From Haloarcula rubra (GTDB lineage Archaea > Halobacteriota > Halobacteria > Halobacteriales > Haloarculaceae), in the NCBI RefSeq assembly GCF_019599465.1, contig NZ_RKLR01000003.1:310001-374000 (forward strand): 64,000 nucleotides of DNA, read 5' to 3'. Under the pieces are notes generated by a model. It had not been told where the DNA came from. It saw only the letters and a list, made by a program, of their open reading frames with translations, and did no database searches. Both the position numbers and the translations under genes were made by a program. Below, one piece after another: positions 1 to 64,000 of this stretch. Numbering within the stretch: the stretch's first letter is position 1; each line of letters opens with the position of its first letter.

Positions 1-354
1 GGCCGCCGAGCGGTGGAAGTTCCGGGCCTCCATCTGTCGGCCCGTCTCGTTGGTCCCGTACTGCGTGAGTAGCCCCGCCTGCTCGACGAAGTTGACGTAC
101 AACTCCGTCTCGTTCTGCTCGAAGTTTCGGGCGAAGTCCTCGAAACGCTGTTCTTCCGTCTCGTTGGTCAGCGGCGTCTGGTGTTCGATGGCCCACGTCG
201 CAGAGCCGTTCTCGTAGACCGTGACGCGGAACGTGGTCTCCTCGAACCCGTCCGGCGTCTGCCCCAGCGAGGCCGACTGTGCCCCGAGTGCGGAACCGGC
301 GCCGAGGCTGGCTGTCAGCAGGAGGGCGACGACGACGGCGACCGCGCGAGACAT
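1..354 (-). CDS. Secreted/membrane-anchored protein, N-terminal part (DUF7345-like)
   Basis: The gene enters the window from the left, so only its first 118 codons are visible. Reading from the ATG at 354, a hydrophobic signal segment (SRAVAVVVALLLTASLG) is followed by a domain beginning near residue 35 with the pattern FRVTVYENGSATWAIEH and a Thr/Glu/Asn-rich helix region. This matches, from memory, a haloarchaeal family of exported proteins that often end in a transmembrane helix and cytoplasmic winged helix (DUF7345/DUF7343 type). The C-terminal half lies outside the window, so whether it is a membrane-bound regulator cannot be told. The family assignment is tentative. Confidence 0.6.
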   Translation of the reverse strand, partial: MSRAVAVVVALLLTASLGAGSALGAQSASLGQTPDGFEETTFRVTVYENGSATWAIEHQTPLTNETEEQRFEDFARNFEQNETELYVNFVEQAGLLTQYGTNETGRQMEARNFHRSAA

Positions 355-403
355 CTACGTCGTATGACCCGAGGACAGCATAAAAGCGCTATGAATAGTG
401 GTG

Positions 404-3400
404 CTATCGGGACACCGTGGCGACGGCGTCTGCGAGTTTCTCGACCGGATGAGGCGGCTCTTCGCCGGTCGGTCCATCGGCTATCTGCGTCCGACAGGAC
501 GCGCCGGGAGCGACGACCTGTTCGCCGTCGCTGTCGGCTATCTGGTCGTAGAGGATGCCCGCGATGGCCTTGCTCATCGAGTAGTGTTCGGCCTCGTAGC
601 CGAAACTGCCGGCCATCCCGCAACACCCCGAGTCCAGCGGGTCGACGGCGTAGCCGGCCCGACGGAGGACGCCGACGGCGTGGTGGTCCTTCTTCGTCGC
701 CTTCTGGTGGCAGTGACCGTGGTAGGTCAGCGACGCCGACGCGCCGTTCCAGTCGACGTTCGCGTCCAGCGCGAAGCGGTCGAGGTACTCACAGACGCCG
801 AAGGCGTTGCGTGCGACCGTCGTCGCGCCGTCGTGGTCGTGGCCGAGCAGGTCCAGATAGTCCGACTGGACCATCACGGCGTCGGACGGTTCCACGACGA
901 CCACGTCCCAGCCGTCCTCGACCATCGGTTCGAGGGCCGCGACGTTGGTCGCCGCTCGGTCGCGTGCGGTGTCGACGAACCCTTTCGAGTGGGCCGCCCG
1001 TCCCGAGGCAGTCACGTCGTCGGGGACCTGTACGTGGACGTCCGCGGCCTCCAGCACTTCGACGGCCGCTCGCAGGACCTCGGGGTGACTGTAGTTGTTG
1101 TAGGTGTCGGGGAACAGCAAGGCCTTGCGTTCGGCGTCCTGTTCGGACACCCGCGGTCCGCGGTCGGCCCACCAGTCCGCGAACGTCTCCCGGCGGAACG
1201 TCGGCAGGTCGCGTTCGCGGGCGACGCCGAGCAGTTTCTCGCCGAGGTAGTCGCTCCCTGGAAGGGCCTGAGCCCAGTTCGAGAGCGGCGCGAGCGCGCT
1301 CCCGACTTTGCTCACCGTCTCGACGTTCGCGAACACCTTCTCGCGCAGGCTCGCGCCGTGTTTCTGGTGGTGTGCGTGTTCGACCTCCGTCTTGAGTTTC
1401 GCCATGTCCACCTCGCTGGGACAGTCCTTCGCACACCCCTTACAGCCGATACAGAGGTCCATGACCTCCGAGACGAACTCGTCGTCGGTCGGGTCGTCCG
1501 GCAGGTCGCCGCTCATCGCCTGCCGGAGCATGTTCGCCCGGCCGCGTGTGGCGGTAATCTCCTCGTCGGCCGCCCGGTAGGTCGGACACATCACGCCGCC
1601 GGTGGTCTCCTGCGGGCCGCGACAACCACCACAGCCGTGACACAACTCGACCATCCCCTGCATCCCGTTCTCGTTGTCCCACGAGAGTTGGGGCTCGAAG
1701 TCGAAGTCGAACTCGTAGTCCGGGGAGAACCGCAGGTTCTCGGTCATGTCGACGGTGCGTGCCCGGGGTGGGGCCTCGCCCGCCTCGACGGCCGCCTCGT
1801 CGACGCCGACGACCTGCCCCGGGTTGAGGAGCCAGTCGGGGTCGAACGCCGTCTTCAGGTCCCGAAACACCTCCCAGACGGCGTCGCCGTACAGTTTGTG
1901 GTTCCACTGCGTGCGGGCGCGCCCGTCGCCGTGTTCGCCCGAGACCGAACCGCCGTACTCCCGGACGAGGTCCGTCGCACCGTCGGCGATGGCCTCCATC
2001 TGTTCGACGCCCTCCAGCGTCTTCGTGTTCACGAGCGGCCGGATGTGGAGACACCCCGGCCCGGCGTGGGCGTAGAACGAGGCGAACGTGCCTTCCCGTT
2101 CGAGGACGTCCTGGAAGTCCGCGACGTACTCGGGGAGGTTCTCGGGCGGGACCGCCGTGTCCTCGATGAAACTGATGTGTTTGGCGTCGCTGGTCCGGGA
2201 GAGGAGGATGGGGAGGCCGGACTTACGGAGTTTCCAGAACCGCTCCCGCTCGGCGTCGTCGTGGGCCTCGCGGCCGTGGAACGCCCGAAGCGGGGCGGCA
2301 GTCAGGGCCTCGGCGTCGGCCTGCGGGACGGCCTCGGTCGAGACGTCGCCGACGCGGTCCGTGAGGAGGTCCGCCACTCTCTGCTTGCCCTGCGGGTCGT
2401 TCTCGGCGTAGAACTCCACGAGGAGGACCGCCCCCGTCCCCTCGGGGAGGATTTCGTCGACGAGGTCCCCGAACTCCTCGGTGCCGGCCGCGAGGTCGAG
2501 CAACACGTCGTCTAAGACTTCCAGCGCCGCCGGGTCGTGCTCGAGGATGGGCGAGACGTCCTCCATCGCCGAGACGAGGTCCTCGTAGGCCAGCAACGCG
2601 AGCGACTTGGTCTCCGGGATGGGTTCGAGCGAGACGGTGGCCTCCGTCACGATACCCAGCGTCCCCTCGCTCCCGGCCAGCAGTCGGGCGAGGTTGACCG
2701 TCCCCGCCTCGCCGTACTCGCCGTCGGCTTCGGCGACGAGTCGGTCGAGGTTGTACCCCGAGACGTTCCGCTTGAGGTCGGGGAAGGCGGCGTCCACGTC
2801 GTCCCGCTCCTCGTCGAGAATCCGGACGACTGCGGCGTGAATCCGCGCTTCGACGTCGCCGTCGGGGTCGGCGGTCTCCCGGAGCGTCTCCACCTCGACG
2901 TAGCCGAACGTCGTCACCGTCCCGTCGGCGAGGACCACTTCACAGGACTCGACGTAGTGGTCGGTCTTGCCGTACTGGAGCGAGTGGGCACCGGTCGAGT
3001 TGTTGCCGATGGCACCGCCGAGCGCCGACTTCTCGCCCCACGCGGGGTCGGGCGCGAACTTCAGGTCGTGGGGCGCGAGTTCTGCGTTCAGGTCGCCGAG
3101 CGTGGTCCCGACCTGCGCGGTGGCGCGGGCGGCGTCGGGGTCCACGTCCAGCAGTGCGTCCATGTGGCGAGTGAAGTCGAGGACGACGGCCTCGTTGACC
3201 GACTGCCCGGCGAGACTGGTGCCGCCGCCCCGGGGTAAGACGGGAATCTCCCGCCGTGCGCAGTAGTCCATCACGGCGGCCACGTCGGCCGTCGATTCGG
3301 GGTAGACGACGCCGACCGGCGTCACCTCGTACGCGCTGGCGTCGGTCGCGTAGAGTTGTCGCGAGTACTCGTCGAACCGTACGTCACCGTCGACGCGGTC

Positions 3401-3511
3401 GGCGATGTCGGCGACCAGACCGGGCCGGTCCACGGCGTCGGTCCGATAGTCGTAGTCCGACCGCGCGTCGGTGGCCGGGTCCTCGCTCGGCCCCTGTTCG
3501 GTAGCACCCAT
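404..3511 (-). CDS. FAD-binding and Fe-S oxidoreductase, D-lactate dehydrogenase/GlcD-GlcF type
   Basis: A 1035-residue fusion protein. Residues about 60-290 form a PCMH-type FAD-binding domain (PRGGGTSLAGQ pyrophosphate loop, GGAIGNNSTGAHS), followed by the FAD-oxidase C-terminal domain. Two 4Fe-4S ferredoxin motifs follow (CHGCGGC...C and CIGCKGCAKDC), then CCG cysteine-rich repeats (HGHCHQKAT and SGCCGMAGSFG). This is the architecture of GlcD fused to GlcF, that is, a quinone-linked D-lactate or 2-hydroxyacid dehydrogenase at the cytoplasmic membrane face. The ATG at 3511 is preferred over an upstream in-frame one at 3550. It is divergent from the liv transporter genes with a 128-base gap. 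Substrate cannot be read from sequence; a menaquinone-linked role would fit the men genes downstream. Confidence 0.88.
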   Translation of the reverse strand: MGATEQGPSEDPATDARSDYDYRTDAVDRPGLVADIADRVDGDVRFDEYSRQLYATDASAYEVTPVGVVYPESTADVAAVMDYCARREIPVLPRGGGTSLAGQSVNEAVVLDFTRHMDALLDVDPDAARATAQVGTTLGDLNAELAPHDLKFAPDPAWGEKSALGGAIGNNSTGAHSLQYGKTDHYVESCEVVLADGTVTTFGYVEVETLRETADPDGDVEARIHAAVVRILDEERDDVDAAFPDLKRNVSGYNLDRLVAEADGEYGEAGTVNLARLLAGSEGTLGIVTEATVSLEPIPETKSLALLAYEDLVSAMEDVSPILEHDPAALEVLDDVLLDLAAGTEEFGDLVDEILPEGTGAVLLVEFYAENDPQGKQRVADLLTDRVGDVSTEAVPQADAEALTAAPLRAFHGREAHDDAERERFWKLRKSGLPILLSRTSDAKHISFIEDTAVPPENLPEYVADFQDVLEREGTFASFYAHAGPGCLHIRPLVNTKTLEGVEQMEAIADGATDLVREYGGSVSGEHGDGRARTQWNHKLYGDAVWEVFRDLKTAFDPDWLLNPGQVVGVDEAAVEAGEAPPRARTVDMTENLRFSPDYEFDFDFEPQLSWDNENGMQGMVELCHGCGGCRGPQETTGGVMCPTYRAADEEITATRGRANMLRQAMSGDLPDDPTDDEFVSEVMDLCIGCKGCAKDCPSEVDMAKLKTEVEHAHHQKHGASLREKVFANVETVSKVGSALAPLSNWAQALPGSDYLGEKLLGVARERDLPTFRRETFADWWADRGPRVSEQDAERKALLFPDTYNNYSHPEVLRAAVEVLEAADVHVQVPDDVTASGRAAHSKGFVDTARDRAATNVAALEPMVEDGWDVVVVEPSDAVMVQSDYLDLLGHDHDGATTVARNAFGVCEYLDRFALDANVDWNGASASLTYHGHCHQKATKKDHHAVGVLRRAGYAVDPLDSGCCGMAGSFGYEAEHYSMSKAIAGILYDQIADSDGEQVVAPGASCRTQIADGPTGEEPPHPVEKLADAVATVSR

Positions 3512-3598
3512 GGTCGGACGTTCGAGCGACGTGACGTTAACCTGACGCACACGACGGCATTCCCGCCTCGTCGTTCCAATCGGCCGACGAGAACCACC

Positions 3599-3617
3599 GG
3601 AGCGTTATTTACGCTCC
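3599..3617 (+). promoter_or_regulatory. livH promoter: TATA element inside an inverted repeat
   Basis: The perfect 6-base arms GGAGCG and CGCTCC enclose TTATTTA (3605-3611), which sits 29-35 bases before the livH ATG at 3640 and is the best TATA candidate. A dimeric repressor bound here would block TBP. The arms and spacing are seen directly; the operator role is inferred. Confidence 0.6.
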
Positions 3618-3626
3618 AGTGTCGAA

Positions 3627-3643
3627 CCATTGCTAACCAATGG
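3627..3643 (+). promoter_or_regulatory. Inverted repeat spanning the livH start codon
   Basis: CCATTG (3627-3632) and CAATGG (3638-3643) form a 6-base inverted repeat with a 5-base centre, and the right arm contains the ATG of livH. It could be a second operator over the transcription start or a small hairpin hiding the start codon. The role is inferred. Confidence 0.45.
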
Positions 3644-4755
3644 GTATCGCTGAAACAGTCTCGGATGGCCGACAACTGGCGATAGAGCGGCCGGGTGCTG
3701 GTGCCGTCGCCGCCGTCGTCCTCTATCTGGTCGCCGACCTCGCGACGAAACTGCTCGGAACCACGGTGTACGCCCTCGGATTCAGGGTCATGGGTGGGGC
3801 ACTGACCGTCGGGTCGCTGGCCTCGATGGTGTTAGACGGGTTGCTCGTCGGCCTCGCGGTGGGGCTGGCCGGCATCGGCCTCTCGATGACCTACAGCATC
3901 CTCGACTTCGCGAACTTCGCGCACGGTGATACGGTCACCGTGGGCGCCTTCCTCGGCTGGGTCGCCGCGTACGTCACGGCGAATCTGGCCGTCAGCGCAC
4001 CCCTGACGGACCTCTTCCTGTTCAACGGCGGCGCCCAACTGAGCGCGTCCGCCTCGTGGGTGCTCGTCCTGTTCGGCCTCGTCGTCGCCGCCGTCGGCAC
4101 CGTCGCCGTCGTCCTCGTCGTCGACCGCATCGTCTACCGCCCCATGCGTGACTCGGGCAACATCGCCCTGCTCATCGCCTCTATCGGGGTAGCACTGGCG
4201 CTTCGGTACCTCGTCGCCTTCGTCTTCAGCACGCAGACCAGCGGCGTCGCCACCAGCGGCACGCGTCTCCAGTTGTTCGCCGGGGTCGCCATCACGGACA
4301 ACGAAATCGCGCTCCTCGTCGTCGCCGTGGTCCTGATGCTCGGCGTCCACCTCCTGCTCCAGCGGACGAAACTCGGGAAGGCGATGCGGGCGATGGCCGA
4401 CAACGAGGACCTCGCGCGCGTCACCGGCATCCCGACCGAACGGGTCGTCCGCCTGACGTGGGTGCTGGGCGGCGCACTGGCCGGGACGAGCGGCTACCTG
4501 CTCGTCCTGGAGAGCGGGACCATCTCGTTCAACTTCGGGTGGATTCTCCTCCTGCTCATCTTCGCGGCCGTCATCGTCGGCGGCATCGGCTCCATCTACG
4601 GCGCGATGGCCGGCGGCGTACTCATCGGCCTCGTCGACAGTCTGGCGCTCATCTGGCTCCCGTCGGGACTGACGCGGGCCGCCGCCTTCGCGGTCCTCAT
4701 CGTCGTCTTGCTCCTGCGCCCGTCTGGCATCTTCGGGGGGGTGAGCACGGCATGA
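3640..4755 (+). CDS. livH: Branched-chain amino acid ABC transporter permease LivH
   Basis: A 371-residue polytopic membrane protein with about eight to nine hydrophobic helices. The LivH signature includes GLSMTYSILDFANFAHGD near residue 85 and the cytoplasmic coupling-loop region GKAMRAMADNEDLARVTGI followed by GIGSIYGAMAGGVLIG. It forms one half of the membrane channel with LivM. It is the first gene of a four-gene operon (livHMGF); its stop overlaps the livM start by four bases (ATGA). It carries an N-terminal extension of about 50 residues with one extra helix compared with bacterial LivH. Substrate is probably branched-chain amino acids or a related amide/amino acid; the binding protein is convergent at the far end of the cluster. 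Confidence 0.95.
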   Translation: MGIAETVSDGRQLAIERPGAGAVAAVVLYLVADLATKLLGTTVYALGFRVMGGALTVGSLASMVLDGLLVGLAVGLAGIGLSMTYSILDFANFAHGDTVTVGAFLGWVAAYVTANLAVSAPLTDLFLFNGGAQLSASASWVLVLFGLVVAAVGTVAVVLVVDRIVYRPMRDSGNIALLIASIGVALALRYLVAFVFSTQTSGVATSGTRLQLFAGVAITDNEIALLVVAVVLMLGVHLLLQRTKLGKAMRAMADNEDLARVTGIPTERVVRLTWVLGGALAGTSGYLLVLESGTISFNFGWILLLLIFAAVIVGGIGSIYGAMAGGVLIGLVDSLALIWLPSGLTRAAAFAVLIVVLLLRPSGIFGGVSTA

Positions 4756-6035
4756 GCGGTTTCGAAGACGTTCGCGACAGACTGGAGGCGCTCCCCGACG
4801 CCGCGCTCGTCGTGTCGTTCCTCGTCGGCATCTGGCTGCTACTGACGCTGCTGGCCTTCGCCGTCGGCGGCGCGCAATCGGCCAACCTCGCCGCCGGGTT
4901 CGTCGGCAGCGTGACGGTGCTCGTCGGTGCCTACGCCATCCTCACGCTGGCGCTGAACCTCCAGTGGGGGTACACGGGACTGTTCAACATCGGTATCGCG
5001 GGCTTCATGGCCGTCGGCGCGTACACGACGGCCATCCTGACGGCGCCGGTAGACCCCGGTGCGGGCGGCGTCCCGGGCTTCGGCCTCCCGCTGTTGGTCG
5101 GCCTGCTAGGTGGAATGGTGATGGCCGCCATCGTCGGCGCCATCGCCGCCCTCCCCGCGCTCCGGTTGCGCGCGGACTACCTCGCCATCGTCACCGTCGC
5201 GCTCTCGGAGATTATCCGCCTGTTCGTCAACTGGGGCGGCGTCGCGGAAGTCGAAGTGTTCGGCAAGCGGTTCGGGACGGGTGGCGCGACCGGCATCTCG
5301 TTCAAGTCGCCCGACGAAGTCGTCGCGACGCTCGTCAACGGTCCCGGGCAACCGCTCGTCGCCGCCGCCGAGAGCGTGGGCATCTCCGGGCCGAACGTCG
5401 TCAACATGGCCTACGGTCTGAGTCTGCTGGCCATCGCGGCCGGGAGTTACTGGGTCCTCAGTCGGGTCTCGGACTCACCGTTCGGGCGCGTGTTGAAAGC
5501 TATCCGGGAGGACGAGACGGTCACCCAGTCGCTCGGCAAGGACACCCGCCTGTTCAAGATAAAGGCGTTCATGATAGGGTGTGCGCTGATGGGGTTGGCC
5601 GGCGCGCTGTTCCGCGGCGGCGCTGGCTACATCAGCCCCGCCCAGTTCCGGCCGGTCATCACGTTCTACGTCTTCGCGGCGCTCATCATCGGTGGCTCCG
5701 GGTCGAACACGGGGAGCATCCTCGGCGCGGCGACGTTCTCCGCGTTGCTGTTCTACCTCCCGGCCCGGCTCGGCGAGTACTTCCCGACGTTCGGCCGGAG
5801 CGCGCCCGGCAACGTCTTCGAGGCCATCGCCGCCCTCGGGTCGCTCGACCCGACGCCGCTGGTCGCCTACACGGTCGGGAACATCAGTACGCTCCGGTTC
5901 GTCCTCATCGGTGCCGTCCTCGTCTACATCATCCAGAACCAGCCAGACGGATTGCTCGGCCACCGCAACGAACCAGCCGCGAGCGTGGACCTGAGACGAC
6001 CCCGGTCCGCCGACGGAGGTGAGACGGATGAGTGA
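4752..6035 (+). CDS. livM: Branched-chain amino acid ABC transporter permease LivM
   Basis: A 427-residue permease and partner of LivH. Family marks are NLQWGYTGLFNIGIAGFMAVGAY near residue 65, the LRADYLAIVTVALSEIIR segment, and GRVLKAIREDETVTQSLGKD as the coupling loop for the ATPases. It has about nine transmembrane helices and a short Arg/Asp-rich cytoplasmic tail. The start is the ATG overlapping the livH stop by four bases, implying translational coupling. The 3' end overlaps livG by eight bases. The roughly 60-residue stretch between residues 170 and 230 is longer than in bacterial LivM and probably lies in an extracellular loop. Confidence 0.95.
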   Translation: MSGFEDVRDRLEALPDAALVVSFLVGIWLLLTLLAFAVGGAQSANLAAGFVGSVTVLVGAYAILTLALNLQWGYTGLFNIGIAGFMAVGAYTTAILTAPVDPGAGGVPGFGLPLLVGLLGGMVMAAIVGAIAALPALRLRADYLAIVTVALSEIIRLFVNWGGVAEVEVFGKRFGTGGATGISFKSPDEVVATLVNGPGQPLVAAAESVGISGPNVVNMAYGLSLLAIAAGSYWVLSRVSDSPFGRVLKAIREDETVTQSLGKDTRLFKIKAFMIGCALMGLAGALFRGGAGYISPAQFRPVITFYVFAALIIGGSGSNTGSILGAATFSALLFYLPARLGEYFPTFGRSAPGNVFEAIAALGSLDPTPLVAYTVGNISTLRFVLIGAVLVYIIQNQPDGLLGHRNEPAASVDLRRPRSADGGETDE

Positions 6036-6867
6036 CGCCGAGACGGTCGAGCGAACGATGCCGGAGAGTGACGTTCCCACCACCAGCGACGCCATCGACT
6101 CGCCGCTGCTGGAAGTCGACGGACTCCGCAAGCAGTTCGGCGGGGTCACGGCCGTCGACGGCGCGTCGTTCAAGGTCGCCAAAGGGTCCTTCACCGGCCT
6201 CATCGGGCCGAACGGCGCCGGGAAGTCGACGACGTTCAACTGCATCACCGGCATCCACGAACCGACCGCCGGGACCGTCACGTTCGACGGTCACGACGTG
6301 ACAGGGCTGGCGCCGTACACCCTCGCCAAGCGGGGCCTCGTCCGCACGTTCCAGATCGCGCGCGAACTCTCCGAGATGACGGTGCTGGAGAACGTGATGC
6401 TGGCGCCGCCGGGCCAGCTAGGTGAATCGGCGTTGCGGTCGGTCGTCCCGGGCCTGCGCGAACGGGTCCAGCGCGACGAGACCGAAGTCGTCGAGGCGGC
6501 GTGGGAGACGCTGGAGTTCTTCGAGATAGACCACCTCGCCCACGAGAACGCCGGCAACCTCTCGGGCGGCCAGCGGAAACTGCTGGAGATGGCCCGCGTC
6601 CTGATGACCGAACCGGAGATGGTGCTACTGGACGAACCGCTGGCCGGCGTCAACCCCACGCTGGAGGAGAAACTGCTGGACCGAATCGACGAACTGCGAC
6701 AGGACGGACTGACCTTCCTGCTGGTCGAACACGACATGGACGTCATCATGAACCACTGCGAACACATCATCGTCATGCATCAGGGACAGGTCCTCGCCGA
6801 GGGCGACGCCGACACCATCCAGTCGGACGAGCGCGTTCTCGAGGCCTATCTGGGAGGTGACGTATGA
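6028..6867 (+). CDS. livG: ABC transporter ATP-binding protein LivG
   Basis: A 279-residue ABC ATPase. Walker A is GPNGAGKS near residue 60, the ABC signature is LSGGQRK, Walker B is MVLLDEPLAG, and the H-loop is LLVEHDMDVIM. The LivG-specific C-terminal end is ERVLEAYLGG. The ATG at 6028 is preferred over a GTG at 6019 because a strong Shine-Dalgarno (GGAGGTGA, 6015-6022) lies five bases before it. It overlaps livM by eight bases and livF by four. It energises uptake as a heterodimer with LivF. Confidence 0.95.
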   Translation: MSDAETVERTMPESDVPTTSDAIDSPLLEVDGLRKQFGGVTAVDGASFKVAKGSFTGLIGPNGAGKSTTFNCITGIHEPTAGTVTFDGHDVTGLAPYTLAKRGLVRTFQIARELSEMTVLENVMLAPPGQLGESALRSVVPGLRERVQRDETEVVEAAWETLEFFEIDHLAHENAGNLSGGQRKLLEMARVLMTEPEMVLLDEPLAGVNPTLEEKLLDRIDELRQDGLTFLLVEHDMDVIMNHCEHIIVMHQGQVLAEGDADTIQSDERVLEAYLGGDV

Positions 6868-7619
6868 GCCAGCAGGCCCAGCGGTCCGCCGACGCGTCGC
6901 TACCTGACCCCGCCGAGAGCCTGCTCGCGGTCCGCAATCTGGACGCCGGCTACGGGGACCTGCAGGTGCTCGAAGACGTGCACATGGACGTCGCCGACGG
7001 CGAGTACGTCGTCATCGTCGGCCCCAACGGCGCGGGGAAGTCGACGGTGATGAAGTCCGTCTTCGGCCTGACGACCTACATGGGTGGGTCGGTCGTCTTC
7101 GACGGCGAGGACATCAGCCAACGCCGCCCGGACGAGATTATCCACGAGGGTATCGGTTACGTCCCGCAGAACGACAACGTGTTCGGGTCGCTCACGGTTC
7201 GCGAGAACCTAGAGATGGGCGCGTACATCCTCGACGAAGTCCCCGAGGACCAGATTCGGACGATATACGACCGGTTCCCCATCTTAGAGGAGCGCTCGAC
7301 CCAGAAAGCCGGGACGCTCTCTGGCGGCCAGCAGCAGATGCTGGCGATGGGGCGGGCGCTGATGCTCGACCCGGACCTGCTCTTGCTGGACGAACCGTCG
7401 GCGGGGCTGGCACCGGACCTCGTCGCGGAGATGTTCGACCGCATCGACGGCATCAACGACGACGGCACCGCCGTCCTGATGGTCGAACAGAACGCCAAGG
7501 AGGCGCTGCGGCGCTGTGACCGCGGCTACGTCCTCGTGCAGGGCCAGAACCGGTATCAGGACGACGGCGACGTCCTGCTCGCGGACCAGCAGGTCAGGCA
7601 GGACTTCCTCGGCGGCTAG
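6864..7619 (+). CDS. livF: ABC transporter ATP-binding protein LivF
   Basis: A 251-residue ABC ATPase with Walker A GPNGAGKS, signature LSGGQQQM, Walker B LLLLDEPSAGLAP and H-loop VLMVEQNAKEALRRCDRGYVL, all typical of LivF (the MVEQN motif separates it from LivG). A GGGAGGTGA Shine-Dalgarno precedes the ATG, which overlaps the livG stop by four bases. It is the last gene of the operon; the convergent binding-protein gene ends 24 bases further on. Confidence 0.95.
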   Translation: MSQQAQRSADASLPDPAESLLAVRNLDAGYGDLQVLEDVHMDVADGEYVVIVGPNGAGKSTVMKSVFGLTTYMGGSVVFDGEDISQRRPDEIIHEGIGYVPQNDNVFGSLTVRENLEMGAYILDEVPEDQIRTIYDRFPILEERSTQKAGTLSGGQQQMLAMGRALMLDPDLLLLDEPSAGLAPDLVAEMFDRIDGINDDGTAVLMVEQNAKEALRRCDRGYVLVQGQNRYQDDGDVLLADQQVRQDFLGG

Positions 7620-7643
7620 AACGTCGAAGGCGGACGCGCCGAG

Positions 7644-9023
7644 TTACTGGTTCAGCGCGCTGTTTATCTGTGAGGTGTAGGATGACTGCTGAGATTCGAA
7701 TCCCACCTGCTGGACGACGCTCCCGTCCTGGTTCTCGAACGCGTCGACGAAGGCCTGCTGGAGCGCCTGCCCGTAGCTGTTGTTCAGGTACAGCGTCGAG
7801 GCCGTCGACGCGCCGAGTTCCTCGGTCGCCAACTGCGCGAGCACCTGCCCCTGCAGGGCGTCGCTCGGCGGCGTCCGGAAGACGAAGTCGTCGTCTTCGA
7901 GAGTGGTGATGGCCGGCGAGGTGGACGCGGGCGAGCACCCGACCACCTGGTTGTCAACGAGGACGTTGTTCGCCACCTGAATCGTCGCTTCGGACGAGGC
8001 CGCGCCGGTGATGGACGGGTAGCCGGCGCTGACGAGCGAGTTCGCCGCGTTGACGGCGGCCTGTGCCGTCGACTGGGTGTCACCGACCTGCGTGTCGATG
8101 CTCTGGTCGATTTGGTCCCGGAGCTGAATCGCCGGCAACAGCGCGGCGTCACGAATCGCCTGCCCCAGCGGACCGAGGTCACCGGTCTCCGGCTGGAGGA
8201 CGCCGAGTCGGACCGTCCGGTCGGCCCCGCTACCGCTCCCGGACGGTTCCGGTTGCGCGAGGTCGGCGTTCCCACCGAAGTCGATGGTCTGTTGGGTCTC
8301 GACGCCGCTCTGGGTGAAGCCGAACACCTGATACTGCGCGGAGGTGATGTCGCCGGCGTCGTCGAAGTTGACGTTGCTGGACGCCCCCTCGTACTGGATG
8401 TTCTCGCCGGCGGCCGCCGCTTCGGCCGCCTCGGGCAGTTCGGACGGCGTGTACGTCGTCCCGCCGGGGTTCGCGACGACCCGCATGTGGTCGCGAATCG
8501 CGGTGCCGTCGTTCTCGCCGGCCATCAGGTTGGCCAGAATCTGGACCGCCGAGGCGTCGTACGCCTGCGAGGTGAACACGCCGGCCTCGTCGTAGTCGAA
8601 CTCCGACGTGAACAGGTTCGTGAACGTGTCGACGCCCGGACCGGCGGCGGACGGCGCCGACCCGGTGACGTTGGACATGTCGTTGCCCACGTCGCCGGGA
8701 AGACTGCCGTCCTGTAGCCCGTCGGTCACGAGGATGTCGACGGTGTCGTCGCCGTAGTCCGAGTAGTAGTCCTTGAACAGCTGGACGCCGCTCTGCGGGT
8801 AGCCGACCACCATCAGGACGTCGGGCGTGTCGGCACCGCCACCGCCGTCACTCCCGCCGTCGCCGGTGGTCCCGCCGTCGCCGCCGTCTGTACCGCCGTC
8901 ACCACCGTCGCCGCCACCGCCGTCGCTCGGTTCCGTCGAACACCCGGCGAGGCCGACCAGACTCAGGGTACTGAGCGCACCGGTACGCTTGAGGAACGTT
9001 CGTCTACTGCTATCACGACTCAT
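7644..9023 (-). CDS. Substrate-binding lipoprotein of LivK type with circularly permuted halves
   Basis: A 459-residue Tat lipoprotein: SRRTFLKR twin-Arg signal, lipobox LAGC (Cys28), then a Gly/Asp-rich tether to about residue 66. The mature part belongs to type I periplasmic binding proteins (Peripla_BP_6, LivK/LivJ family), but the order is swapped. The segment that normally forms the C-terminal half (PDVLMVVGYPQSGVQLF to QTIDFGG, residues 67-251) comes first. A Gly/Ser/Pro linker (252-268) leads to the segment that normally starts the mature protein (RTVRLGVLQPETGDLGPLG, from 269), and the chain ends at SSYTSQINSALNQ, where the usual protein would run into PDVLMVVGY. It should feed LivHMGF. 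One intact reading frame argues against an assembly artefact. The swap is judged from my memory of the family, not from an alignment. Confidence 0.88.
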   Translation of the reverse strand: MSRDSSRRTFLKRTGALSTLSLVGLAGCSTEPSDGGGGDGGDGGTDGGDGGTTGDGGSDGGGGADTPDVLMVVGYPQSGVQLFKDYYSDYGDDTVDILVTDGLQDGSLPGDVGNDMSNVTGSAPSAAGPGVDTFTNLFTSEFDYDEAGVFTSQAYDASAVQILANLMAGENDGTAIRDHMRVVANPGGTTYTPSELPEAAEAAAAGENIQYEGASSNVNFDDAGDITSAQYQVFGFTQSGVETQQTIDFGGNADLAQPEPSGSGSGADRTVRLGVLQPETGDLGPLGQAIRDAALLPAIQLRDQIDQSIDTQVGDTQSTAQAAVNAANSLVSAGYPSITGAASSEATIQVANNVLVDNQVVGCSPASTSPAITTLEDDDFVFRTPPSDALQGQVLAQLATEELGASTASTLYLNNSYGQALQQAFVDAFENQDGSVVQQVGFESQQSSYTSQINSALNQ

Positions 9024-9049
9024 ATCTATCGTTGTTTGAACCCACTAGT

Positions 9050-9060
9050 AGAAATATGTT
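9050..9060 (-). promoter_or_regulatory. TATA region of the livK-type gene
   Basis: On the minus strand, AACATATTTCT lies 27-37 bases before the ATG at 9023, giving the binding-protein gene its own promoter separate from livHMGF. Confidence 0.45.
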
Positions 9061-9133
9061 GCCCGTGCTGGGACGCTGGACGGCGGCGTGATGCGGAGCA
9101 ACGGCGGGCCCGGTCTGTCGGGTCGCAGACCTG

Positions 9134-9877
9134 TCAGGGTGCGAGGCGGTTCTTCCGGTTCTTCATCTCGCGTTCGTAGTGGTCGAACGTGATGGGGCAC
9201 CACTCGCCCGCGATGTCGAGGAGTTCCTCCGTCATCTCGCGAATCTCCCACTGTGCGTCCGCGGCGGCGCGCATGTCGGCGACGTGCATCAGCATCCGCG
9301 CGTTCATCGACATCACGATGTTGACCTTCGTCCCGATAGGGAGGACGAACCGGGCGTCCTCCGGTGGCATCCCGAGGTCGAGGAGTTCCTGATAGGACTC
9401 GACGGCGTCCTCGATGGTGTCACGGAAAATCTCGGCCCGTCGCTCGACGTCGGCCTCGTCGACGGCCCCTTGCTTCTGGTTGCGGCCGACCCACTCGGGG
9501 TCGGTCGCCGACGGCGGGACGACGACCATCTCGCCATCCCGGACGTCGGCCGGGTCGACGTCGTCGAAGGAGACGTACCGCATCGACTGGACGTCGAAGG
9601 AGACGTGGCGGTGGCGCGTAATCTGTGCCATACAGGAGCGTGAGACGCCCTCGATGGCGAACGTTATCTGGGGGTGCTCGAAGGGGCCGAAGTGGCCGTG
9701 GTCCAGCAGGTGGCCGATGAGCGTCTCCTTCTTCTCTTCGAGCGTGTCGCCCTCGACCGTCTCCATCGTCGCTTCGATGGACTGGCCGCCGACGAACTCC
9801 GCGCTGTAGTCGTTGCGGGCGGCCTTACAGACGAGGTCCTCGGGGTCCTCCGTGGCTTCCAGCAGCGTGACTTCCAT
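9134..9877 (-). CDS. thyX: FAD-dependent thymidylate synthase ThyX
   Basis: A 247-residue enzyme making dTMP from dUMP with methylene-tetrahydrofolate, FAD and NAD(P)H. The ThyX signature RHRxxxxxxxS is present as RHRHVSFDVQS, followed by MRY; FGPFEHPQITFAIEGVSRSCMAQITRH and ARMLMHVADMRAAADAQWEI are further family blocks. The start at 9877 (EVTLLEAT) is chosen because a TATA-like AGTATTTTG lies 24-32 bases before it; an ATG 42 bases upstream would remove the promoter. It stands alone between the liv cluster and the RecA-like/HalX pair. Confidence 0.95.
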   Translation of the reverse strand: MEVTLLEATEDPEDLVCKAARNDYSAEFVGGQSIEATMETVEGDTLEEKKETLIGHLLDHGHFGPFEHPQITFAIEGVSRSCMAQITRHRHVSFDVQSMRYVSFDDVDPADVRDGEMVVVPPSATDPEWVGRNQKQGAVDEADVERRAEIFRDTIEDAVESYQELLDLGMPPEDARFVLPIGTKVNIVMSMNARMLMHVADMRAAADAQWEIREMTEELLDIAGEWCPITFDHYEREMKNRKNRLAP

Positions 9878-9900
9878 ACCGGGAGGGAACGCCGGAGGGT

Positions 9901-9909
9901 CAAAATACT
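9901..9909 (-). promoter_or_regulatory. TATA element of thyX
   Basis: AGTATTTTG on the minus strand, 24-32 bases before the ATG at 9877, which implies a leaderless mRNA and fixes the start. Confidence 0.5.
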
Positions 9910-9958
9910 TGCTCCCCACCGGTCAGAACGGACGCGACGCGTCGCTCCGACGGGCGCT

Positions 9959-10648
9959 TCAGATGCGCTTCCAGTCGGTCGGTTCGCCGGCGAGGCCGAG
10001 GACGCGCGACTCGCGCCCGCCGCCCTCCGCGTCCCGAACCTCGATGAGGCCGTCGAAGGCCTGCTTGATGACCTGAATCGTCTGCTGGTCGTGGGCCCCC
10101 GAGTCGATGGTGAACACGCCGATGTAGTCCGCCGCGTCGAGTCGCGAGGAGAGGACGTGGCAGAACTTGAACACCGTCTTCTTGTCCGTGTAGGTGAGCA
10201 TCGTCGACAGCGAGATGAGGGCGAGTCGGCCACGGTCACGGCCGGAGTTGTGCAACCCTTCGAGCGTCTTCGTGATGCCGATACCGATGCCCGTCAGGTC
10301 GCCCGGCGACGACACCTGATGGACGTACGCACCGTCGACGGAGCTGCTATCGGACCCGCCCTCGCGTCGGCAGTCGACGACGCCGAGTTGTGACTCCTCC
10401 AGTTCCGGGACCCGTTCTCGGAAGTCCGCGACGACGTCGGTGGCGTCGTCGCTCGTCGTCACGACGACGGTGCCGTCCCCCTCGCGAGCGCCGTCGGCCA
10501 GTATGTCGTAGGCCAGTCGTTGCTTCCCGGTCATCGCGGGGCCAGAGATGAGGATGCTGGACCCGGGTCGGACCTCTGACAGCGCGTCGAAATCGAGTAC
10601 AGATGAGAGGTCGTACATGTCTTCCGTCACCTCAGTTCTCTTCGCCAT
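9959..10648 (-). CDS. RecA/KaiC-superfamily ATPase-like protein paired with HalX regulator
   Basis: A 229-residue single RecA-like domain. The P-loop is degenerate, GPAMTGKQ (residues about 35-42), with Gln where Thr/Ser normally binds Mg; a KaiC-like RLALISLSTMLTYTD strand follows. It belongs to a haloarchaeal family (annotated HTR-like or DUF7504) found next to two-component genes. It overlaps the upstream HalX response regulator by 17 bases, so the two are probably translated together. The likely role is signalling; nucleotide hydrolysis is doubtful because of the altered Walker A. The precise function is unknown. Confidence 0.7.
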   Translation of the reverse strand: MAKRTEVTEDMYDLSSVLDFDALSEVRPGSSILISGPAMTGKQRLAYDILADGAREGDGTVVVTTSDDATDVVADFRERVPELEESQLGVVDCRREGGSDSSSVDGAYVHQVSSPGDLTGIGIGITKTLEGLHNSGRDRGRLALISLSTMLTYTDKKTVFKFCHVLSSRLDAADYIGVFTIDSGAHDQQTIQVIKQAFDGLIEVRDAEGGGRESRVLGLAGEPTDWKRI

Positions 10649-11216
10649 TGCTCAGTCCACGCAGTGTCGCGATGAAGTCGTCGTCGTCCTCGATGCCACC
10701 GAGGGTGTCGGAGAGGCCCTCCCGCATCTCCGCCACCTCCGCCTTGAGTGCGGCGTACTCCTCGCTGTCGGCCAGTTCCGCGTTCGACTTCGTCGCTTCC
10801 AGCGTCGCCTGCTTCTCGACGAGTGCGTAGTAGTCTTGCAGGAGCGAGTCGTACTCGGAGCGTTCTAAGAGATTCGATACCGTGTCGTGGAGTTGTTCGC
10901 TCCGAATCGGCTTCGAGAGGTACGCGTCGAACCCCATCTCGAGGATGTCGAAGTCCGGTTCGACGGCCGTCACCATCGCTACGCGACAGCCTAGCTCCCG
11001 TTCGCGGATTCGACTGAGCACCTCGTCGCCGGAGAGCCCGGGCATCATCCGGTCCAGGAGGACGACGTCGACTGTCTCGTCCAACAGTTCGAGCCCTTCG
11101 TCACCGTTCTGGGCCATCCGGACCTCGTAATCACCTTCCAACCACAGTTTGTACGTCTCGGCGACGTCCGGTTCGTCTTCGACGATGAGCACGACTGGCG
11201 GGTCCGAGTTCGACAT
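10632..11216 (-). CDS. Response regulator with HalX domain
   Basis: A 194-residue protein. The N-terminal receiver domain (residues about 7-120) has acidic residues VEDEPD near 12-16, phospho-acceptor Asp55 in VVLLDRMMPG and the Lys in LSKPI. The C-terminal HalX domain (about 125-185) is a helical coiled region (LQDYYALVEKQATLEATKS) of unknown biochemical role, confined largely to haloarchaea. It has no DNA-binding domain, so it likely acts through protein partners; the overlapping ATPase-like gene is the obvious candidate. A TATA-like ACTAAAAC is 20-28 bases before the ATG. Confidence 0.92.
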   Translation of the reverse strand: MSNSDPPVVLIVEDEPDVAETYKLWLEGDYEVRMAQNGDEGLELLDETVDVVLLDRMMPGLSGDEVLSRIRERELGCRVAMVTAVEPDFDILEMGFDAYLSKPIRSEQLHDTVSNLLERSEYDSLLQDYYALVEKQATLEATKSNAELADSEEYAALKAEVAEMREGLSDTLGGIEDDDDFIATLRGLSNGEEN

Positions 11217-11355
11217 ACTGTTCTTACTGTCCCCGTTTTAGTACCCACATACATAGCCCTGTGGGTGCGGACGCGAGCGTGCGCGTCGAACCGGTGTCGG
11301 GTCGGGGTAGCCGCGGAGCGACACCGACATTGCCGACCACCGTCAACGGAGGGCC

Positions 11356-11931
11356 ATGATACGCAATCTGGCCCGTGGCGTCCAGTCGTTCACGAGCAAC
11401 ACCTTCCTCGTCACGGGGGACCGAACGGTCCTCGTCGACGTCGGCAACGAGTTCGACGTCGTCTCGAAGGTCGAAGCCACCGCCGACGATTTAGACGCCG
11501 TCGTGCTGACACACACCCACTACGACCACGTCGGCAACCTCGCAGACGTCGTAGAGGCCTACGACGTGGACGTCTGGGGGTTCGACACGGACCAGGAGGG
11601 AGTCACCCGGCCCGTCGCCGACGACGAGACGGTGACGCTGGGCGACCACGACTACCGGGCCCTCCACACGCCGGGGCACAAGAACGACCACCTCTGCTTC
11701 TACTCGCCGACGGCGAACGTCCTGTTCGCGGGCGACCTCGTCTTCGCCAACGGCAGTTTCGGCCGCACCGACCTCGAAGAGGGCGACCGGGAGTTGCTCG
11801 TCGAGAGTATCGACCGTGTACTCGACGTCGTCGACGAGGACCTCGGCGAGATGCACACCGGGCACGGCCCCAGCGTCACCGACGACCCCTACCGCGACGT
11901 CGAACTGGCGTGGCAGGCCGCCCGCTTCTGA
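11356..11931 (+). CDS. MBL-fold metallo-hydrolase
   Basis: A 191-residue metallo-beta-lactamase fold enzyme. The metal-binding motif is THTHYDHVGN (HxHxDH), with further ligands in HTPGHKNDHLCFYS, FAGDLVF and the final HTGHGPS. It is glyoxalase II-like in size and motif pattern, but the substrate cannot be told. A GGAGG Shine-Dalgarno is close to the ATG. The next gene, DUF302, follows after 47 bases with its own TATA-like element. Confidence 0.88.
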   Translation: MIRNLARGVQSFTSNTFLVTGDRTVLVDVGNEFDVVSKVEATADDLDAVVLTHTHYDHVGNLADVVEAYDVDVWGFDTDQEGVTRPVADDETVTLGDHDYRALHTPGHKNDHLCFYSPTANVLFAGDLVFANGSFGRTDLEEGDRELLVESIDRVLDVVDEDLGEMHTGHGPSVTDDPYRDVELAWQAARF

Positions 11932-11978
11932 GGCCGCCGACCAAACCTCTTTGTCCGGACGGTGCGTCGATTCGACAC

Positions 11979-12431
11979 ATGACGCTCCCGATAGACCCGA
12001 CGGCGCTCGACGCGGAAGACATCGGCGAGAAGCGAGCGACGCTGGAGATGGCCCACGAGGACGCGATAGAACACGTCCGCGAAGTGTTCACCGACGCCGG
12101 GTTCGGCGTCGCCACGGAGTTCTCGCCCTCTGAGCTGCTCAACGAGAAGATCGACGCGGACCGGGACCCGTACTACGTGCTCGGGGCCTGCAACCCGAAC
12201 ATGGCCGACCGGGCGCTCGACGCCTCGGAGAAGCGTATCGGCGCACTGTTCCCCTGTAACGTCGTCGTCTGGGAGGAGGAACCCGGCGTACAGGCGGTGT
12301 ACCACATCAGCATCATGCGCGCCGCTCGACTCCTCGGGATGGCACCCGACGACGAGGTGATGGCCGACATCGTCGCCGACACCGGCGAACTCGTCGACGA
12401 GGCATTCGGTAACCTCGATAGCGTCGAGTGA
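11979..12431 (+). CDS. DUF302 domain protein
   Basis: A 150-residue DUF302 protein: HVREVFTDAGFGVATEFSPSELLNEK, then YYVLGACNPNMADRAL and LFPCNVVVWEEEPG are the usual blocks of this small alpha/beta fold. The function is unknown; family members occur with thioredoxin, sulfur or metal-related genes. Both Cys residues (in GACNP and FPCNV) are conserved family positions. A TATA-like AACCTCTTTG about 30 bases upstream suggests separate transcription. Convergent to the P-loop ATPase gene with a 9-base gap. Confidence 0.88.
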   Translation: MTLPIDPTALDAEDIGEKRATLEMAHEDAIEHVREVFTDAGFGVATEFSPSELLNEKIDADRDPYYVLGACNPNMADRALDASEKRIGALFPCNVVVWEEEPGVQAVYHISIMRAARLLGMAPDDEVMADIVADTGELVDEAFGNLDSVE

Positions 12432-12440
12432 GACGGCGGT

Positions 12441-13259
12441 TCAGTCGAACGCCGTCGCCAGCAGTGCGTCGTAGGCGTGGTCGTACGCGTCGGCGACGGC
12501 CTCGGGGTCGGCCCGCGTCTCGCCGTCGAGCGCGGGGAGTCTGACCGCGCCCGTCCGGTCGATGAGGTCGACCACGTTGCCGACCCGTTCCTCCAACTGT
12601 CCGTCACCGGGGCTCCCGGTGGCAATCTCGCAGGCCTTCGCGTAGCGCTGGCCGTCGTAGAAGCGGGCCCGGCCGGGTTCGACGACGGCGACGGCGTCCG
12701 GTTCGAACCCGTCGAGCGGCCGGGCTACGTCGCCGTAGGACTCGACGACCGCTCTGTCGGCGTCGGCGATATCCCCGGCCACGTCGTCGAGGGCCTCGGC
12801 GTGCATCACACCCATGAGGTCGTTGAAGTCGGGAAGCGAGGTGACCCGCGGCGCGTCGGCGACCGGGAGCGAGTCTTCGACGGACTCCGGCAGGTCGACG
12901 GTCCCGTTGACGACGAACTCGCCAGCCCCGTCGCGGCCGCCGACGCGGTCGACGACGAACTGCCGACGGTCGCTCCCGAGGATGCCCGTACCGGCGCCCG
13001 GCGAGGGGTGCCAGAGTCGGTGAATCGGATTGATGGCCTCGGGACGCACGTCGCCCGGCGACGCGTCGGCTAGTCGCTTGGCGTCCTTGCCGAACAGTCG
13101 TCCCTGTTCGGTCGCGTACCGGTAGTCGTCGTGGTCGAACCAGTAGTTGTTGCCGGCCCGCGGCTTGAACCCGCGGGCGCCAGTGTGGGCCAGCAACCCG
13201 ACTGAGAACGTCGTCTTGCCGGCGTCGACGCGGTCGGCACCGGCCACGAGGAGCTTCAT
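12441..13259 (-). CDS. P-loop ATPase, SIMIBI-type
   Basis: A 272-residue protein beginning KLLVAGADRVDAGKTTFSVGLL, a P-loop (GADRVDAGKTT) resembling dethiobiotin synthetase and other SIMIBI ATPases. RAVVESYGDVARPL and VAVVEPGRARFYDG are later conserved strands. Haloarchaeal genomes annotate this family simply as ATPase; the client is unknown. The start is the ATG overlapping the DUF5827 stop by four bases, which makes the two a coupled pair. An in-frame upstream extension is a shadow of that gene. Confidence 0.78.
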   Translation of the reverse strand: MKLLVAGADRVDAGKTTFSVGLLAHTGARGFKPRAGNNYWFDHDDYRYATEQGRLFGKDAKRLADASPGDVRPEAINPIHRLWHPSPGAGTGILGSDRRQFVVDRVGGRDGAGEFVVNGTVDLPESVEDSLPVADAPRVTSLPDFNDLMGVMHAEALDDVAGDIADADRAVVESYGDVARPLDGFEPDAVAVVEPGRARFYDGQRYAKACEIATGSPGDGQLEERVGNVVDLIDRTGAVRLPALDGETRADPEAVADAYDHAYDALLATAFD

Positions 13260-13525
13260 CTGTCGTCGAGACCGTAGAGGCCGACCACGTCTTCGGCGTC
13301 CGGTTCGGCGAACACGAGGTCGTCCTGATAGTAGATCATCCACGGGATGGCCCAGTCGATGAAGACCGACTCGTTGAAGTCGCTCAACTCGGCGTCGACC
13401 GGGAGCCCCTGCAGGAGGCGTGCGAGTTCGGGAATCGTGTACAGCAGGTCCGGGTCGAGGATGTCTGCGGGTTCGTGCAACTCGAAGGCGCGGACGTCGT
13501 CGAATTCGGCCTTGTCGGCTGGCAT
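13256..13525 (-). CDS. Conserved haloarchaeal protein, DUF5827
   Basis: An 89-residue acidic protein (ELHEPADILDPDLLYTIPELARLLQ...VFIDWAIPWMIYYQDDLVFAEP). It matches the DUF5827 family from memory; the function is unknown. It is the first gene of a two-gene unit with the P-loop ATPase (ATGA overlap), so the two may act together. A TATA-like GGATTTACC lies 24-31 bases upstream and is divergent from the promoter of the 7TM kinase. Confidence 0.82.
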   Translation of the reverse strand: MPADKAEFDDVRAFELHEPADILDPDLLYTIPELARLLQGLPVDAELSDFNESVFIDWAIPWMIYYQDDLVFAEPDAEDVVGLYGLDDR

Positions 13526-13607
13526 AGCCGCCGCTACGCCGAGGGGGTGGGTAAATCCCTCGAACCATCCAGAACCACTTTATCGGTAGAGTTCTAGTAG
13601 TTGCCAG

Positions 13608-15275
13608 ATGGTCTCGCTGTTCGTCGTCTACGCGTTCGTCCTGCTTGCCACCGCGGTGTTCGTCGCGGCGGTCGGCGGGTACGCGTGGGAACGACGGGAC
13701 CGGACTGGCGCGACGCCGCTGGCGGTTCTCCTGGCCGGTCAGTCCGTCTGGTGTGTCTGTGCGTTCGCTGCAATCGCCACACGCGGTACTCGCTGGGCGC
13801 TCCTCTGGTCACGCCTCTGGTACGTCGGCATCGTCATCGTGGTGGCCGGCCTCTTCGTCTTCGCTCTCGCCTACACTGGAAACGACCAGTACCTCGGTCG
13901 ATGGACGTACGGAGCGCTCGCCGTAGAGCCAGTCGTCCTGATCGGTGTCGTGGCATTCGACCCGACCCCGCTGCTCTACACGGTCCTCGGTCCGTCCGAG
14001 ACGGCGATGATAGGGTGGGAAGTGGTGTCTGGCCGCTTATTCTGGGCTCACGCGGCCTACTCGTACGCACTGGTCGGGGTTGCGAGTACACTCATAATCA
14101 GATCCGCGCTCTCGAGTGACTCGATGCGGCAGAAACAGGTCGTCGGACTCGTCTTCGGTATCTTCGCGCCGTGGATCGGAAACGGCCTCTACCTCTTCGG
14201 TGACCTCGGGTTCGACCCGACCCCGCTCGCGTTCTCCGTCACCGCAATCGCGCTCGCGTGGACTGCCCTTCGGACCGACTTCCTGGATATCTCTCCGGTC
14301 GCCCACCGCGAGGTAATCGAATCCCTGAACAGCGCCGTCTTCGTCGTCGGGACAGACGACCGAGTTATCGAGGTGAACGACAGCGGCCGCGCGCTACTGG
14401 GCGAGTCCGTCACGGTCGGTGACGACATCCGGACGGTGCTCGACCAGTGGCCGGCCGTCCGTGAGCAATACGAGTCCATCGTCGACAGCGTCGAACGGAG
14501 GGAGATGACGATGGAACACAACGACCGCTACTTCACCGTCGAATCGTCGCCTCTGTACGACGACCGTGGCGACCCGCTTGGCCGAGTCTTCCTCGTCCAC
14601 GAAATCACGGAGCAGAAGGCTCGCCAGCGCGAACTCGAACGCCGGAACCGGCAACTAGACCAGTTCGCGAGCGTCGTCTCACACGACCTCCGTAACCCGC
14701 TGAACGTCGCCAGCGGAAGTCTCGCACTCGCGGAACAGACCGGCGACCCGGAGCATTTCGAGCGCGTCGAGCGCGCCCACGACCGGATGCAGCGACTCGT
14801 CGACGAAGTGCTCGCACTGGCCCGCGACGAGACGACGCTGGAGGCCGACTCACTCTCCCTCTCGGAGCTCGCGGAGTCGGCGTGGGAACACGTCGACACC
14901 GGCGACGCGAATCTGGTGGTCGAACGAGACCGTCCGCTCGTCGGTGACAGGGACCAGTTGTTACGCCTGTTCGAGAACCTGTTTCGAAACAGCGTGGAGC
15001 ATGGCGGCCCGGCGGTCACCGTCACCGTCATCGGGACGGACGACGGGTTCGCCGTGGAAGACGACGGCCCGGGCGTGCCGGCGGACGAACGAGACGAGGT
15101 GTTCGACCACGGATTCAGCACCTCGTCGTCGGGAACCGGTCTCGGACTCGCTATCGTCGACCACGTCGCGGCCAGCCACGGGTGGACGGTACGGGCGACA
15201 GAGAGTCCGGCCGGCGGGTTCCGAGTCGCGGTCACAGAACTCGACGGCGCGTTGGTGACGACTCCATCTCGGTGA
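13608..15275 (+). CDS. 7TM sensor histidine kinase (PAS, HisKA, HATPase)
   Basis: A 555-residue kinase. Residues 1-225 carry seven predicted membrane helices of the His_kinase_N_7TM type (LWYVGIVIVVAGLFVFALAYTG is typical). A PAS domain (about 230-335; SAVFVVGTDDRVIEVNDSG) follows, then HisKA with the phospho-acceptor in VVSHDLRNPLN, and HATPase with N-box FENLFRNSVEHG, G1 DDGPGVP and G2 GTGLGLAIV. All catalytic boxes are intact. A TATA-like ACTTTATCG is about 27 bases before the ATG. The partner regulator is not adjacent. A second 7TM kinase (16136-17791) with lost catalytic residues lies beyond sodA. Confidence 0.92.
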   Translation: MVSLFVVYAFVLLATAVFVAAVGGYAWERRDRTGATPLAVLLAGQSVWCVCAFAAIATRGTRWALLWSRLWYVGIVIVVAGLFVFALAYTGNDQYLGRWTYGALAVEPVVLIGVVAFDPTPLLYTVLGPSETAMIGWEVVSGRLFWAHAAYSYALVGVASTLIIRSALSSDSMRQKQVVGLVFGIFAPWIGNGLYLFGDLGFDPTPLAFSVTAIALAWTALRTDFLDISPVAHREVIESLNSAVFVVGTDDRVIEVNDSGRALLGESVTVGDDIRTVLDQWPAVREQYESIVDSVERREMTMEHNDRYFTVESSPLYDDRGDPLGRVFLVHEITEQKARQRELERRNRQLDQFASVVSHDLRNPLNVASGSLALAEQTGDPEHFERVERAHDRMQRLVDEVLALARDETTLEADSLSLSELAESAWEHVDTGDANLVVERDRPLVGDRDQLLRLFENLFRNSVEHGGPAVTVTVIGTDDGFAVEDDGPGVPADERDEVFDHGFSTSSSGTGLGLAIVDHVAASHGWTVRATESPAGGFRVAVTELDGALVTTPSR

Positions 15276-15315
15276 CCGAGTCGACGAGCCGTCGGCTGGT
15301 CGGCGTGCGCGCGAT

Positions 15316-15320
15316 AAAAA
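15316..15320 (-). terminator. Possible oligo-T terminator of sodA
   Basis: On the minus strand a run of five T lies 17 bases past the sodA stop, in a GC-rich setting. Archaeal terminators are T-rich tracts; the run is short, so the call is weak. Confidence 0.3.
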
Positions 15321-15336
15321 GTGCGGGTGAGGAGCG

Positions 15337-15948
15337 TTACTCGAAGTGACCGACCGCGGTCTGGTACTGCGATGCGACCTCGTCCCAGTCGACGACCTCG
15401 AAGAAGGCGTCGATGAAGTCGCCGCGGGCCGGACCGTAGTCGTAGTAGTACGAGTGCTCCCAGACGTCGAGCGCGAGGACGGGATGTGCGCCCCAGAGCG
15501 CGCCCTGGTCGTGCTTGTCGACCGCGACGTTGCGGAGCTGCTTCGCAACGGGGTCGTAGACCAGCAGCGCCCAGCCACCGGCGGCAGAGGCAGCGGCCTC
15601 GAACTCGCCCTTCCAGCCCTCGTAGGAGCCGAAGTCCTCCTCGATACGGGCCAGCAGGTCGCCCTCGGGTTCGCCGCCACCGTTGGGGTCCATGTTCTCC
15701 CAGAACAGCGTGTGGAGATAGTGGCCACAGCCGTTGTGGGTCACGTTACCCAGCGCACCGGCGGACGAGGAGAAGTCTCCCGACTCGCGGTTCTCTGCCA
15801 GCGTCTCTTCCGCCGACTCCAGCCCGTTTACGTACCCCTGATGGTGGGTGTCGTGGTGCCACGTGAGCACCTGTTCGGAGATGTGTGGCTCCAGGGCGTC
15901 GTAGTCGTACGGAAGCGGTGGCAGCTCGGGTTCGGAGTGTTCGGACAT
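15337..15948 (-). CDS. sodA: Superoxide dismutase (Mn/Fe type)
   Basis: A 203-residue Mn/Fe superoxide dismutase. Metal ligands are in LTWHHDTHHQGYV (first His), NGCGHYLHTLFWENM (second His) and LALDVWEHSYYYDYG (Asp and third His in DVWEHxYY). Length and order match haloarchaeal Sod, which is usually Mn-dependent. The ATG at 15948 (SEHSEPELPPLPYD) is preferred over one 18 bases upstream because GGAGGCG lies 8-9 bases before it. It detoxifies superoxide in the cytoplasm. It lies between two 7TM sensor kinases. A near-palindromic TTAAACGTTTAG about 40 bases upstream may hold the promoter. Confidence 0.96.
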   Translation of the reverse strand: MSEHSEPELPPLPYDYDALEPHISEQVLTWHHDTHHQGYVNGLESAEETLAENRESGDFSSSAGALGNVTHNGCGHYLHTLFWENMDPNGGGEPEGDLLARIEEDFGSYEGWKGEFEAAASAAGGWALLVYDPVAKQLRNVAVDKHDQGALWGAHPVLALDVWEHSYYYDYGPARGDFIDAFFEVVDWDEVASQYQTAVGHFE

Positions 15949-16135
15949 ATGAAATCGCCTCCACATGAACGGTGGTGCGGCCGACTGTTAAACGTTTAGG
16001 AGCCGTATGATACCACACCGCAGGGAGACACCAGCGGCAGCCCGATAGGCCGAGCGACGAGCGGTACTGACAACGGCGCAATTATTCCGCGGCGAGATGT
16101 CAGGTGCGCCGAGCGACCCGTCGGCGGCCGTCACG

Positions 16136-17791
16136 TCACTCGGCCGACGTTCGGGGGAAGGTGAGTTCGAGCACGGTGTGTCGGCCGTCAGTCCCGGCCG
16201 ACACCGTTCCACCGGCCTGCTCGACGCCCCAGTTGACGAGCCAACGGCCCATGTCGTCGCTGTCTGCTGGCCGTGGTTCGGCGCCGTGGAGCAACACCGT
16301 TTGTTCGTGCTCCGTCAGCGGGTCGCCCGTATCGCTGACCGTGACGGTGACCGTCTCGGCCTCGGCGGTGACGGCGATGCCGACCACAGAGTCGGTGTCG
16401 GCGGCCAGCGACCGTTCGGCGGCGTGTCGGAGCGACACGCGAAACACCGGTTCGAACAGGCCGCTACAGTAGGCCCACTCGCCCAGACTGGCCTCGAGGA
16501 CGAACGTCACGTCGGGTCGCCACTCTCGCGCGGCGTCTATCTCCTCGTGGATTATCGGCACGATGTCGGCCGGCGGTTCCGATTCCGGTGAGACCATCGT
16601 CGCCAGTTCCCCGGCACGGTCGCTCACGTCCAGTGCGACCGACACTCGTTCGCGGAGGACCGCCACGTCGGAGATCGTGTCCCCGTCGTCGACGACCCGC
16701 TGGACGGTGTCCATCTCCTCCTGCAACGTCGCCCGGAGGACCTCGTTGAGGCCGTCGAGACGCTGCTTTCGCTCCCGCCGTTCGGTCACGTCACGGAGCG
16801 TCACCACCTCGCCGAAGACGTGGTCGTCGTCGCCGTCTATCGGCGCGGTCTGGACGTCGTAGTGAGCCGTCCCGTCCTCGTCCTCGACGGATACCGTCGT
16901 CGCCGTCGCGTCGTCCGCGAGGTCCGCGAGGACGGCCACGTCGTCGGCGTGACGGCCGAGCAGTGACTCCCGGTCGGTCCCGACGAGCGCGCAGGCCGCC
17001 GGGTTACAGTCGACGACCACACTGCCGGTGTCGAGGACGAACACCGGGTCGTCGATAGCGTCGACGGCCGTGCCGGACGCGAGGTGCGAGGACACCGGCA
17101 TCCGGGAGAACATATCGTACTCGACGATGGCGACCACCGCGAGCAGACTCGACAGCGCGAAGGCGATAGGTGTCGGGTCGAAGACAGCCGTCGGGACGAG
17201 GTCCGTCGCGAAGACGTAACTCGCGGCGATGGGAACCACCGCAGCACCGACCAGTGCGGCCGCTCGCCCCCGATACAGCGACCGCTGTTCGAGGATGAAC
17301 TCGACGAGGAGGATGGCCCCGGAGGCGACGACGAGCCACGTGAACAGCGCGAACAGCCACATGCCGGGACCGAAGCCACCGGTGAGCGCCGTCACGCCGC
17401 CGTAGGCCGTCGTCTGCACAGGTGTTCGGATAGCCCCCTCGTAGGCGAACAGTGCCGCGACGAGCGTCACGGCCGGGACGATAGCGAGGACAGCCCACCG
17501 CGTCCGAGTGAGATACTCCGTGCGGCCAGTGTACTCGAAGACGAAGGCTATCCACGCGAGCGGGAGGACGACGACGCCGACCCACTCGAACCGGGCGAAC
17601 AGGAACGTCCTCGTCTGCGACTCGGCCAGCAGTTCGCCCGCGTAGAACGCTATCCACCAGAACTCGGCGAGCGAGAGGACGACCAACGGCCGCGCCCCCG
17701 GAACCGTCCTGTGACGAACCGCAAGCGCCGCGACGACTGCACAGGAGAGCGCGGACAGCCCCAGCGCCGACAGAAATATGTTGCCCACCAT
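16136..17791 (-). CDS. 7TM sensor kinase-like protein without the phospho-acceptor His
   Basis: A 551-residue protein with the same plan as haloarchaeal 7TM kinases: seven helices (1-225), a PAS domain (about 230-335; DPVFVLDTGSVVVDCNPAA) and an ATPase-like C-terminal domain. At the H-box, where relatives have VLRHNLRNDL, it reads VLRATLQEEM, so the His is absent. The N-box (FEPVFRVSLRHAAERS) lacks the usual Asn pair, G1 is DTGDPL and G2 is DDMGRWLV with reduced glycines. It probably neither autophosphorylates nor binds ATP normally. It may act as a receptor-only or heterodimer partner. A TATA-like GTTTTTTACG is 27-35 bases upstream. Confidence 0.85.
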   Translation of the reverse strand: MVGNIFLSALGLSALSCAVVAALAVRHRTVPGARPLVVLSLAEFWWIAFYAGELLAESQTRTFLFARFEWVGVVVLPLAWIAFVFEYTGRTEYLTRTRWAVLAIVPAVTLVAALFAYEGAIRTPVQTTAYGGVTALTGGFGPGMWLFALFTWLVVASGAILLVEFILEQRSLYRGRAAALVGAAVVPIAASYVFATDLVPTAVFDPTPIAFALSSLLAVVAIVEYDMFSRMPVSSHLASGTAVDAIDDPVFVLDTGSVVVDCNPAACALVGTDRESLLGRHADDVAVLADLADDATATTVSVEDEDGTAHYDVQTAPIDGDDDHVFGEVVTLRDVTERRERKQRLDGLNEVLRATLQEEMDTVQRVVDDGDTISDVAVLRERVSVALDVSDRAGELATMVSPESEPPADIVPIIHEEIDAAREWRPDVTFVLEASLGEWAYCSGLFEPVFRVSLRHAAERSLAADTDSVVGIAVTAEAETVTVTVSDTGDPLTEHEQTVLLHGAEPRPADSDDMGRWLVNWGVEQAGGTVSAGTDGRHTVLELTFPRTSAE

Positions 17792-17895
17792 ACTCGTAAT
17801 CCCAACTCACGGGAGAGCGTAAAAAACGTGCGCTTTACTTCCTCATCCCGGATGTTGGCTGTCAGTTCCGCCGAGGGCCGACTCCGTCACTTCGC

Positions 17896-19299
17896 TCATC
17901 CGTCGCCCCTCGCCATCTCGAACATCTCTATCGCCGCCTCCCGTCGCTCGCTGTGGTCCACGATGGGGTCGGGGTAGTCGGGAGCGGCGTTCCGGCGCTG
18001 GGTCAGGGACGCCTCGTGCCACTCGTGGATTATCTCGGGGGCGGCGTCTTCGAGTTCCGGCACGTAGTGTTTGATGTACTCGGCGTCGGGGTCGTAGCGC
18101 TCGCCCTGCGTCATCGGGTTGAACACCCGGAAGTACGGTTGCGCGTCAGTCCCCGTCGATGCGGCCCACTGCCACCCGCCGTTGTCGTTGGCGGTGTCGT
18201 GGTCGACCAGTTTCTCCCGAAACCACTCGTAGCCGTGCCGCCAGTCGAGCAGGAGGTCCTTCGTGAGGAAGGAGGCCACAATCATGCGGACGCGGTTGTG
18301 CATGAACGCCTCCTCGCGGAGTTGGCGCATCCCGGCGTCGACGATGGGATAGCCCGTCTCGCCGTCCTTCCACGCCTGCAGGTGGTCCTCGTCGTAGTTC
18401 CACTCGATGTCGCGCTCGTAGCTCTTGTAGTTCTCCGTGACGACGCCGGGGTTCGCGAACAGTACCTGCGCGTAGAACTCCCGCCACGCGAGTTGGGAGA
18501 GGAACTCCTCGACCGATTCCGCCTCGGCACTGCCGGGTTCGACGGCGTCGCGTGCCTCGGCGGTGGCCTCGTACACCTCCCGGATACCGACGGTGCCGAA
18601 CTTGAGGTGGGCCGAGAGCCGCGAGGTGCAGTCGTCGGCGGGGTAGTCCCGCCGGTCCTCGTAGCGGTAGACGTTCTCGTCGAGGAACGCGTCGAGCAAC
18701 TCGCGAGCGTGGTCGGTACCGGCGGGCGGCACGTCGGCCTCAGGGGTATCGAACCCGAGGTCCGAGAGCGTCGGCAGGTCGTCACCGTCGACGTCGGCCA
18801 GTGCGTCCGCGGCGGGGGCGTCGTAGGGGTCGGCCTTCTCCCGGTCGTGCCACTTCCGACCGAAGTACGTGAAGACGCTGTAGGGGTCGCCGTCGTTGGT
18901 CGTAATCTCGCCGGGTTCGTGGAGGACGGCGTTCTGGACGGCCTCGCGGGCCACGTCGGCGTCGTCCAGTGCCCGGCGGACGGCGGCGTCTCGCTCCCGG
19001 GCGAGACCGGAGTAGTCCTTGCCCCACGTCACCGTCTCTGCGCCGTACTCGGCGGCCAGTTCGGGGAGGACCGTCCGTGGGTCCCCGTGGGCGACGACGA
19101 GGTCGGAGCCGTGGTCGCGGTACCACGACCGGAGGCTCTCGAGGGCGTCCAGCATGAACGCGACCCGCGGCGGGCCGGCGTGTGTGAGTACGTTCGTATC
19201 GAAGACGAACACCGGGACTACGGCGTCATCGGGGCTCGCCCGCGCGAGGCCCACGTTGTCGGCCGCCCGCAGGTCTCGACGGTGCCAGTGAAGGCGCAT
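17896..19299 (-). CDS. phr: Deoxyribodipyrimidine photolyase
   Basis: A 467-residue class I CPD photolyase/cryptochrome family protein. It starts LHWHRRDLRAADNVGLA (antenna-domain Rossmann fold). FAD-domain blocks are SRLSAHLKFGTVGIREVY, SQLAWREFYAQVL, GYPIVDAGMRQL, NRVRMIVASFLTKDLL and NDNGGWQWAASTGTDAQPYFRVFNP with the Trp residues of the electron-transfer chain. It repairs UV-induced cyclobutane dimers with blue light. The start is the ATG at 19299; a TATA-like GCTTTTTGC 23-32 bases before it supports a leaderless mRNA and excludes the long upstream open frame. Divergent from the enoyl-CoA hydratase gene. Confidence 0.94.
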   Translation of the reverse strand: MRLHWHRRDLRAADNVGLARASPDDAVVPVFVFDTNVLTHAGPPRVAFMLDALESLRSWYRDHGSDLVVAHGDPRTVLPELAAEYGAETVTWGKDYSGLARERDAAVRRALDDADVAREAVQNAVLHEPGEITTNDGDPYSVFTYFGRKWHDREKADPYDAPAADALADVDGDDLPTLSDLGFDTPEADVPPAGTDHARELLDAFLDENVYRYEDRRDYPADDCTSRLSAHLKFGTVGIREVYEATAEARDAVEPGSAEAESVEEFLSQLAWREFYAQVLFANPGVVTENYKSYERDIEWNYDEDHLQAWKDGETGYPIVDAGMRQLREEAFMHNRVRMIVASFLTKDLLLDWRHGYEWFREKLVDHDTANDNGGWQWAASTGTDAQPYFRVFNPMTQGERYDPDAEYIKHYVPELEDAAPEIIHEWHEASLTQRRNAAPDYPDPIVDHSERREAAIEMFEMARGDG

Positions 19300-19396
19300 A
19301 TCCGGTGGACGCTCGCCGCGGGCAAAAAGCCGTACCCAACAGGGTTTGGCTCCGACCGGCGGCAGAGTTATCTCGGCGGGCCCGGTGGTCGCGGGT

Positions 19397-20191
19397 ATGT
19401 CAGACGATGCCGTTCTCCTGACCATCGAAGACGACGTGGCAACGGTGACGTTGAACAGACCTGACGTGCGGAACGCCCTCGCCGAGGAGACGTCCGAGCG
19501 ACTGATAGAGCGCTTCGACACCATCGCGGACAGCGACGCCCGCTGTGTCGTCCTCGAAGGAGCCGGACCGGCGTTCTGTGCCGGCGGCGACGTGGGCGCG
19601 ATGGTCGAAGGCGTCGCCGGCGACCAGCCACCCGCCGAGCGCGTCGAACTCGTCGTCTCGGCCATCCACGGCGCTATCGAGGCGGTCCACGACTGCCGAC
19701 TACCGGTCGTAGCGAAGATAGACGGCGCGACGTTCGGTGCCGGCGCTGGCCTCGCACTGGCGTGTGACGTGCAGTTAGCCAGTCCAGAGGCGAAGATAGG
19801 GTTCGGGTTCCGGCGCGTCGGCCTCGCTATCGACTCGGGCGTCTCCTATTTCCTCCCGCGACTCGTCGGCCCGAACAAGGCCAAGGAACTGGTCTTCACC
19901 GGGGAACTGCTCGACGCCGACACGGCCCGCGAACTGGGTATCTTCACCCGCTTGTTCGAGGCCGACGAGTTCGAGGACGGCGTCGAAAACATGGTCGAAA
20001 CCATCGCAGAGGGACCGACCGTCGCGCTGACACAGGCCAAGCGGTTGCTGGACCGCGGGACCGAATCGACGTTCGAGCAAGCGCTCGACGACGAGGCTAC
20101 GGCTCAGGGCCTCGCGTTCACGACGGCCGACCACGAGGAAGGCGCGACGGCGTTCATGGAACAGCGGTCTCCGGAGTTCGAGGGTCGCTGA
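19397..20191 (+). CDS. Enoyl-CoA hydratase/isomerase family protein
   Basis: A 264-residue crotonase-fold protein. It shows VTLNRPDVRNALAEE, the oxyanion-hole segment GPAFCAGGDVGAM, and KIDGATFGAGAGLALACDVQLAS. The active-site Glu positions of true hydratases are not clearly placed, so the reaction (hydratase, isomerase or hydrolase) is open. It likely serves fatty acid or branched-chain acyl-CoA breakdown. The ATG at 19397 is chosen with a TATA-like AGTTATCTCG 24-33 bases upstream. It is transcribed divergently from phr and has no obvious operon partners. Confidence 0.88.
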   Translation: MSDDAVLLTIEDDVATVTLNRPDVRNALAEETSERLIERFDTIADSDARCVVLEGAGPAFCAGGDVGAMVEGVAGDQPPAERVELVVSAIHGAIEAVHDCRLPVVAKIDGATFGAGAGLALACDVQLASPEAKIGFGFRRVGLAIDSGVSYFLPRLVGPNKAKELVFTGELLDADTARELGIFTRLFEADEFEDGVENMVETIAEGPTVALTQAKRLLDRGTESTFEQALDDEATAQGLAFTTADHEEGATAFMEQRSPEFEGR

Positions 20192-20258
20192 CCGCAGGCG
20201 GGCGAGCGGAAAGTGGCTATCGTCAACCCTTTTCTACCACCCGGTTGACGAAGTGCGT

Positions 20259-21155
20259 ATGACGGACGACAGGTTCCGCCTCGCAGTCGACCGGGACGCA
20301 CGGTCGTTTCGCTACTACCGCAACGCCGTCGAGCGACACTGGGACCCCGCGGACGTCGACCTCGACGGCGACCGCGACCCGCTAGTCGACGCTCACCCGA
20401 AGACCTTCGACAACTTCCGGGCGACCGTCGCGAAGTTCGGGGCCGGTGAACGGGCCGTAACCGAGGACCTCGCACCGCTCACCGTCGTCCTCGACGACGC
20501 CGAGGCACAGGCCTACCTCAGCACCCAACTGTACGAGGAGGCGCGACACCTCGACTTCTTCGAGCGGTACTGGCGGGAGGTCGTCAACCCGGTAGAGACG
20601 GCCCGCGGCCTCGAGCAGACATCACCGACCGAAGACCGGTGGATAAACGCGGCGTACGACGAACTGCTCGCTCGCACCGGCGAGGCGATGCACCGGATCC
20701 TCGACGAAGATACGCCGGAGACCCGCGCGGTGGCCTACTGCCACTACCACCTGACGATAGAGGGGATTCTCGCGCAGACGGCCTACTGGGGCCTCCAGCA
20801 GAGTTTCGGCCCGAGTGAACCGGACCTCCCGACGCTCCCGGGATTCACCGAGGGTATCGAGTCTATCCGCAGTGACGAGGGCCGACACGTGGGGTTCGGC
20901 ATGGCGCAGTTGAAGGGACTGGTCGCCGACGGCATCGACCCACAACTCCTCCACGACACCGTGAACGAACTCCTGCCGCTGGTCCAGCGGACGACGACCG
21001 ACGGTATCGACGACGGTGGGAGCGAGACGCCGGGGCCGTCGGCGGCGGACCTCCAGACGTACGCCGCCGAGAAGCACACCGAACGGATGCGACAGATTAC
21101 CGACGCCGACGCGGCGATTCCGGACGTCGACACGCTGGTCGCACTGGAGGAATAA
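20259..21155 (+). CDS. R2-like ligand-binding oxidase (R2lox)-type ferritin-fold protein
   Basis: A 298-residue ferritin-like protein usually annotated as ribonucleotide reductase small subunit. All six metal ligands of the R2lox family are placed: Glu64 (GERAVTED), Glu94/His97 (YEEARH), Glu in LTIEG, and Glu/His in SDEGRH. The residues that form the Val-Tyr ether cross-link in R2lox are also kept: Val67, three after the first Glu, and the Tyr five residues before the TIEG Glu. No large subunit is nearby and the RNR C-terminal tail is missing. This favours an Mn/Fe oxidase with unknown substrate over RNR. A TATA-like CCTTTTCTAC lies about 27 bases upstream. Confidence 0.82.
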   Translation: MTDDRFRLAVDRDARSFRYYRNAVERHWDPADVDLDGDRDPLVDAHPKTFDNFRATVAKFGAGERAVTEDLAPLTVVLDDAEAQAYLSTQLYEEARHLDFFERYWREVVNPVETARGLEQTSPTEDRWINAAYDELLARTGEAMHRILDEDTPETRAVAYCHYHLTIEGILAQTAYWGLQQSFGPSEPDLPTLPGFTEGIESIRSDEGRHVGFGMAQLKGLVADGIDPQLLHDTVNELLPLVQRTTTDGIDDGGSETPGPSAADLQTYAAEKHTERMRQITDADAAIPDVDTLVALEE

Positions 21156-21201
21156 CTGTGGGAGGCACAACTGTCAAATCCGTAGCCAATGGAGTGTAAA
21201 C

Positions 21202-21720
21202 ATGGCTAACGAGACGCCGGACTGGGAGTTCAAAGAGCGGGACGTCCACATCCTCCGTGAACTCGCCGCCGAACCACAGCGGTCCTCGCGGGAACTGGCC
21301 GGTATTCTCGAAAGCGAGTACGACATCGACGTCTCGCACGTCACCGTCAGCGAGTCCATCCGGAAGATGCGCGAGGAGGAGGTGTTCCGCGAGGCCATCG
21401 TCCCCAACGAGTCGCTGTTCAACTTCGCCCTGTTCGAGTTCAAGTTCAACCCCGAACACTTCGCCGACGAGTGGTACGAGGCGATGGTCTCGATTCGCGA
21501 CGACGAGCACACGCTGTTCTACTTCCTCTCGGACGGGGAGTACCAGTGGAAGTCCGTGATGATGTTCCAGACGCGCGCCGCCGAGTCACGGTGGATACAC
21601 GAGTTCTACAAGGACCACGGGCGGGTCGTCCAGAACGTCCGCAACTCAGTCGTCCACAACGTGTTGAAGTTCCAGACGGACCCGGAGATATTCACGGAAC
21701 TGCACGCAGACGACAGATAG
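21202..21720 (+). CDS. Winged helix-turn-helix regulator, Lrp/AsnC-like
   Basis: A 172-residue regulator. Residues about 10-75 form a winged helix: RDVHILRELAAEPQRSSRELAGIL, then a recognition helix around HVTVSESIRKMREEEVF. The C-terminal part (FNFALFEFKFNPEHFADEWYEAM...) resembles a haloarchaeal ligand or dimerisation domain and not the standard RAM domain. It begins 46 bases after the R2lox-type gene with its own GGAG motif, so the two could be cotranscribed and the regulator may control that gene. Its ligand is unknown. Confidence 0.78.
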   Translation: MANETPDWEFKERDVHILRELAAEPQRSSRELAGILESEYDIDVSHVTVSESIRKMREEEVFREAIVPNESLFNFALFEFKFNPEHFADEWYEAMVSIRDDEHTLFYFLSDGEYQWKSVMMFQTRAAESRWIHEFYKDHGRVVQNVRNSVVHNVLKFQTDPEIFTELHADDR

Positions 21721-21745
21721 AGAAGAGACCGGTCGCTCGCCCGTC

Positions 21746-22027
21746 TCAGAGTTTCCGCTCGGCGTCTTCGGCCAGTTCCTTCATGCGCTTGCCGACCCGG
21801 CCGGCGTCGGAGAACTCGTCTTCGCTCATGGCCGTCGCCAGCGCGTTCCCGAGGACGAAGACGGCGTGCTTGTGTTCGCTCTTGGACTTGTGGACGTCGG
21901 AGGGGCGCACGTCGAGTTCCTGATAGGGGTCGAACAGGGTCGGGTCGACGCTGTCCATCTCGTCGCGGAAGAACTCCATGATGGTCACCATCTGTTCGTG
22001 TAGCTCTAACAGCTCGTCTTTGTGCAT
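21746..22027 (-). CDS. UPF0058 family protein
   Basis: A 93-residue helical protein (KDELLELHEQMVTIMEFF...HKSKSEHKHAVFVLGNALATAMSEDEFSDAGRV). The family is widespread in haloarchaea and methanogens and its function is unknown. The His/Lys-rich HKSKSEHKHAVF segment is the family hallmark. A clear TATA-like CTTATACGA lies about 25-31 bases before the ATG, so the mRNA is leaderless. Monocistronic. Confidence 0.9.
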   Translation of the reverse strand: MHKDELLELHEQMVTIMEFFRDEMDSVDPTLFDPYQELDVRPSDVHKSKSEHKHAVFVLGNALATAMSEDEFSDAGRVGKRMKELAEDAERKL

Positions 22028-22100
22028 TGTCGTGTGCTATGTGACGGGACTCGTATAAGAATTGCTTGAGAAGGGGTACCAGACCGTCACTGTTCGATAT

Positions 22101-22316
22101 TCAGAAGACGTACTCGTCGTCGTGTCCCATCATACCGTCGTCCTCGAAGCCTGGCTCTTCGTCCTCGTCCTGCGGGCCGGAGGTTTTGTACGCCTTCAGC
22201 CCGGTCGACAGGAGGTCTTCGATGGCTTCTTCGCGGTTGAGGAACTCGCCCTGCTCTACGAGCTGGGCGATCTGCATTTCGAGGTGTTCCGGGATGTTGA
22301 TCTCTACCTTTGGCAT
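22101..22316 (-). CDS. Ribbon-helix-helix (CopG-type) regulator
   Basis: A 71-residue protein. The N-terminal strand and two helices PKVEINIPEHLEMQIAQLV / FLNREEAIEDLLSTGLKAY form a ribbon-helix-helix DNA-binding fold; the tail is Asp/Glu-rich (DEDEEPGFEDDGMM) and ends HDDEYVF. The ATG at 22316 follows a strong TATA element (TTTAAATATG) by 27-34 bases, so the longer upstream open frame is rejected. Two palindromes at 22378-22410 sit just upstream of this promoter and may be its own binding sites. No toxin gene is adjacent, so an antitoxin role is unsupported. Confidence 0.88.
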   Translation of the reverse strand: MPKVEINIPEHLEMQIAQLVEQGEFLNREEAIEDLLSTGLKAYKTSGPQDEDEEPGFEDDGMMGHDDEYVF

Positions 22317-22342
22317 CGCAACGTTGGCCCCTTTGAGTAAGT

Positions 22343-22352
22343 CATATTTAAA
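22343..22352 (-). promoter_or_regulatory. TATA element of the ribbon-helix-helix gene
   Basis: TTTAAATATG on the minus strand, 27-36 bases before the ATG at 22316, in an AT-rich patch; one of the best TATA matches in the window. Confidence 0.6.
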
Positions 22353-22377
22353 CCTGACGGGGGTAGTTGCGTATTTC

Positions 22378-22410
22378 ACAAACCGTTTGTAGATATTACG
22401 CAGTATCTAC
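22378..22410. promoter_or_regulatory. Two adjacent inverted repeats in an AT-rich intergenic region
   Basis: ACAAAC-C-GTTTGT (22378-22390) is a perfect palindrome around one base. It overlaps the left arm of GTAGATA (22389-22395), paired with TATCTAC (22404-22410) across 8 bases. A direct repeat TCGAAAT follows at 22414 and 22434. The whole 150-base stretch is unusually AT-rich for this genome and separates the RHH gene from menF. Operators for the RHH protein or menF control are the inferred roles. Confidence 0.5.
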
Positions 22411-22530
22411 TTCTCGAAATCAGATATTAATTTTCGAAATGGGGAACAGCCACGACCGACGCCGTCTACGCGGAGCCAGTGGTCGTGGGTATAGTCAGGC
22501 TCAAAGGGTCGGAATCCTAAGACCGAGGTG

Positions 22531-23868
22531 ATGGAACCACTGCGTGGCGACGAGGCGACGGTGGGTGAGACATCGGTCGTCACACGCGGCTGTCGCGTCG
22601 AGAGCGGTGCCCCCAGAACGGTCCTCGACACCGAGACGCGGCCGCGATTCGCGTGGGCGACAGACGCCGAATCGGTGGCGGCCGCCGGTGCCGCCGCTAC
22701 CGTCACGGCGTCCGGGCCGTCTCGGTTCGCCGACGTACAGGCCGCCGCGAGGGCGGTGTTCGACCGCTGTACCGTTCCGACAGAGCTCCCGAGTGCGGCG
22801 CGCCCGCGCCTGTTCGGTGGCTTCGCCTTCCACGACGGCGACACCGAGAGCGAGGACTCGCCGTGGGACGGGTTTCCCGGTGCCGCGTTCTTCCTCCCAG
22901 AGGTGCAAGTGACGCGAACGGACGGCGGCACGTGGCTGACGACGACCGGGACCGGGCCGACGGCGACGGCCGACGCCGAGCGACGGCTCGACGAGTGGGC
23001 CGACCGGCTGACCGACGCCCCCGACGCCGTCCCGAACGTCCCACCGGGCGTCGAATCGCGGGAGCGAACCCCTTCGCAAGCGACGTGGCGCGACCAGGTG
23101 GGTGCCGCGCTCGAGAGCGTCCAGGACGGGAACTTACAGAAGGTGGTCCTCGCGCAGGCACTGCGCGTGCAGTTGCGGGACGACCTCTCGGTCCCGGACG
23201 TCCTCGACCGGTTGGCGGCGACGTATCCGGACTGCTATCGCTTCCTGCTCTCACCCGAGGACGGCGGCACGTTCTTCGGTGCGACCCCGGAGCGACTCGT
23301 GTCTCTCCGGGGGCGAACCGTCCGAACAGAGGCCCTCGCGGGGTCGACCGGGCGGGGCGATACCCCCGCAGAGGACGAGTGGCTGGCCGCGGAACTGCTC
23401 GACAGCGAGAAGGACACGCACGAACACGAACTCGTCGCCGACGCTATCCGCGAGCAGCTGGAACCGTTCGCGAGTTCGGTCCGCATCGGCGACCGCACCG
23501 TCAGACGGCTGGCGACGGTCCAGCACCTCCGGACCTCGATAACGGCCGAACTCCGGCGGGACGAACACGTCCTCTCGCTCGTCGAGGCCCTGCACCCGAC
23601 GCCCGCCGTCGGGGGGCTTCCACCGGACGAGGCGCTCCGGACAATCCGGGAGACGGAGACGTTCGACCGCGGGTGGTACGCCGCACCGATAGGGTGGGTC
23701 GACGCCGCGGGCAACGGTACGTTCGCCGTCGGCATCCGCTCGGCCGTCGCACGGGACAGACTCGCGACGCTGTTCGCCGGCGCGGGCATCGTCGCCGACA
23801 GCGACCCGGACAGAGAGTGGGACGAGGTCCAGCTGAAGTACCGGCCGATGCTCGACGAACTGGAGTGA
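22531..23868 (+). CDS. menF: Isochorismate synthase MenF
   Basis: A 445-residue chorismate-utilising enzyme that converts chorismate to isochorismate, the first step of menaquinone synthesis. The catalytic half contains KVVLAQALRVQL, FLLSPEDGGTFFGATPERLVSL, the TEALAGSTGRG block, SEKDTHEHELVADAIREQL and HPTPAVGGLPPDEAL, then AGNGTFAVGIRSA and the final LFAGAGIVADSDPDREWDE. The ATG at 22531 follows GAGGTG directly; a GTG three bases upstream is the alternative. The menD start lies at or before its stop, so the two are one operon. It uses Mg2+, bound through conserved Glu residues. Confidence 0.93.
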   Translation: MEPLRGDEATVGETSVVTRGCRVESGAPRTVLDTETRPRFAWATDAESVAAAGAAATVTASGPSRFADVQAAARAVFDRCTVPTELPSAARPRLFGGFAFHDGDTESEDSPWDGFPGAAFFLPEVQVTRTDGGTWLTTTGTGPTATADAERRLDEWADRLTDAPDAVPNVPPGVESRERTPSQATWRDQVGAALESVQDGNLQKVVLAQALRVQLRDDLSVPDVLDRLAATYPDCYRFLLSPEDGGTFFGATPERLVSLRGRTVRTEALAGSTGRGDTPAEDEWLAAELLDSEKDTHEHELVADAIREQLEPFASSVRIGDRTVRRLATVQHLRTSITAELRRDEHVLSLVEALHPTPAVGGLPPDEALRTIRETETFDRGWYAAPIGWVDAAGNGTFAVGIRSAVARDRLATLFAGAGIVADSDPDREWDEVQLKYRPMLDELE

Positions 23869-23873
23869 CCGAC

Positions 23874-25652
23874 GTGAGTTATCCCAACGTCAACACGCTG
23901 TGGGCCGAGACGCTCGTCGAGGAACTGGTCGCCGGTGGCGTCGATTCGGTCTGTGTCTCGCCGGGGAGTCGGTCGACGCCGCTGACGGTGGCGTTCGCTG
24001 AGCACCCCGACGTCACGGTGTACTCGCACCTCGACGAGCGGTCCTCGGCGTTCTTCGCGCTCGGCCGCGCGAAGCGGACTGGTGAACCGACGCCGCTGGT
24101 CTGTACCTCCGGGACCGCCGCCGCGAACTTCCACCCGGCCGTCGTCGAGGCGACCCAGTCCGGCGTCCCGATGCTCCTGTTGACCGCCGACCGGCCCCCG
24201 GAACTCACCGACAGCGGCGCGAACCAGACCGTCGACCAGGAGAAACTGTACGGCGACGCGGTCCGCTGGTACCGGGACATGCCGGAACCGGCGGCCAGAC
24301 CGCGAGCGGTCCGGATGCTCCGGACGACTGCGGCCCGTGCGCTCGCGAAGTCGACCGGGAGCGACCCCGGCCCGGTCCACCTCAACTGCCGCTTTCGGAA
24401 GCCGCTCGAACCGACACCGGCGCCGGACGACGGCCCAGACGGCGTACCGGACGACTGGGCCGGTGGAGACCAGCTGGCCGCCGAGGGTCGGAACGGCCCG
24501 TTCGTCAGGACGAGACAGGGGGCCCCAGAGCCACCGGCCACCGAGGTGGCCCGAATCGCTCGAGCCGTAGAGGCGGCCGACCGGGGCCTGCTCGTCGCCG
24601 GGCCAGCGGACGATGGCCTAGCGACAGCGCCGCTGGAATCACTCGCGAACGCGACGGGCTTCCCGGTGCTCGCAGACCCGCTCTCCGACCGCCGCTACGG
24701 CCCACACGTCGACCGCATCGACCCGCCGGTGTGTGGCGGCTACGACGCCTATCTCGGGAGCGAGGCGACGGAGTCGTGGCCGGCCCCCGACGTCGTCCTC
24801 CGGTTCGGCGCGTCGCCGACCTCCAAGCCGCTCCGGCACTACCTTCGCGACGCCGAATGCAGGCAGATACTCGTCGACCCCTCGGGCGGGTGGTCCGAAG
24901 CGGAGTTCACCGCGACGGACTACCTCGTGGCCGACGAGGACGCGGTCGCCCGTGCGGTGGCCGACCGGGTGAGCGAACCGGGAACACGGGCGTGGCGCGA
25001 GCGCTTCGCGACTGCCGAACGGCTCCACTGGGAGGCCGTCTCGGACGCCTTCGGCGACCGCTACTGGGAAGGCGGCGTGCTGGCGGACGTAGCGGCGAAC
25101 GCACCGGACCCGGCGACGGTGTTCGTCTCGAACAGCATGCCGGTGCGGGACCTCGACCGGTTCGGCGCACCCCGGACGGCAGACTTGTCCGTCCTCGGCA
25201 ACCGCGGGGCGAGCGGCATCGACGGCATCACCTCGACGGCGCTGGGTGCGGGGAGCGCCACCGAGGACCCCCTCGTCCTCGTCACCGGTGACCTCGCCTA
25301 CTACCACGACATGAACGGGTTGCTGGCGCTCGCCCGGTGCGGCGTCGACGCGACGATAGTCCTCCTGAACAACGACGGGGGCGGCATCTTCCACGTGCTC
25401 CCTATCGAGGACGACGACACCTTCGAGGAGCAGTTCAAGACCCCGCACGGACTGGACTTCGAGCCGACGGGCGACCTCTACGGGCTGACGTTCCGCCGCG
25501 TCGAGGGCCGCGAGGCGTTCCTCGACGCGTTCGCCGACGCTGTCCGGACCGACGGCACGCAGGTCCTCGAAGTGTCGTTCGACGCCGAAGCGAGCCACGC
25601 CGTCCGGGACGACCTGACCGCTCGGGTGCGGGCCGCTATCGCCAGTCGCTGA
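23874..25652 (+). CDS. menD: SEPHCHC synthase MenD
   Basis: A 592-residue ThDP enzyme joining isochorismate and 2-oxoglutarate. The N-terminal PYR domain has NTLWAETLVEEL, VSPGSRSTPL, HLDERSSAFFALG and TSGTAAANFHPAV. The C-terminal PP domain has NRGASGIDGITSTALGAG, GDLAYYHDMNGLLAL (the GD...N ThDP/Mg motif) and LLNNDGGGIFHVLP. The GTG at 23874 has GGAG eight bases upstream; a GTG at 23865 overlapping the menF stop is possible. Its frame stays open back through menF, which is chance. The 3' end overlaps the convergent protease gene by 17 bases. Confidence 0.93.
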   Translation: MSYPNVNTLWAETLVEELVAGGVDSVCVSPGSRSTPLTVAFAEHPDVTVYSHLDERSSAFFALGRAKRTGEPTPLVCTSGTAAANFHPAVVEATQSGVPMLLLTADRPPELTDSGANQTVDQEKLYGDAVRWYRDMPEPAARPRAVRMLRTTAARALAKSTGSDPGPVHLNCRFRKPLEPTPAPDDGPDGVPDDWAGGDQLAAEGRNGPFVRTRQGAPEPPATEVARIARAVEAADRGLLVAGPADDGLATAPLESLANATGFPVLADPLSDRRYGPHVDRIDPPVCGGYDAYLGSEATESWPAPDVVLRFGASPTSKPLRHYLRDAECRQILVDPSGGWSEAEFTATDYLVADEDAVARAVADRVSEPGTRAWRERFATAERLHWEAVSDAFGDRYWEGGVLADVAANAPDPATVFVSNSMPVRDLDRFGAPRTADLSVLGNRGASGIDGITSTALGAGSATEDPLVLVTGDLAYYHDMNGLLALARCGVDATIVLLNNDGGGIFHVLPIEDDDTFEEQFKTPHGLDFEPTGDLYGLTFRRVEGREAFLDAFADAVRTDGTQVLEVSFDAEASHAVRDDLTARVRAAIASR

Positions 25653-26466
25653 GCGACGCTTCCAGCGTGTCGACCGGGACCGAGGTGGTCCGCTCCGCTA
25701 GCTCCGGGAACTCCGTGTAGGCCGTCTCGTTCCTGCTGAAGTCCGGCCGACTGCTCTCGGGGCCGGTCGTCGACCCGGAGACGACGCCGACGACGTCGCC
25801 GTCCAGCGTGACCAGCGGCCCGCCGCTGTTCCCGCGCTGTGTCGGAACGGTCGAGAGGAGCCAGTCGATACCGTCTAGCACCCGGAGATAGCGACCGAGG
25901 CTGATTATCCACTGCCCGAGTCGCCCCGGGTGGCCGACGGTGACGAGCGGGTCGCCACGCGAGAGGTCTTCCACGTTCCCCAGCGAGAGTGGCGGGACGG
26001 ACAGGTCTGTCTCTAGAAGCGCGAGGTCCGGCCGGAGGTCCTCGTGGTAGCCGACCCGTTCGGCGGTTCCGGTCGCTCCGTCGAACGTCTCGACCGAGAG
26101 CGTCGGAGACCCGTCGGCGACGTGTGCGTTCGTCACGATTTCGCCCTCGCCGACGACCCATCCGGTCCCGCCGGCGTTGCCGTCCCGGAGCACCACCACG
26201 GAGTCCCGCACGGCGGTCCCCACCTCGGAGGCGCGTTCCCGAGTTGCCTGCGAGAACTCCTGTTGGACCGGTTCAGTCTCGGTGCCGGCCGAGGGCGTCA
26301 AGGGGGCGTCCGTCCCGACACCGCCCGCCTGTGGGTTCGTGGTCTCCCCCGACGTGGCTCCGGAGTCACGTCTCGACGTGGGTTCGAAACCGGACAGTTC
26401 GCTACACCCGGACAGTCCGAGGGCCGCGGCGGCAGAGACGAGAAACGACCGACGAGAGTGCTCCAT
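25636..26466 (-). CDS. Tat lipoprotein serine protease, trypsin-like (HtrA type without PDZ)
   Basis: A 276-residue exported protein. The twin-Arg signal HSRRSFLVSAAAALGLSGC ends in a lipobox Cys near residue 20 and is followed by a Thr/Glu/Pro-rich tether. The protease domain has catalytic His in TNAHVAD, Asp in RPDLALLE and Ser in RGNSGGPLV, the triad of trypsin-like S1C enzymes. No PDZ domain follows, so it is shorter than DegP. It would act on the outer face of the membrane, perhaps in protein quality control. It is convergent with menD, with 17 bases shared. A TATA-like GCTTTTGTG is about 25 bases before the ATG. Confidence 0.88.
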   Translation of the reverse strand: MEHSRRSFLVSAAAALGLSGCSELSGFEPTSRRDSGATSGETTNPQAGGVGTDAPLTPSAGTETEPVQQEFSQATRERASEVGTAVRDSVVVLRDGNAGGTGWVVGEGEIVTNAHVADGSPTLSVETFDGATGTAERVGYHEDLRPDLALLETDLSVPPLSLGNVEDLSRGDPLVTVGHPGRLGQWIISLGRYLRVLDGIDWLLSTVPTQRGNSGGPLVTLDGDVVGVVSGSTTGPESSRPDFSRNETAYTEFPELAERTTSVPVDTLEASLSDWR

Positions 26467-26502
26467 ACGTGTGCGACCGGCCCGACTCACAAAAGCCTGC
26501 GT

Positions 26503-27444
26503 CTAGAGTCGCAGGACCGAGTAGGTGAGTATCGAGAATCCGAACGGGAGCCACGTCCCGCTCAGGGCTACGACGCCGAGCAGCGAGAGGAAACTGACGT
26601 TCAGTGCCACCAGTACCAGCGGCGTGACGAGGCTCCAGGCCCCGAAGACGAGCATCGCGACGTTGGGCACGGACTGGAGGTACCCGACGACGAGGACGAG
26701 ACAGAGACCGAGGACGAGGTTGACGAACAGCGGGAACGCCGGGACGAGTGCGCTGAACAGCAGGACTGGGTAGAGCGCGAACGTGATGCCGAGCAGTGTG
26801 AGTTCGCGCCCGGTGGGGACGAGGCGCTCGTATCTCGACCCCGTCTGGACGGAGTCTCTGACCGCGTACGTGTCGGTCCCGGTCCACGCGTCGGCCCCGC
26901 CGGCGTCGGCGTACCCACCCCGTGCGTCCGTCTCCGCGGTCCTGCCAGCAGACCGGCCGCTGTCGGTCCGTCTCGTCCGGCCGTCCCCGGCCGCCGTCCC
27001 GTCGCCGTGGGTCGTCCCAGTCCGGTCCTCACGGTCCGCACGCACCCGCTCGCTGGCGCGCCGCTCTCGCTCGGCGCGTTCGCGTGCCCGCTGGTGGGGG
27101 TCGCCGTCGTCCGACTCGGCGGACGTGTCGCCCGCGGACGTCGTCCGACTGGCCGCCGACTCGCCGTAGCCGGCCCGACGCGCCGCCGCGGCGACGTCGC
27201 TCTCGGTCACCGACGACTCGCGACCCACGAAGGCCTCGTGGCCGAGTCGGTCGTAGCGTTCGCGAGCGGCCTCGTCGACGAGGACGTCACGGGCCTCGAC
27301 GATGGTCTGTGTCACCTCGCGTGCGTCGGCGGCGTCGCTCACGTCCGGGTGCGTCTCCTTCAGACGCTCCCGGTAGGCGGCCTCTATCTCCTCGGTCGTC
27401 GCGTCCGCCGCGACGCCGAGGACGTCGTAGAACGTCTCAGTCAT
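26503..27444 (-). CDS. Membrane-anchored J-domain protein
   Basis: A 313-residue protein. Residues 1-70 form a DnaJ domain with the HPD tripeptide (ETHPDVSD) that stimulates DnaK ATPase. Residues about 75-200 are a charged, Arg/Glu/Thr/Gly-rich linker with low complexity. The C-terminal 100 residues hold four likely membrane helices (LTLLGITFALYPVLLFSAL, LFVNLVLGLCLVLVVGY, and so on). There is no Gly/Phe or Zn-finger region, so it is not DnaJ itself; it may recruit DnaK to the membrane. A TATA-like ATTTATACG lies 38-46 bases before the ATG. Confidence 0.88.
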   Translation of the reverse strand: MTETFYDVLGVAADATTEEIEAAYRERLKETHPDVSDAADAREVTQTIVEARDVLVDEAARERYDRLGHEAFVGRESSVTESDVAAAARRAGYGESAASRTTSAGDTSAESDDGDPHQRARERAERERRASERVRADREDRTGTTHGDGTAAGDGRTRRTDSGRSAGRTAETDARGGYADAGGADAWTGTDTYAVRDSVQTGSRYERLVPTGRELTLLGITFALYPVLLFSALVPAFPLFVNLVLGLCLVLVVGYLQSVPNVAMLVFGAWSLVTPLVLVALNVSFLSLLGVVALSGTWLPFGFSILTYSVLRL

Positions 27445-27504
27445 GCGGGCGCTGAACGGGACGTAGGTCGGCCACAGCTACGTATAAATCCTCGTCCCCA
27501 GTTC

Positions 27505-27795
27505 TCAGTAGTCACGTTCGAGGTCGCGGTCGTCGGCCACTTCGCGGTGGGGCTGTTCCGCCGGTGGCGTGCCCGTCCCGCCGTCGGCGCGCTGTGACGC
27601 CAACCGCTCCAGCGCTGCGGCGATGCGACCCAGCACCTGCACGAAGTGGTAGAACAGGTAGACCGTCCAGAGCGTCGCGACGGCGAGCAAGCCGAGCAGT
27701 ATCTGCTGGACGATAACGAGACTGTAGGCGAGGACCAACACCGAGAACACCGCCAGGCCGGCTCTCAATGTCCGGTCGTTCGTCGTGGAGGGCAT
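27505..27795 (-). CDS. Small membrane protein of unknown function
   Basis: A 96-residue protein with two hydrophobic helices (LRAGLAVFSVLVLAYSLVIVQ and ILLGLLAVATLWTVYLFYHFV) and a charged, soluble tail (ERLASQRADGG...DRDLERDY). No family was recognised with certainty; proteins of this layout are common in haloarchaea. It lies between the J-protein gene and menB, divergent from menB with 83 bases between them and a TATA-like AAACGCTTTC upstream. Confidence 0.65.
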   Translation of the reverse strand: MPSTTNDRTLRAGLAVFSVLVLAYSLVIVQQILLGLLAVATLWTVYLFYHFVQVLGRIAAALERLASQRADGGTGTPPAEQPHREVADDRDLERDY

Positions 27796-27878
27796 GCACG
27801 TCGGGTGACGGACGGCCCCGTCGAAAGCGTTTCGCCGTCACTGCGAATCTTTTTGCGCCGCCCACCGTCATGCCCGGT

Positions 27879-28841
27879 ATGGTCTCAGAGCTATTCGACC
27901 CGGACCGCTGGGAACCCGTCGAGCGGTTCGACTTCACCGACATCACCTACCACCGCTCTACCGAGACGGGTGCGGTCCGAATCGCCTTCGACCGCCCCGA
28001 GGTCCGCAACGCCTTCCGACCCGAGACGGTCGACGAACTCTCCGCGGCGCTGGACCACGCGAAGCGACTCACCGACGTCGGCTGTGTCCTCCTCACCGGG
28101 AACGGCCCGTCGCCGAAGGACGGCGGGTGGGCGTTCTGTTCGGGCGGCGACCAGCGCATCAGGGGGGAGAGCGGGTACGAGTACGATGTCGACGAGGACA
28201 GCGAGTCGCCACGCGACTCGGAACGGGCGAGCGGGGCGCAGCGAGACCCGCGAGACGTCGGGGACGACGACGACGCACCGGAGAACGTCGGCCGACTCCA
28301 CATCCTCGAAGTCCAGCGCCAGATTCGCCACATCCCCAAACCCGTCGTCGCCGTCGTCCCGGGGTGGGCCGTCGGCGGCGGCCACTCCCTGCACGTCGTC
28401 TGTGACCTCACGCTCGCCAGCGAGGAGCACGCGAAGTTCCTCCAGACCGACCCCGACGTGGGGAGTTTCGACGGCGGCTTTGGCTCCGCGTACCTCGCCA
28501 GACAGATCGGCCAGAAGAAGGCCCGCGAGGTGTTCTTCCTCGGGAAGACCTACGACGCCGAGGAAGCCGCCGACATGGGCATGGTCAACGAGGTGGTGCC
28601 CCACGAGGAACTGGCGGACGTGGCCGTCGACTGGGCCCGGCGCATGAACGAGAAGTCGCCGACGGCGATGCGGATGCTGAAGTACGCCTTCAACCTCGAC
28701 TCGGACGGCATGGTCGGCCAGCAGGTGTTCGCCGGTGAGGCGACGCGACTCGCCTACATGACCGACGAAGCACAGGAGGGCCGAGACGCGTTCAACGAGG
28801 GCCGGAAACCGGACTTCGACGACGTCCCGTGGCACTACTGA
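27879..28841 (+). CDS. menB: 1,4-dihydroxy-2-naphthoyl-CoA synthase MenB
   Basis: A 320-residue crotonase-fold enzyme closing the second ring of the naphthoquinone. MenB marks are AFDRPEVRNAFRPETVDEL, CVLLTGNGPSPKDGGWAFCSGGDQRIRG, VVPGWAVGGGHSLHVVCDLTLAS, QTDPDVGSFDGGFGSAYLARQIGQKKAREVFFLG and the C-terminal FNEGRKPDF. An Asp/Ser/Arg-rich insertion of about 25 residues (near 104-130, DSESPRDSERASGAQR...) lies where the family has a short loop, and its DNA contains a hairpin. The ATG at 27879 is chosen with a T-rich TATA candidate upstream; an ATG at 27870 is possible. The 3' end overlaps the convergent LOV-kinase gene by seven bases. Confidence 0.94.
   Translation: MVSELFDPDRWEPVERFDFTDITYHRSTETGAVRIAFDRPEVRNAFRPETVDELSAALDHAKRLTDVGCVLLTGNGPSPKDGGWAFCSGGDQRIRGESGYEYDVDEDSESPRDSERASGAQRDPRDVGDDDDAPENVGRLHILEVQRQIRHIPKPVVAVVPGWAVGGGHSLHVVCDLTLASEEHAKFLQTDPDVGSFDGGFGSAYLARQIGQKKAREVFFLGKTYDAEEAADMGMVNEVVPHEELADVAVDWARRMNEKSPTAMRMLKYAFNLDSDGMVGQQVFAGEATRLAYMTDEAQEGRDAFNEGRKPDFDDVPWHY
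28202..28220 (+). repeat. Hairpin inside the menB insertion
   Basis: CGAGTCGC (28202-28209) and GCGACTCG (28213-28220) form a perfect 8-base stem with a 3-base loop inside the codons for the extra acidic loop. This resembles an inserted short repeat unit captured in frame. Confidence 0.5.
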
Positions 28842-30628
28842 GACGGGGTCTCGGGTGGGTCGGCACGCGGGAACCTGAGTTCGACCACGGTCCCGGTCGG
28901 GTCGTTCTCACGGACGTCGAACGACCCGCCGCTGTTTATCGCCATCCAGCGGACGAACCACAGTCCCAGTCCCGTCGAGTGCCTCAGGTTTGACTCCATC
29001 CCGGCGGCGAGAACCTCTCGTTCCGCCTCGGGCATCCCCGGGCCGTCGTCGGTGACGGTGACGACCACGGCGTCGGCTTCGACGGTCACGTCCACCAATA
29101 CGGTCACGTCGGTCTGGCCGTACTCGACGGCGTTCTCGACGAGTTCGCCGAGCGCGAGTTCGAGCGAGTCGTGGGCCCGTGCCCACGCCTCGTCGGGTGC
29201 GGAGGCGACGACGTTGCCGTCGGTGTGACCCATCCTGACCTCCTCGATGACGTGGTGGACGTGCGAGACGACGTCCATCGGACCGACGTGGTCGGTGGAA
29301 CTCGGGTCGAGCGTTTCGTGAAACTCCCTCGCGGTGTCCCCGAGGTCCAGTAGTTCGGTGGCCGCCCGTTCGATGGCCGCCGCCGGCGTCCTGACCCCCT
29401 CGTCGTCGCTGGCTTCCCTGAGGAACTCCACCTGTGCGAGGACCACGTGGAGTTTGTTGCGGAGGTTGTGCCGGAGGACGCGGTCCAGCACCGACAGGCG
29501 AGACTCCCGCTCTCGGTGGCTGGTCACGTCACGGCTCACGCAGACGACGCCGTCGAACTCGGACGCCGGGTTCATCGCGACGGCCGTCTGGAACTTCCGG
29601 TCCCGGCCCTCGGCGTCCCGTATCGTCGTCTCGATGGTCGTCTGTGACGCGCCCGCGTCGGCCAGTTCGAGGATAGCGCCGGAGAGCGCGGCGGCGTGTG
29701 TCCGTCCCAGCACGGTTCGGACGTGTTCGCCGGTCAGTTCGCCCGGGGCGCGGTCACAGAGGTCGGCGGTCGCCTCGTTGGACAGCGTGAACCGGAGGTC
29801 GGCGTCGAGCGAGTATATCGGGTCGCCGGCCGCACGGACTATCTGTTCGTACTGTCGGAGGGTCCGTGCCTGCTCGACTCGTTCGGTGATGTCCTGCTGG
29901 AACCCGACGAAGTGTGTCAGCCCCGACGGCCCGAACACCGGGGCTATCTCGACGTGGTTCCAGAACATCGTCCCGTCTCGCCGGTAGTTGCGGAGTTCGA
30001 CGGTCACGCCCTCGCCTCGGTCGATGGCCTCGCGCATCTCCCGGACCGGTTCCGGGTCGGTCTCGGGCCCTTGCAGAAACCGACAGTTCCGGCCCAGAAT
30101 CTCCGAGCGCTCGTAGCCAGTCATCTCGACGAAGGCGTCGTTAACGTACTGCAGTGGCTGGTCGTCCTCGGCCGAGGCGATGGTGATACCGGTGAGTGCG
30201 TCGTCAATCGCCCGGTTGAAGAGGGCGAGTCGCTCGGACTGGCGCCTGATTCGCAGCAAGGACCGGAGCCGGTTCTCGAACACCGCCGTCGACGTCGGCA
30301 CCGTCAGCACGTCGTCGACGGTCTCTGGCGGGTTCTGGACCGTGTGCTCGGGGGCGTCCGGGCCGACCACCAGCAACACCGGCACGAAGAGCGGGTCCGC
30401 CTCGGCCCGCCGTTCGGTGAGTTGGTCTGCGACCCGCGGGTAGGTCGCGGTGTCGACCAGACAGACGTCGAACTGGGGCAGGTCCCGCAGCGACTCCGGT
30501 GTCAGGACCTCGAAGTCGTCGAGTTGGGTCGCGAGCAACTCGCGGTTCCTGTCGTTGTCGATGAGTAACGCGACCCGCTCCGGGCCGCCGTCGAGTGCCG
30601 CCGTGAGCGTGCTGCGGGGGGCAGTCAT
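28835..30628 (-). CDS. LOV-domain sensor histidine kinase
   Basis: A 597-residue soluble kinase. Residues 15-125 look like a degenerate receiver domain (VALLIDNDRN, FDVCLVDTATYP). Residues about 135-250 are a LOV domain with the flavin-adduct Cys182 in GRNCRFLQG, Asn214 and Asn224 in NYRRDGTMFWN and Gln244 in VGFQQD, the residues that bind FMN/FAD in blue-light sensors. A second PAS domain (254-372) follows, then the H-box LDRVLRHNLRNKL (His387) and a HATPase domain with intact N, G1 (DDGPGMP) and G2 (STGLGLWFV) boxes. It starts seven bases after the KaiC-like gene stop, so they form an operon. Confidence 0.92.
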   Translation of the reverse strand: MTAPRSTLTAALDGGPERVALLIDNDRNRELLATQLDDFEVLTPESLRDLPQFDVCLVDTATYPRVADQLTERRAEADPLFVPVLLVVGPDAPEHTVQNPPETVDDVLTVPTSTAVFENRLRSLLRIRRQSERLALFNRAIDDALTGITIASAEDDQPLQYVNDAFVEMTGYERSEILGRNCRFLQGPETDPEPVREMREAIDRGEGVTVELRNYRRDGTMFWNHVEIAPVFGPSGLTHFVGFQQDITERVEQARTLRQYEQIVRAAGDPIYSLDADLRFTLSNEATADLCDRAPGELTGEHVRTVLGRTHAAALSGAILELADAGASQTTIETTIRDAEGRDRKFQTAVAMNPASEFDGVVCVSRDVTSHRERESRLSVLDRVLRHNLRNKLHVVLAQVEFLREASDDEGVRTPAAAIERAATELLDLGDTAREFHETLDPSSTDHVGPMDVVSHVHHVIEEVRMGHTDGNVVASAPDEAWARAHDSLELALGELVENAVEYGQTDVTVLVDVTVEADAVVVTVTDDGPGMPEAEREVLAAGMESNLRHSTGLGLWFVRWMAINSGGSFDVRENDPTGTVVELRFPRADPPETPSQ

Positions 30629-30635
30629 CGGTCGG

Positions 30636-32090
30636 CTACTCGACCCGTCTCGTCGGGGTCCCCGTCAGGATGCCGCGCAGGTCGTCGAGCGTCTCCCCGA
30701 CGGCGATGCCGTCCGACTCGATACGGAACTGCCGGAGCGTGGCCTCGAAGTCGCCGAAGCGCTTCTTGAGGACGCCGATGGCCTTCTGTATCTCTCCGTC
30801 CACCTCGATGTAGCGGATGAACACGACGTTGTCGGCGAGGTACGAGAGCCGAGAGTCCGACGCCTGAAACGACCCCGTGACCGAGCGCACTTCGTCGGTG
30901 AGCAGGACAGTCACGCCCCTGTTCCGGAGGTACCGACAGAGCGCGTTCAACTCCGTCTCCAGACCCTCGGTCTCGTCCCGGAGCGCCATCCGATACCCGG
31001 CGGTGCCGTCCAGCAGGACCATCTCGGTATCCCGCGCGTCGACGTCTCGCCTGACGGTGTCGGCGAACTCGTCGGCGGAGACAGTCACCGGTTCGACCTC
31101 GGACAGACGGAACGTGCCGTCGGCCTCGAGGGCGTCGATGTCGTACCCGAGGGCGTTCGAGCGGTGGCGGAAACTGGACGCCGTCTCTTCGAGCAGATAC
31201 GCCGTGACCGGTTCCCCGCGGTCGGCCGCGGCCCGGAGGAAGGCCATCCCGGTCGTCGACTTCCCGACGCCGCTCGGGCCACTCACGAGGGTGATGCTAC
31301 CCTGCTCGATACCCCCGCCGAGCAAGAGGTCCAGCGAGTCGATACCCGACGACAGCGTCTCGTAACTGCTCTCCTGGTCGAACTCGGTCGGGTCCAGACT
31401 CGGAAACACGGTGATGCCGCCGTCGCCGTCGATGCGGAAACTGTGTCGCCCGCTCCGGAAGTCGGAGCCGCGGAACTTGTCGACCGTCAGGTCGCGGCCG
31501 TACTCGGACCGTTCGAGCGTTATCGACCCGTCACTGAGATACTGGAGGTCCTCGTCCGACTCGGCGAGGGTCGGTTGCGTCGTGAACAGCGTCGTCGTGC
31601 CCCGCTGTTTGAGGTAACTCGTCATCGACGCCGCCATCCGCTTGAACTGGTACTCGTCCGGCGAGAGGTGGCGCAACAGCGTCAACGGGTCGATGAACAC
31701 CCGGTCGGGGTCGTGGGTCTCGATGGCCTCCGCGATGCGCGAGACCATCTCGTGGCCTTCGACCTCTCCCGGTCCGAAGACGGTGTACCCTTCGTCTTCG
31801 AGGAACTGTGTCGGCGACGGGCTCAGGTCCTCGACGACGACTCCGGAGAGGTCGATGCCGAGCGACGCCGCGTTGGCGACGATGTCGTCGGCCGTCTCTT
31901 CGAAGGCGAGGTAGAGGCTCCGTTCGCCCTCGTCGACGCCGGCGGTCAGAAAGTGGTAGCCGAGAATCGTCTTCCCCGTCCCGGACGTTCCACGGACCGT
32001 GTAGGTCCGCTCGTCGACGAATCCGCCTGAGAGTACCTCGTCGAGGCCTGGGATGCCGGACGAGACACGGGAACCGTCGGCGTCGGTCAT
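30636..32090 (-). CDS. Double-domain KaiC-like ATPase
   Basis: A 484-residue protein with two RecA-type KaiC domains. The first has Walker A GTSGTGKT (34-41) and the catalytic Glu pair in LAFEET (64-65); the second has GPSGVGKS (271-278) and LLEET (301-302). In the region matching the KaiC phosphorylation loop the sequence is DSRLSYLADNVV, with Ser416 at the Ser431 position of cyanobacterial KaiC and Tyr417 in place of Thr432. No KaiA or KaiB gene is visible. It is the promoter-proximal gene of an operon with the LOV kinase. The start at 32090 is set by a TATA element 22-29 bases upstream; a longer upstream frame is rejected. Confidence 0.9.
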   Translation of the reverse strand: MTDADGSRVSSGIPGLDEVLSGGFVDERTYTVRGTSGTGKTILGYHFLTAGVDEGERSLYLAFEETADDIVANAASLGIDLSGVVVEDLSPSPTQFLEDEGYTVFGPGEVEGHEMVSRIAEAIETHDPDRVFIDPLTLLRHLSPDEYQFKRMAASMTSYLKQRGTTTLFTTQPTLAESDEDLQYLSDGSITLERSEYGRDLTVDKFRGSDFRSGRHSFRIDGDGGITVFPSLDPTEFDQESSYETLSSGIDSLDLLLGGGIEQGSITLVSGPSGVGKSTTGMAFLRAAADRGEPVTAYLLEETASSFRHRSNALGYDIDALEADGTFRLSEVEPVTVSADEFADTVRRDVDARDTEMVLLDGTAGYRMALRDETEGLETELNALCRYLRNRGVTVLLTDEVRSVTGSFQASDSRLSYLADNVVFIRYIEVDGEIQKAIGVLKKRFGDFEATLRQFRIESDGIAVGETLDDLRGILTGTPTRRVE

Positions 32091-32111
32091 ACACAGCGTA
32101 CCGCGCGTGAA

Positions 32112-32119
32112 GATAAAAA
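32112..32119 (-). promoter_or_regulatory. TATA element of the KaiC-like/LOV-kinase operon
   Basis: TTTTTATC on the minus strand, 22-29 bases before the ATG at 32090; this implies a leaderless mRNA covering both signalling genes. Confidence 0.55.
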
Positions 32120-32212
32120 TGCAGTCCCCTACGTGTTGTTTGACACTCACGTTCTCCGCGGAGGAACACGAGTCGGGCACACAGACGAGAGGGGGCGAAC
32201 CACAGTCGCTTT

Positions 32213-32227
32213 GGGGATAGCGTCCCC
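32213..32227 (+). promoter_or_regulatory. Small hairpin before menA
   Basis: GGGGA and TCCCC form a 5-base stem with loop TAGCG ending 10 bases before the menA ATG. It occupies the place of a ribosome binding site, and none is evident. A regulatory role is possible but unproven. Confidence 0.35.
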
Positions 32228-32237
32228 AGTTCCGCCA

Positions 32238-33197
32238 ATGAGTACAGCGACGGCGAACGTCTCGAAGCGGAAGGCGTGGCTGATGGCCGCCCGGCCACAG
32301 ACGCTCCCCGCCGGGGCCGCCCCGGTCGTCGTCGGGACCGGACTCGCGGTCCACGCCGACGTCTTCGCACTGCTCCCGGCGCTCGCAGCGCTCGTCGGGG
32401 CCCTCCTCATTCAGGTGGGGACGAACTTCGCGAACGACTACTACGACGCCATCAAGGGCGCCGACACGGACGAACGAGAGGGGTTCACCCGAGTGACCGC
32501 GGGCGGCCTCATCGAACCCGAGGCGGTCAAGCGAGCGATGCTCCTGACGTACGCGCTCGCCGTCGCCGTCGGCGTCTACCTCGTGGCCATCGGCGGCCTC
32601 CCGATAGTCGTCGTCGGCCTCTCGGGAATCGCCGCGGGCGTTCTCTACACCGGCGGCCCGCTCCCATACGGCTACCGCGGCCTCGGCGACCTGTTCGTGT
32701 TCGTCTACTTCGGTCTGGTGGCGGTCACCGGCACGTACTACGTGCAGGCGGTGGCGAACACGCCCGCCGTCGGGACGTTCCCGATGGCGCTCCCCGACGG
32801 AAGCCTCACCCTCGCCGCAGTGGTGGCGAGTCTGCCCGCCGCCGGCCTCTCGACGGCGATTCTGGTCGTCAACAACGTCCGTGACAGGGAGACGGACATG
32901 GCCGCCGGCAAGAAGACGCTGGCCGTCTATCTGGGCTACGGCTGGAGCCGCGTCGAGTTTCTGGCTCTCGTGGGGATGGCCTACGTCGTCCCGGCCGTCT
33001 TCGCCATCGACCCGGCCTACGGCCTCCCGGCACTCGCGCCGGTGCTCTCGCTCCCACTGGCCGTCGTGACGACCGAGACGGTGCTGACGAACACCGACGG
33101 GGCCGCACTGAACCCGGCGTTAGAGCGCATGGGCCAGACGCTGTTCCTCCACTCGCTCCTGTTCGCCGCCGGCCTCGCACTCCCGACGGTACTATGA
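32238..33197 (+). CDS. menA: 1,4-dihydroxy-2-naphthoate polyprenyltransferase MenA
   Basis: A 319-residue UbiA-superfamily membrane enzyme that attaches the prenyl tail to DHNA to give demethylmenaquinone. The first Asp-rich motif is NFANDYYDAIKGADTDER and the second is NNVRDRETDMAAGKKTLA, both needed for Mg-diphosphate binding; about eight membrane helices surround them. It starts the operon menA-menC-menE (ATGA-type overlap of four bases with menC). It is divergent from the KaiC-like gene. Confidence 0.95.
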   Translation: MSTATANVSKRKAWLMAARPQTLPAGAAPVVVGTGLAVHADVFALLPALAALVGALLIQVGTNFANDYYDAIKGADTDEREGFTRVTAGGLIEPEAVKRAMLLTYALAVAVGVYLVAIGGLPIVVVGLSGIAAGVLYTGGPLPYGYRGLGDLFVFVYFGLVAVTGTYYVQAVANTPAVGTFPMALPDGSLTLAAVVASLPAAGLSTAILVVNNVRDRETDMAAGKKTLAVYLGYGWSRVEFLALVGMAYVVPAVFAIDPAYGLPALAPVLSLPLAVVTTETVLTNTDGAALNPALERMGQTLFLHSLLFAAGLALPTVL

Positions 33198-34240
33198 AGA
33201 CGACGCCGTTCTCGCTCCCGCTCAGAAGCCCGCTCGCCACCGCCAGCGGCACTATCGACGAACGCGAGGGAGTCGTCGTCCGCTACGACCACCGCGGCAC
33301 GACCGGCGTCGGCGAGGCGACACCGCTCCCCGGGTGGACGGAGTCGCTCGAGGCGTGTCGGTCCGGGCTAGCGGACGCCGCCGCGGCCGAGGCGGACGGC
33401 GGTCACACCGCCGCGATGCTGGCGCTCGACGCCGCCGAGGTGCCGGCTGCCCGCCACGGGTTCGCCACGGCACTACTGGACGCCGACGCGAGGGCAGACG
33501 GCGTGGCGCTCTATCGGTGGTTCGACGCCGACCGACGCTGTCGGTCCGTCCCCGTCAACGCCACCGTCGGCGACGGCACGCCACAGGAGACGGCCGACGC
33601 CGTCGCGAGCGCCGTCGACGCCGGCTTCGACTGCTGTAAGGTGAAGGTCGGTGCACGGCCCGTCGAAGACGACGTCGAGCGAATCGGCGCCCTCAGGGAC
33701 CGCGTGGGCGACGGCGTGACGCTCCGGGCCGACGCGAACGGTGCGTGGTCCCGCGACGAGGCCGAGCGAGCCTTCGAGCGGTTCGCCTACCTCGGTGTCG
33801 AGTACGTCGAACAACCGCTTCCGGCCGACGACGTCGACGGGCACGCGGCCCTCAGGGGCGGACCGGTCGGGGTCGCACTCGACGAGTCGCTCGTCGACCG
33901 GCGCGTCGACAAGATACTCGACGCGGACGCCGCCGACGTGTTGGTCCTCAAGCCGATGGTGCTGGGCGGTCCTGGCAACGCCCACACACTGGCGATGCGG
34001 GCCCGCGAACGCGGCGTCGACCCCGTCGTCACGACGACCATCGACGGCGTGGTCGCCCGTCTCGCCGCCCTCCACGTCGCCGCCGCGATACCAGACGTGC
34101 GGGCCTGTGGCCTCGCGACTGGCGACCGACTGGCGACGGACCTCGCGCCCGACCCGGCGACTGTCTCGGACGGACGGATGGCCGTCCCCCAGTCGCCCGG
34201 CCTCGGGGTCGACCCGGCGGAGGTGGGGCCGGATGCGTGA
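33194..34240 (+). CDS. menC: o-Succinylbenzoate synthase MenC
   Basis: A 348-residue enolase-superfamily enzyme. The catalytic Lys pair is in CKVKVG, and metal-binding acids are in RADANGAW (Asp), YVEQPLP (Glu) and LDESLVD (Asp/Glu); the second catalytic Lys is in LKPMVLGG. The barrel order matches OSB synthases and muconate-lactonising relatives. Placement between menA and menE, with overlaps of four and eight bases, makes the o-succinylbenzoate assignment firm. It dehydrates SHCHC to o-succinylbenzoate in the cytoplasm. Confidence 0.93.
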   Translation: MKTTPFSLPLRSPLATASGTIDEREGVVVRYDHRGTTGVGEATPLPGWTESLEACRSGLADAAAAEADGGHTAAMLALDAAEVPAARHGFATALLDADARADGVALYRWFDADRRCRSVPVNATVGDGTPQETADAVASAVDAGFDCCKVKVGARPVEDDVERIGALRDRVGDGVTLRADANGAWSRDEAERAFERFAYLGVEYVEQPLPADDVDGHAALRGGPVGVALDESLVDRRVDKILDADAADVLVLKPMVLGGPGNAHTLAMRARERGVDPVVTTTIDGVVARLAALHVAAAIPDVRACGLATGDRLATDLAPDPATVSDGRMAVPQSPGLGVDPAEVGPDA

Positions 34241-35714
34241 CCCGGTCGAGTGGCCGACGCGGGACCTCCTGACCCACCGTGTCCAGACGACACCCGAGCG
34301 CACCGCGATGGTCGACGCGGATGCGGGCGCACAGTCCACGTACCGCGAACTCGACGCCAGAGCGGACGACGTGGCCGCGACGCTGGCCACGTCCGTCGAC
34401 ACGCCGGACGGCACCGTCGCGACGCTCGTGGACACCCGGCCCGCAGTCGGGCCGTTGCTGTTCGGCGCGATGCGGGTCGGCGCGACCCTCGCGCCGCTGA
34501 ACGTCACGCTCGACGCGGAGAGCCTGTCTGCGCAACTCGACACGCTCGACGCCGACCTCCTCGTCTGTGAACGGGCGACCGAGGAGTTGGCGACCCGAGT
34601 CGCGGACTGTCCGGTGGTCTCCCTCGACAATCCCACGACGGACGCTGTTCAGGCGTTGGAGACGGCCAGTGCGGCGGTCGAGCCGGTGGAAGTTCACCGT
34701 GACGCGACGCAACTCGTCCTCTTTACGTCGGGGACCACGAGCGACCCGAAGGGCGTGCGACTGACCGTCGGCAACCTCGTCGCCAGCGCCACCGCCTCGG
34801 CGTTCCGACTCGGGGTAGCGCCGGCGGACCGCTGGCTCGTCTGCCTGCCGACCTACCACATGGGCGGTCTCGCGCCGTTCGTCCGTTCGACGCTGTACGG
34901 GTCTACCGTGGTCGTCCAGCGCGAGTTCGACCCGTCGGAGACGGCGCGCGTGCTGTCCGAGTTCGACGTGACCGGCGTCTCGCTCGTCCCGACGACGCTC
35001 CGGCGGTTGCTCGACGCCGGTTGGAGACCGGACGACGCGCTCCGGTTCGTCCTGCTCGGTGGCGGTCCCGCGAGCCCCGAGTTGCTACACCGGTGTCGCG
35101 AGCGCGGCGTGCCGGCGTGTCCCACCTACGGGATGACCGAAACCGCCTCGCAGATAGCGACGGCGCTGCCCGAGACGGCGTCCGAGTACGAGGGGACCGT
35201 CGGCCAGCCACTCGTCTGTACCGACGTGACCGTCGTAGCGGACGGCGACCCGGTGAGCCCCGGCGAGCGCGGCGAACTCGTCGTCGACGGCCCGACGGTA
35301 ACGCCGGGCTACCTCGACGACGACCGGACCGAGGACGCGTTCGGCCCGCACGGCTTCCACACCGGGGACGTGGGCTACCGCGACGAGGACGGACGGTTGT
35401 GGGTCGTCGGCCGCGTGGACGACCGTATCGTCACGGGTGGGGAGAACGTCGACGCCGGCGCGGTAGCCGACGCTATCCGAGCGTGTCCGGGCGTCGAAGA
35501 CGCCGCCGTCGTCGGCCTCCCCGACGAGGAGTGGGGCCAGCGGGTCGCGGCGCTCGTGGTCGGAGCCGTGGATTCCGAGACGGTGCGCGACCACTGCCGG
35601 AGCAAACTCGCGTCCCACGAGGTCCCGAAGACCGTTCGAGTGACCACCTCGCTCCCGCGGACGGCCTCCGGCACCGTCGACCGCGACGCGGTCCGCGAGC
35701 GGTTGGAGTCGTAG
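34233..35714 (+). CDS. menE: o-Succinylbenzoate-CoA ligase MenE
   Basis: A 493-residue ANL-superfamily ligase activating o-succinylbenzoate with ATP and CoA. Motifs are the P-loop LVLFTSGTTSDPKGV, CLPTYHMGGLAPFV, PTYGMTETASQIA, HTGDVGYRDEDG and GRVDDRIVTGGENVDA, with the C-terminal catalytic Lys probably in the final LPRTASGTVDRD segment, where Lys of the usual GK motif is replaced by Thr (ASGTVDR). That loss is a known variant spot but is worth checking. It overlaps menC by eight bases and ends the men operon. Confidence 0.92.
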   Translation: MRDPVEWPTRDLLTHRVQTTPERTAMVDADAGAQSTYRELDARADDVAATLATSVDTPDGTVATLVDTRPAVGPLLFGAMRVGATLAPLNVTLDAESLSAQLDTLDADLLVCERATEELATRVADCPVVSLDNPTTDAVQALETASAAVEPVEVHRDATQLVLFTSGTTSDPKGVRLTVGNLVASATASAFRLGVAPADRWLVCLPTYHMGGLAPFVRSTLYGSTVVVQREFDPSETARVLSEFDVTGVSLVPTTLRRLLDAGWRPDDALRFVLLGGGPASPELLHRCRERGVPACPTYGMTETASQIATALPETASEYEGTVGQPLVCTDVTVVADGDPVSPGERGELVVDGPTVTPGYLDDDRTEDAFGPHGFHTGDVGYRDEDGRLWVVGRVDDRIVTGGENVDAGAVADAIRACPGVEDAAVVGLPDEEWGQRVAALVVGAVDSETVRDHCRSKLASHEVPKTVRVTTSLPRTASGTVDRDAVRERLES

Positions 35715-35763
35715 CGAGCGCTCCAGCCAAGCCGTTTTCTACTCGTATCGTCTACTGACGTCC

Positions 35764-36501
35764 GTGTGTACCATCGTCCTCGCGTGGCAGGTGTTCGACG
35801 GGACACCCGTCGCCTTCGCCGCGAACCGTGACGAGCGAGTCGACCGCCCATCCGAACCGCCGGCAGTGCGTCACTGGGGCGCTCGCGTGGTGGCGCCGGC
35901 CGACGGCGAAGCGGACGGTACGTGGCTGGGCTACAACGAACACGGCCTCCTCGCGGCTATCACCAACCGCTGGGTGGACGCCGACCTCGCGGGCGAGCGC
36001 TCCCGCGGCCTGCTGGTCCGCGACTGTCTCGGCCACGAGACGGCCGAAGACGCCGCCCGCGCCGTCGAGCGTGCGACCCGCGAGGCGGAGTACGAGGGGT
36101 TCAACCTCCTGCTGGCCGACGAGAACGCCGCCGTACTGCTGGAGTGGGACGGCCAGCTAGCCGTCCGCAACTTCCAACCGGGCGTCCACGTGGTCGTCAA
36201 CGTCGGCGCGGACGGGGACTACCGGATTCCGGGCCATCGGCCCGACGTGGGCGAACAGCAGGCGGTCAACGCCGACCGACTCCGCGAGGCCATGCAGGTC
36301 GAACCCGGAGAGGGCGTCGACGCGTGGCTGGACCGCGCGGGCGAGACCATCGCCGACCACGACTACGGCGTCTGCGTCCACGGCGACGGCTTCGGCACCC
36401 GTTCGTCCTCGCTCGTCGCCCTCGGTGAGGGCCAGCGCTACGAGTTCGCCGACGGGCCACCGTGCACGACCGAGTACCACCCGGTCGAAGGTCAGATTTA
36501 A
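35764..36501 (+). CDS. NRDE (TANGO2-like) family protein
   Basis: A 245-residue NRDE protein, starting with GTG so that Cys is residue 2 (CTIVLAWQ), as in the Ntn-hydrolase-like family, followed by the defining FAANRDERVDRPSEPP. GLLAAITNRW and SRGLLVRDCL are later blocks. The eukaryotic relative TANGO2 affects heme or lipid handling; the archaeal function is unknown. A TATA-like CGTTTTCTAC lies about 26-35 bases upstream and supports the GTG start. Confidence 0.9.
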   Translation: MCTIVLAWQVFDGTPVAFAANRDERVDRPSEPPAVRHWGARVVAPADGEADGTWLGYNEHGLLAAITNRWVDADLAGERSRGLLVRDCLGHETAEDAARAVERATREAEYEGFNLLLADENAAVLLEWDGQLAVRNFQPGVHVVVNVGADGDYRIPGHRPDVGEQQAVNADRLREAMQVEPGEGVDAWLDRAGETIADHDYGVCVHGDGFGTRSSSLVALGEGQRYEFADGPPCTTEYHPVEGQI

Positions 36502-36529
36502 GCGGCCGACCGTCGGTGTTGTTACCATA

Positions 36530-36880
36530 ATGAGTTCGGCAGCGTCGGAGGCGGACCTCTCTGAGGACGAACGAGCCGGGTTGGAGCTCATCCGCGAGTC
36601 CGGCGGCATCCATCAGAGCGACTTCTGGAAGGAGTTAGACGTCTCCTCCCGGAAGGGCAGTCGCATCGTCGAGTCCCTCTTCGAGAAGGGACTCATCCAG
36701 CGTGAGGAGACGGTCTACGAGGGGCACAACACGTACCACCTCACGCCCGCGGCCCGCGACCTGGAGTTCTCGCTGTTGATGGCCGGCGACCAGTTGTCAC
36801 CGTTCATCGGCGACGAGGAGGTCGACCCACACGACGACGCCTTCTCCCAGTGGGTCATGAACCTCGCGTATCAGAACTGA
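36530..36880 (+). CDS. Winged-helix DNA-binding protein
   Basis: A 116-residue protein. LSEDERAGLELIRESGGIHQSDFWKELDVSSRKGSRIV is a winged helix in which the second helix pair binds DNA, and YEGHNTYHLT is the wing. The C-terminal 40 residues are helical and acidic. The fold is like Lrp/MarR-type small haloarchaeal regulators (DUF7343-like). A TATA-like GATTTAAGC lies about 27-35 bases upstream. Its target is unknown. It stands 28 bases after the NRDE gene. Confidence 0.8.
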   Translation: MSSAASEADLSEDERAGLELIRESGGIHQSDFWKELDVSSRKGSRIVESLFEKGLIQREETVYEGHNTYHLTPAARDLEFSLLMAGDQLSPFIGDEEVDPHDDAFSQWVMNLAYQN

Positions 36881-36962
36881 GCGGCCACCTCGCGGGTCGT
36901 TCGAACCAACGGCGGAGCGGCCGCTCCGTCGTCGGTGGGAAGAGAGAAACGGAGTCGCGCGC

Positions 36963-37382
36963 TCAGTCTTCGAGCGCGTCGGCGATACGGTCCAGCGAGC
37001 GACGGACGTCGTGGACTTCGTCGCGGAGCTTCCGGATTTCGCGGGTCAGTTCCTCGTTGTCGCTCCCGCTCTCCTCTTCGGCACCGCGGCCGGGCGGACC
37101 GCCGCCCATGCCGCCGGGGCCACCGGGGCCGCCGCCCATCATGCCGCCCATCATCTGTGCGAACGGGTTGCCGCCGCCGCCCATGCCGCCGGGGCCGCCA
37201 CCGCCGCCCATCATCTCTTCCATGCGCTCTTCGCGGCTCATCTCGCCCTCTTCGCCTTCCTCGCGCTCTTCGGCGCGCTTCTGTCGAATCTCCTCGACGC
37301 GCTCTCGGAAGGACTTCTCTTCCTCGCCGTTCTCGCTCGATTCGGCCGTTTCGTCGCCGTTCTCGGGTTCGTCGTCTGCCAT
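36963..37382 (-). CDS. Gly/Met-rich low-complexity protein with charged ends
   Basis: A 139-residue protein in three parts: an acidic, Glu/Arg-rich helix (residues 1-58, likely coiled coil), a Gly/Met/Pro central region (59-100; repeated GGMGGG, MMGG) and an acidic C-terminal coiled coil (NEELTREIRKLRDEVHDVRRSLDRIADAL). It has no signal peptide or membrane helix. Codon use and a TATA-like CCTTTTCAG about 25-33 bases upstream support a real gene. No function was recognised. The middle could be disordered and phase-separating, or an oligomer scaffold. Confidence 0.8.
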   Translation of the reverse strand: MADDEPENGDETAESSENGEEEKSFRERVEEIRQKRAEEREEGEEGEMSREERMEEMMGGGGGPGGMGGGGNPFAQMMGGMMGGGPGGPGGMGGGPPGRGAEEESGSDNEELTREIRKLRDEVHDVRRSLDRIADALED

Positions 37383-37422
37383 GCCTCCGGGTTCGGCTGG
37401 CCCGCTGAAAAGGGTTGTCGTG

Positions 37423-37749
37423 TCAGGCCAACCGGCGCACGAGCGCCGAGAGCCCGATGCCGCACCCGAGCAGGACGACGAGGTTGAACCCGGCCATGAA
37501 CAGCGGGCGATACCGTCGGGTGACGAAGGTGTCGACGGCCGCCGACACCGAGAAGTAGAGCCGGAAGGTTGCGACCAGTGCCACGAGGACGAGGACGCCG
37601 ATGGCCGCGAACTGGAGGTACTCGACGGCAGCGTATCCCTCGTCGGCGTCGTCAGACGGTGACTCGTCGGGTGTCGGCGATGGGGGAGCGTGGTCGCTCT
37701 GTGTCTGGTCGGTCGGTGCAGTCGGGTCGGTGGTGGGTTCCTCGGTCAT
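37423..37749 (-). CDS. Two-helix membrane protein with Thr/Pro-rich N-terminus
   Basis: A 108-residue protein. The first 40 residues are a disordered Thr/Asp/Pro-rich segment; two membrane helices follow (YLQFAAIGVLVLVALVATFRLYF and PLFMAGFNLVVLLGCGIGLSAL). Its start overlaps the stop of the upstream DUF7490-like gene by four bases, so the two are coupled and may form a membrane complex. No family was recognised. Confidence 0.75.
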   Translation of the reverse strand: MTEEPTTDPTAPTDQTQSDHAPPSPTPDESPSDDADEGYAAVEYLQFAAIGVLVLVALVATFRLYFSVSAAVDTFVTRRYRPLFMAGFNLVVLLGCGIGLSALVRRLA

Positions 37750-38762
37750 GCGTGTCTCCGTGTGAGTCCGAGCGTCGCGACGAGGAGGGCGACGAGCGCG
37801 ACGACGACGGTGAAACCGGGGCCGCTCCCGCCGGCAGTCGTCTCCTCCGCTCGTTCGGTCATCCGGTCCGGTGCCGCCGTCGCCTCCTCGAAGTCGCCGG
37901 AGTCGAACCCGACGTCGCGGCGCGTCTCGTTCTCGGTCAGCGTCTCCTGGGGGTCGAGGTTCGCGGGCGCGCTCTCCGTGGCCACGATGACGCCGTCGGA
38001 CTGGAGGATGCCGTCGAGCCAGTAGTTGTAGCCGTCGGGCACGGTCAGCGTCGTGCTGACCGTCTGCGTCCGGCCGGGGCGAATCTGCCCCACTTCGAGC
38101 GTCGACGCGTCGGCGACGACGTTCGACTCCGCCTGCCGGGCGCGCATCCGGAGCGAGAGCCCGCCGGCCGGGTCGTCGCCGCTGTTGGTCAGGTACGCCG
38201 TCACGTTCAGCGTCGTCTCGTTGTTCTCGACGTCGGCGATACGGTACGAGATAGCCCGGAGCGGCGTGTTCGTGTTCTCGAACCGGTGGAACGAGACCGG
38301 CGACCGAGCGTACGCCGGGGTCAGGGCGTCGACGTTCCTGACCGTCCGCCGCTGGACGGACACGCGGCGGCCGTCCTCGTACACCGTCGTCTCGATGCGG
38401 TAGTCGCCGTCGCGTTCGACGGTGAGGTTCCGGGTGAAGGAGACGTCCCGGTCGCCGCTGACGTTACCGAGCGACTGTCGTTCCGTCGTCGCTACCAGTC
38501 CGGTGTCGGCGTCGATGGCCCGCGTCACGACCGTGACGTTCTCCGCCGTCCCGCCCCGGTGTTCGAGGCTGGACGTGAGCGAGAGCGTCACCGTCTCGCC
38601 GGAGACGTGGGGGGCATCGACGTAGGACTCTCGGAGGTCGAGGTGACTCGGACGCACGTCTTCGGTCGGCTCCGAGAGGACGTCGGGGACCGCCGTCGCA
38701 CTGGCGACCATCGTCAGCGTCAGGAGGGCGATGGCCCCAGCGAGGAGTACTTCGCGTCGCAC
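37746..38762 (-). CDS. Surface protein with C-terminal PGF-CTERM-type anchor (DUF7490-like)
   Basis: A 338-residue exported protein. An N-terminal signal (LLAGAIALLTLTMVASATA) precedes two beta-rich modules (about 40-160 and 165-285) rich in Asn-X-Ser/Thr glycosylation sites. The end is GGSGPGFTVVVALVALLVATLGLTRR: a PGF motif, one hydrophobic helix and an Arg tail, the signal processed by archaeosortase A with lipid attachment. The modules fit DUF7490 from memory. It is probably an S-layer-associated protein; the role is unknown. A TATA-like CACTTACC is 25-33 bases upstream. Confidence 0.82.
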   Translation of the reverse strand: MRREVLLAGAIALLTLTMVASATAVPDVLSEPTEDVRPSHLDLRESYVDAPHVSGETVTLSLTSSLEHRGGTAENVTVVTRAIDADTGLVATTERQSLGNVSGDRDVSFTRNLTVERDGDYRIETTVYEDGRRVSVQRRTVRNVDALTPAYARSPVSFHRFENTNTPLRAISYRIADVENNETTLNVTAYLTNSGDDPAGGLSLRMRARQAESNVVADASTLEVGQIRPGRTQTVSTTLTVPDGYNYWLDGILQSDGVIVATESAPANLDPQETLTENETRRDVGFDSGDFEEATAAPDRMTERAEETTAGGSGPGFTVVVALVALLVATLGLTRRHA

Positions 38763-38825
38763 GAGTGTGAGCGCGAGACCGTTCGGTAAGTGTTTTGTGT
38801 GTAACCAAATCGGCCCGGATAGAAC

Positions 38826-39581
38826 CTACCCGAAAGCCCCGAGACTCGACTGGAGGTCCCGGTCGGTCCCGCCCTCGGTCAGTTCGTACCCGACGAGGGC
38901 CCGCAAGTCGACGGCGTAGGTGCTCCCGTTGTTGTCGAGGACGGCGACGCGGCCTTTGGTCCCGCGGACGGTGCCGGTCGCGAGCGTCTCGGCCATCGGC
39001 CGTTCGGCGAGTTCGAGGCCGTAGTCGAAGTCGTAGGTCGCGAGCGTCTCGTACTCGTCGAGGAGGGCCGACCAGAACCGCTCGTCGATGGACTCGTGGA
39101 GACCCGCTATCTTGGTGGGGACGCGGACCCTGTCGCCGAGGTCCGTCGCGATGTCGGACTCTATCTGCCGGGCGATGCGGCCGTCGGCGACGGTCCGGAG
39201 GTGTGCGGCCCGGTCCGCGCCCTGTTCGCGAAGTCGGGTTTCGAGACGCCACGACCGGGTGACGCCGACTTTGACGGTGGCCGGCGCGAACGCCGCCAGA
39301 TAGACGGCGTGTTCCTCGTCGCAGGCCTCGATGGGCTTGGTACAGTCGCCGGTACACCGGGCACACGGCCACCTGCTCGTGTGTTCCGGGCAGTACGGCG
39401 CGTCCGTCTCGTCGCAAGCGTAGTGTCGGTCGCCGTCGACCGCTCCCGCACAGTGGCGCTCCCCCAGCGCGTAGGTGAGTTCCGTCCCCGGGTCCAGCCG
39501 CTCGACGGTGACCGCCTCGCCGTCGGCGAGGCGCAGTGCGGCGTGGTCTTCGACGCGAGACTGGTACCCGACGACCTGCAC
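38826..39581 (-). CDS. DUF2797 domain protein
   Basis: A 251-residue protein that contains about ten Cys residues in its first 100 positions (RHCAG, YACDE, YCPEH, CARCTGDCTKP), pointing to zinc binding, then KVGVTRSWRLETRLREQGAD, the DUF2797 core that resembles a GIY-YIG-like nuclease fold. The GTG at 39581 (QVVGYQSRVED) is the chosen start; the frame stays open far upstream through the next gene, which is chance. The function is unknown. Divergent from the Raf-kinase-inhibitor-like gene. Confidence 0.85.
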   Translation of the reverse strand: MQVVGYQSRVEDHAALRLADGEAVTVERLDPGTELTYALGERHCAGAVDGDRHYACDETDAPYCPEHTSRWPCARCTGDCTKPIEACDEEHAVYLAAFAPATVKVGVTRSWRLETRLREQGADRAAHLRTVADGRIARQIESDIATDLGDRVRVPTKIAGLHESIDERFWSALLDEYETLATYDFDYGLELAERPMAETLATGTVRGTKGRVAVLDNNGSTYAVDLRALVGYELTEGGTDRDLQSSLGAFG

Positions 39582-39656
39582 GGCCGAGCGTTGGCGACCG
39601 ACCGGCAAAGGGCTACCGGGATGACGTTTTTGCTTCTCGGGTGGCAACTCTCGGGT

Positions 39657-40112
39657 ATGGCCGACCTCGAACTCACCAGTCCGGCGTTCGACGACGGCGA
39701 GCGCATCCCGGAGGAGTACGGCTACGCGGCGGCGAACACGAGTCCACCGCTGGAGATACGGGGCGTGCCCGACGACGCCGAATCGCTGGTCCTCGTCGTC
39801 GACGACCCCGACGCGAAGGAACCGGCGGGGAAGGTGTGGGACCACTGGGTCGTCTGGAACGTCTCGCCCGACGTCACCGAGATTCCCGAGGCCACGACGC
39901 CCGAGGGTGCGGTCGAGGGCGAGAACGACTTCGGCGAAGTCGGATGGGGGGGCCCGAACCCCCCGGACCGCGAGCACACCTACCGGTTCCTGTTGTACGC
40001 GCTGGACACCACGCTGGACCTCGAGCGCAGCGCGAGCAAGGACGACGTCTACGACGCCGCCAGCGGCCACATGGTCGGGAAGGCGGAACTGACTGGGACG
40101 TTCCCCGCCTGA
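39657..40112 (+). CDS. YbhB/YbcL family Raf kinase inhibitor-like protein
   Basis: A 151-residue phosphatidylethanolamine-binding-like protein. LTSPAFDDGERIPEEYG, SPPLEIRGVPDDAESLVLVVDDPDA, WDHWVVWNV and GPNPPDREHTYRFLLYALDTTLDL carry the ligand-pocket residues (DPDA, HxW, PPxxxHxY). Its function in prokaryotes is unclear. The ATG has a TATA-like ACGTTTTTGC about 27 bases upstream. Confidence 0.93.
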   Translation: MADLELTSPAFDDGERIPEEYGYAAANTSPPLEIRGVPDDAESLVLVVDDPDAKEPAGKVWDHWVVWNVSPDVTEIPEATTPEGAVEGENDFGEVGWGGPNPPDREHTYRFLLYALDTTLDLERSASKDDVYDAASGHMVGKAELTGTFPA

Positions 40113-40133
40113 CGGGACGTCGCGGTTCGGCGC

Positions 40134-40454
40134 TCACCAGAGGCCGAGGAGGGCGGCGACGCCGCCCATCACGAACAACAGCGGGAGGAGTGAACTCGTG
40201 CCGGTGAGCGCCGCCAGTGCCCCGACGCCGCCCAGCGCTATCGCGGCGGTTCGCTTGTACTCCGGGACCCGCTCGTGGACCTGTGGTACGGCGGCACCGA
40301 GCAGGTACAGCGTGAACGACCCGAACAGGACAGCACGGACCGGGTCACCCCCACCGACGACCACGAGTGCCGTGAGTGCCCCACAGAGGACCCCGCCGAC
40401 AGCGAAGAGGACTCGCTCCGCGTCGAGGTCCGTCACGCGCGAGAACGGTGTCAT
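40134..40454 (-). CDS. Small three- to four-helix membrane protein
   Basis: A 106-residue membrane protein (VLFAVGGVLCGALTALVVVGG, VRAVLFGSFTLYLLGAAV, TAAIALGGVGALAALTG, LLPLLFVMGGVAALLGLW). The ATG at 40454 is chosen because a TATA-like GTATTATACG is 24-32 bases upstream; a longer open frame runs into the epimerase gene and is rejected. No function was recognised. Confidence 0.72.
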   Translation of the reverse strand: MTPFSRVTDLDAERVLFAVGGVLCGALTALVVVGGGDPVRAVLFGSFTLYLLGAAVPQVHERVPEYKRTAAIALGGVGALAALTGTSSLLPLLFVMGGVAALLGLW

Positions 40455-40512
40455 AACCCTCACTCCGGGGCCTGCCGTATAATACTCACCGCAAACCCCG
40501 GGTGTCAGTCGC

Positions 40513-41439
40513 TCACAGTTCCGCGACGAGTTCACGGGCGCACTGTCGCACCGCGTCGTCGCTCGACTGGTCGGGTTCCCAGCCCACCGCCGCGAGTTTG
40601 TCGATTGAGAGGCGCATCCGGGGGACGTCACCGGTCCACCCGCGGTCGCCGCCGGTGTACTCGTACTCGGGGTCGACACCCATCTCGTCGGCGACGATGT
40701 CGGCGATGCGGTCGACGGACGTCGTGGTGCGGGTACCGAGGTTGAACACGTTGTGGTCGTCGTCCGCGTGTTCGACGGCGTAGACCATGGCGTCGACGCA
40801 CTCGGAGACGTGCATGTAGGACTTCTGCTGGCGGCCGTCACCGAGGATGGTCAGCGAATCGGGGTTCTCCCGCAGTTTCTCGACGAAGTCCGGGATGACC
40901 GCGCCGCGCAGGCGCGGGCCGACGATGTTGGCGAAGCGGAACACCCACGACTGGACGCCGTGGCTGTGGGCGTACGTCGAGACGAGCGACTCCTCGGCGA
41001 GTTTCGTCGCGCCGTAGACGCTGATGGGTTCCAGCGGCGCGTAGTCCTCCGGCGTGGGTCGTGGGGCCTCGCCGTACACGGTCGACGACGACGTAAACAC
41101 GATGTGTTCGACGCCCACCTCGTCCATCCGTTCGAGGACGTTGTAGGTGATGTCGCTGTTGTCGGTGAACTGTCGGCGCGGCGCGTCGGTGTCGACCAGT
41201 TTCGAGGCCGCGAGGTGGACCACGAGGTCGGTGTCGGCCGTGACGGTGTCCGCGACGACGGCGGGGTCTGTCAGGTCGCCCTCGACGAACGTCGCGTCGT
41301 CGTGGACCCACTCGCGTCGGCCGTTCGAGCCGTCGTCGACGACGAGGACGTCGTTGTCCGAGACGAGGCGTTCGACGAGGTGCGACCCGATGAAGCCCGC
41401 ACCGCCCGTGACGACGATGCGCTGGCCTTCGAGGTTCAT
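40513..41439 (-). CDS. NAD-dependent epimerase/dehydratase (UDP-glucose 4-epimerase-like)
   Basis: A 308-residue extended SDR enzyme. The NAD-binding motif is VTGGAGFIGSHL at the N-terminus; the active site is TSSSTVYG with YGATKLAEE (YxxxK). RFANIVGPRLRGAVIPDFV and GRQQKSYMHVSECVDAM are GalE/RmlB-type blocks. It acts on nucleotide sugars in the cytoplasm, most likely as a UDP-glucose/UDP-hexose 4-epimerase in glycan synthesis; the exact sugar is unknown. A TATA element (GCTATTTG) lies 23-30 bases upstream, back to back with the DsbA-like promoter. Confidence 0.88.
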   Translation of the reverse strand: MNLEGQRIVVTGGAGFIGSHLVERLVSDNDVLVVDDGSNGRREWVHDDATFVEGDLTDPAVVADTVTADTDLVVHLAASKLVDTDAPRRQFTDNSDITYNVLERMDEVGVEHIVFTSSSTVYGEAPRPTPEDYAPLEPISVYGATKLAEESLVSTYAHSHGVQSWVFRFANIVGPRLRGAVIPDFVEKLRENPDSLTILGDGRQQKSYMHVSECVDAMVYAVEHADDDHNVFNLGTRTTTSVDRIADIVADEMGVDPEYEYTGGDRGWTGDVPRMRLSIDKLAAVGWEPDQSSDDAVRQCARELVAEL

Positions 41440-41492
41440 ACCCGGAGTCGACGCGGACGGTCAAATAGCGTTCCGGTACCGCGATGGACGCC

Positions 41493-41500
41493 GTTTTATA
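41493..41500 (+). promoter_or_regulatory. TATA element of the DsbA-like/trm56 operon
   Basis: GTTTTATA lies 23-30 bases before the ATG at 41523; the divergent epimerase TATA (41462-41469) is 23 bases away. Confidence 0.55.
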
Positions 41501-41522
41501 GCTCCCGGGGCGAGTAAGGGGT

Positions 41523-42179
41523 ATGACGCGACTCAGCCGCCGCGGCTTCATCGCCGGGAGTGTCGCCCTCACCGGTGTGACTGCTGGCTGTCTCTCCGGC
41601 GGGTCCGGGGGAGACGGGTCCGACGGCAGTTCGGTCCCCACTGCGAGCGGGCAGCCACTCTCCGCACCCGTCGCCGGGAACTCCGACGCCGACGTGACCG
41701 TAGCCGCGTACGAGGACTACGCCTGTCCCCACTGTCAGACGTACTCCCAGACCGTCTTCCCGAAGGTACGGGAGAACTTCCTCGCCGACGGGACGGTCCG
41801 CTACGAGTTCCACGACTTCCCGATTCCGGTGGACGAACAGGTCTCGTGGCAGGCCGCGAACGCCGCCCGCAAGGTGCAGGACTCGGCGGGCGACGCCGCA
41901 TTCTTCACGTACTCGAAGCGGCTGTTCGACAATCAGGGCCGTCTCGGTCCGGACGTGTACGCCGAACTCGCCGACGGCCTCGACGTCGACGGGTCGGCGG
42001 TCCGCGAGGCCGCCACGGGGCGAACGTACGACCCCACGGTGCAGGCCGACCGCGACGGGGCCGTCGAGAAAGGACTTCGCGGCACGCCGACGGTCCTCGT
42101 GAACGACCAGCCCGTCGAGTGGCAGGAGATCGCCTACGCACCGGTCCGTGACGCCATCGAGTCGGCACTGAACGGATGA
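41523..42179 (+). CDS. Tat lipoprotein thioredoxin-fold oxidoreductase (DsbA/DsbG-like)
   Basis: A 218-residue exported protein. The signal LSRRGFIAGSVALTGVTAGC gives a twin-Arg lipoprotein. The thioredoxin-like domain (about residues 45-215) has active site CPHC in YEDYACPHCQTYSQ and the cis-Pro loop LRGTPTVLVND. It likely introduces or isomerises disulfides in extracytoplasmic proteins. It shares a four-base overlap with the following tRNA methyltransferase gene, with no obvious functional link. Confidence 0.92.
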   Translation: MTRLSRRGFIAGSVALTGVTAGCLSGGSGGDGSDGSSVPTASGQPLSAPVAGNSDADVTVAAYEDYACPHCQTYSQTVFPKVRENFLADGTVRYEFHDFPIPVDEQVSWQAANAARKVQDSAGDAAFFTYSKRLFDNQGRLGPDVYAELADGLDVDGSAVREAATGRTYDPTVQADRDGAVEKGLRGTPTVLVNDQPVEWQEIAYAPVRDAIESALNG

Positions 42180-42733
42180 GAGGCGACAACGAGGTGACGG
42201 TCCTCCGTCTCGGCCACCGCCCCGGTCGGGACGAGCGCATGACGACCCACGTCGGCCTCACCGCCCGGGCACTGGGTGCCGACCGCGTGGTGATGGCGGG
42301 GTCCGCCCGTGACCGCACGGACACGATCGTCGACATCACCGAGCGCTTCGGCGGCCCGTTCGAGGTGGAGGTCACGCAGGAACCGAAGCGACTCATCCGG
42401 GACTTCGAGGGCACCATCGTCCACCTCACGATGTACGGCGAACCGGTACAGGACGTGGAGGCCGACGTCCGCGAGGCACACGCCGAGGGACCGCTCCTGC
42501 TCGTCGTCGGGGCCGAGAAAGTCCCCTTCGAGGTGTACGAGAACGCGGACTACAACGTCGGTGTGACGAACCAGCCACACTCGGAGGTGGCCTCCCTCGC
42601 GGTGTTTCTGGACCGCCTGTTCGAGGGCCGCGAACTCGAACGGGAGTGGGAGGACCCGGACCGCGTCGTCGTCCCGATGGAGACGGGCAAGCGAGTCGTC
42701 GACCCCGAAGACGACGACGTAGACGACGTCTGA
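42176..42733 (+). CDS. trm56: tRNA (cytidine(56)-2'-O)-methyltransferase
   Basis: A 185-residue archaeal aTrm56 of the SPOUT class. VTVLRLGHRPGRDERMTTHVGLTARA is the family opening; knot residues lie in LLLVVGAEKVPFEVYENADYNVGVTNQPHSEVASLAVFLDRL. It methylates C56 of the tRNA T-loop with SAM, an archaea-specific modification. The C-terminal tail is very acidic. Its start overlaps the DsbA-like gene by four bases. Confidence 0.95.
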   Translation: MRGDNEVTVLRLGHRPGRDERMTTHVGLTARALGADRVVMAGSARDRTDTIVDITERFGGPFEVEVTQEPKRLIRDFEGTIVHLTMYGEPVQDVEADVREAHAEGPLLLVVGAEKVPFEVYENADYNVGVTNQPHSEVASLAVFLDRLFEGRELEREWEDPDRVVVPMETGKRVVDPEDDDVDDV

Positions 42734-42738
42734 GCGTA

Positions 42739-42789
42739 GGCCCGGCGGGACCAGACCCGAAAGTCGAAGTCGCTTCGCGTCCGCGGGCC
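42739..42789 (+). other. GC-rich structured intergenic segment between trm56 and tfe
   Basis: Outer arms GGCCCG (42739-42744) and CGGGCC (42784-42789) enclose an inner stem CGAAG-TCG-CTTCG (42765-42777). A 50-base fold of this kind in the gap before the tfe promoter could be a terminator for trm56, a 3'-UTR structure or a small RNA. It does not fold as a tRNA. Confidence 0.4.
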
Positions 42790-42820
42790 AAGGTGTGTGA
42801 GTGCCAGCGAGCGCTCCGAT

Positions 42821-42829
42821 GGTTTTAAC
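42821..42829 (+). promoter_or_regulatory. TATA element of the tfe operon
   Basis: GGTTTTAAC lies 26-34 bases before the tfe ATG at 42855; leaderless transcript expected. Confidence 0.55.
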
Positions 42830-42854
42830 CGCGTGACCGCCCGAGACACGGATA

Positions 42855-43385
42855 ATGGCTTTTGAGGACCTCCTGGAGGACCCGGTTATACAGAAGTACC
42901 TCCACGAGCTAGTCGGACCGAAAGGGATGCCGGTCGCAGCCGCGCCGCCGGACGGCGAAGTGACCGACGAGGAACTGGCCGAGGAACTGGGCCTCGAACT
43001 CAACGACGTGCGCCGTGCGCTGTTCATCCTCTACGAGAACGATTTGGCGTCGTACCGTCGCCTCCGCGACGAGGACTCTGGGTGGCTCACCTACCTCTGG
43101 ACCTTCGAGTACGAGAAGATTCCCGAGCAACTCGAAGAGGAGATGTACCGTCTGCTCGACGGCCTCGAAGAACGTCGCGAGTACGAGCGGGACAACGAGT
43201 TCTACCTCTGTGAACACTGTGGCATCCGCTTCGAGTTCGGCGAAGCGATGGAGTTCGGCTTCGAGTGCCCCGAGTGTGGGAACCAGATAGACGCCATGGA
43301 GAACACCCGTCTGGTCACCGCCATGGAGGAGCGCATCGAGGAACTGCGCGACGAACTGAACGTCGAGACGGAAGCCGAGGCCTGA
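42855..43385 (+). CDS. tfe: Transcription initiation factor TFE, alpha subunit
   Basis: A 176-residue TFE. The N-terminal winged helix (FEDLLEDPVIQKYLHELVGP...VTDEELAEELGLELNDVRRALFILYENDLASY) is followed by a coiled linker and a zinc ribbon (YLCEHCGIRFEFGEAMEFGFECPECGNQ) with four Cys. It stabilises the open complex of RNA polymerase with TBP and TFB. The stop overlaps the start of the DUF2110 gene by one base, forming the operon tfe-DUF2110-DUF5803 common in haloarchaea. Confidence 0.97.
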   Translation: MAFEDLLEDPVIQKYLHELVGPKGMPVAAAPPDGEVTDEELAEELGLELNDVRRALFILYENDLASYRRLRDEDSGWLTYLWTFEYEKIPEQLEEEMYRLLDGLEERREYERDNEFYLCEHCGIRFEFGEAMEFGFECPECGNQIDAMENTRLVTAMEERIEELRDELNVETEAEA

Positions 43386-44056
43386 TGGTCGTTCTCGGTA
43401 CCAAAGTGTACGTCACGGGCGACACCCGTGACCGTGCGCTCGACGGCCTGCGGTCGCTGGTCGCCAACGAACTCGGCGAACTCGACGTCGAGTTCGACGT
43501 CGGCCACCGCGAAGACGACTTTCCGACGGTGACCGTCGACGGCCCGGACGCCACCGTCGCCCGGAACCTCCTGCGCGAGGAGTTCGGCGAGATGGTCCCG
43601 ACCCACGAGGACGGCGAGACGTACGTCGGCACGCTGGACTCGTGGGACGACGACGGGTTCGTCCTCGACGTCGGGTTCGGACAGGAAGTCCGTATCCCGG
43701 CGGCGAACCTGAACCTCGGACAGGGGTCGCCCGCCCAGATTCGCAAGCGGTTCGGCATCGTCCAGCACATGCCGCTTCGCTTCGTCGCAGGCGACGACCC
43801 GCGACTCGCCGACGAGGAAGTGGACCGTCTGTACGAGTGGTCCCGCGGGAACGGTCGGGTCAACGCCAACAGCGTCACCCGGTCGAACGCCCGTGCGACG
43901 GTCAACCGGGCCGGCCACGCACAGGACATCGTGACCGTCGAACGCATCGGCCTGTTGGAACAGAGCATCGTCTGCGACCCGGACACCGACGCGCCCGGCC
44001 TCCTGTCGGACATCGGCCGGTTCATGCAATCGGAACTGCTCGCCGTCGTCCCCTGA
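43385..44056 (+). CDS. DUF2110 family protein
   Basis: A 223-residue conserved archaeal protein. FPTVTVDGPDATVARNLLREEFGE, YVGTLDSWDDDGFVLDVGFGQEVRIPAANLNLGQG and ITVERIGLLEQSIVCDPDTDAPGLL-like blocks match DUF2110. Coupling to tfe suggests a role near transcription or RNA, but its function is unknown. The middle strand region may form an OB- or S1-like barrel. The ATG overlaps the tfe stop. Confidence 0.92.
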   Translation: MVVLGTKVYVTGDTRDRALDGLRSLVANELGELDVEFDVGHREDDFPTVTVDGPDATVARNLLREEFGEMVPTHEDGETYVGTLDSWDDDGFVLDVGFGQEVRIPAANLNLGQGSPAQIRKRFGIVQHMPLRFVAGDDPRLADEEVDRLYEWSRGNGRVNANSVTRSNARATVNRAGHAQDIVTVERIGLLEQSIVCDPDTDAPGLLSDIGRFMQSELLAVVP

Positions 44057-44059
44057 GCT

Positions 44060-44851
44060 ATGCACCGCCGCCACCTCGCTCTCGTCGGCATCGTCGCACT
44101 GGTCGCCCTGTCCGGCTGCAGCGGGCTGTTCGGCCAGCAGGACATCGATCAGAGTCAACTCAATCAGAACGCGACGTACGACTGGGAGACCCAGTCGAAC
44201 GCGTCTATCGTGCTGGAGAAGTCCTCGTACAGGGCCGTCTACGACGTCCGGAACAACGACACCTTCGAGGTGTACGACCGCGACGGCCTCGGACGGGAGC
44301 AGAGCGTCCCCATACAGGCGCTCAAGTTCCGCTACGCGAACGGCACCGTCGTCACCGGCGCGAACTCCTCGATGAATGCCACTCGGAGCGGCGACCGGAC
44401 CACCATCCGGTTCCCGGGCAACGTCACCGGACAGGTCGCGTACAGCGCCCCGCGTAACGGGAAGTCCTACGCGACGCCGACCCACCTCGACGGCGCGACG
44501 TATCAGGTGACGATGCCGCCCGGCGCTCGGGTCGGCCTCCCACTGCTCTCACAGGTGAGTCCGGGGGGCTACGAGTCGAGCGTCGACGAGGAGACGAACC
44601 GGATGACCGTCCGATGGGCACAGCCAATCGACGCCCGGCAGGTGAGTGTCAGGTACTACCTCGAACGTGACCTGCTCATCTTCGGCGGCCTCGCTCTCGT
44701 GGCCATACTGGTGGGTGGCGGCGGGACGCTGTACTACTACCGGCAGTTGCAGGCCGTCATCCGGAAACGGAAGGAGGCGGGCATCGACTTAGAGGAAGAC
44801 GAGGGCGACGACGACCCGCGGGACCGCGGTCCCCCGCCGGGGATGCGCTGA
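44060..44851 (+). CDS. Membrane-anchored lipoprotein, DUF5803
   Basis: A 263-residue exported protein. A signal with lipobox (LVGIVALVALSGC) is followed by a soluble beta-rich domain (about 25-200) containing many Asn-X-Ser/Thr sites, then one membrane helix (LIFGGLALVAILVGGGGTLYYY) and a Lys/Asp/Glu-rich cytoplasmic tail. It matches DUF5803. It is three bases after DUF2110 and thus in the tfe operon; the pairing of an exported protein with TFE is unexplained. Confidence 0.88.
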   Translation: MHRRHLALVGIVALVALSGCSGLFGQQDIDQSQLNQNATYDWETQSNASIVLEKSSYRAVYDVRNNDTFEVYDRDGLGREQSVPIQALKFRYANGTVVTGANSSMNATRSGDRTTIRFPGNVTGQVAYSAPRNGKSYATPTHLDGATYQVTMPPGARVGLPLLSQVSPGGYESSVDEETNRMTVRWAQPIDARQVSVRYYLERDLLIFGGLALVAILVGGGGTLYYYRQLQAVIRKRKEAGIDLEEDEGDDDPRDRGPPPGMR

Positions 44852-44894
44852 CGGGCGACCCACAGTATTTGTATCGGCACGCCCTACGCCGCGT

Positions 44895-45590
44895 ATGCGC
44901 GTCGCGGTGGTCACGGTCGGAGACGAACTGCTCGCCGGAGAGACGGTCAACACGAACGCCGCGTGGCTGGGCCGACAGTTAGCCGACCGGGGCGTCACCG
45001 TCGAGCGGACGACCGTCGTCCCGGACCGGACCGCCGACATCGCCCGCGTCGTCAACGAGTACCACGCCGAGTACGACGCCGTCCTCGTCACGGGCGGCCT
45101 CGGCCCCACGCACGACGACGTGACCATCGACGGCGTGGCCGCCGCCTTCGGTCGCGACGTGGTCGAGAGCGAGGAAGCGCTGTCGTGGCTCGAAGAACAC
45201 GGCGGCTACACCCGCGAGGACCTCACGGACGGGACCGGTGAGGTCCCCGAAGGGAGCCGCGTCCTGCCGAACCACGAAGGCGTCGCGCCGGGGTGTGTCG
45301 TCGAACAGTGCTACGTGTTGCCCGGCGTCCCCGACGAGATGAAGCGGATGTTCGAGGAGGTGGCCGAGGAGTTCAGCGGCCAGCGACAGTACGTGCGGAC
45401 CGTCGACGCCGCGGAACCGGAGAGTGCACTGCTGGACCGACTCGCCGACGTACGAGAGCAGTTCCCCGTCAAGGTCGGGAGCTATCCCGGCGAGAACGTC
45501 ACCGTTCGGTTCGAGGGGCCCGAGGAGGCCGTCGTCGAGGACGCGGCCGCGTGGCTCCGAGCGCGCGTCGAGTCGCCAGAGAGCGAGTGA
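44895..45590 (+). CDS. CinA-like molybdopterin-binding domain protein
   Basis: A 231-residue protein of the CinA N-terminal (MoaB/MoeA-like) fold: VAVVTVGDELLAGETVNTNAAWLGRQL, LVTGGLGPTHDDVTIDGVA and YVLPGVPDEMKRMFEEV. In bacteria CinA is a nucleotide pyrophosphatase/NMN deamidase; the archaeal form here has only the N-terminal domain. Its substrate is unknown. A TATA-like AGTATTTGTAT is 23-33 bases before the ATG. Confidence 0.9.
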   Translation: MRVAVVTVGDELLAGETVNTNAAWLGRQLADRGVTVERTTVVPDRTADIARVVNEYHAEYDAVLVTGGLGPTHDDVTIDGVAAAFGRDVVESEEALSWLEEHGGYTREDLTDGTGEVPEGSRVLPNHEGVAPGCVVEQCYVLPGVPDEMKRMFEEVAEEFSGQRQYVRTVDAAEPESALLDRLADVREQFPVKVGSYPGENVTVRFEGPEEAVVEDAAAWLRARVESPESE

Positions 45591-45600
45591 GTCGACTCGC

Positions 45601-45717
45601 TCAGCGGTAGAGGTAGGCCAGCCACAGCGCCGTCAGTACGAGGCCGCCGAGCGTGATGACTGCGCCGGCGGCACTGATGACGCCGGTCTGGACGTTCGCC
45701 TGCAGTAGTTCGAGCAT
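45601..45717 (-). CDS. 38-residue membrane microprotein
   Basis: The reading frame LELLQANVQTGVISAAGAVI... ends in LTALWLAYLYR. It is almost one transmembrane helix with an acidic N-terminus and an aromatic/Arg C-terminal end. The third-position G/C preference fits a coding gene, and the short gap it fills is otherwise empty. A weak TATA candidate (CTTTCAAG) is about 24-31 bases upstream. The function is unknown; it is likely missed by annotation with length cut-offs. Confidence 0.55.
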   Translation of the reverse strand: MLELLQANVQTGVISAAGAVITLGGLVLTALWLAYLYR

Positions 45718-45794
45718 ACCGGCCCTTCTGTGGCGGGTGGCTTGAAAGACACGCTCCCGGGTGCCTTTTGCCGCCGGGTACCCAACCGACGGCT

Positions 45795-46868
45795 ATGCGA
45801 CGTATCGCTGTCGTGGTCAACCCCATCGCGGGCATGGGTGGCCGCGTGGGACTGAAGGGAACTGACGGGAAAGTCGCCGAGGCACGCGAGCGTGGGGCCG
45901 AGCAGCGCGCACCGGACCGGGCACGCGAGGCACTCGACTCGCTTCGAGCCACGAGCCAAGAGGTCGACCTGCTCACGTACGGTGACCCGATGGGGGCCTC
46001 GCTCGCTCGCGAGGCCGGGTTCGACCCGACAGTCGTGGGTCACCCCGAGGACCCGGCGGAGACGTCGAGCGAGGACACGAGAGCGGCGGTCCGGGCCTTC
46101 GTCGACCACGGCGTCGACGTCGTCGGGTTCGTGGGCGGGGACGGCACCGCCGTCGACGTGGCAGAGACACTGGACGAACTGGACGACGAGACGCCGATAC
46201 TCGGCGTCCCGGCCGGCGTCAAGGTGTACTCGTCGGTGTTCGGCGTCTCGCCCCGCGCGGCCGGCCGCATCCTCGGGACCTTCTCGGAGACGGAACCCGC
46301 CGAGGTCAACGACATCGACGAGGACGCCTTCAGGGGCGGCGAAGTCGTGACCGAACTGCGGGCCGTCGCCACCGTCCCCGTCGCCGACCAGCGCCAGTCG
46401 GCCAAGCAGTTGGGCGGCGGCACTGTCGAGACGCTCGCGGAAGGGGTCGCCGAAGGCGTTCGCCCGGGCGTCACCTACGTCCTCGGACCGGGCAGTACCG
46501 TCGGCGCCATCAAAGAGAAGTTGGGCTTCGAGGGGACGACCCTCGGCGTCGACGTCTGGCGCGACGGCGAACTCCTCGTCGCGGACGCCGCCGAGTCGGA
46601 CATCTTAGCCGCCCTCGGTGAGGAGAACGTCGTCGTCGTCTCGCCCATCGGCGGGCAGGGGTTCGTCTTCGGCCGCGGCAATCAGCAACTCTCGCCCGCC
46701 GTCGTCCGGCGGTGTGACGTCGAGGTCGTGGCGTCCCGCCGGAAACTGGACGACATCGGAACCCTCAGAGTCGACACCGGCGACCCGGAGTTAGACGCCG
46801 AACTAGAGGGGTGGCTGAAGGTCCGCGTCGGACGATACGAGCGCCGCCTCGTCGAAGTCGTCTCCTGA
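45795..46868 (+). CDS. ATP-NAD kinase family protein
   Basis: A 357-residue NAD-kinase-like protein. It starts IAVVVNPIAGMGGRVGLKGTDG, includes the GGDGT motif in VGFVGGDGTAVDVAETL, and has the ILGVPAGVKVYSSVFG and VSPIGGQGFVFGRGNQQLSP blocks typical of a long archaeal subfamily. These proteins are often annotated as NAD(+)/NADH kinase or acetoin-catabolism X-like; the substrate is uncertain. The ATG at 45795 follows a TATA-like GCCTTTTGC by about 27 bases; it is divergent from the microprotein gene. Confidence 0.87.
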   Translation: MRRIAVVVNPIAGMGGRVGLKGTDGKVAEARERGAEQRAPDRAREALDSLRATSQEVDLLTYGDPMGASLAREAGFDPTVVGHPEDPAETSSEDTRAAVRAFVDHGVDVVGFVGGDGTAVDVAETLDELDDETPILGVPAGVKVYSSVFGVSPRAAGRILGTFSETEPAEVNDIDEDAFRGGEVVTELRAVATVPVADQRQSAKQLGGGTVETLAEGVAEGVRPGVTYVLGPGSTVGAIKEKLGFEGTTLGVDVWRDGELLVADAAESDILAALGEENVVVVSPIGGQGFVFGRGNQQLSPAVVRRCDVEVVASRRKLDDIGTLRVDTGDPELDAELEGWLKVRVGRYERRLVEVVS

Positions 46869-46972
46869 CAGACGTGGACCAGCGGCACGCCACACCAAGT
46901 GATTGTATTCGACTGCTCGCATTAATTGGTGTATAGTGAAGATTAAGGTCGATGGCGTATAAGAAAGGCCAT

Positions 46973-48007
46973 ATGGAAACACGGAAAGTCCAGCGGCTAG
47001 GCCCGTCCACGCTCGCGATGACGCTGCCGGCGGAGTGGGCCAGCGCACACGACGTCGAGAAGGGCGACGAGGTGTCGCTCCGGATGGGTGGCAAAGGGAC
47101 GCTGACCGTCATGCCGGAATCGGTCCAGACCGAGGAGTCCGAGGCGATAATCCACGCGGAGAACCTCAACGCCGACGCCGTCGAACGGGCTATCGTCGCC
47201 CAGTACGTCCTCGGCCGGCGCATCATCCACGTCGAGGCGCCGGAGGGACAGACCCTCGAATCGGCCCACATCAACGCCGTCTACAACGCGGAGACGCAGT
47301 TGATGGGGCTCGGTGTCATCGAGGAGACACCCCAGCGTATCACCATCCGCTGTTCGGTCGACCCCGAGGACTTCACGCTCGACAACCTGCTCGAACGGCT
47401 GGAGTCGACCGGGTCGACGATGCGCAACGAGGCCGTCAAGGCCCTGGCCCACGGCAACCCCGACCTGGCCCAGCGCGCGCTCAACCGGGAGCGCCAGGCC
47501 AACAAGATATTCGTGCTCCTGTTGCGCCTCATCTTCACCTCGTACCAGAACCCCAACCTCGCGCGGGCGGTGGGGCTGGACGACGGCTTCCCGCTCATCG
47601 GCTACCGCTCCATCGCGAAGAACCTCGAACTGACCGCCGACAACGCCGAGGACATCGCCGAGATAGCCCTGGAGGCCCCCGAACACGCGCTGGACGTCGA
47701 CAGTTCGACGATGCGGCGCATCCGTGACTTCACCGACGAGGTCAACGAGATAACCGCGATGGCCGTCCAGTCTGCCGTCGACCGGAACTACGACACCGCA
47801 ATCGAGGTCCGCGAGGCGTACTCCGACATCGGCGACAAGGAACACGACATCCTCAACGACCTGCCGGAGATGGACAACGAGAGCCTGTTGCAGGTCCGGG
47901 AAGTACTCGTCAGCCTCCAGCAGACCGCCGAGTACGCCGTGAGAAACGCCGAGATAGCGACCAATCTCGCGCTCGACGAGGAGTCCGAACACACGACCAT
48001 CCAGTGA
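46973..48007 (+). CDS. AbrB-PhoU fusion, phosphate-uptake-type regulator
   Basis: A 344-residue protein. Residues 1-50 are a SpoVT/AbrB swapped-hairpin DNA-binding domain (RKVQRLGPSTLAMTLPAEWA). Residues about 110-335 contain two PhoU helical bundles (LAHGNPDLAQRALNRERQANKIF, TMRRIRDFTDEVNEITAMA) with the E/DxxxD patterns that bind metal clusters. Haloarchaeal relatives control phosphate transport, but no pst genes are adjacent. ATG 46973 is chosen because a TATA-like GATTAAGG is 25-32 bases upstream; an ATG 21 bases earlier is possible. Confidence 0.92.
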   Translation: METRKVQRLGPSTLAMTLPAEWASAHDVEKGDEVSLRMGGKGTLTVMPESVQTEESEAIIHAENLNADAVERAIVAQYVLGRRIIHVEAPEGQTLESAHINAVYNAETQLMGLGVIEETPQRITIRCSVDPEDFTLDNLLERLESTGSTMRNEAVKALAHGNPDLAQRALNRERQANKIFVLLLRLIFTSYQNPNLARAVGLDDGFPLIGYRSIAKNLELTADNAEDIAEIALEAPEHALDVDSSTMRRIRDFTDEVNEITAMAVQSAVDRNYDTAIEVREAYSDIGDKEHDILNDLPEMDNESLLQVREVLVSLQQTAEYAVRNAEIATNLALDEESEHTTIQ

Positions 48008-48020
48008 GGGTCGTCCAGAC

Positions 48021-48071
48021 GGCGCGAGTTTTCCGACGCAGTCGTGGCCCGACCGGCCTCGGCGCGAGTTT
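48021..48071 (+). repeat. Direct repeat in the gap between the PhoU-type and LEA-type genes
   Basis: GGCGCGAGTTT occurs at 48021-48031 and again at 48061-48071, exactly 40 bases apart. The rest of this 188-base convergent gap shows no gene. The meaning is unknown. Confidence 0.35.
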
Positions 48072-48195
48072 CTGGACCGAGGACTGTGACCGGGGACTGC
48101 GTGGAGAACGCTGAGTACGCCGCCGACTTTTCCGGCCCGGTATCCGGTCACTCACCAGAAAGACCGGCGAGGCCGACTGACGGTGCTACCGGCGT

Positions 48196-49416
48196 TCAGC
48201 GACTCAGCGCGAGGATTCCGCCGTCGTCCGTCTGCGTCGCGGTCTCGGTGCCACCGTCGGTCTGCGTGGCCGTCTGGGTGCCGCCGTCAGTCTGGGTCGC
48301 CGTCTCGGTCGGGGTCGCCGCCTCGGTCTGCGTCTCGGTACCGTCGTCACCCAACAGGCCGCCGTCGGTCGCCGTCTCCGTCGGGGTCGGTGTCGGCGTC
48401 GGCGTCTCAGTCTCACCGTCCGAGGTCCCGTCACCGCCGGCGGCGGCGGTGCCGTTCTCGCCGGTCGGATACTGCGCCTTGTTGCCGAAGATGTCCGTCT
48501 CGATGGTCTTCTCGTAGTCGATAGCGTCCATGTCGACGCGGAACTGTTCACCGCCACCCTCGAGGACGAGATAGAAGTCGATGTAGAGGTCCGTCACCTG
48601 GTTCCGTCGCAGGTGGGTGACCCACCAGCGGTCGAGGTTCCCGTTCTGGATGGCCGTGCCCGCCTCGACGGTCTCGGTCTCGCCCGGCCCTATCGTGTAC
48701 CCGCGTTCGGTCTCACCCTCGCCGACGGCGACGTCGTTCATCGTGATCTCGTAGCCGATTTTCGAGACCGTGTAGGGGTACGGCTTCGGGTTGTGGACGG
48801 TGAACGCGAGGTCCATCGGCGTCTCGGCCTCCGTGAGGTTCGCGCGGTCCCACGACCCGCGCGTCTCGTTGATGTACAGCACCGGGTCCGAGACGAACGG
48901 CTGGCTGGCGTTCACCGGCTGCGTCTCCGTGGAGTTGAACTGGCCGATGATGTCCGTCTCGATGGTCTCGTCCTGCGTGAGCGATATAGAGCGGCCGCCG
49001 AGCATCGACGAGGAGACGTCGGCGTCGATGGTCACTTCGGTCGTCTCCCCGTTCTCGATGTGGGTGTGCCACCACGGGGGAATCTGGCCGTTCTGCATCT
49101 CGGTCGAGAACGGGAGCGTGGTGTTGCCCGTCTCCAGAGCGAGGCCGCTCTTCTCGCCGCTGGCGATGGGGACGCCGTTCATCGCGACGGCGTAGTCGAC
49201 CGTCGTCCCGCCGAGTCGGACACCTATCGGGTTGGGGTTGTTCACCGTGAGGTTCGTGTGTATCGTCGTCGTCTCGTTCGAGACGCCGGCGAAGTGGTTG
49301 TCGACGGATTCGACGGTCGGTGCGCCGACGACGCCGAGTGCGAACGCGCCACCGCCAGCTACGCCGAGAACCAGAACGACGACACCTATCAGTTTCAGGC
49401 GACCGAGTCCAAACAT
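48196..49416 (-). CDS. Membrane-anchored LEA type 2 (WHy-domain) protein with Thr/Gln repeat tail
   Basis: A 406-residue protein. An N-terminal membrane helix (LIGVVVLVLGVAGGGAFALGV) is followed by two LEA-2/WHy-like beta domains (about 35-150 and 175-300), each containing the typical NPNP or NPKPYP motif with Asn glycosylation sites (HTNLTVNNPNPIGV; LAFTVHNPKPYPYT). The last 90 residues are low complexity: PTPTPTPTETATDGG and repeated TATQTDGG units. No C-terminal helix follows, so the repeats form a free, disordered end. WHy proteins are linked to desiccation or stress; here the function is unknown. Confidence 0.82.
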   Translation of the reverse strand: MFGLGRLKLIGVVVLVLGVAGGGAFALGVVGAPTVESVDNHFAGVSNETTTIHTNLTVNNPNPIGVRLGGTTVDYAVAMNGVPIASGEKSGLALETGNTTLPFSTEMQNGQIPPWWHTHIENGETTEVTIDADVSSSMLGGRSISLTQDETIETDIIGQFNSTETQPVNASQPFVSDPVLYINETRGSWDRANLTEAETPMDLAFTVHNPKPYPYTVSKIGYEITMNDVAVGEGETERGYTIGPGETETVEAGTAIQNGNLDRWWVTHLRRNQVTDLYIDFYLVLEGGGEQFRVDMDAIDYEKTIETDIFGNKAQYPTGENGTAAAGGDGTSDGETETPTPTPTPTETATDGGLLGDDGTETQTEAATPTETATQTDGGTQTATQTDGGTETATQTDDGGILALSR

Positions 49417-49478
49417 CACACGGCGCTCTCTCGTCCGTCGGGATAGGTCCTGTGGCTGGCGACGGCCCGAATGAACTA

Positions 49479-49501
49479 AGTGGGAAACACCGAAACCCAC
49501 T
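49479..49501 (+). promoter_or_regulatory. Inverted repeat directly before the 49505 gene
   Basis: AGTGGG and CCCACT form a 6-base inverted repeat across 11 bases, ending three bases before the ATG at 49505. It may be an operator over the transcription start, or a leader hairpin. Confidence 0.4.
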
Positions 49502-49504
49502 CGC

Positions 49505-49732
49505 ATGGCGACTGAAGCGAAGACTGACATGGGAATCGGGCTCGGCGTCCTGTTCGGGGTGGTCGCCGTCGGTGCCGCAGTGTTGGCGGCCGTCAACAGC
49601 TACAACTACGCCATCCGGCACGCACAGGAACTCGAGACGAGCGGACTGCTGTTGAACAGCGGCGTGGGCTTCGGCGTGGCCATGCTCGCGGCGAGTCTGG
49701 CGCTCGTCGCGATACACGTCTACGACGCCTGA
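49505..49732 (+). CDS. Small two-helix membrane protein
   Basis: A 75-residue protein with two hydrophobic helices (IGLGVLFGVVAVGAAVLAAV and GVGFGVAMLAASLALVAIHVY) joined by a short polar loop (NSYNYAIRHAQELETSG). The layout matches a conserved haloarchaeal family of unknown function. It is divergent from the LEA-type gene; a strong inverted repeat precedes its start. Confidence 0.78.
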   Translation: MATEAKTDMGIGLGVLFGVVAVGAAVLAAVNSYNYAIRHAQELETSGLLLNSGVGFGVAMLAASLALVAIHVYDA

Positions 49733-49792
49733 CCGGTGTCGCGGACGGTACCTGAAAGGAACGATTAAATCCGTTCGGCACGTACCGCTTCT

Positions 49793-50017
49793 ATGGTCGA
49801 TTTCAGCGAGGAGGACAGACGCATTCTGGAGTACCTCCGGGAGAGCGTCTCGCGGGGAGAGAGTTACTTCCGCGCGAAGAACATCGCCTCACAGCTCGGC
49901 CTCTCCTCGAAACAGGTCGGCGCCCGCCTGCCCCGTCTCGCGGAGGAAGCCGACGAGGTCGACATCGAGAAGTGGGGCCGTGCCCGGTCGACGACGTGGC
50001 GCGTGACGACCAGCTAG
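49793..50017 (+). CDS. Small winged-helix protein (DUF7123-like)
   Basis: A 74-residue protein folding as a winged helix: DRRILEYLRESVSRGESYFRAKNIASQLGLSSKQVGARLPRLAEEAD, ending in a TTWRVT wing. It is a haloarchaeal conserved regulator-like family (DUF7123 from memory), possibly a DNA-binding adapter. A good TATA element (GATTAAATC) lies about 24-31 bases upstream. Confidence 0.85.
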   Translation: MVDFSEEDRRILEYLRESVSRGESYFRAKNIASQLGLSSKQVGARLPRLAEEADEVDIEKWGRARSTTWRVTTS

Positions 50018-50055
50018 TCGGTGGATTCATTCCGGCGGAAACCTGAGCTACGTAC

Positions 50056-50487
50056 ATGACTGTCCGGGTAGAGCGGTCGATGACGGTGTCGGCACCCCCC
50101 GAGCGAGTCTGGGCGTTCATCGCCGACCCGGACCAGCGGGCCCGCCCCATCAGCGTCGTCGAGGACTGGGAGGTCATCAGCGACGAGGAGGCGACGTGGC
50201 ACATCTCGCTGCCGATTCCGATAATCGACCGGACCATCCGCATCGAGACGCGGGACGTCGAACGGCGTGAACCCGAGTACGTCCGCTTCGTGGGCCGCTC
50301 GAAGGTGATGCAGGTACAGGGCGAGCACGAACTCGAACCGACAGACGACGGCGGGACCAAACTGACCAACCGGTTCGTCGTCGACGGCAAACTCCCCGGG
50401 GTCGAACGGTTCTTCAAACGGAACCTCGACGGCGAGATGGAGAACCTCGAACAGGCCCTGCGTGACTACCTCGAAGTCGAAGCATGA
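50056..50487 (+). CDS. SRPBCC family protein (CoxG-like)
   Basis: A 143-residue START-like fold: VRVERSMTVSAPPERVWAFIADPDQRARPI, then beta strands VRFVGRSKVMQVQGEHELEPTDDGGTKLTNRFVVDG and the long C-terminal helix GVERFFKRNLDGEMENLEQAL. These proteins bind hydrophobic ligands. It overlaps the nitrilase gene by four bases, suggesting joint action. The ligand is unknown. Confidence 0.88.
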   Translation: MTVRVERSMTVSAPPERVWAFIADPDQRARPISVVEDWEVISDEEATWHISLPIPIIDRTIRIETRDVERREPEYVRFVGRSKVMQVQGEHELEPTDDGGTKLTNRFVVDGKLPGVERFFKRNLDGEMENLEQALRDYLEVEA

Positions 50488-51302
50488 GACTCACACTCGC
50501 TCAGATTGCGGTCGAGCCCTCGGCCGTGAGCGCCAACGTCGGACGCGCCGTCGACGCTATCGACCGCGCGGCCGCGAACGGGGCCGACCTCGTGGTCCTG
50601 CCGGAGTTGTTCAACGTCGGCTACTTCGCGTTCGATAGCTACGCCCGACGGGCAGAGGGGGTCGACGGAGCGACGCTGACCGCCGTTCGCGAGGCCGCGG
50701 TCGACCACGGCGTAGCGGTCCTCGCCGGGAGCATCGTCGAGGACCTCGCCGCGAGTGCCGACGCCGGCGTCGACGTGCCCGCCGCGGACGGCCTCGCCAA
50801 CACCGCCGTCTTCTTCGACCGTGACGGGAATCGTCGCTCGATCTACCGGAAACAGCACCTCTTCGGCTACGGCTCCGCCGAGACCGAACTGCTCGAACCG
50901 GGCCGACGGCTCCCGACCGTCGACTTCGAGGGGTTCACCGTGGGTGTGACGACGTGTTACGACCTCCGGTTCCCGGAACTGTACCGCAGACTCGTCGACG
51001 ACGGCGTGACGCTGACGCTCGTCCCGAGCGCGTGGCCCTACCCCCGCGTCGAACACTGGGAACTGTTCCCGAGGACGCGCGCCGTCGAGAACCTGATGTT
51101 CGTCGCGGCCGCCAACGGCGTCGGGTCGTTCGACGACGCGGAACTGCTGGGACGGTCCACGGTGTACGACCCGTGGGGGACGGCACTGGCCAGTTCCGCC
51201 GACGACCCGACGCTCGTCAGCGCGACCGTCGACCCCGAGCGAGTCACGGCCGTCCGCGACGAGTTCCCGGCACTCGGCGACCGCCGAACAGAGTTCCGAT
51301 AG
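50484..51302 (+). CDS. Carbon-nitrogen hydrolase (nitrilase superfamily)
   Basis: A 272-residue enzyme. The catalytic triad is Glu in VVLPELFNVGYF, Lys in YRKQHLFGYG and Cys in GVTTCYDLRFPELYR. DAELLGRSTVYDPWGTAL is a further block. It is like omega-amidases and other short nitrilases and would hydrolyse an amide or carbamoyl group in the cytoplasm. It is translationally coupled to the SRPBCC gene. The substrate is unknown. Confidence 0.93.
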   Translation: MRLTLAQIAVEPSAVSANVGRAVDAIDRAAANGADLVVLPELFNVGYFAFDSYARRAEGVDGATLTAVREAAVDHGVAVLAGSIVEDLAASADAGVDVPAADGLANTAVFFDRDGNRRSIYRKQHLFGYGSAETELLEPGRRLPTVDFEGFTVGVTTCYDLRFPELYRRLVDDGVTLTLVPSAWPYPRVEHWELFPRTRAVENLMFVAAANGVGSFDDAELLGRSTVYDPWGTALASSADDPTLVSATVDPERVTAVRDEFPALGDRRTEFR

Positions 51303-51381
51303 GTCCAGTCGCTCTTTCACACAAAACGCGTTTTGAGCGTCCGGCGGCACTATACGCCGGCGAAGACGATACGTAGTCGTC

Positions 51382-52419
51382 ATGTCGAAGAAATCACTGG
51401 TCGTCGCGCTGGCCGTGACGCTCCTGCTCGCCGGGTGTACGGGCATGGGCGGGAACCCCGTCAGCGGCGACGGCGCCGAACTCGCTACCGGTGGCGGCGG
51501 CGACGCCGGGTCCGCACCGGCCGCAGAGGGAGCACAGCAACAACGCGCCGACACGAGCGGCGGTGACGGCGGGTCGGGAAGCGTCCAGGTCGACGCGGCA
51601 GCCCAGCAGCGAGCCATAATCAAGACCGGGCGGATGGTCGTCGAGGTGGAGAACTTCTCACAGAGCCGTGCGACCATCGCCTCGCAGGCCCGGCAGTACG
51701 GTGGGTACGTGAGCGGGTCCAACCAGCGACTCCACCGCACGGGCAACGAGACGTGGACCTCGGGGTACGTCGTTGTCAGGGTACCCAACGAGCGGTACCA
51801 GTCGATGCAGGACGACGTCGCCGCGGAAGGCACGGTCCTGAGCGAGGAGACGAACACCGAGGACGTGACCGACCAGTTGGTCGACCTTGAGGCACGGCTG
51901 GAGAACCTGCGCCAGCGTCGGGCCCGTCTCCGGACGTTCTACGAGGACGCCAACGACACCGAGGAGTTGCTCCGCATCGAGGAACAGCTCTCCGACGTGC
52001 AGGGCCAGATAGAGCGACTGGAAGCCAAACAGCGCTCGCTCGAACAGCGGGTCGCGTTCTCGACGATTCGGGTGGAACTGCAGGAACCCGAACCCGGAAT
52101 CAGCCAGATTCGGACCCAGTACCACGAGCAGTCGCTGACGGCCGTCTTCCTCCGGTCGGTGACCGACGTCTACGTCTTCGGCCGGGCGACGCTGGTGACG
52201 CTGGCCGCGGCGGCGCCGTGGCTGGGCGTGCTGGCCCTGCCGGCGTACGGTCTGCGTCGGCTCCTCCGCGGCCGGCGACTCCCGCGTATCGGCGGTACCG
52301 AGGGCGGCGGCGGCAGTGAGACCGCTGGCGACGACGAGACCGCCAGTGGCGAGGGAGAGCCCCCGGAGGACACTGGGGACGGTGACGCGACTGACTCACC
52401 GACCGACGGCGAGCAGTAG
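51382..52419 (+). CDS. DUF4349 lipoprotein with coiled coil and membrane helix
   Basis: A 345-residue exported protein. The lipobox is LLLAGCTGMGG (Cys near residue 19). The DUF4349 domain begins at RAIIKTGRMVVEVENFSQSRATI and includes GYVSGSNQRLHRTGNETWTSGYVVVRVPNERYQSM. A long coiled coil (ARLENLRQRRARL...EEQLSDVQGQIERLEAKQRSLEQRV) is followed by one to two membrane helices and an acidic tail. Its function is unknown; in bacteria relatives are envelope proteins. A TATA-like ACTATACG is 26-32 bases upstream. Confidence 0.9.
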   Translation: MSKKSLVVALAVTLLLAGCTGMGGNPVSGDGAELATGGGGDAGSAPAAEGAQQQRADTSGGDGGSGSVQVDAAAQQRAIIKTGRMVVEVENFSQSRATIASQARQYGGYVSGSNQRLHRTGNETWTSGYVVVRVPNERYQSMQDDVAAEGTVLSEETNTEDVTDQLVDLEARLENLRQRRARLRTFYEDANDTEELLRIEEQLSDVQGQIERLEAKQRSLEQRVAFSTIRVELQEPEPGISQIRTQYHEQSLTAVFLRSVTDVYVFGRATLVTLAAAAPWLGVLALPAYGLRRLLRGRRLPRIGGTEGGGGSETAGDDETASGEGEPPEDTGDGDATDSPTDGEQ

Positions 52420-52436
52420 CCGCCGGACACCGGGCC

Positions 52437-52442
52437 TTTTTT
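52437..52442 (+). terminator. Oligo-T terminator of the DUF4349 gene
   Basis: A run of six T begins 18 bases past the stop codon, directly after a G+C-rich stretch, as expected of an archaeal intrinsic terminator. Confidence 0.45.
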
Positions 52443-52546
52443 ATCGTTCGCTCCGCAAGGATATTTCGCCGGCAAGGCGCTTTTCACGTCGATGCCGGTA
52501 CAACAGTCCGTCTCGCTGCTCGGCCACATGGCGTCGCTCGTCCGCC

Positions 52547-52568
52547 AAAGGCTGTCCGGACAGCCTTT
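52547..52568. repeat. Perfect 22-bp palindrome
   Basis: AAAGGCTGTCC followed directly by GGACAGCCTTT, with no spacer. It lies in the 232-base convergent gap between the DUF4349 and CDC48-type genes. A 69-codon open frame crosses it but has no supporting features. It could be a protein-binding site or the relic end of a mobile element; as RNA it cannot form a normal loop. Confidence 0.5.
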
Positions 52569-52651
52569 CACGTCACTCCTCGTCGGCGGCGCCCACTCGA
52601 CCGTTCCTCTCTTCGACACACGGTACCGAAGAATCAGACAGATTCTGCCTC

Positions 52652-54820
52652 TCAGCGCTCCGCTTCTCGCGCCAGCGCTCGCTCGAAGTGGTCGGTCGTG
52701 ATGGTCACTTCGTCGGCCCGTTCGCTGGCCTCCGCCGGCCCCATCTCGTCGGCGGCCTCGCGGATGGCGAGCATCGACGCCTCGCGGACCACGGCCTCGA
52801 GTTCCGCCCCGGAGAACCCTTCCGTGTCGGCTGCGAGGGGCGACAGCGAGACGTCGTCGGCCAGCGGCTTCCCCTCCGTGTGCACGTAGAGAATCGCCTC
52901 GCGTGCGTCGTGGTCCGGGTTCGGCACTTCGACGTGCTGTTCGAGGCGGCCCGGCCGGAGGAGGGCGTCGTCTATCATGTCCCGACGGTTCGTCGCCGCG
53001 AGGACGACGAGGTTCGGGTTCTCGGTGATGCCGTCCAGTTCGGCGAGCAGTTGCGAGACGACCCGTTCGGTCACCTCGTTACCCTGTCCGCGGTGGCTGG
53101 CGATGGCGTCTATCTCGTCCAGGAAGATGATGCTCGGGGCAGTCTGGCGGGCGCGCTCGAACAGTTCGCGCACGGCCTCCTCGCTCTCGCCGACGTAGCG
53201 GTCCATTATCTCCGGGCCGGCGACGTGGATGAAGTTCACGTCGCTCTCGCCGGCGACGGCGCGAGCGAGCAGGGTCTTTCCGGTGCCCGGCGGGCCGTAC
53301 AGGAGGATGCCGCTGGGCGGGTCCGTGTTCGTCGCGGAGAAGAGGTCGCCGTACGCCAGCGGCCACTCGATAGCTTCGGTGAGCGTCTGCTTGACCTCGC
53401 TCAGACCGCCAACGTCGTCGAACGACACGGCGGGCGACTCGGCGACGTACTCCCGCATCGCGCTGGGTTCGACCGTCGCCAGCGCCGCGTCGAAGTCGTC
53501 CTGTGTCACCTCCGCGCCGTCGTCGCTCGCCGTCTCGTCGCCGTCTCCGTCCGAGCGGTCGCGCTTGGCTCGCAGCGCCGACATCGCGGCCTCCGTGGTC
53601 AGGGAGGCGAGGTCGGCACCGACGAAGCCGTGGGTCTGGGCCGCGATGCGGTCGAGGTCGACGTCGTCACCGATGGGCACGTCCCGCGTGTGGACGTCGA
53701 GAATCTCCCGGCGGCCGCCCTCGTCCGGGACGCCGATTTCGATTTCGCGGTCGAAGCGGCCGCCGCGGCGGAGGGCCGGGTCGACGGCGTCGACGCGGTT
53801 GGTCGCGCCGATGACGACCACCCGTCCCCGGTCTTCGAGGCCGTCCATCAGCGTCAGCAACTGGGCGACGACGCGGTTCTCCATGTCCGCGTCCTCGTCC
53901 CGAGAGCCGGCGATAGAGTCGATTTCGTCGACGAAGAGGATGGCAGGGGAGTTCTCCTCGGCGCGTTCGAACGCCTCTCGGAGGCGCTCCTCGCTCTCGC
54001 CCTTGTACTTCGAGACGATTTCCGGGCCGGAGATCGTGTCGAAGTAGGCGTCGACTTCGTTGGCGACGGCGCGGGCGATGAGCGTCTTCCCGGTGCCCGG
54101 CGGGCCGTGCAGGAGGACGCCGCTCGGCGGGTCGATACCCAGCCGTCGGAACTCCTCGGGTTCCGAGAGCGGCATCTCTATCATCTCGCGGATACGGTCG
54201 AGTTCCTCGTCCAGACCGCCGATGTCCTCGTAGCTCACGCCCGTCTCCGTCTCGGCCGGTCTGGCGTTCGGCGTCTCGGTCGGGCCGGACTGCTCGTCGA
54301 CCGTCGCGTTCCCGTCCGAGGCGGACTCCTCGATGCGCGGGAGGACCGAGACGTCGGTCTGGTCGGTGACTCGGACCGGCCCGTCCGGGTCAGTCGAGAG
54401 GACGCGAAACGTCCCGAGGCCGTCGATGTGGGTCCGTTCGTCCGCCTGCACCATCTGGTCGACCAGCCGCGTCCGCACCATGTGTTCGTACTCGTCGCTG
54501 CCCGGCAGGGGTTCCATCGGCTGGATGCTGATGGTGTTCGCCTCGGTGACAGAGCCGGCGCGAACCGTCACCGTGTCGCCGATGTTGACACCCGCGTTGG
54601 CCCGCGTGTCGGAGTCGATGCGGACCGTCGACCCGTCGTCGTCTCCGGGCCACACCTTGACGACGGTCATCCGTTCGCCGTCGATGATGACCGGCGACCC
54701 GCTCAGCACGCCGAGGGCACTCCGCACGGACTCGGGGAGGCGCGCGATGCCGCGGCCGGCGTCGCGCTTGTGGGCTCCCTCGACAGTGAGTTCGACGCCG
54801 CCGTCGCTGGACCCGCTCAT
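52652..54820 (-). CDS. CDC48/VAT-type AAA ATPase
   Basis: A 722-residue double AAA+ ATPase. The N-terminal substrate domain (about 1-165; [21 protein letters not shown]) has the double-psi barrel of CDC48/p97. D1 has Walker A GPPGTGKT and Walker [14 protein letters not shown]2 has GPPGTGKT and [12 protein letters not shown] with arginine fingers in [11 protein letters not shown] and [11 protein letters not shown]. It unfolds or remodels proteins, probably feeding the proteasome. A charged linker between D1 and D2 ([14 protein letters not shown]) is longer than in VAT. The HbYX-type C-terminus is missing (ends AREAER). The ATG at 54820 is chosen; upstream open frame rejected. Confidence 0.93.
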
Positions 54821-54905
54821 GCCGTCGGCTAGCCGTCCGGCCCTCTTGAGGGTTCCCGTTGTGTCGCGGGAAAACAATTTACGCACGGGCGTCGGACAGA
54901 CGCAC

Positions 54906-55040
54906 ATGGTTGTCACTACCGAGCGCGACGAGATGACTTGGTACAAGTGCGAGACGTGCGGGCTGATGTTCGACGACCAGGACGACGCGCGACAACACGA
55001 GGCCAACTGCGACGACGAGGACCCGTCGTACATACAGTAG
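54906..55040 (+). CDS. 44-residue C2H2-like zinc finger protein
   Basis: The small protein contains WYKCETCGLMFDDQDDARQHEANC: two Cys, then His and Cys at zinc-finger spacing (CxxC-x12-HxxxC). Such microproteins are conserved in haloarchaea (DUF7128-like) and may bind DNA, RNA or protein. A TATA-like AATTTACG is 23-30 bases upstream, divergent from the CDC48-type gene. Confidence 0.82.
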   Translation: MVVTTERDEMTWYKCETCGLMFDDQDDARQHEANCDDEDPSYIQ

Positions 55041-55124
55041 CACCACGTCGGCGTTGCGACCCGACGCTCTGCGGATACGTCCCCGGTTCCAGTAGCGGTC
55101 CGCGAGGACGACGGCTGGTCCGGT

Positions 55125-55163
55125 TCAGTCTTCTGCCGGCACGACTTCGTAGCTCTGTTCGCG
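55125..55163 (-). pseudogene. Relic second 3' end of the DUF5796 gene
   Basis: Directly after the TAA of the DUF5796 gene, in the same frame, 12 codons read REQSYEVVPAED and a second stop. They repeat the end of the live gene (ERSYEIVPGDA) with divergence. This looks like the leftover old tail after the gene end was replaced by a related copy, or an old tandem duplication. Confidence 0.6.
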
Positions 55164-55595
55164 TTACGCGTCCCCCGGGACGATTTCGTAACTCCGTTCG
55201 CCCATCTCGTCTTCCTCGAAGACGAACACGCGCCCGTCGGCGACCTCGAAGTCGACGTCGACTTCGACGCGCATCTGGTGGTCCCGGACGGTCACGCCGG
55301 GGAACAGTTCGTCCTCCTCGCCGTCGGTCAGGACGACCCGGCCGACGCCGCTCTCCTCGATGATGTCGTCGTGGGTCCGCAGGTCGTTGACGTAGACGAG
55401 GATGCCCGACGTCTCCGTCGGGTCGGTGACGAGGACGTGCGTGTCTTTGCCCGGCGCCGTCCGGACGCTCTCCTCGGCCTTCGCGGGGACACCGCGGTAG
55501 AAGGCGGTCCGCCCGTCGAGGTACTCGACTGCGACGCCGTCCTCGCTCAGTTCGACAGAGAGGGTGTCCGGCGCGATGTCGGAGCGGTTGCTCAT
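55164..55595 (-). CDS. Conserved haloarchaeal protein, DUF5796
   Basis: A 143-residue acidic protein (DTLSVELSEDGVAVEYLDGRTAFYRGVP...HVLVTDPTETSGILVYVNDLRTHDDII...VFEEDEMGERSYEIVPGDA). It matches DUF5796; the function is unknown and the fold probably all beta. A TATA-like CGTTTTTCC is 24-31 bases before the ATG, divergent from aroK. A duplicated, diverged copy of its last codons follows the stop in frame. Confidence 0.88.
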   Translation of the reverse strand: MSNRSDIAPDTLSVELSEDGVAVEYLDGRTAFYRGVPAKAEESVRTAPGKDTHVLVTDPTETSGILVYVNDLRTHDDIIEESGVGRVVLTDGEEDELFPGVTVRDHQMRVEVDVDFEVADGRVFVFEEDEMGERSYEIVPGDA

Positions 55596-55660
55596 GCGCC
55601 TGCCTTACCGTCGCTGGTGGAAAAACGACCCGTTGTCGCCGTGGCCGGTTCCGCAGATGG

Positions 55661-55667
55661 TAAATAG
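55661..55667 (+). promoter_or_regulatory. TATA element of the aroK-aroQ operon
   Basis: TAAATAG lies 23-29 bases before the aroK ATG at 55690; leaderless transcript expected. Confidence 0.5.
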
Positions 55668-55689
55668 CCCCGGACTGGAGAACTGAGCG

Positions 55690-56568
55690 ATGGAAGGCAC
55701 GGCAGCAGCACCGGCCGCAGGGACGGTCCTCAACGCGCTGGCGACCGGCCGTGGGTCGGCGTTCGCCATCGACGAGTACACCGAAGCGACCGTCGAGTTG
55801 TCGACGGAGACGGAGGGCGTGACCGGCGAGGTGGCCGGCGTCCCCGACGCCGACACGCGCCTCGTCGAGCGCTGCGTCGAGTACGTCGTCGACGCCCACG
55901 GCGGGCCCGAAGTCGTCGGAACGCCTCCGGTCGTCGGCGGCCACGTCCGCACGGAGAGCGAGGTGCCGATGGCCGCGGGCCTCAAGAGTTCGAGTGCGGC
56001 CGCCAACGCGACAGTGATGGCGACGCTGGACGCACTCGACGCCACCGAGCGGATGACCCGAGAAGATATGGCGCGACTCGGCGTGATGGCCGCCCGCGAC
56101 GTGGGCGTGACCGCGACCGGCGCGTTCGACGACGCCTCCGCGTCGATGCTGGGCGGCGTCACCGTCACCGACAACGACACCGACGACGTGTTGGCCCGCG
56201 ACGAGGTGGACTGGGACGTGCTCGTCTGGACGCCCCCCGAGCAGGCGTTCTCGGCGGACGCGGACGTCGAGCGCTGTCGGCAGGTCGCGCCGATGGCCCG
56301 ACTCGTCGAGGACCTCGCGCTCGACGGCGAGTACGAGCGAGCGATGACGGTCAACGGCCTCGCGTTCTGCGCCGCGCTGGAGTTCGACACCGAACCGCTC
56401 GTCGAAGGCATGCGCCACGTCGACGGTGTCTCGCTGTCGGGGACCGGCCCCTCGTTCACCGCCGTCGGCGAGCGACCAGCACTCGAACAGATTCGAGCGC
56501 GCTGGGACGAGCGGCCCGGGACGACGCTGCTGACCACGACACAGACGGAGGGAACACACACAGTATGA
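55690..56568 (+). CDS. aroK: Archaeal shikimate kinase (GHMP type)
   Basis: A 292-residue GHMP-family kinase phosphorylating shikimate in the path to chorismate. The ATP loop is ESEVPMAAGLKSSSAAANA (PxxxGLSSS-like) and C-terminal SLSGTGPSFTAVG is the third GHMP motif. This family replaces bacterial AroK in archaea. It overlaps aroQ by four bases (ATGA). Chorismate made here is shared by aromatic amino acid synthesis and the menaquinone genes earlier in the window. Confidence 0.95.
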   Translation: MEGTAAAPAAGTVLNALATGRGSAFAIDEYTEATVELSTETEGVTGEVAGVPDADTRLVERCVEYVVDAHGGPEVVGTPPVVGGHVRTESEVPMAAGLKSSSAAANATVMATLDALDATERMTREDMARLGVMAARDVGVTATGAFDDASASMLGGVTVTDNDTDDVLARDEVDWDVLVWTPPEQAFSADADVERCRQVAPMARLVEDLALDGEYERAMTVNGLAFCAALEFDTEPLVEGMRHVDGVSLSGTGPSFTAVGERPALEQIRARWDERPGTTLLTTTQTEGTHTV

Positions 56569-56858
56569 GTTCGAACACGAACCCAGAGGAGATGTCGTTA
56601 GACGAACTGCGCGAGGAGATTCGCACTATCGACCGCGAGATAGTCGAGAAGATAGCCCAGCGGACCTACGTGGCCGACACTATCGCACAGGTCAAAGCCG
56701 AGAAGGGCCTGCCGACCACCGACGAAGAGCAGGAACAAGCCGTGATGGACCGCGCCGGCGAGAACGCGAAGCGATTCGACGTCGACGCCAACCTCGTGAA
56801 GGCGATGTTCCGACTCCTCATCGAGTTGAACAAGGTCGAACAGCGCGAGAACCGGTAG
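56565..56858 (+). CDS. aroQ: Chorismate mutase (AroQ type)
   Basis: A 97-residue all-helical chorismate mutase: LDELREEIRTIDREIVEKIAQRTYVADTIAQVKAEKG, with active-site Arg, Lys and Glu positions (R in the first helix, K in VKAEK, E in ELNKVEQ). It converts chorismate to prephenate for Phe/Tyr synthesis and competes with MenF for chorismate. It follows aroK by translational coupling. The 3' end overlaps the remains of the convergent membrane gene by about 40 bases. Confidence 0.95.
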   Translation: MSSNTNPEEMSLDELREEIRTIDREIVEKIAQRTYVADTIAQVKAEKGLPTTDEEQEQAVMDRAGENAKRFDVDANLVKAMFRLLIELNKVEQRENR

Positions 56859-57290
56859 CCGACGACGCTGACGGTCCAGCGCTGGCCGGGACGCAGGTTA
56901 TCCACGTAGCCCGGACCCAGACCCACAGTCCGAGCGCGTAGACGAGATGGTACACAACCAGCGGCACGGCCGCCGACCGGCCGACTCCTCGGCCGGCGAC
57001 GAGTGTGACACCCGCGAGCGTAGCGAGCAGTAGGGTCAGGCCCCACCCGAGCGTGAGGCCCAGCACGTCGACGGCACTCGGCGGGACACCGAGGACGCCG
57101 AAGACGGACAACTCCAGTGCGACGAGTGCCCCGCCCGCGACGGCCCCGTAGACCACCTCGGCCGAGAGCGCGACCCACCGTGAGACCCCAGTCGCGTCTG
57201 CCAGCCCTGCTCTGACGCTGCCGCCGTGGCCGCCGTGGCGATTAGCCCCACGACCAGTCCGCCGAGTCGTCCGTTGAGGACCGTCGTCAT
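56818..57290 (-). pseudogene. Frameshifted multi-helix membrane protein gene
   Basis: The start codon at 57290 overlaps the stop of the lipoprotein gene by four bases, and the first codons encode TTVLNGRLGGLVVGLIATAATA, a good membrane helix. This frame then becomes Ser/Arg-rich and ends at 57036. The next frame takes over with VRAGLADATGVSRWVALSAEVVYG and four more hydrophobic helices (LTLGWGLTLLLATLAGVTLVAG, VPLVVYHLVYALGLWVWV), with no start of its own until the GTG at 57156. One frameshift near 57210-57220 explains both. The tail running into aroQ may be out of frame too. Could also be a sequencing error. Confidence 0.6.
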
Positions 57291-57919
57291 CGCGGTTCGA
57301 GGGTGACCGTCAGTTCGTCGACGTAGTGCGTCGCGTCGCCCTCCCAGATGACCGCCGTCCCGACGGCAAGATACAGCGTCTCAGAGGATAGTTCTGGCGT
57401 CGTCCACTCGAAGGTGTACTCGCGCCAGCCGTCGGCGAGCCAGAGTGGTTCTCGCAGGCCGCCGTAGGGCGTCTGACCGAGTGCGCTGGTGTTGACGCCC
57501 GGATGTGGGAAGTCCGTCTCTACCTCGGGTGGCTCGGGGCCGAGTCGCATCACGGCGTCTCGGAGCGTGTTGAACGACTCCGACTCGCTCCAGAGTTGTG
57601 CCGTCACCGTGGCTGTGTAAGCTTGCCCGGCCGTCACTGGGACCGGATGGACGACCCACGTCACGCCGTCGTCGTAGTCGCCCTCGTTCCAGATACGCAG
57701 GGACCGCTCGCCAGCAGCCGCCTCGTCGCTAGTGGTGTCGACCTCCCACTCGAACGCCGCGAGGTCCACCTCCGGCCCGATGGCGGCCCCGGACTCCCAG
57801 TCGCCGAGGCCGTCCTCGAAGCCCTCCCTGAACGCCGGGCCGTCGTCGCCGCCGAGACAGCCAGCACCGGCGACCACACCGGCAGTCGCGCCCGCTCGGA
57901 GGAGGTCACGTCGTAACAT
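57287..57919 (-). CDS. Lipoprotein with carbohydrate-binding-like beta domain
   Basis: A 210-residue exported protein. The signal LRRDLLRAGATAGVVAGAGC has twin Arg and a lipobox. The mature domain begins REGFEDGLGDWESG, a jelly-roll opening common in carbohydrate-binding modules, with GERSLRIWNEGDYDDGVTWV, AGQAYTATVTAQLW and YVDELTVTL strands. The ligand is not known. It is followed by the frameshifted membrane gene with a four-base overlap. A TATA element (TTTTATGT) lies 23-31 bases before the ATG and rejects the longer upstream frame. Confidence 0.82.
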   Translation of the reverse strand: MLRRDLLRAGATAGVVAGAGCLGGDDGPAFREGFEDGLGDWESGAAIGPEVDLAAFEWEVDTTSDEAAAGERSLRIWNEGDYDDGVTWVVHPVPVTAGQAYTATVTAQLWSESESFNTLRDAVMRLGPEPPEVETDFPHPGVNTSALGQTPYGGLREPLWLADGWREYTFEWTTPELSSETLYLAVGTAVIWEGDATHYVDELTVTLEPR

Positions 57920-58087
57920 ACCTCGTCGTGACAGTGGAGATACATAAAATCGAGGGGCACGCGCGCAGGTGTGTGTCTCGGCGGGAACCGACTCAGAGAA
58001 ACAGTACGCCACGTCGAACCGGGCGTTCGGTCTCTGTGCTCCTCGGAGACACGCGTCCAGCGATTCTGAAGGGGATTAGGACCGCGT

Positions 58088-58768
58088 TCAGTACTCCCAG
58101 AGGCGATGCACTCGGTCCGCCATGTCGGGGTACTCCGCCCGCAAGGTCTCGACGCTCGTCTCGCCGTCGACGTTGACGACGTGGAGTTCCCCCCGCTGGC
58201 CGCCGTAGACGTCCTGAAAGTCGTAGACTGCACCGACTACCTCGACGTCCTCGGCCACGTCGTCGCTCTCGACGAGGACCTCCACCTGTCGGTCGACGTT
58301 GTACTCGACGAGGCGGTTGATGGCCCCCGCCCTGCCCACGTCGTCCGGCAGCGACTCGACGCCACCCTCGAGGTGTGGCTTCAGGAGACCGATGCAGTGT
58401 TCGATACCGGGCGGTTCCGAGAGGCCCTCGGTCAGGTCGTCGTACGTCGCCGTGACGGCCCCACACCCGGTGTGGCCGACGACGACGGCCGTCTCTGTGC
58501 CGGTGTGTGCGAGCGGATAGAGCACGTCGCCGGAGACCACCTCGCCCGCCTCGGTCCGCTGGACGACACGATTGCCGATGTTGCCGCAGGTGAACAGGTA
58601 GCCGGGGTCCTCGTTGCCGAAGATGGCGTCCTGTAACACGCGCGAGTCCGAACAGCAGACCGTGACTGCCTCGGGGTGCTGTGCGTCTTGCACGTCGTCG
58701 AAGCGGTCGGCGAACCTCTCGGCGTGGTCCGCGTTCCGCTCCAGCAAGTCGAGAATCGTGTCGCTCAT
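58088..58768 (-). CDS. Beta-class carbonic anhydrase
   Basis: A 226-residue beta carbonic anhydrase. Zinc ligands are Cys and the Asp/Arg dyad in CCSDSRV, and His/Cys in VVVGHTGCGAVTATYDDL; FTCGNIGNRVV is the third family block. It interconverts CO2 and bicarbonate. The insertion ESLPDDVGRAGAINRLVEYNVDRQVEVLV and the C-terminal acidic strands fit haloarchaeal members. A TATA-like ACTATACC is 22-29 bases upstream, divergent from the metal-transporter gene. Confidence 0.94.
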   Translation of the reverse strand: MSDTILDLLERNADHAERFADRFDDVQDAQHPEAVTVCCSDSRVLQDAIFGNEDPGYLFTCGNIGNRVVQRTEAGEVVSGDVLYPLAHTGTETAVVVGHTGCGAVTATYDDLTEGLSEPPGIEHCIGLLKPHLEGGVESLPDDVGRAGAINRLVEYNVDRQVEVLVESDDVAEDVEVVGAVYDFQDVYGGQRGELHVVNVDGETSVETLRAEYPDMADRVHRLWEY

Positions 58769-58898
58769 ACGCGAAAACCGACGCCCGTCGGTATAGTAGT
58801 TCCCTCTGGTGCAACCGTCTGGCCGGTGATGTCAGTATGAGCGACCCCCCTGTCGAGTATTAACAACCACTAACCGTCACATCGTCGAATCCCAGACA

Positions 58899-59750
58899 AT
58901 GCCGGTACACGGTGAAGCCCTCGGGTTGTTCCTCGGTGCGGTCGCACTCGGTGCCGTCCACGGTATCGAACCGGGACACGGGTGGCCAGTCGCCGCCTCG
59001 TACGCCCTCGACCAGTCGAACAAGTGGCTCTACGGCCTCGCGGCGAGCGTCCTCATCGGCGTCGGCCACCTCGTCAGCAGCATCGCGATGGTGGCCGTGT
59101 TCTTCTACGCGAAGTCGTACTTCGAACTGACGCAGGTCAACGAACCCGTGGTGGTGCCACCGGGCGTCGAGATAGGCGGCCCGGTGAGCATCGTCGCTGG
59201 CGTCCTCCTGCTACTCCTGGGTGTCCGCGAGTACCGACAGGGGCACTCACACACCCACGGTGGGGACGGCCACGGACACGAGGACCACACGCACGACGAC
59301 GGTCACCTCTCGAAGTTCGACGACGGGCACGCGCACGGCGACGAGGACCACAGTCACGCAGGCGGGCACGCCCACGGTGGCGGCGGTTTGCTCGGGAGAC
59401 TGACCGACAGACTCCCGTTCGGCGGCGGCCACAGCCACGACCACGGTGACTTCGAGGAGGCCACCGACCGCGGCCTCCTCGGTATCGCGTGGTTCGCCTT
59501 CCTGCTGGGGTTCGCCCACGAGGAGGAGTTCGAGATAATCGCACTCTGCTACGGGTCGGCACACTGTCTCGAACTGATGACGGCGTACGCGCTGACCGTC
59601 GTCGTCGGTATCGTCGGCCTGACCCTGCTGTTGCTCGCCGGCTATCAGCACTTCGAGGAGACTGTCGAGCAGTACACGGGGTACCTCCCGGTGTTCTCGG
59701 CCGTCGTCCTCTGTACCATGGGACTCGGGTTCGTGACGGGGCTGTTCTGA
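58899..59750 (+). CDS. NicO/RcnA-like metal transporter with His-rich loop
   Basis: A 283-residue membrane protein with about six helices. The first helix carries GAVHGIEPGHGWP (HxxxPGH, the nickel/cobalt transporter signature) and a later one GFAHEEEFEIIALCYG. Between helices, residues about 112-185 form a hydrophilic loop with about 25 His, mostly in HSHTHGG, DGHGHEDHTHDDGH and HSHDHGD repeats, alternating with Asp/Glu/Gly. This predicts a divalent-metal exporter or importer, such as for Ni, Co or Zn. No metal-sensing regulator lies adjacent. A TATA-like GTATTAAC is 35-42 bases upstream. Confidence 0.85.
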   Translation: MPVHGEALGLFLGAVALGAVHGIEPGHGWPVAASYALDQSNKWLYGLAASVLIGVGHLVSSIAMVAVFFYAKSYFELTQVNEPVVVPPGVEIGGPVSIVAGVLLLLLGVREYRQGHSHTHGGDGHGHEDHTHDDGHLSKFDDGHAHGDEDHSHAGGHAHGGGGLLGRLTDRLPFGGGHSHDHGDFEEATDRGLLGIAWFAFLLGFAHEEEFEIIALCYGSAHCLELMTAYALTVVVGIVGLTLLLLAGYQHFEETVEQYTGYLPVFSAVVLCTMGLGFVTGLF

Positions 59751-59936
59751 CTACGCCGTCGCGAACCGGTAGGTGTCGTAGCCGGCGTAGGAGACGAGAG
59801 CGACGCTCGCGAGGACGGCGGCCAGTCCGACGACCAGCCCCAGTCGCCAGAACGTCCAGATGCCGGCCCCGAGCAGTGCACCGGCCACGAGAAAGAGGGC
59901 GGTGAGTCGGACGACGCGGAGACTATCGGCGTTCAC
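59751..59936 (-). CDS. Small two-helix membrane protein
   Basis: A 61-residue membrane protein (LRVVRLTALFLVAGALLGAGIWTFW and LVVGLAAVLASVALVSYAGYDTY). The GTG at 59936 is chosen because a TATA-like TTATTTGTC lies about 24-32 bases upstream; the GTG at 59981 would overlap it. Its function is unknown. The stop codon abuts the NicO-like gene stop with no gap. Confidence 0.7.
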   Translation of the reverse strand: MNADSLRVVRLTALFLVAGALLGAGIWTFWRLGLVVGLAAVLASVALVSYAGYDTYRFATA

Positions 59937-59985
59937 GGTTACTCGTTCGCCGGACACGGACAAATAACTTCCCGGGGGCACCGAC

Positions 59986-60924
59986 TCAACGGCCGGGGAG
60001 AAGGCCCTCGACCCGGTCGAGGACCGGCGACAACTCCGTCGCGAGTGCGTGCCGTTTCAGCAGGACGAACCCGGTGAAGATGACCACGAAACCGGCCACG
60101 TCGAGCAGTTCGAGCGTCTCGTCTAGCACTAGCCAGCCCGAGACGGCCGCGAATATCGGTGCGGCGTAGGAGACGAGGTTTATCTCTATCGCGCCGAGGC
60201 GAGCCAGCAGGTCGAAGTAGACGACGTAGCCGATGGCGCTCGCGAACACCGCCAGATAGACCAGTGCGGCGACGCCAGCGAGGGAGAACTGGGCGTCTGC
60301 GAGCGCCTCGCTGGGGAGTCCGAAACTGATAGCGTGGAGCAGGACGGCCCCGAGAACGTTCGACCACGCGACCATCCCCTCGGGCGAGATGTCGCCGTCG
60401 AGGCGTTGGACGAGGACGCTCCCGAGGGCGACGGACGCCGCCGCGAGCAGGACCAGCGTCGGCCAGAGCGCCTCGCTCGCGAGCGGCGTCGACGAGTCCG
60501 GACGCGCCACCATCGCGACGCCGACGAACCCCAGCAGAAGCCCGAGGGTCCCGACGACCGTCAGTCGCTGGTCCGGGAGGAACAGGCGGGAGAACACTGT
60601 CGAGAGAATGGGGCTCATCCCGACGAGGATGGCCGCGACGCCGCTGGTGACGCCCGTCTCGCCGACGAAGAGGAAGGCGTTGTACAGCGCGATGATGAGC
60701 GTCCCTTCGACGACCAGCGTCAGCCAGTCCGCGCGGGTCCGCGGGAGCCAGTAGTCGCAGGTGACCGCAGCGTAGCCGACCATCAGTACGGCCGCGAGGT
60801 CGTAGCGGATGGCGGCGAACAGCACCGGTGGGAACGCTTCCAGTCCGGCCTTGATGGCCATGAACGACGTGCCCCACACCGCGGCGAGGAGAACGAACAG
60901 CACTGCCGACCGTCGCTCGCTCAT
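59986..60924 (-). CDS. EamA-family (DMT superfamily) transporter
   Basis: A 312-residue protein with ten hydrophobic helices in two EamA repeats. AVWGTSFMAIKAGLEAFPPVLFAAIRY starts repeat one and NVLGAVLLHAISFGLPSEAL starts repeat two; YLAVFASAIGYVVYFDLLARLGAIEINLVSY and PIFAAVSGWLVLDETLELLDVAG are family marks. It probably exports metabolites or amino acids; substrate is unknown. A TATA-like GTTATGACG is 23-31 bases upstream. Confidence 0.92.
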   Translation of the reverse strand: MSERRSAVLFVLLAAVWGTSFMAIKAGLEAFPPVLFAAIRYDLAAVLMVGYAAVTCDYWLPRTRADWLTLVVEGTLIIALYNAFLFVGETGVTSGVAAILVGMSPILSTVFSRLFLPDQRLTVVGTLGLLLGFVGVAMVARPDSSTPLASEALWPTLVLLAAASVALGSVLVQRLDGDISPEGMVAWSNVLGAVLLHAISFGLPSEALADAQFSLAGVAALVYLAVFASAIGYVVYFDLLARLGAIEINLVSYAAPIFAAVSGWLVLDETLELLDVAGFVVIFTGFVLLKRHALATELSPVLDRVEGLLPGR

Positions 60925-60972
60925 ATCGAGGTGTACGAGGGCGGCGTCATAACCCTGACCATCGGGTCGTCG

Positions 60973-62022
60973 TCAGTCGAGGGCGTGCCACACCGTCGCC
61001 GAGAGGTACAGCGAGGCGAGCGCACCGACGGAGACGACCAGCCAGTACGTCGCGAGTCGGTAGACGATGACACCGGCGGCGGCTACCTCCGGCGGCGCAC
61101 CGGTCAACACGGTCAACACCGCCGTGAGTCCGATTTCGGTCCCGCCCAACCCGCCCGGCGTCGGCAGCAGTGTCGCGAGGCCGCTGGCCGGGGTCAGGAA
61201 CAGTGCCAGACCGACCGGGAGCGCAACGCCGACGGCGCCGAAACCGAACAGGAGCGCGTAGGAGAAGGCTATCCACCCCATGACGGCGAGCGTCGACGCG
61301 AGCACGAGGCGTCGCGTGTCCCCCGTCGCCGCGCCGAAGGCCGCGAGGAACGACTCGACGCCGTTCGTGACGCGACGGGGCGCCAGCGACCGGTGGACCC
61401 GCATCGAGACGCGGCCGACGGTGGCCCTGACGAGCGCGGCCGTCCGCTCTACGAGCGTCGCGACCACGTGCCGGCGGTACGCGAGGACGGCCCCGCCGAC
61501 GACGAGGGCGAAGACGACGGCGGCCAGCATCGCGAGTACGAGCGGACCGTCGAGGCCGGGGAGCGGGCTGACCAGCAGTGCCACCAGTCCCAGCGTCGCG
61601 ACGCCGAGCGACCCCGCGAACACGAGCAGTTCACTCGCCGTGACGGCCGCGAACACTTCGCGGAACTGGCGGTCTAAGTCCTCGGCGAGCACGTACGCCA
61701 GAATCGCCGACCCGCCGACGTTGCCCAGCGGCAAGACCTGCTTCCCGAACGTGCCGGAGAGGTAGCCCAACTGCACGCGGTGGCGGGGGAGCGAGCCGTC
61801 GATACCGTCCACGATTGCGACCGTCGTCAGACTCCAGCAGAACTGGGCGAGCAGCGACAGGAGCACGGCGAGCGCGACGAACCGGAGGTCTGCGCCGGTC
61901 AGGGCCCCGACCGTCGCGGAGACGTCCAGCGACAGGAACAGGAGCGCGAACAGCACTAACGCGACGCCGGCACCGAGCGCCAACCGTTCGTACCCCGCTC
62001 GTTCGGCCCTCGCAGTCGCCAT
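60973..62022 (-). CDS. Lysylphosphatidylglycerol synthase-like membrane protein (UPF0104)
   Basis: A 349-residue polytopic membrane protein of the flippase-like LPG_synthase_TM family with about eight helices: FVALAVLLSLLAQFCWSLTTVAIVDGI, SGTFGKQVLPLGNVGGSAILAYVLAEDL, and TPGGLGGTEIGLTAVL (the conserved PGGxGxxE motif). It has no soluble synthase domain, so it is more likely a lipid or glycolipid translocator than a true LPG synthase. A TATA-like GATTGATACC is about 25-33 bases upstream. Confidence 0.9.
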   Translation of the reverse strand: MATARAERAGYERLALGAGVALVLFALLFLSLDVSATVGALTGADLRFVALAVLLSLLAQFCWSLTTVAIVDGIDGSLPRHRVQLGYLSGTFGKQVLPLGNVGGSAILAYVLAEDLDRQFREVFAAVTASELLVFAGSLGVATLGLVALLVSPLPGLDGPLVLAMLAAVVFALVVGGAVLAYRRHVVATLVERTAALVRATVGRVSMRVHRSLAPRRVTNGVESFLAAFGAATGDTRRLVLASTLAVMGWIAFSYALLFGFGAVGVALPVGLALFLTPASGLATLLPTPGGLGGTEIGLTAVLTVLTGAPPEVAAAGVIVYRLATYWLVVSVGALASLYLSATVWHALD

Positions 62023-62054
62023 CGAGTCACGTTGGACCGCCGAGCGGTATCAAT

Positions 62055-62852
62055 CTACGGGCGTTCCTCGGCGTCGTACGTCTCCGCCAGCGCGTCCAGT
62101 GCCTCGTGGTGTTCGGTCGTGTGCGGCGCGGTGAGCGGGGAGACGCTCACTCGCCCGTCGACGACGGCCCGACGGTCGGTTCCCTCGGGGTCCGGGATGT
62201 CGCCGTCGGCCATGTGCTCCCAGATGCGGTCGTGGAGCGTGACCGCGTCGCCGTCGCGGACGGCGTCCATCTCGTACAGTCGCGAGGGCCGGGTGACTTC
62301 GAGCGGCGCCGGCCCCCACTCGGCGACGGGTGCGTTCACGTTGAGGTAGTCACACTGCTCGAACACGCCGGCGCCGAGCGCGTGGTCCGCCAGATACGAC
62401 GTGGCCCGAACCGCTTCGCCGTAGCTGTCGCCGTCGGCCTCGATATCAGAGAACGCCGCGTCCTCCCGGACCGGGATGTACATCGAGACGGCGATAGCGG
62501 GGACGTCGAAGAAGGTAGCCTCGACGGCGGCGCTCACCGTGCCCGACCGGCCCAGCACGTACGCACCGAGGTTCGCACCGCGGTTACAGCCGGCCACGAC
62601 GAGGTCCGTCTCGGGGACGAGCGCCTCCAGTCCGGCGACGACGCAGTCGGCCGGCGTCCCGTCGACGACGTACCCCATCTCGTGGTCCCGGACGTCGACC
62701 TCGTGAGAGATAGCGCGTCCGACAGCGCTCTGGTCCTCCGCCGGCGCCACGGCGGTCACGTCGCCGACCTCGGAGAGTCCGTCGTACACCGCTCGCAACC
62801 CGACGCTGTCGATGCCGTCGTCGTTCGTCAGCAGGATGGTCGGCTCGTCCAT
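62055..62852 (-). CDS. surE: 5'/3'-nucleotidase SurE
   Basis: A 265-residue acid phosphatase. The metal site opens with ILLTNDDGIDSVGL (DD pair), then APAEDQSAVGRAIS, NRGANLGAYVLGRSGTVSAAVEATFFDVPAIAVS and LNVNAPV. SurE removes phosphate from nucleoside 5'- and 3'-monophosphates and is linked to stationary-phase survival and DNA/RNA turnover. A TATA-like GTTTTTCTC is 23-31 bases upstream. The Tyr usual before SGTVSAA is Arg here. Confidence 0.95.
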   Translation of the reverse strand: MDEPTILLTNDDGIDSVGLRAVYDGLSEVGDVTAVAPAEDQSAVGRAISHEVDVRDHEMGYVVDGTPADCVVAGLEALVPETDLVVAGCNRGANLGAYVLGRSGTVSAAVEATFFDVPAIAVSMYIPVREDAAFSDIEADGDSYGEAVRATSYLADHALGAGVFEQCDYLNVNAPVAEWGPAPLEVTRPSRLYEMDAVRDGDAVTLHDRIWEHMADGDIPDPEGTDRRAVVDGRVSVSPLTAPHTTEHHEALDALAETYDAEERP

Positions 62853-62910
62853 ACGCCGTCTGGGGCCGTGGGCGAGAAAAACCCACTGCCCGGGCGTGGC
62901 GCGCCGCTCG

Positions 62911-64000
62911 TCAGCGCGCCCTGTCGACCGTCGTCTCGCCGTCGACGACGACGTTGTACGCCCCCTCGTCGTCGTTCCAGAGGACCAGCGCGTTCTGCAG
63001 GGAGAGCAGGTCGCCGTAGTCGGCGTCTCGCAGGTCGTCGTTCAACAGCGAGGGTTCGGTGACAACGGCGAAGTGGTCGACTTCCTGACTGCCGTCGCCG
63101 AGCAGGTACAGCGGGTTGGACTCCCCCTCCGAGAGGTCGTGGCTGAGTTTGACCGCCAGCAGGTTCACCCGGTCGGTGACGTAGCTCTCGGCGTCGGCCA
63201 TCGGCGCGTGGGTGCCGCGGTCCGGCGTCATCTCGATGGCCCGCCGTCCGTCCGTCCGGAGGACGCTGTAGGCGTACTGGACGTCGACGTTGACGAACTC
63301 GCCCGTCCCGCCCGCGGCGTCGTCGAGTCGTCGCTGCATCGACGGGACGGCGAGGTCGGGTTTGCGGTCGAACGACCACGACTCGCTCTCGGGCATCTGG
63401 TGGGGCCACAGGCGGACCGTCGGGCCGTAGACGTTCGCCGGGCCGTCGTCGGTGACGGCGCGCTCTATCTCGCGCAGGCCCGTCGCGGTGTTCCGGTCGG
63501 CGGGTTCCAGCGCCACCACCGTCCCGTCGTCGGCCAGCGCGCCGAGGTAGCGTTCGAGCACGCTCACCGGGTCGTCGAGTTCGTTGAGCACGTTCCCGAA
63601 CAGCAGGAGGTCGAACGGGCCGTCGGCCGCGACGGCGGCGTCGAGGTCGAACGCCTCCGCCGTCTCCCGGTGTATCGAGACGTCGACGTTCGGTCCGGGG
63701 TCGTCGAGCATCGTCTCGAGGACGTCGGCGGCGGCGCTCGGTTCGATGGCGTGGTAGTCCACGAGCGCCTCGTCCGGCAGGAGGTCGAGCAGTCCCAGCG
63801 CCGGCCCCCCGACGCCGGCGCCGACGTCGAGGACGCGGAGTCTGGTGGGGAGCAAGCCCTCGACCAACAGGTCCGAGAGGACGTACTGCGTGACCGCGTA
63901 GTAGTCGGGCAGGTGGTAGACGGCGTAGCCGTGGGCCGTCAGGTCGTCGTAGGCCACGTCGTCGCGCCGGAGGTAGCGCTCTTTCACGTCGCGGATGCGC
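62911..64000 (-). CDS. Rsm22-family small ribosomal subunit methyltransferase, 5' end missing
   Basis: The frame is open to the window edge, so the start lies outside and the GTG at 63987 is probably internal. The visible part has an SAM-binding core (LRVLDVGAGVGGPALGLLDLLPDEALVDYHAIEPS), LLFGNVLNELDDPVSVLERYLGALADDGTVVALEPADR and VRLWPHQMPES with a Cys-free zinc-like region, as in haloarchaeal Rsm22-type proteins. In mitochondria and bacteria such proteins act on or with the small ribosomal subunit. The role in archaea is unknown. Confidence 0.82.
   Translation of the reverse strand, partial: RIRDVKERYLRRDDVAYDDLTAHGYAVYHLPDYYAVTQYVLSDLLVEGLLPTRLRVLDVGAGVGGPALGLLDLLPDEALVDYHAIEPSAAADVLETMLDDPGPNVDVSIHRETAEAFDLDAAVAADGPFDLLLFGNVLNELDDPVSVLERYLGALADDGTVVALEPADRNTATGLREIERAVTDDGPANVYGPTVRLWPHQMPESESWSFDRKPDLAVPSMQRRLDDAAGGTGEFVNVDVQYAYSVLRTDGRRAIEMTPDRGTHAPMADAESYVTDRVNLLAVKLSHDLSEGESNPLYLLGDGSQEVDHFAVVTEPSLLNDDLRDADYGDLLSLQNALVLWNDDEGAYNVVVDGETTVDRAR

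Follow-up and report, generated by a model that had tools for sequence, protein, structure and literature searches.

A circularly permuted LivJ-type binding lipoprotein in the livHMGF slot of Haloarcula rubra and other haloarchaea

The binding-protein gene in the analysed window (the whole stretch of 64,000 nucleotides from Haloarcula rubra) encodes a naturally circularly permuted protein, in which the half that is normally C-terminal (B) precedes the half that is normally N-terminal (A). We read it, with a probability of about 0.8, as the functioning substrate-binding lipoprotein that serves the LivHMGF importer next to it (HAAT/branched-chain amino-acid type), the same cut having been made in about four lineages, one of which was cut again in lobe 1. 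The open reading frame begins with ATG, and its layout and that of the neighbouring genes are presented in Table 1.

Table 1. Features of the permuted binding-protein gene and of its neighbourhood in the window
Feature	Position	Strand	Remarks
Circularly permuted substrate-binding lipoprotein, 459 aa	7644..9023	-	Order signal-tether-B-linker-A
Signal peptide to lipobox Cys28 (MSRDSSRRTFLK...LVGLAGC), RR motif, Tat-lipoprotein-like	8940..9023	-	Direct sequence reading
Gly/Asp/Thr-rich flexible tether, residues 29-65	8829..8939	-	Sequence
B half, residues 66-250, normally the C-terminal Peripla_BP_6 half; begins at the cut, TPDVLMVVGY	8274..8828	-	
New inter-half linker, residues 251-267, from old C-terminus to old N-terminus (...GNADLAQPEPSGSGSGA)	8223..8273	-	
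A half, residues 268-459, normally the N-terminal half; stops at the cut	7647..8222	-	
livH-type permease (BPD_transp_2)	3640..4755	+	
livM-type permease (BPD_transp_2)	4731..6035	+	Start codon not settled
livG-type ATPase (ABC_tran, BCA_ABC_TP_C)	6034..6867	+	Start codon not settled
livF-type ATPase, convergent to the binding protein	6864..7619	+	Two stops 24 bp apart
Large FAD-linked oxidase with 4Fe-4S and cysteine-rich domains	404..3550	-	Adjoins livH; kept in several Haloarcula loci
ThyX-type thymidylate synthase	9134..9919	-	Adjoins the binding protein in Haloarcula

Concerning the N-terminal region, the RRTFLK and LAGC motifs were recognised by eye; the NCBIfam TAT model scores 12.5 bits, below its cut-off of 16.7. 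In the native chain, positions 1-186 of the 343 positions of the Peripla_BP_6 profile match residues 270-456 (73 bits), and the start of the profile therefore falls in the second half of the protein. When the chain is rotated, with residues 268-459 placed first and 66-250 second, the score rises to 93 bits and profile positions 1-309 of 343 are covered as a single stretch; ANF_receptor is matched over positions 25-351 of 353. The rotated protein is colinear along its entire length with 22 canonical orthologues from haloarchaea (52-60% identity). The joint profile of these sequences matches solved chains such as 3td9 (E 5e-35), 4n0q, 2lbp and 2liv, the order of the halves being normal in these matches. 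The rotated Pfam match and the match of the joint profile to LivJ-type chains show that the permutation is real and that both halves are complete. The features of a circular permutant are all found: complete swapped segments, a linker between the old termini, and new termini at one canonical loop. Homology to Peripla_BP_6 and the LivJ type extends across both domain halves, while the canonical N-to-C order is absent.

The canonical members run unbroken through ...SYTSxLxSALxDDPDxLxVIGY..., and their A|B junction is uniform and gap-free. The window protein ends at its stop with ...SYTSQINSALNQ, its domain starts with TPDVLMVVGY, and nothing is missing between the two. The cut lies at profile position ~191, which corresponds to LivJ residue ~190 (profile positions 3-252 match residues 2-251 of 2liv). 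In LivJ, one lobe is made up of residues 121-248 and 329-344, the other of residues 1-120 and 249-328 (PMC13103812); based on these limits, the new termini fall inside lobe 2. The linker must therefore run from the tail of lobe 2 to the start of lobe 1, as a fourth crossover besides the usual three, and since the chain begins in lobe 2, the lipid tether would be on lobe 2 and not on lobe 1. The initial annotation, made from the letters alone, had proposed a natural circular permutation with both halves complete, a chain end exactly where the canonical family continues, new termini within lobe 2 and a normal livHMGF in convergent orientation. The rotation and the full-length colinear alignment bear out the first of these, the alignment with the canonical orthologues the second, the profile mapping onto LivJ with the published lobe limits the third, and the Pfam matches at the neighbouring reading frames, together with the reading of the locus, the fourth. 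The more exact placing of the new termini between a helix and a strand, also proposed there, is a prediction.

In the proposed fold, the chain would start in the middle of lobe 2 and pass through the rest of that lobe, lobe 1 and the lobe-2 tail; a linker of ~15-25 residues would then form the fourth inter-lobe crossover to the old N-terminus, after which lobe 1 would be completed and the chain would end in mid lobe 2. An AlphaFold2 model made from six sequences (the window protein and five relatives) has a pLDDT of 33 and a pTM of 0.24, values too low to support any fold. In the rotated alignment, S77, T101 and D228 are invariant; judged by eye, we take these positions to be the equivalents of LivJ Ser79, Thr102 and Glu226. 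The convergent livHMGF, the Peripla_BP_6 homology and the conserved pocket-side positions point to a ligand of the amino-acid type, and the protein would be expected to form a closing Venus-flytrap fold that binds an amino-acid-like ligand and delivers it to LivHM. With LivJ/LivK (Peripla_BP_6; 3td9, 2liv, 1usg, 4n0q) it shares the family of both halves, the adjacent LivHMGF and the pocket-side Ser/Thr; it differs from them in its swapped halves, its termini near LivJ ~190 in lobe 2, its added linker and its lobe-2 tether.

The gene slot is the same for both orders, in more than 100 loci. Of the 125 loci read, nearly all have the binding-protein gene convergent to livHMGF, whichever its order; about 12 of the 125 have no liv genes that were found nearby. 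The canonical slot orthologues (for example L155, L156, L119 and L122) are 52-60% identical to the window protein after rotation and occupy the same convergent livHMGF slot where the flank is readable, but they have the normal A-B order.

The distribution of the two orders was followed across genomes. A scan of contigs gave five relatives in B-A order (L001-L005), with best segments 49-95% identical. A match is present in 305 of the 392 sampled haloarchaeal (Halobacteriales) genomes, and the permuted order is found in ~158 of the 392 (~40%, our own count from the table of matches), counted as a full-length match in permuted order at an E value of about 1e-100 or below. Matching genomes lacking such a match have mostly half-length matches. 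Among 63 genomes with split matches that were read, nearly all have the two pieces in canonical order and contiguous in one frame, with identities to the window protein mostly of 50-60%; a full-length permuted match is present as well in three of the 63. Outside Halobacteriales, a phylum-wide sample of 295 genomes contains no permuted member and only weak matches, and in the other orders of the phylum the order is canonical wherever both halves are seen. Eight matches are found on plasmids, none of them close or full-length in a single piece, and no relatives were found in the viral contigs searched.

Based on this distribution, the permutation is not a private event of Haloarcula rubra and is conserved in ~40% of the sampled haloarchaea. 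The initial annotation had also named outcomes that would speak against it. A single unbroken diagonal and a misassembly are both contradicted, since L001-L005 and well over 100 independent assemblies show the same order; the B-A order as the norm of the family holds in part, since it is common in the haloarchaeal slot and is not the norm of the wider family. An assembly error or a pseudogene is refuted as the source of the order: open frames in B-A order occur in well over 100 assemblies at ~48-97% identity, and a second cut, described below, is present in three assemblies.

It is also highly improbable that the permuted order is ancestral and that the canonical members are reversions. Nothing speaks for this directly, although unrooted change counts cannot separate gain from loss. 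The A-B order is that of the in-genome paralogue L007, of the sampled genomes from other orders of the phylum that show both halves, and of the solved LivJ-type chains; the canonical A|B junction is uniform and gap-free, and many reversions would be required.

The number of times the permuted order arose was read from trees, for which 129 proteins (68 permuted, 61 canonical) were rotated to one register. Four changes of order are required on the joined binding-protein tree, and four also on the tree of each half alone. The permuted proteins form four groups: a main clade spread over many families; the QW group, with the C-terminus QWSSVLNQ (L080, L184, L101, L102, L088 and L090); genus g12 (L079, L180 and L181); and a Haloarcula group, which includes the window protein. 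A careful tree of 66 binding proteins also gives four changes (bootstrap 5-95% range 4-4), forced by well-supported branches, and the group of the window protein is sister there to the canonical L119/L122. The transporter tree (LivHMGF, 110 loci, 1339 columns) is independent of the rotation of the binding protein and again needs four changes of order.

The groupings were compared by AU tests, in which values far below 1e-4 mean strongly rejected and nothing finer, and in which the groups were chosen after the first tree and the p values are uncorrected. On the transporter tree, a single clade of all permuted loci is rejected (p=7e-6), as are main with QW (p=6e-59) and main with Haloarcula and g12 (p=5e-4). 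Combined binding-protein and transporter data force three changes and reject main with QW (p~1e-55), main with Haloarcula and g12 (6e-4), main with g12 (6e-4), main with Haloarcula (p=3e-4) and QW with Haloarcula and g12 (1e-4). Neither the transporter data nor the combined data tell the Haloarcula clade apart from the g12 clade. The full set of binding proteins, taken by itself, rejects all permuted proteins as one clade weakly (p=0.025) and does not reject main with QW as one clade (p=0.093). Taken together, three origins of the permuted order appear to have good support, and four is the most likely number.

The two weak tests of the full binding-protein set would suit a single origin followed by horizontal transfer, in which resident canonical copies replaced the halves of the minor clades through gene conversion, the order being kept. 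The identical cut in all clades would also suit it, as would the (S/A)DSIPG motif common to the g12 and main linkers, which seems to be the best hint against full independence of the origins. We nevertheless hold such a history to be unlikely. Each half independently gives the same number of changes and the transporter trees agree; in most windows of 20 residues, the minor permuted groups resemble their canonical sisters more closely than they do the main permuted clade, and no residual similarity to the main clade is found in them near the cut or the termini. The Haloarcula and QW linkers are unlike the main-clade linker, and in two or three lineages conversion would have to cover both halves over their full length.

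A further form is found in genus g3, where L158 (G310) has the order signal-tether-A2-B-linker-A1. Its chain starts with LEINPTVEDTETR and ends with EVNEADLDIS, and the cut is in lobe 1, at about residue 43 of the A half. Two further g3 species have the same form at 98% (L209, G638) and 91% (L210, G642) identity. All segments of L158 are nearest to one permuted protein of the main clade, L103 (A1 69%, A2 66%, B 77%), the linker is of the main-clade type and the transporter falls within the main clade. Because segments, linker and transporter all belong to the main clade, the g3 form is best read as a re-permutation of a main-clade gene that was already permuted. Genus g3 as a whole contains canonical (G244, G289), main-type permuted (G051, G336), QW-type permuted (G043, G067) and re-permuted (G310) forms; since all these forms, with the two permuted types separate from each other, are present in one genus, the operon seems to have been exchanged often. 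Overall, we consider it probable that at least four independent permutations took place in the same loop, with a second-round permutation elsewhere in the protein in one genus, and that canonical, permuted and re-permuted orthologues coexist within a single genus.

Concerning the route, the usual model of circular permutation is a tandem duplication, an in-frame fusion and the loss of the outer halves, and such a route is plausible here: in each lineage, the gene would have been duplicated, the copies fused in frame and the outer halves lost. Tandem pairs of permuted binding-protein genes are present in the same slot in genus g41 (L083, L085, L089, L092, L094 and L096), with the two copies forming two sister clades; duplication therefore does occur in the slot. 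The canonical L119/L122 (family f5), sisters of the Haloarcula permuted group, carry a tether-like Gly/Ser/Thr-rich C-terminal tail, which could be a leftover of duplication and fusion, although this is suggestive only. Within 1.2 kb of the genes, no duplicated-half remnants or fused intermediates were found, except true tandem genes. A fission into separate A and B genes with re-fusion in reverse order, in place of the duplication, would account for the single recurrent cut; among the loci read there are no separate intact A and B genes, in searches that were not designed for split genes, and we regard this route as quite unlikely. Microhomology between the tether DNA and the A|B junction was considered as a cause of the recurrent cut and is unconvincing: enrichment shows at word length 10, with 5 of 56 genes where the mean per bin is 0.6, and not at word lengths 8 or 9. 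In L213 (G163:C2, ~1670-3050), a QW-type permuted gene is split by an insert of ~1.4 kb with an open frame of 396 codons, which looks like a putative insertion sequence.

Natural permutation is known in type I binding proteins. Tp0684 (TpMglB-2) of Treponema pallidum is naturally circularly permuted and was proposed as Type Ic / Cluster Bc; it binds glucose, its fourth inter-lobe crossover was observed, and one permuted family is described with it, found in spirochaetes and mainly Gram-positives (PMC4990184). It and the window protein are both natural type I permutants, with a lipid tether, which is predicted for the window protein, and a fourth crossover, seen in TpMglB-2 and predicted here. 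TpMglB-2 belongs to the sugar-binding MglB branch and is cut in lobe 1, with its first three strands moved to the C-terminus, whereas the window protein belongs to Peripla_BP_6 and is cut in lobe 2, and thus falls outside a TpMglB-2-like Type Ic / Cluster Bc. The initial annotation knew of no described natural permutation in the family of the window protein. Among open-licence full texts, no paper was found on permutation in archaeal branched-chain amino-acid binding proteins; for type I proteins as a whole, Tp0684/MglB-2 is a described case (PMC4990184).

The long flexible tethers may make it nearly neutral where the anchor sits, in which case permutants would be tolerated. Domain annotation that depends on order covers half of such permuted proteins, as with Pfam, whose match to the window protein is confined to the A half. 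Circular permutation is usually inferred from distant homologues, as one old event. The canonical and permuted orthologues described here, at 50-60% identity in one slot, are natural before/after pairs for protein rearrangement, and swaps of natural alleles could test the route (duplication, fission or recombination), the preferred cut and the cost in folding or transport.
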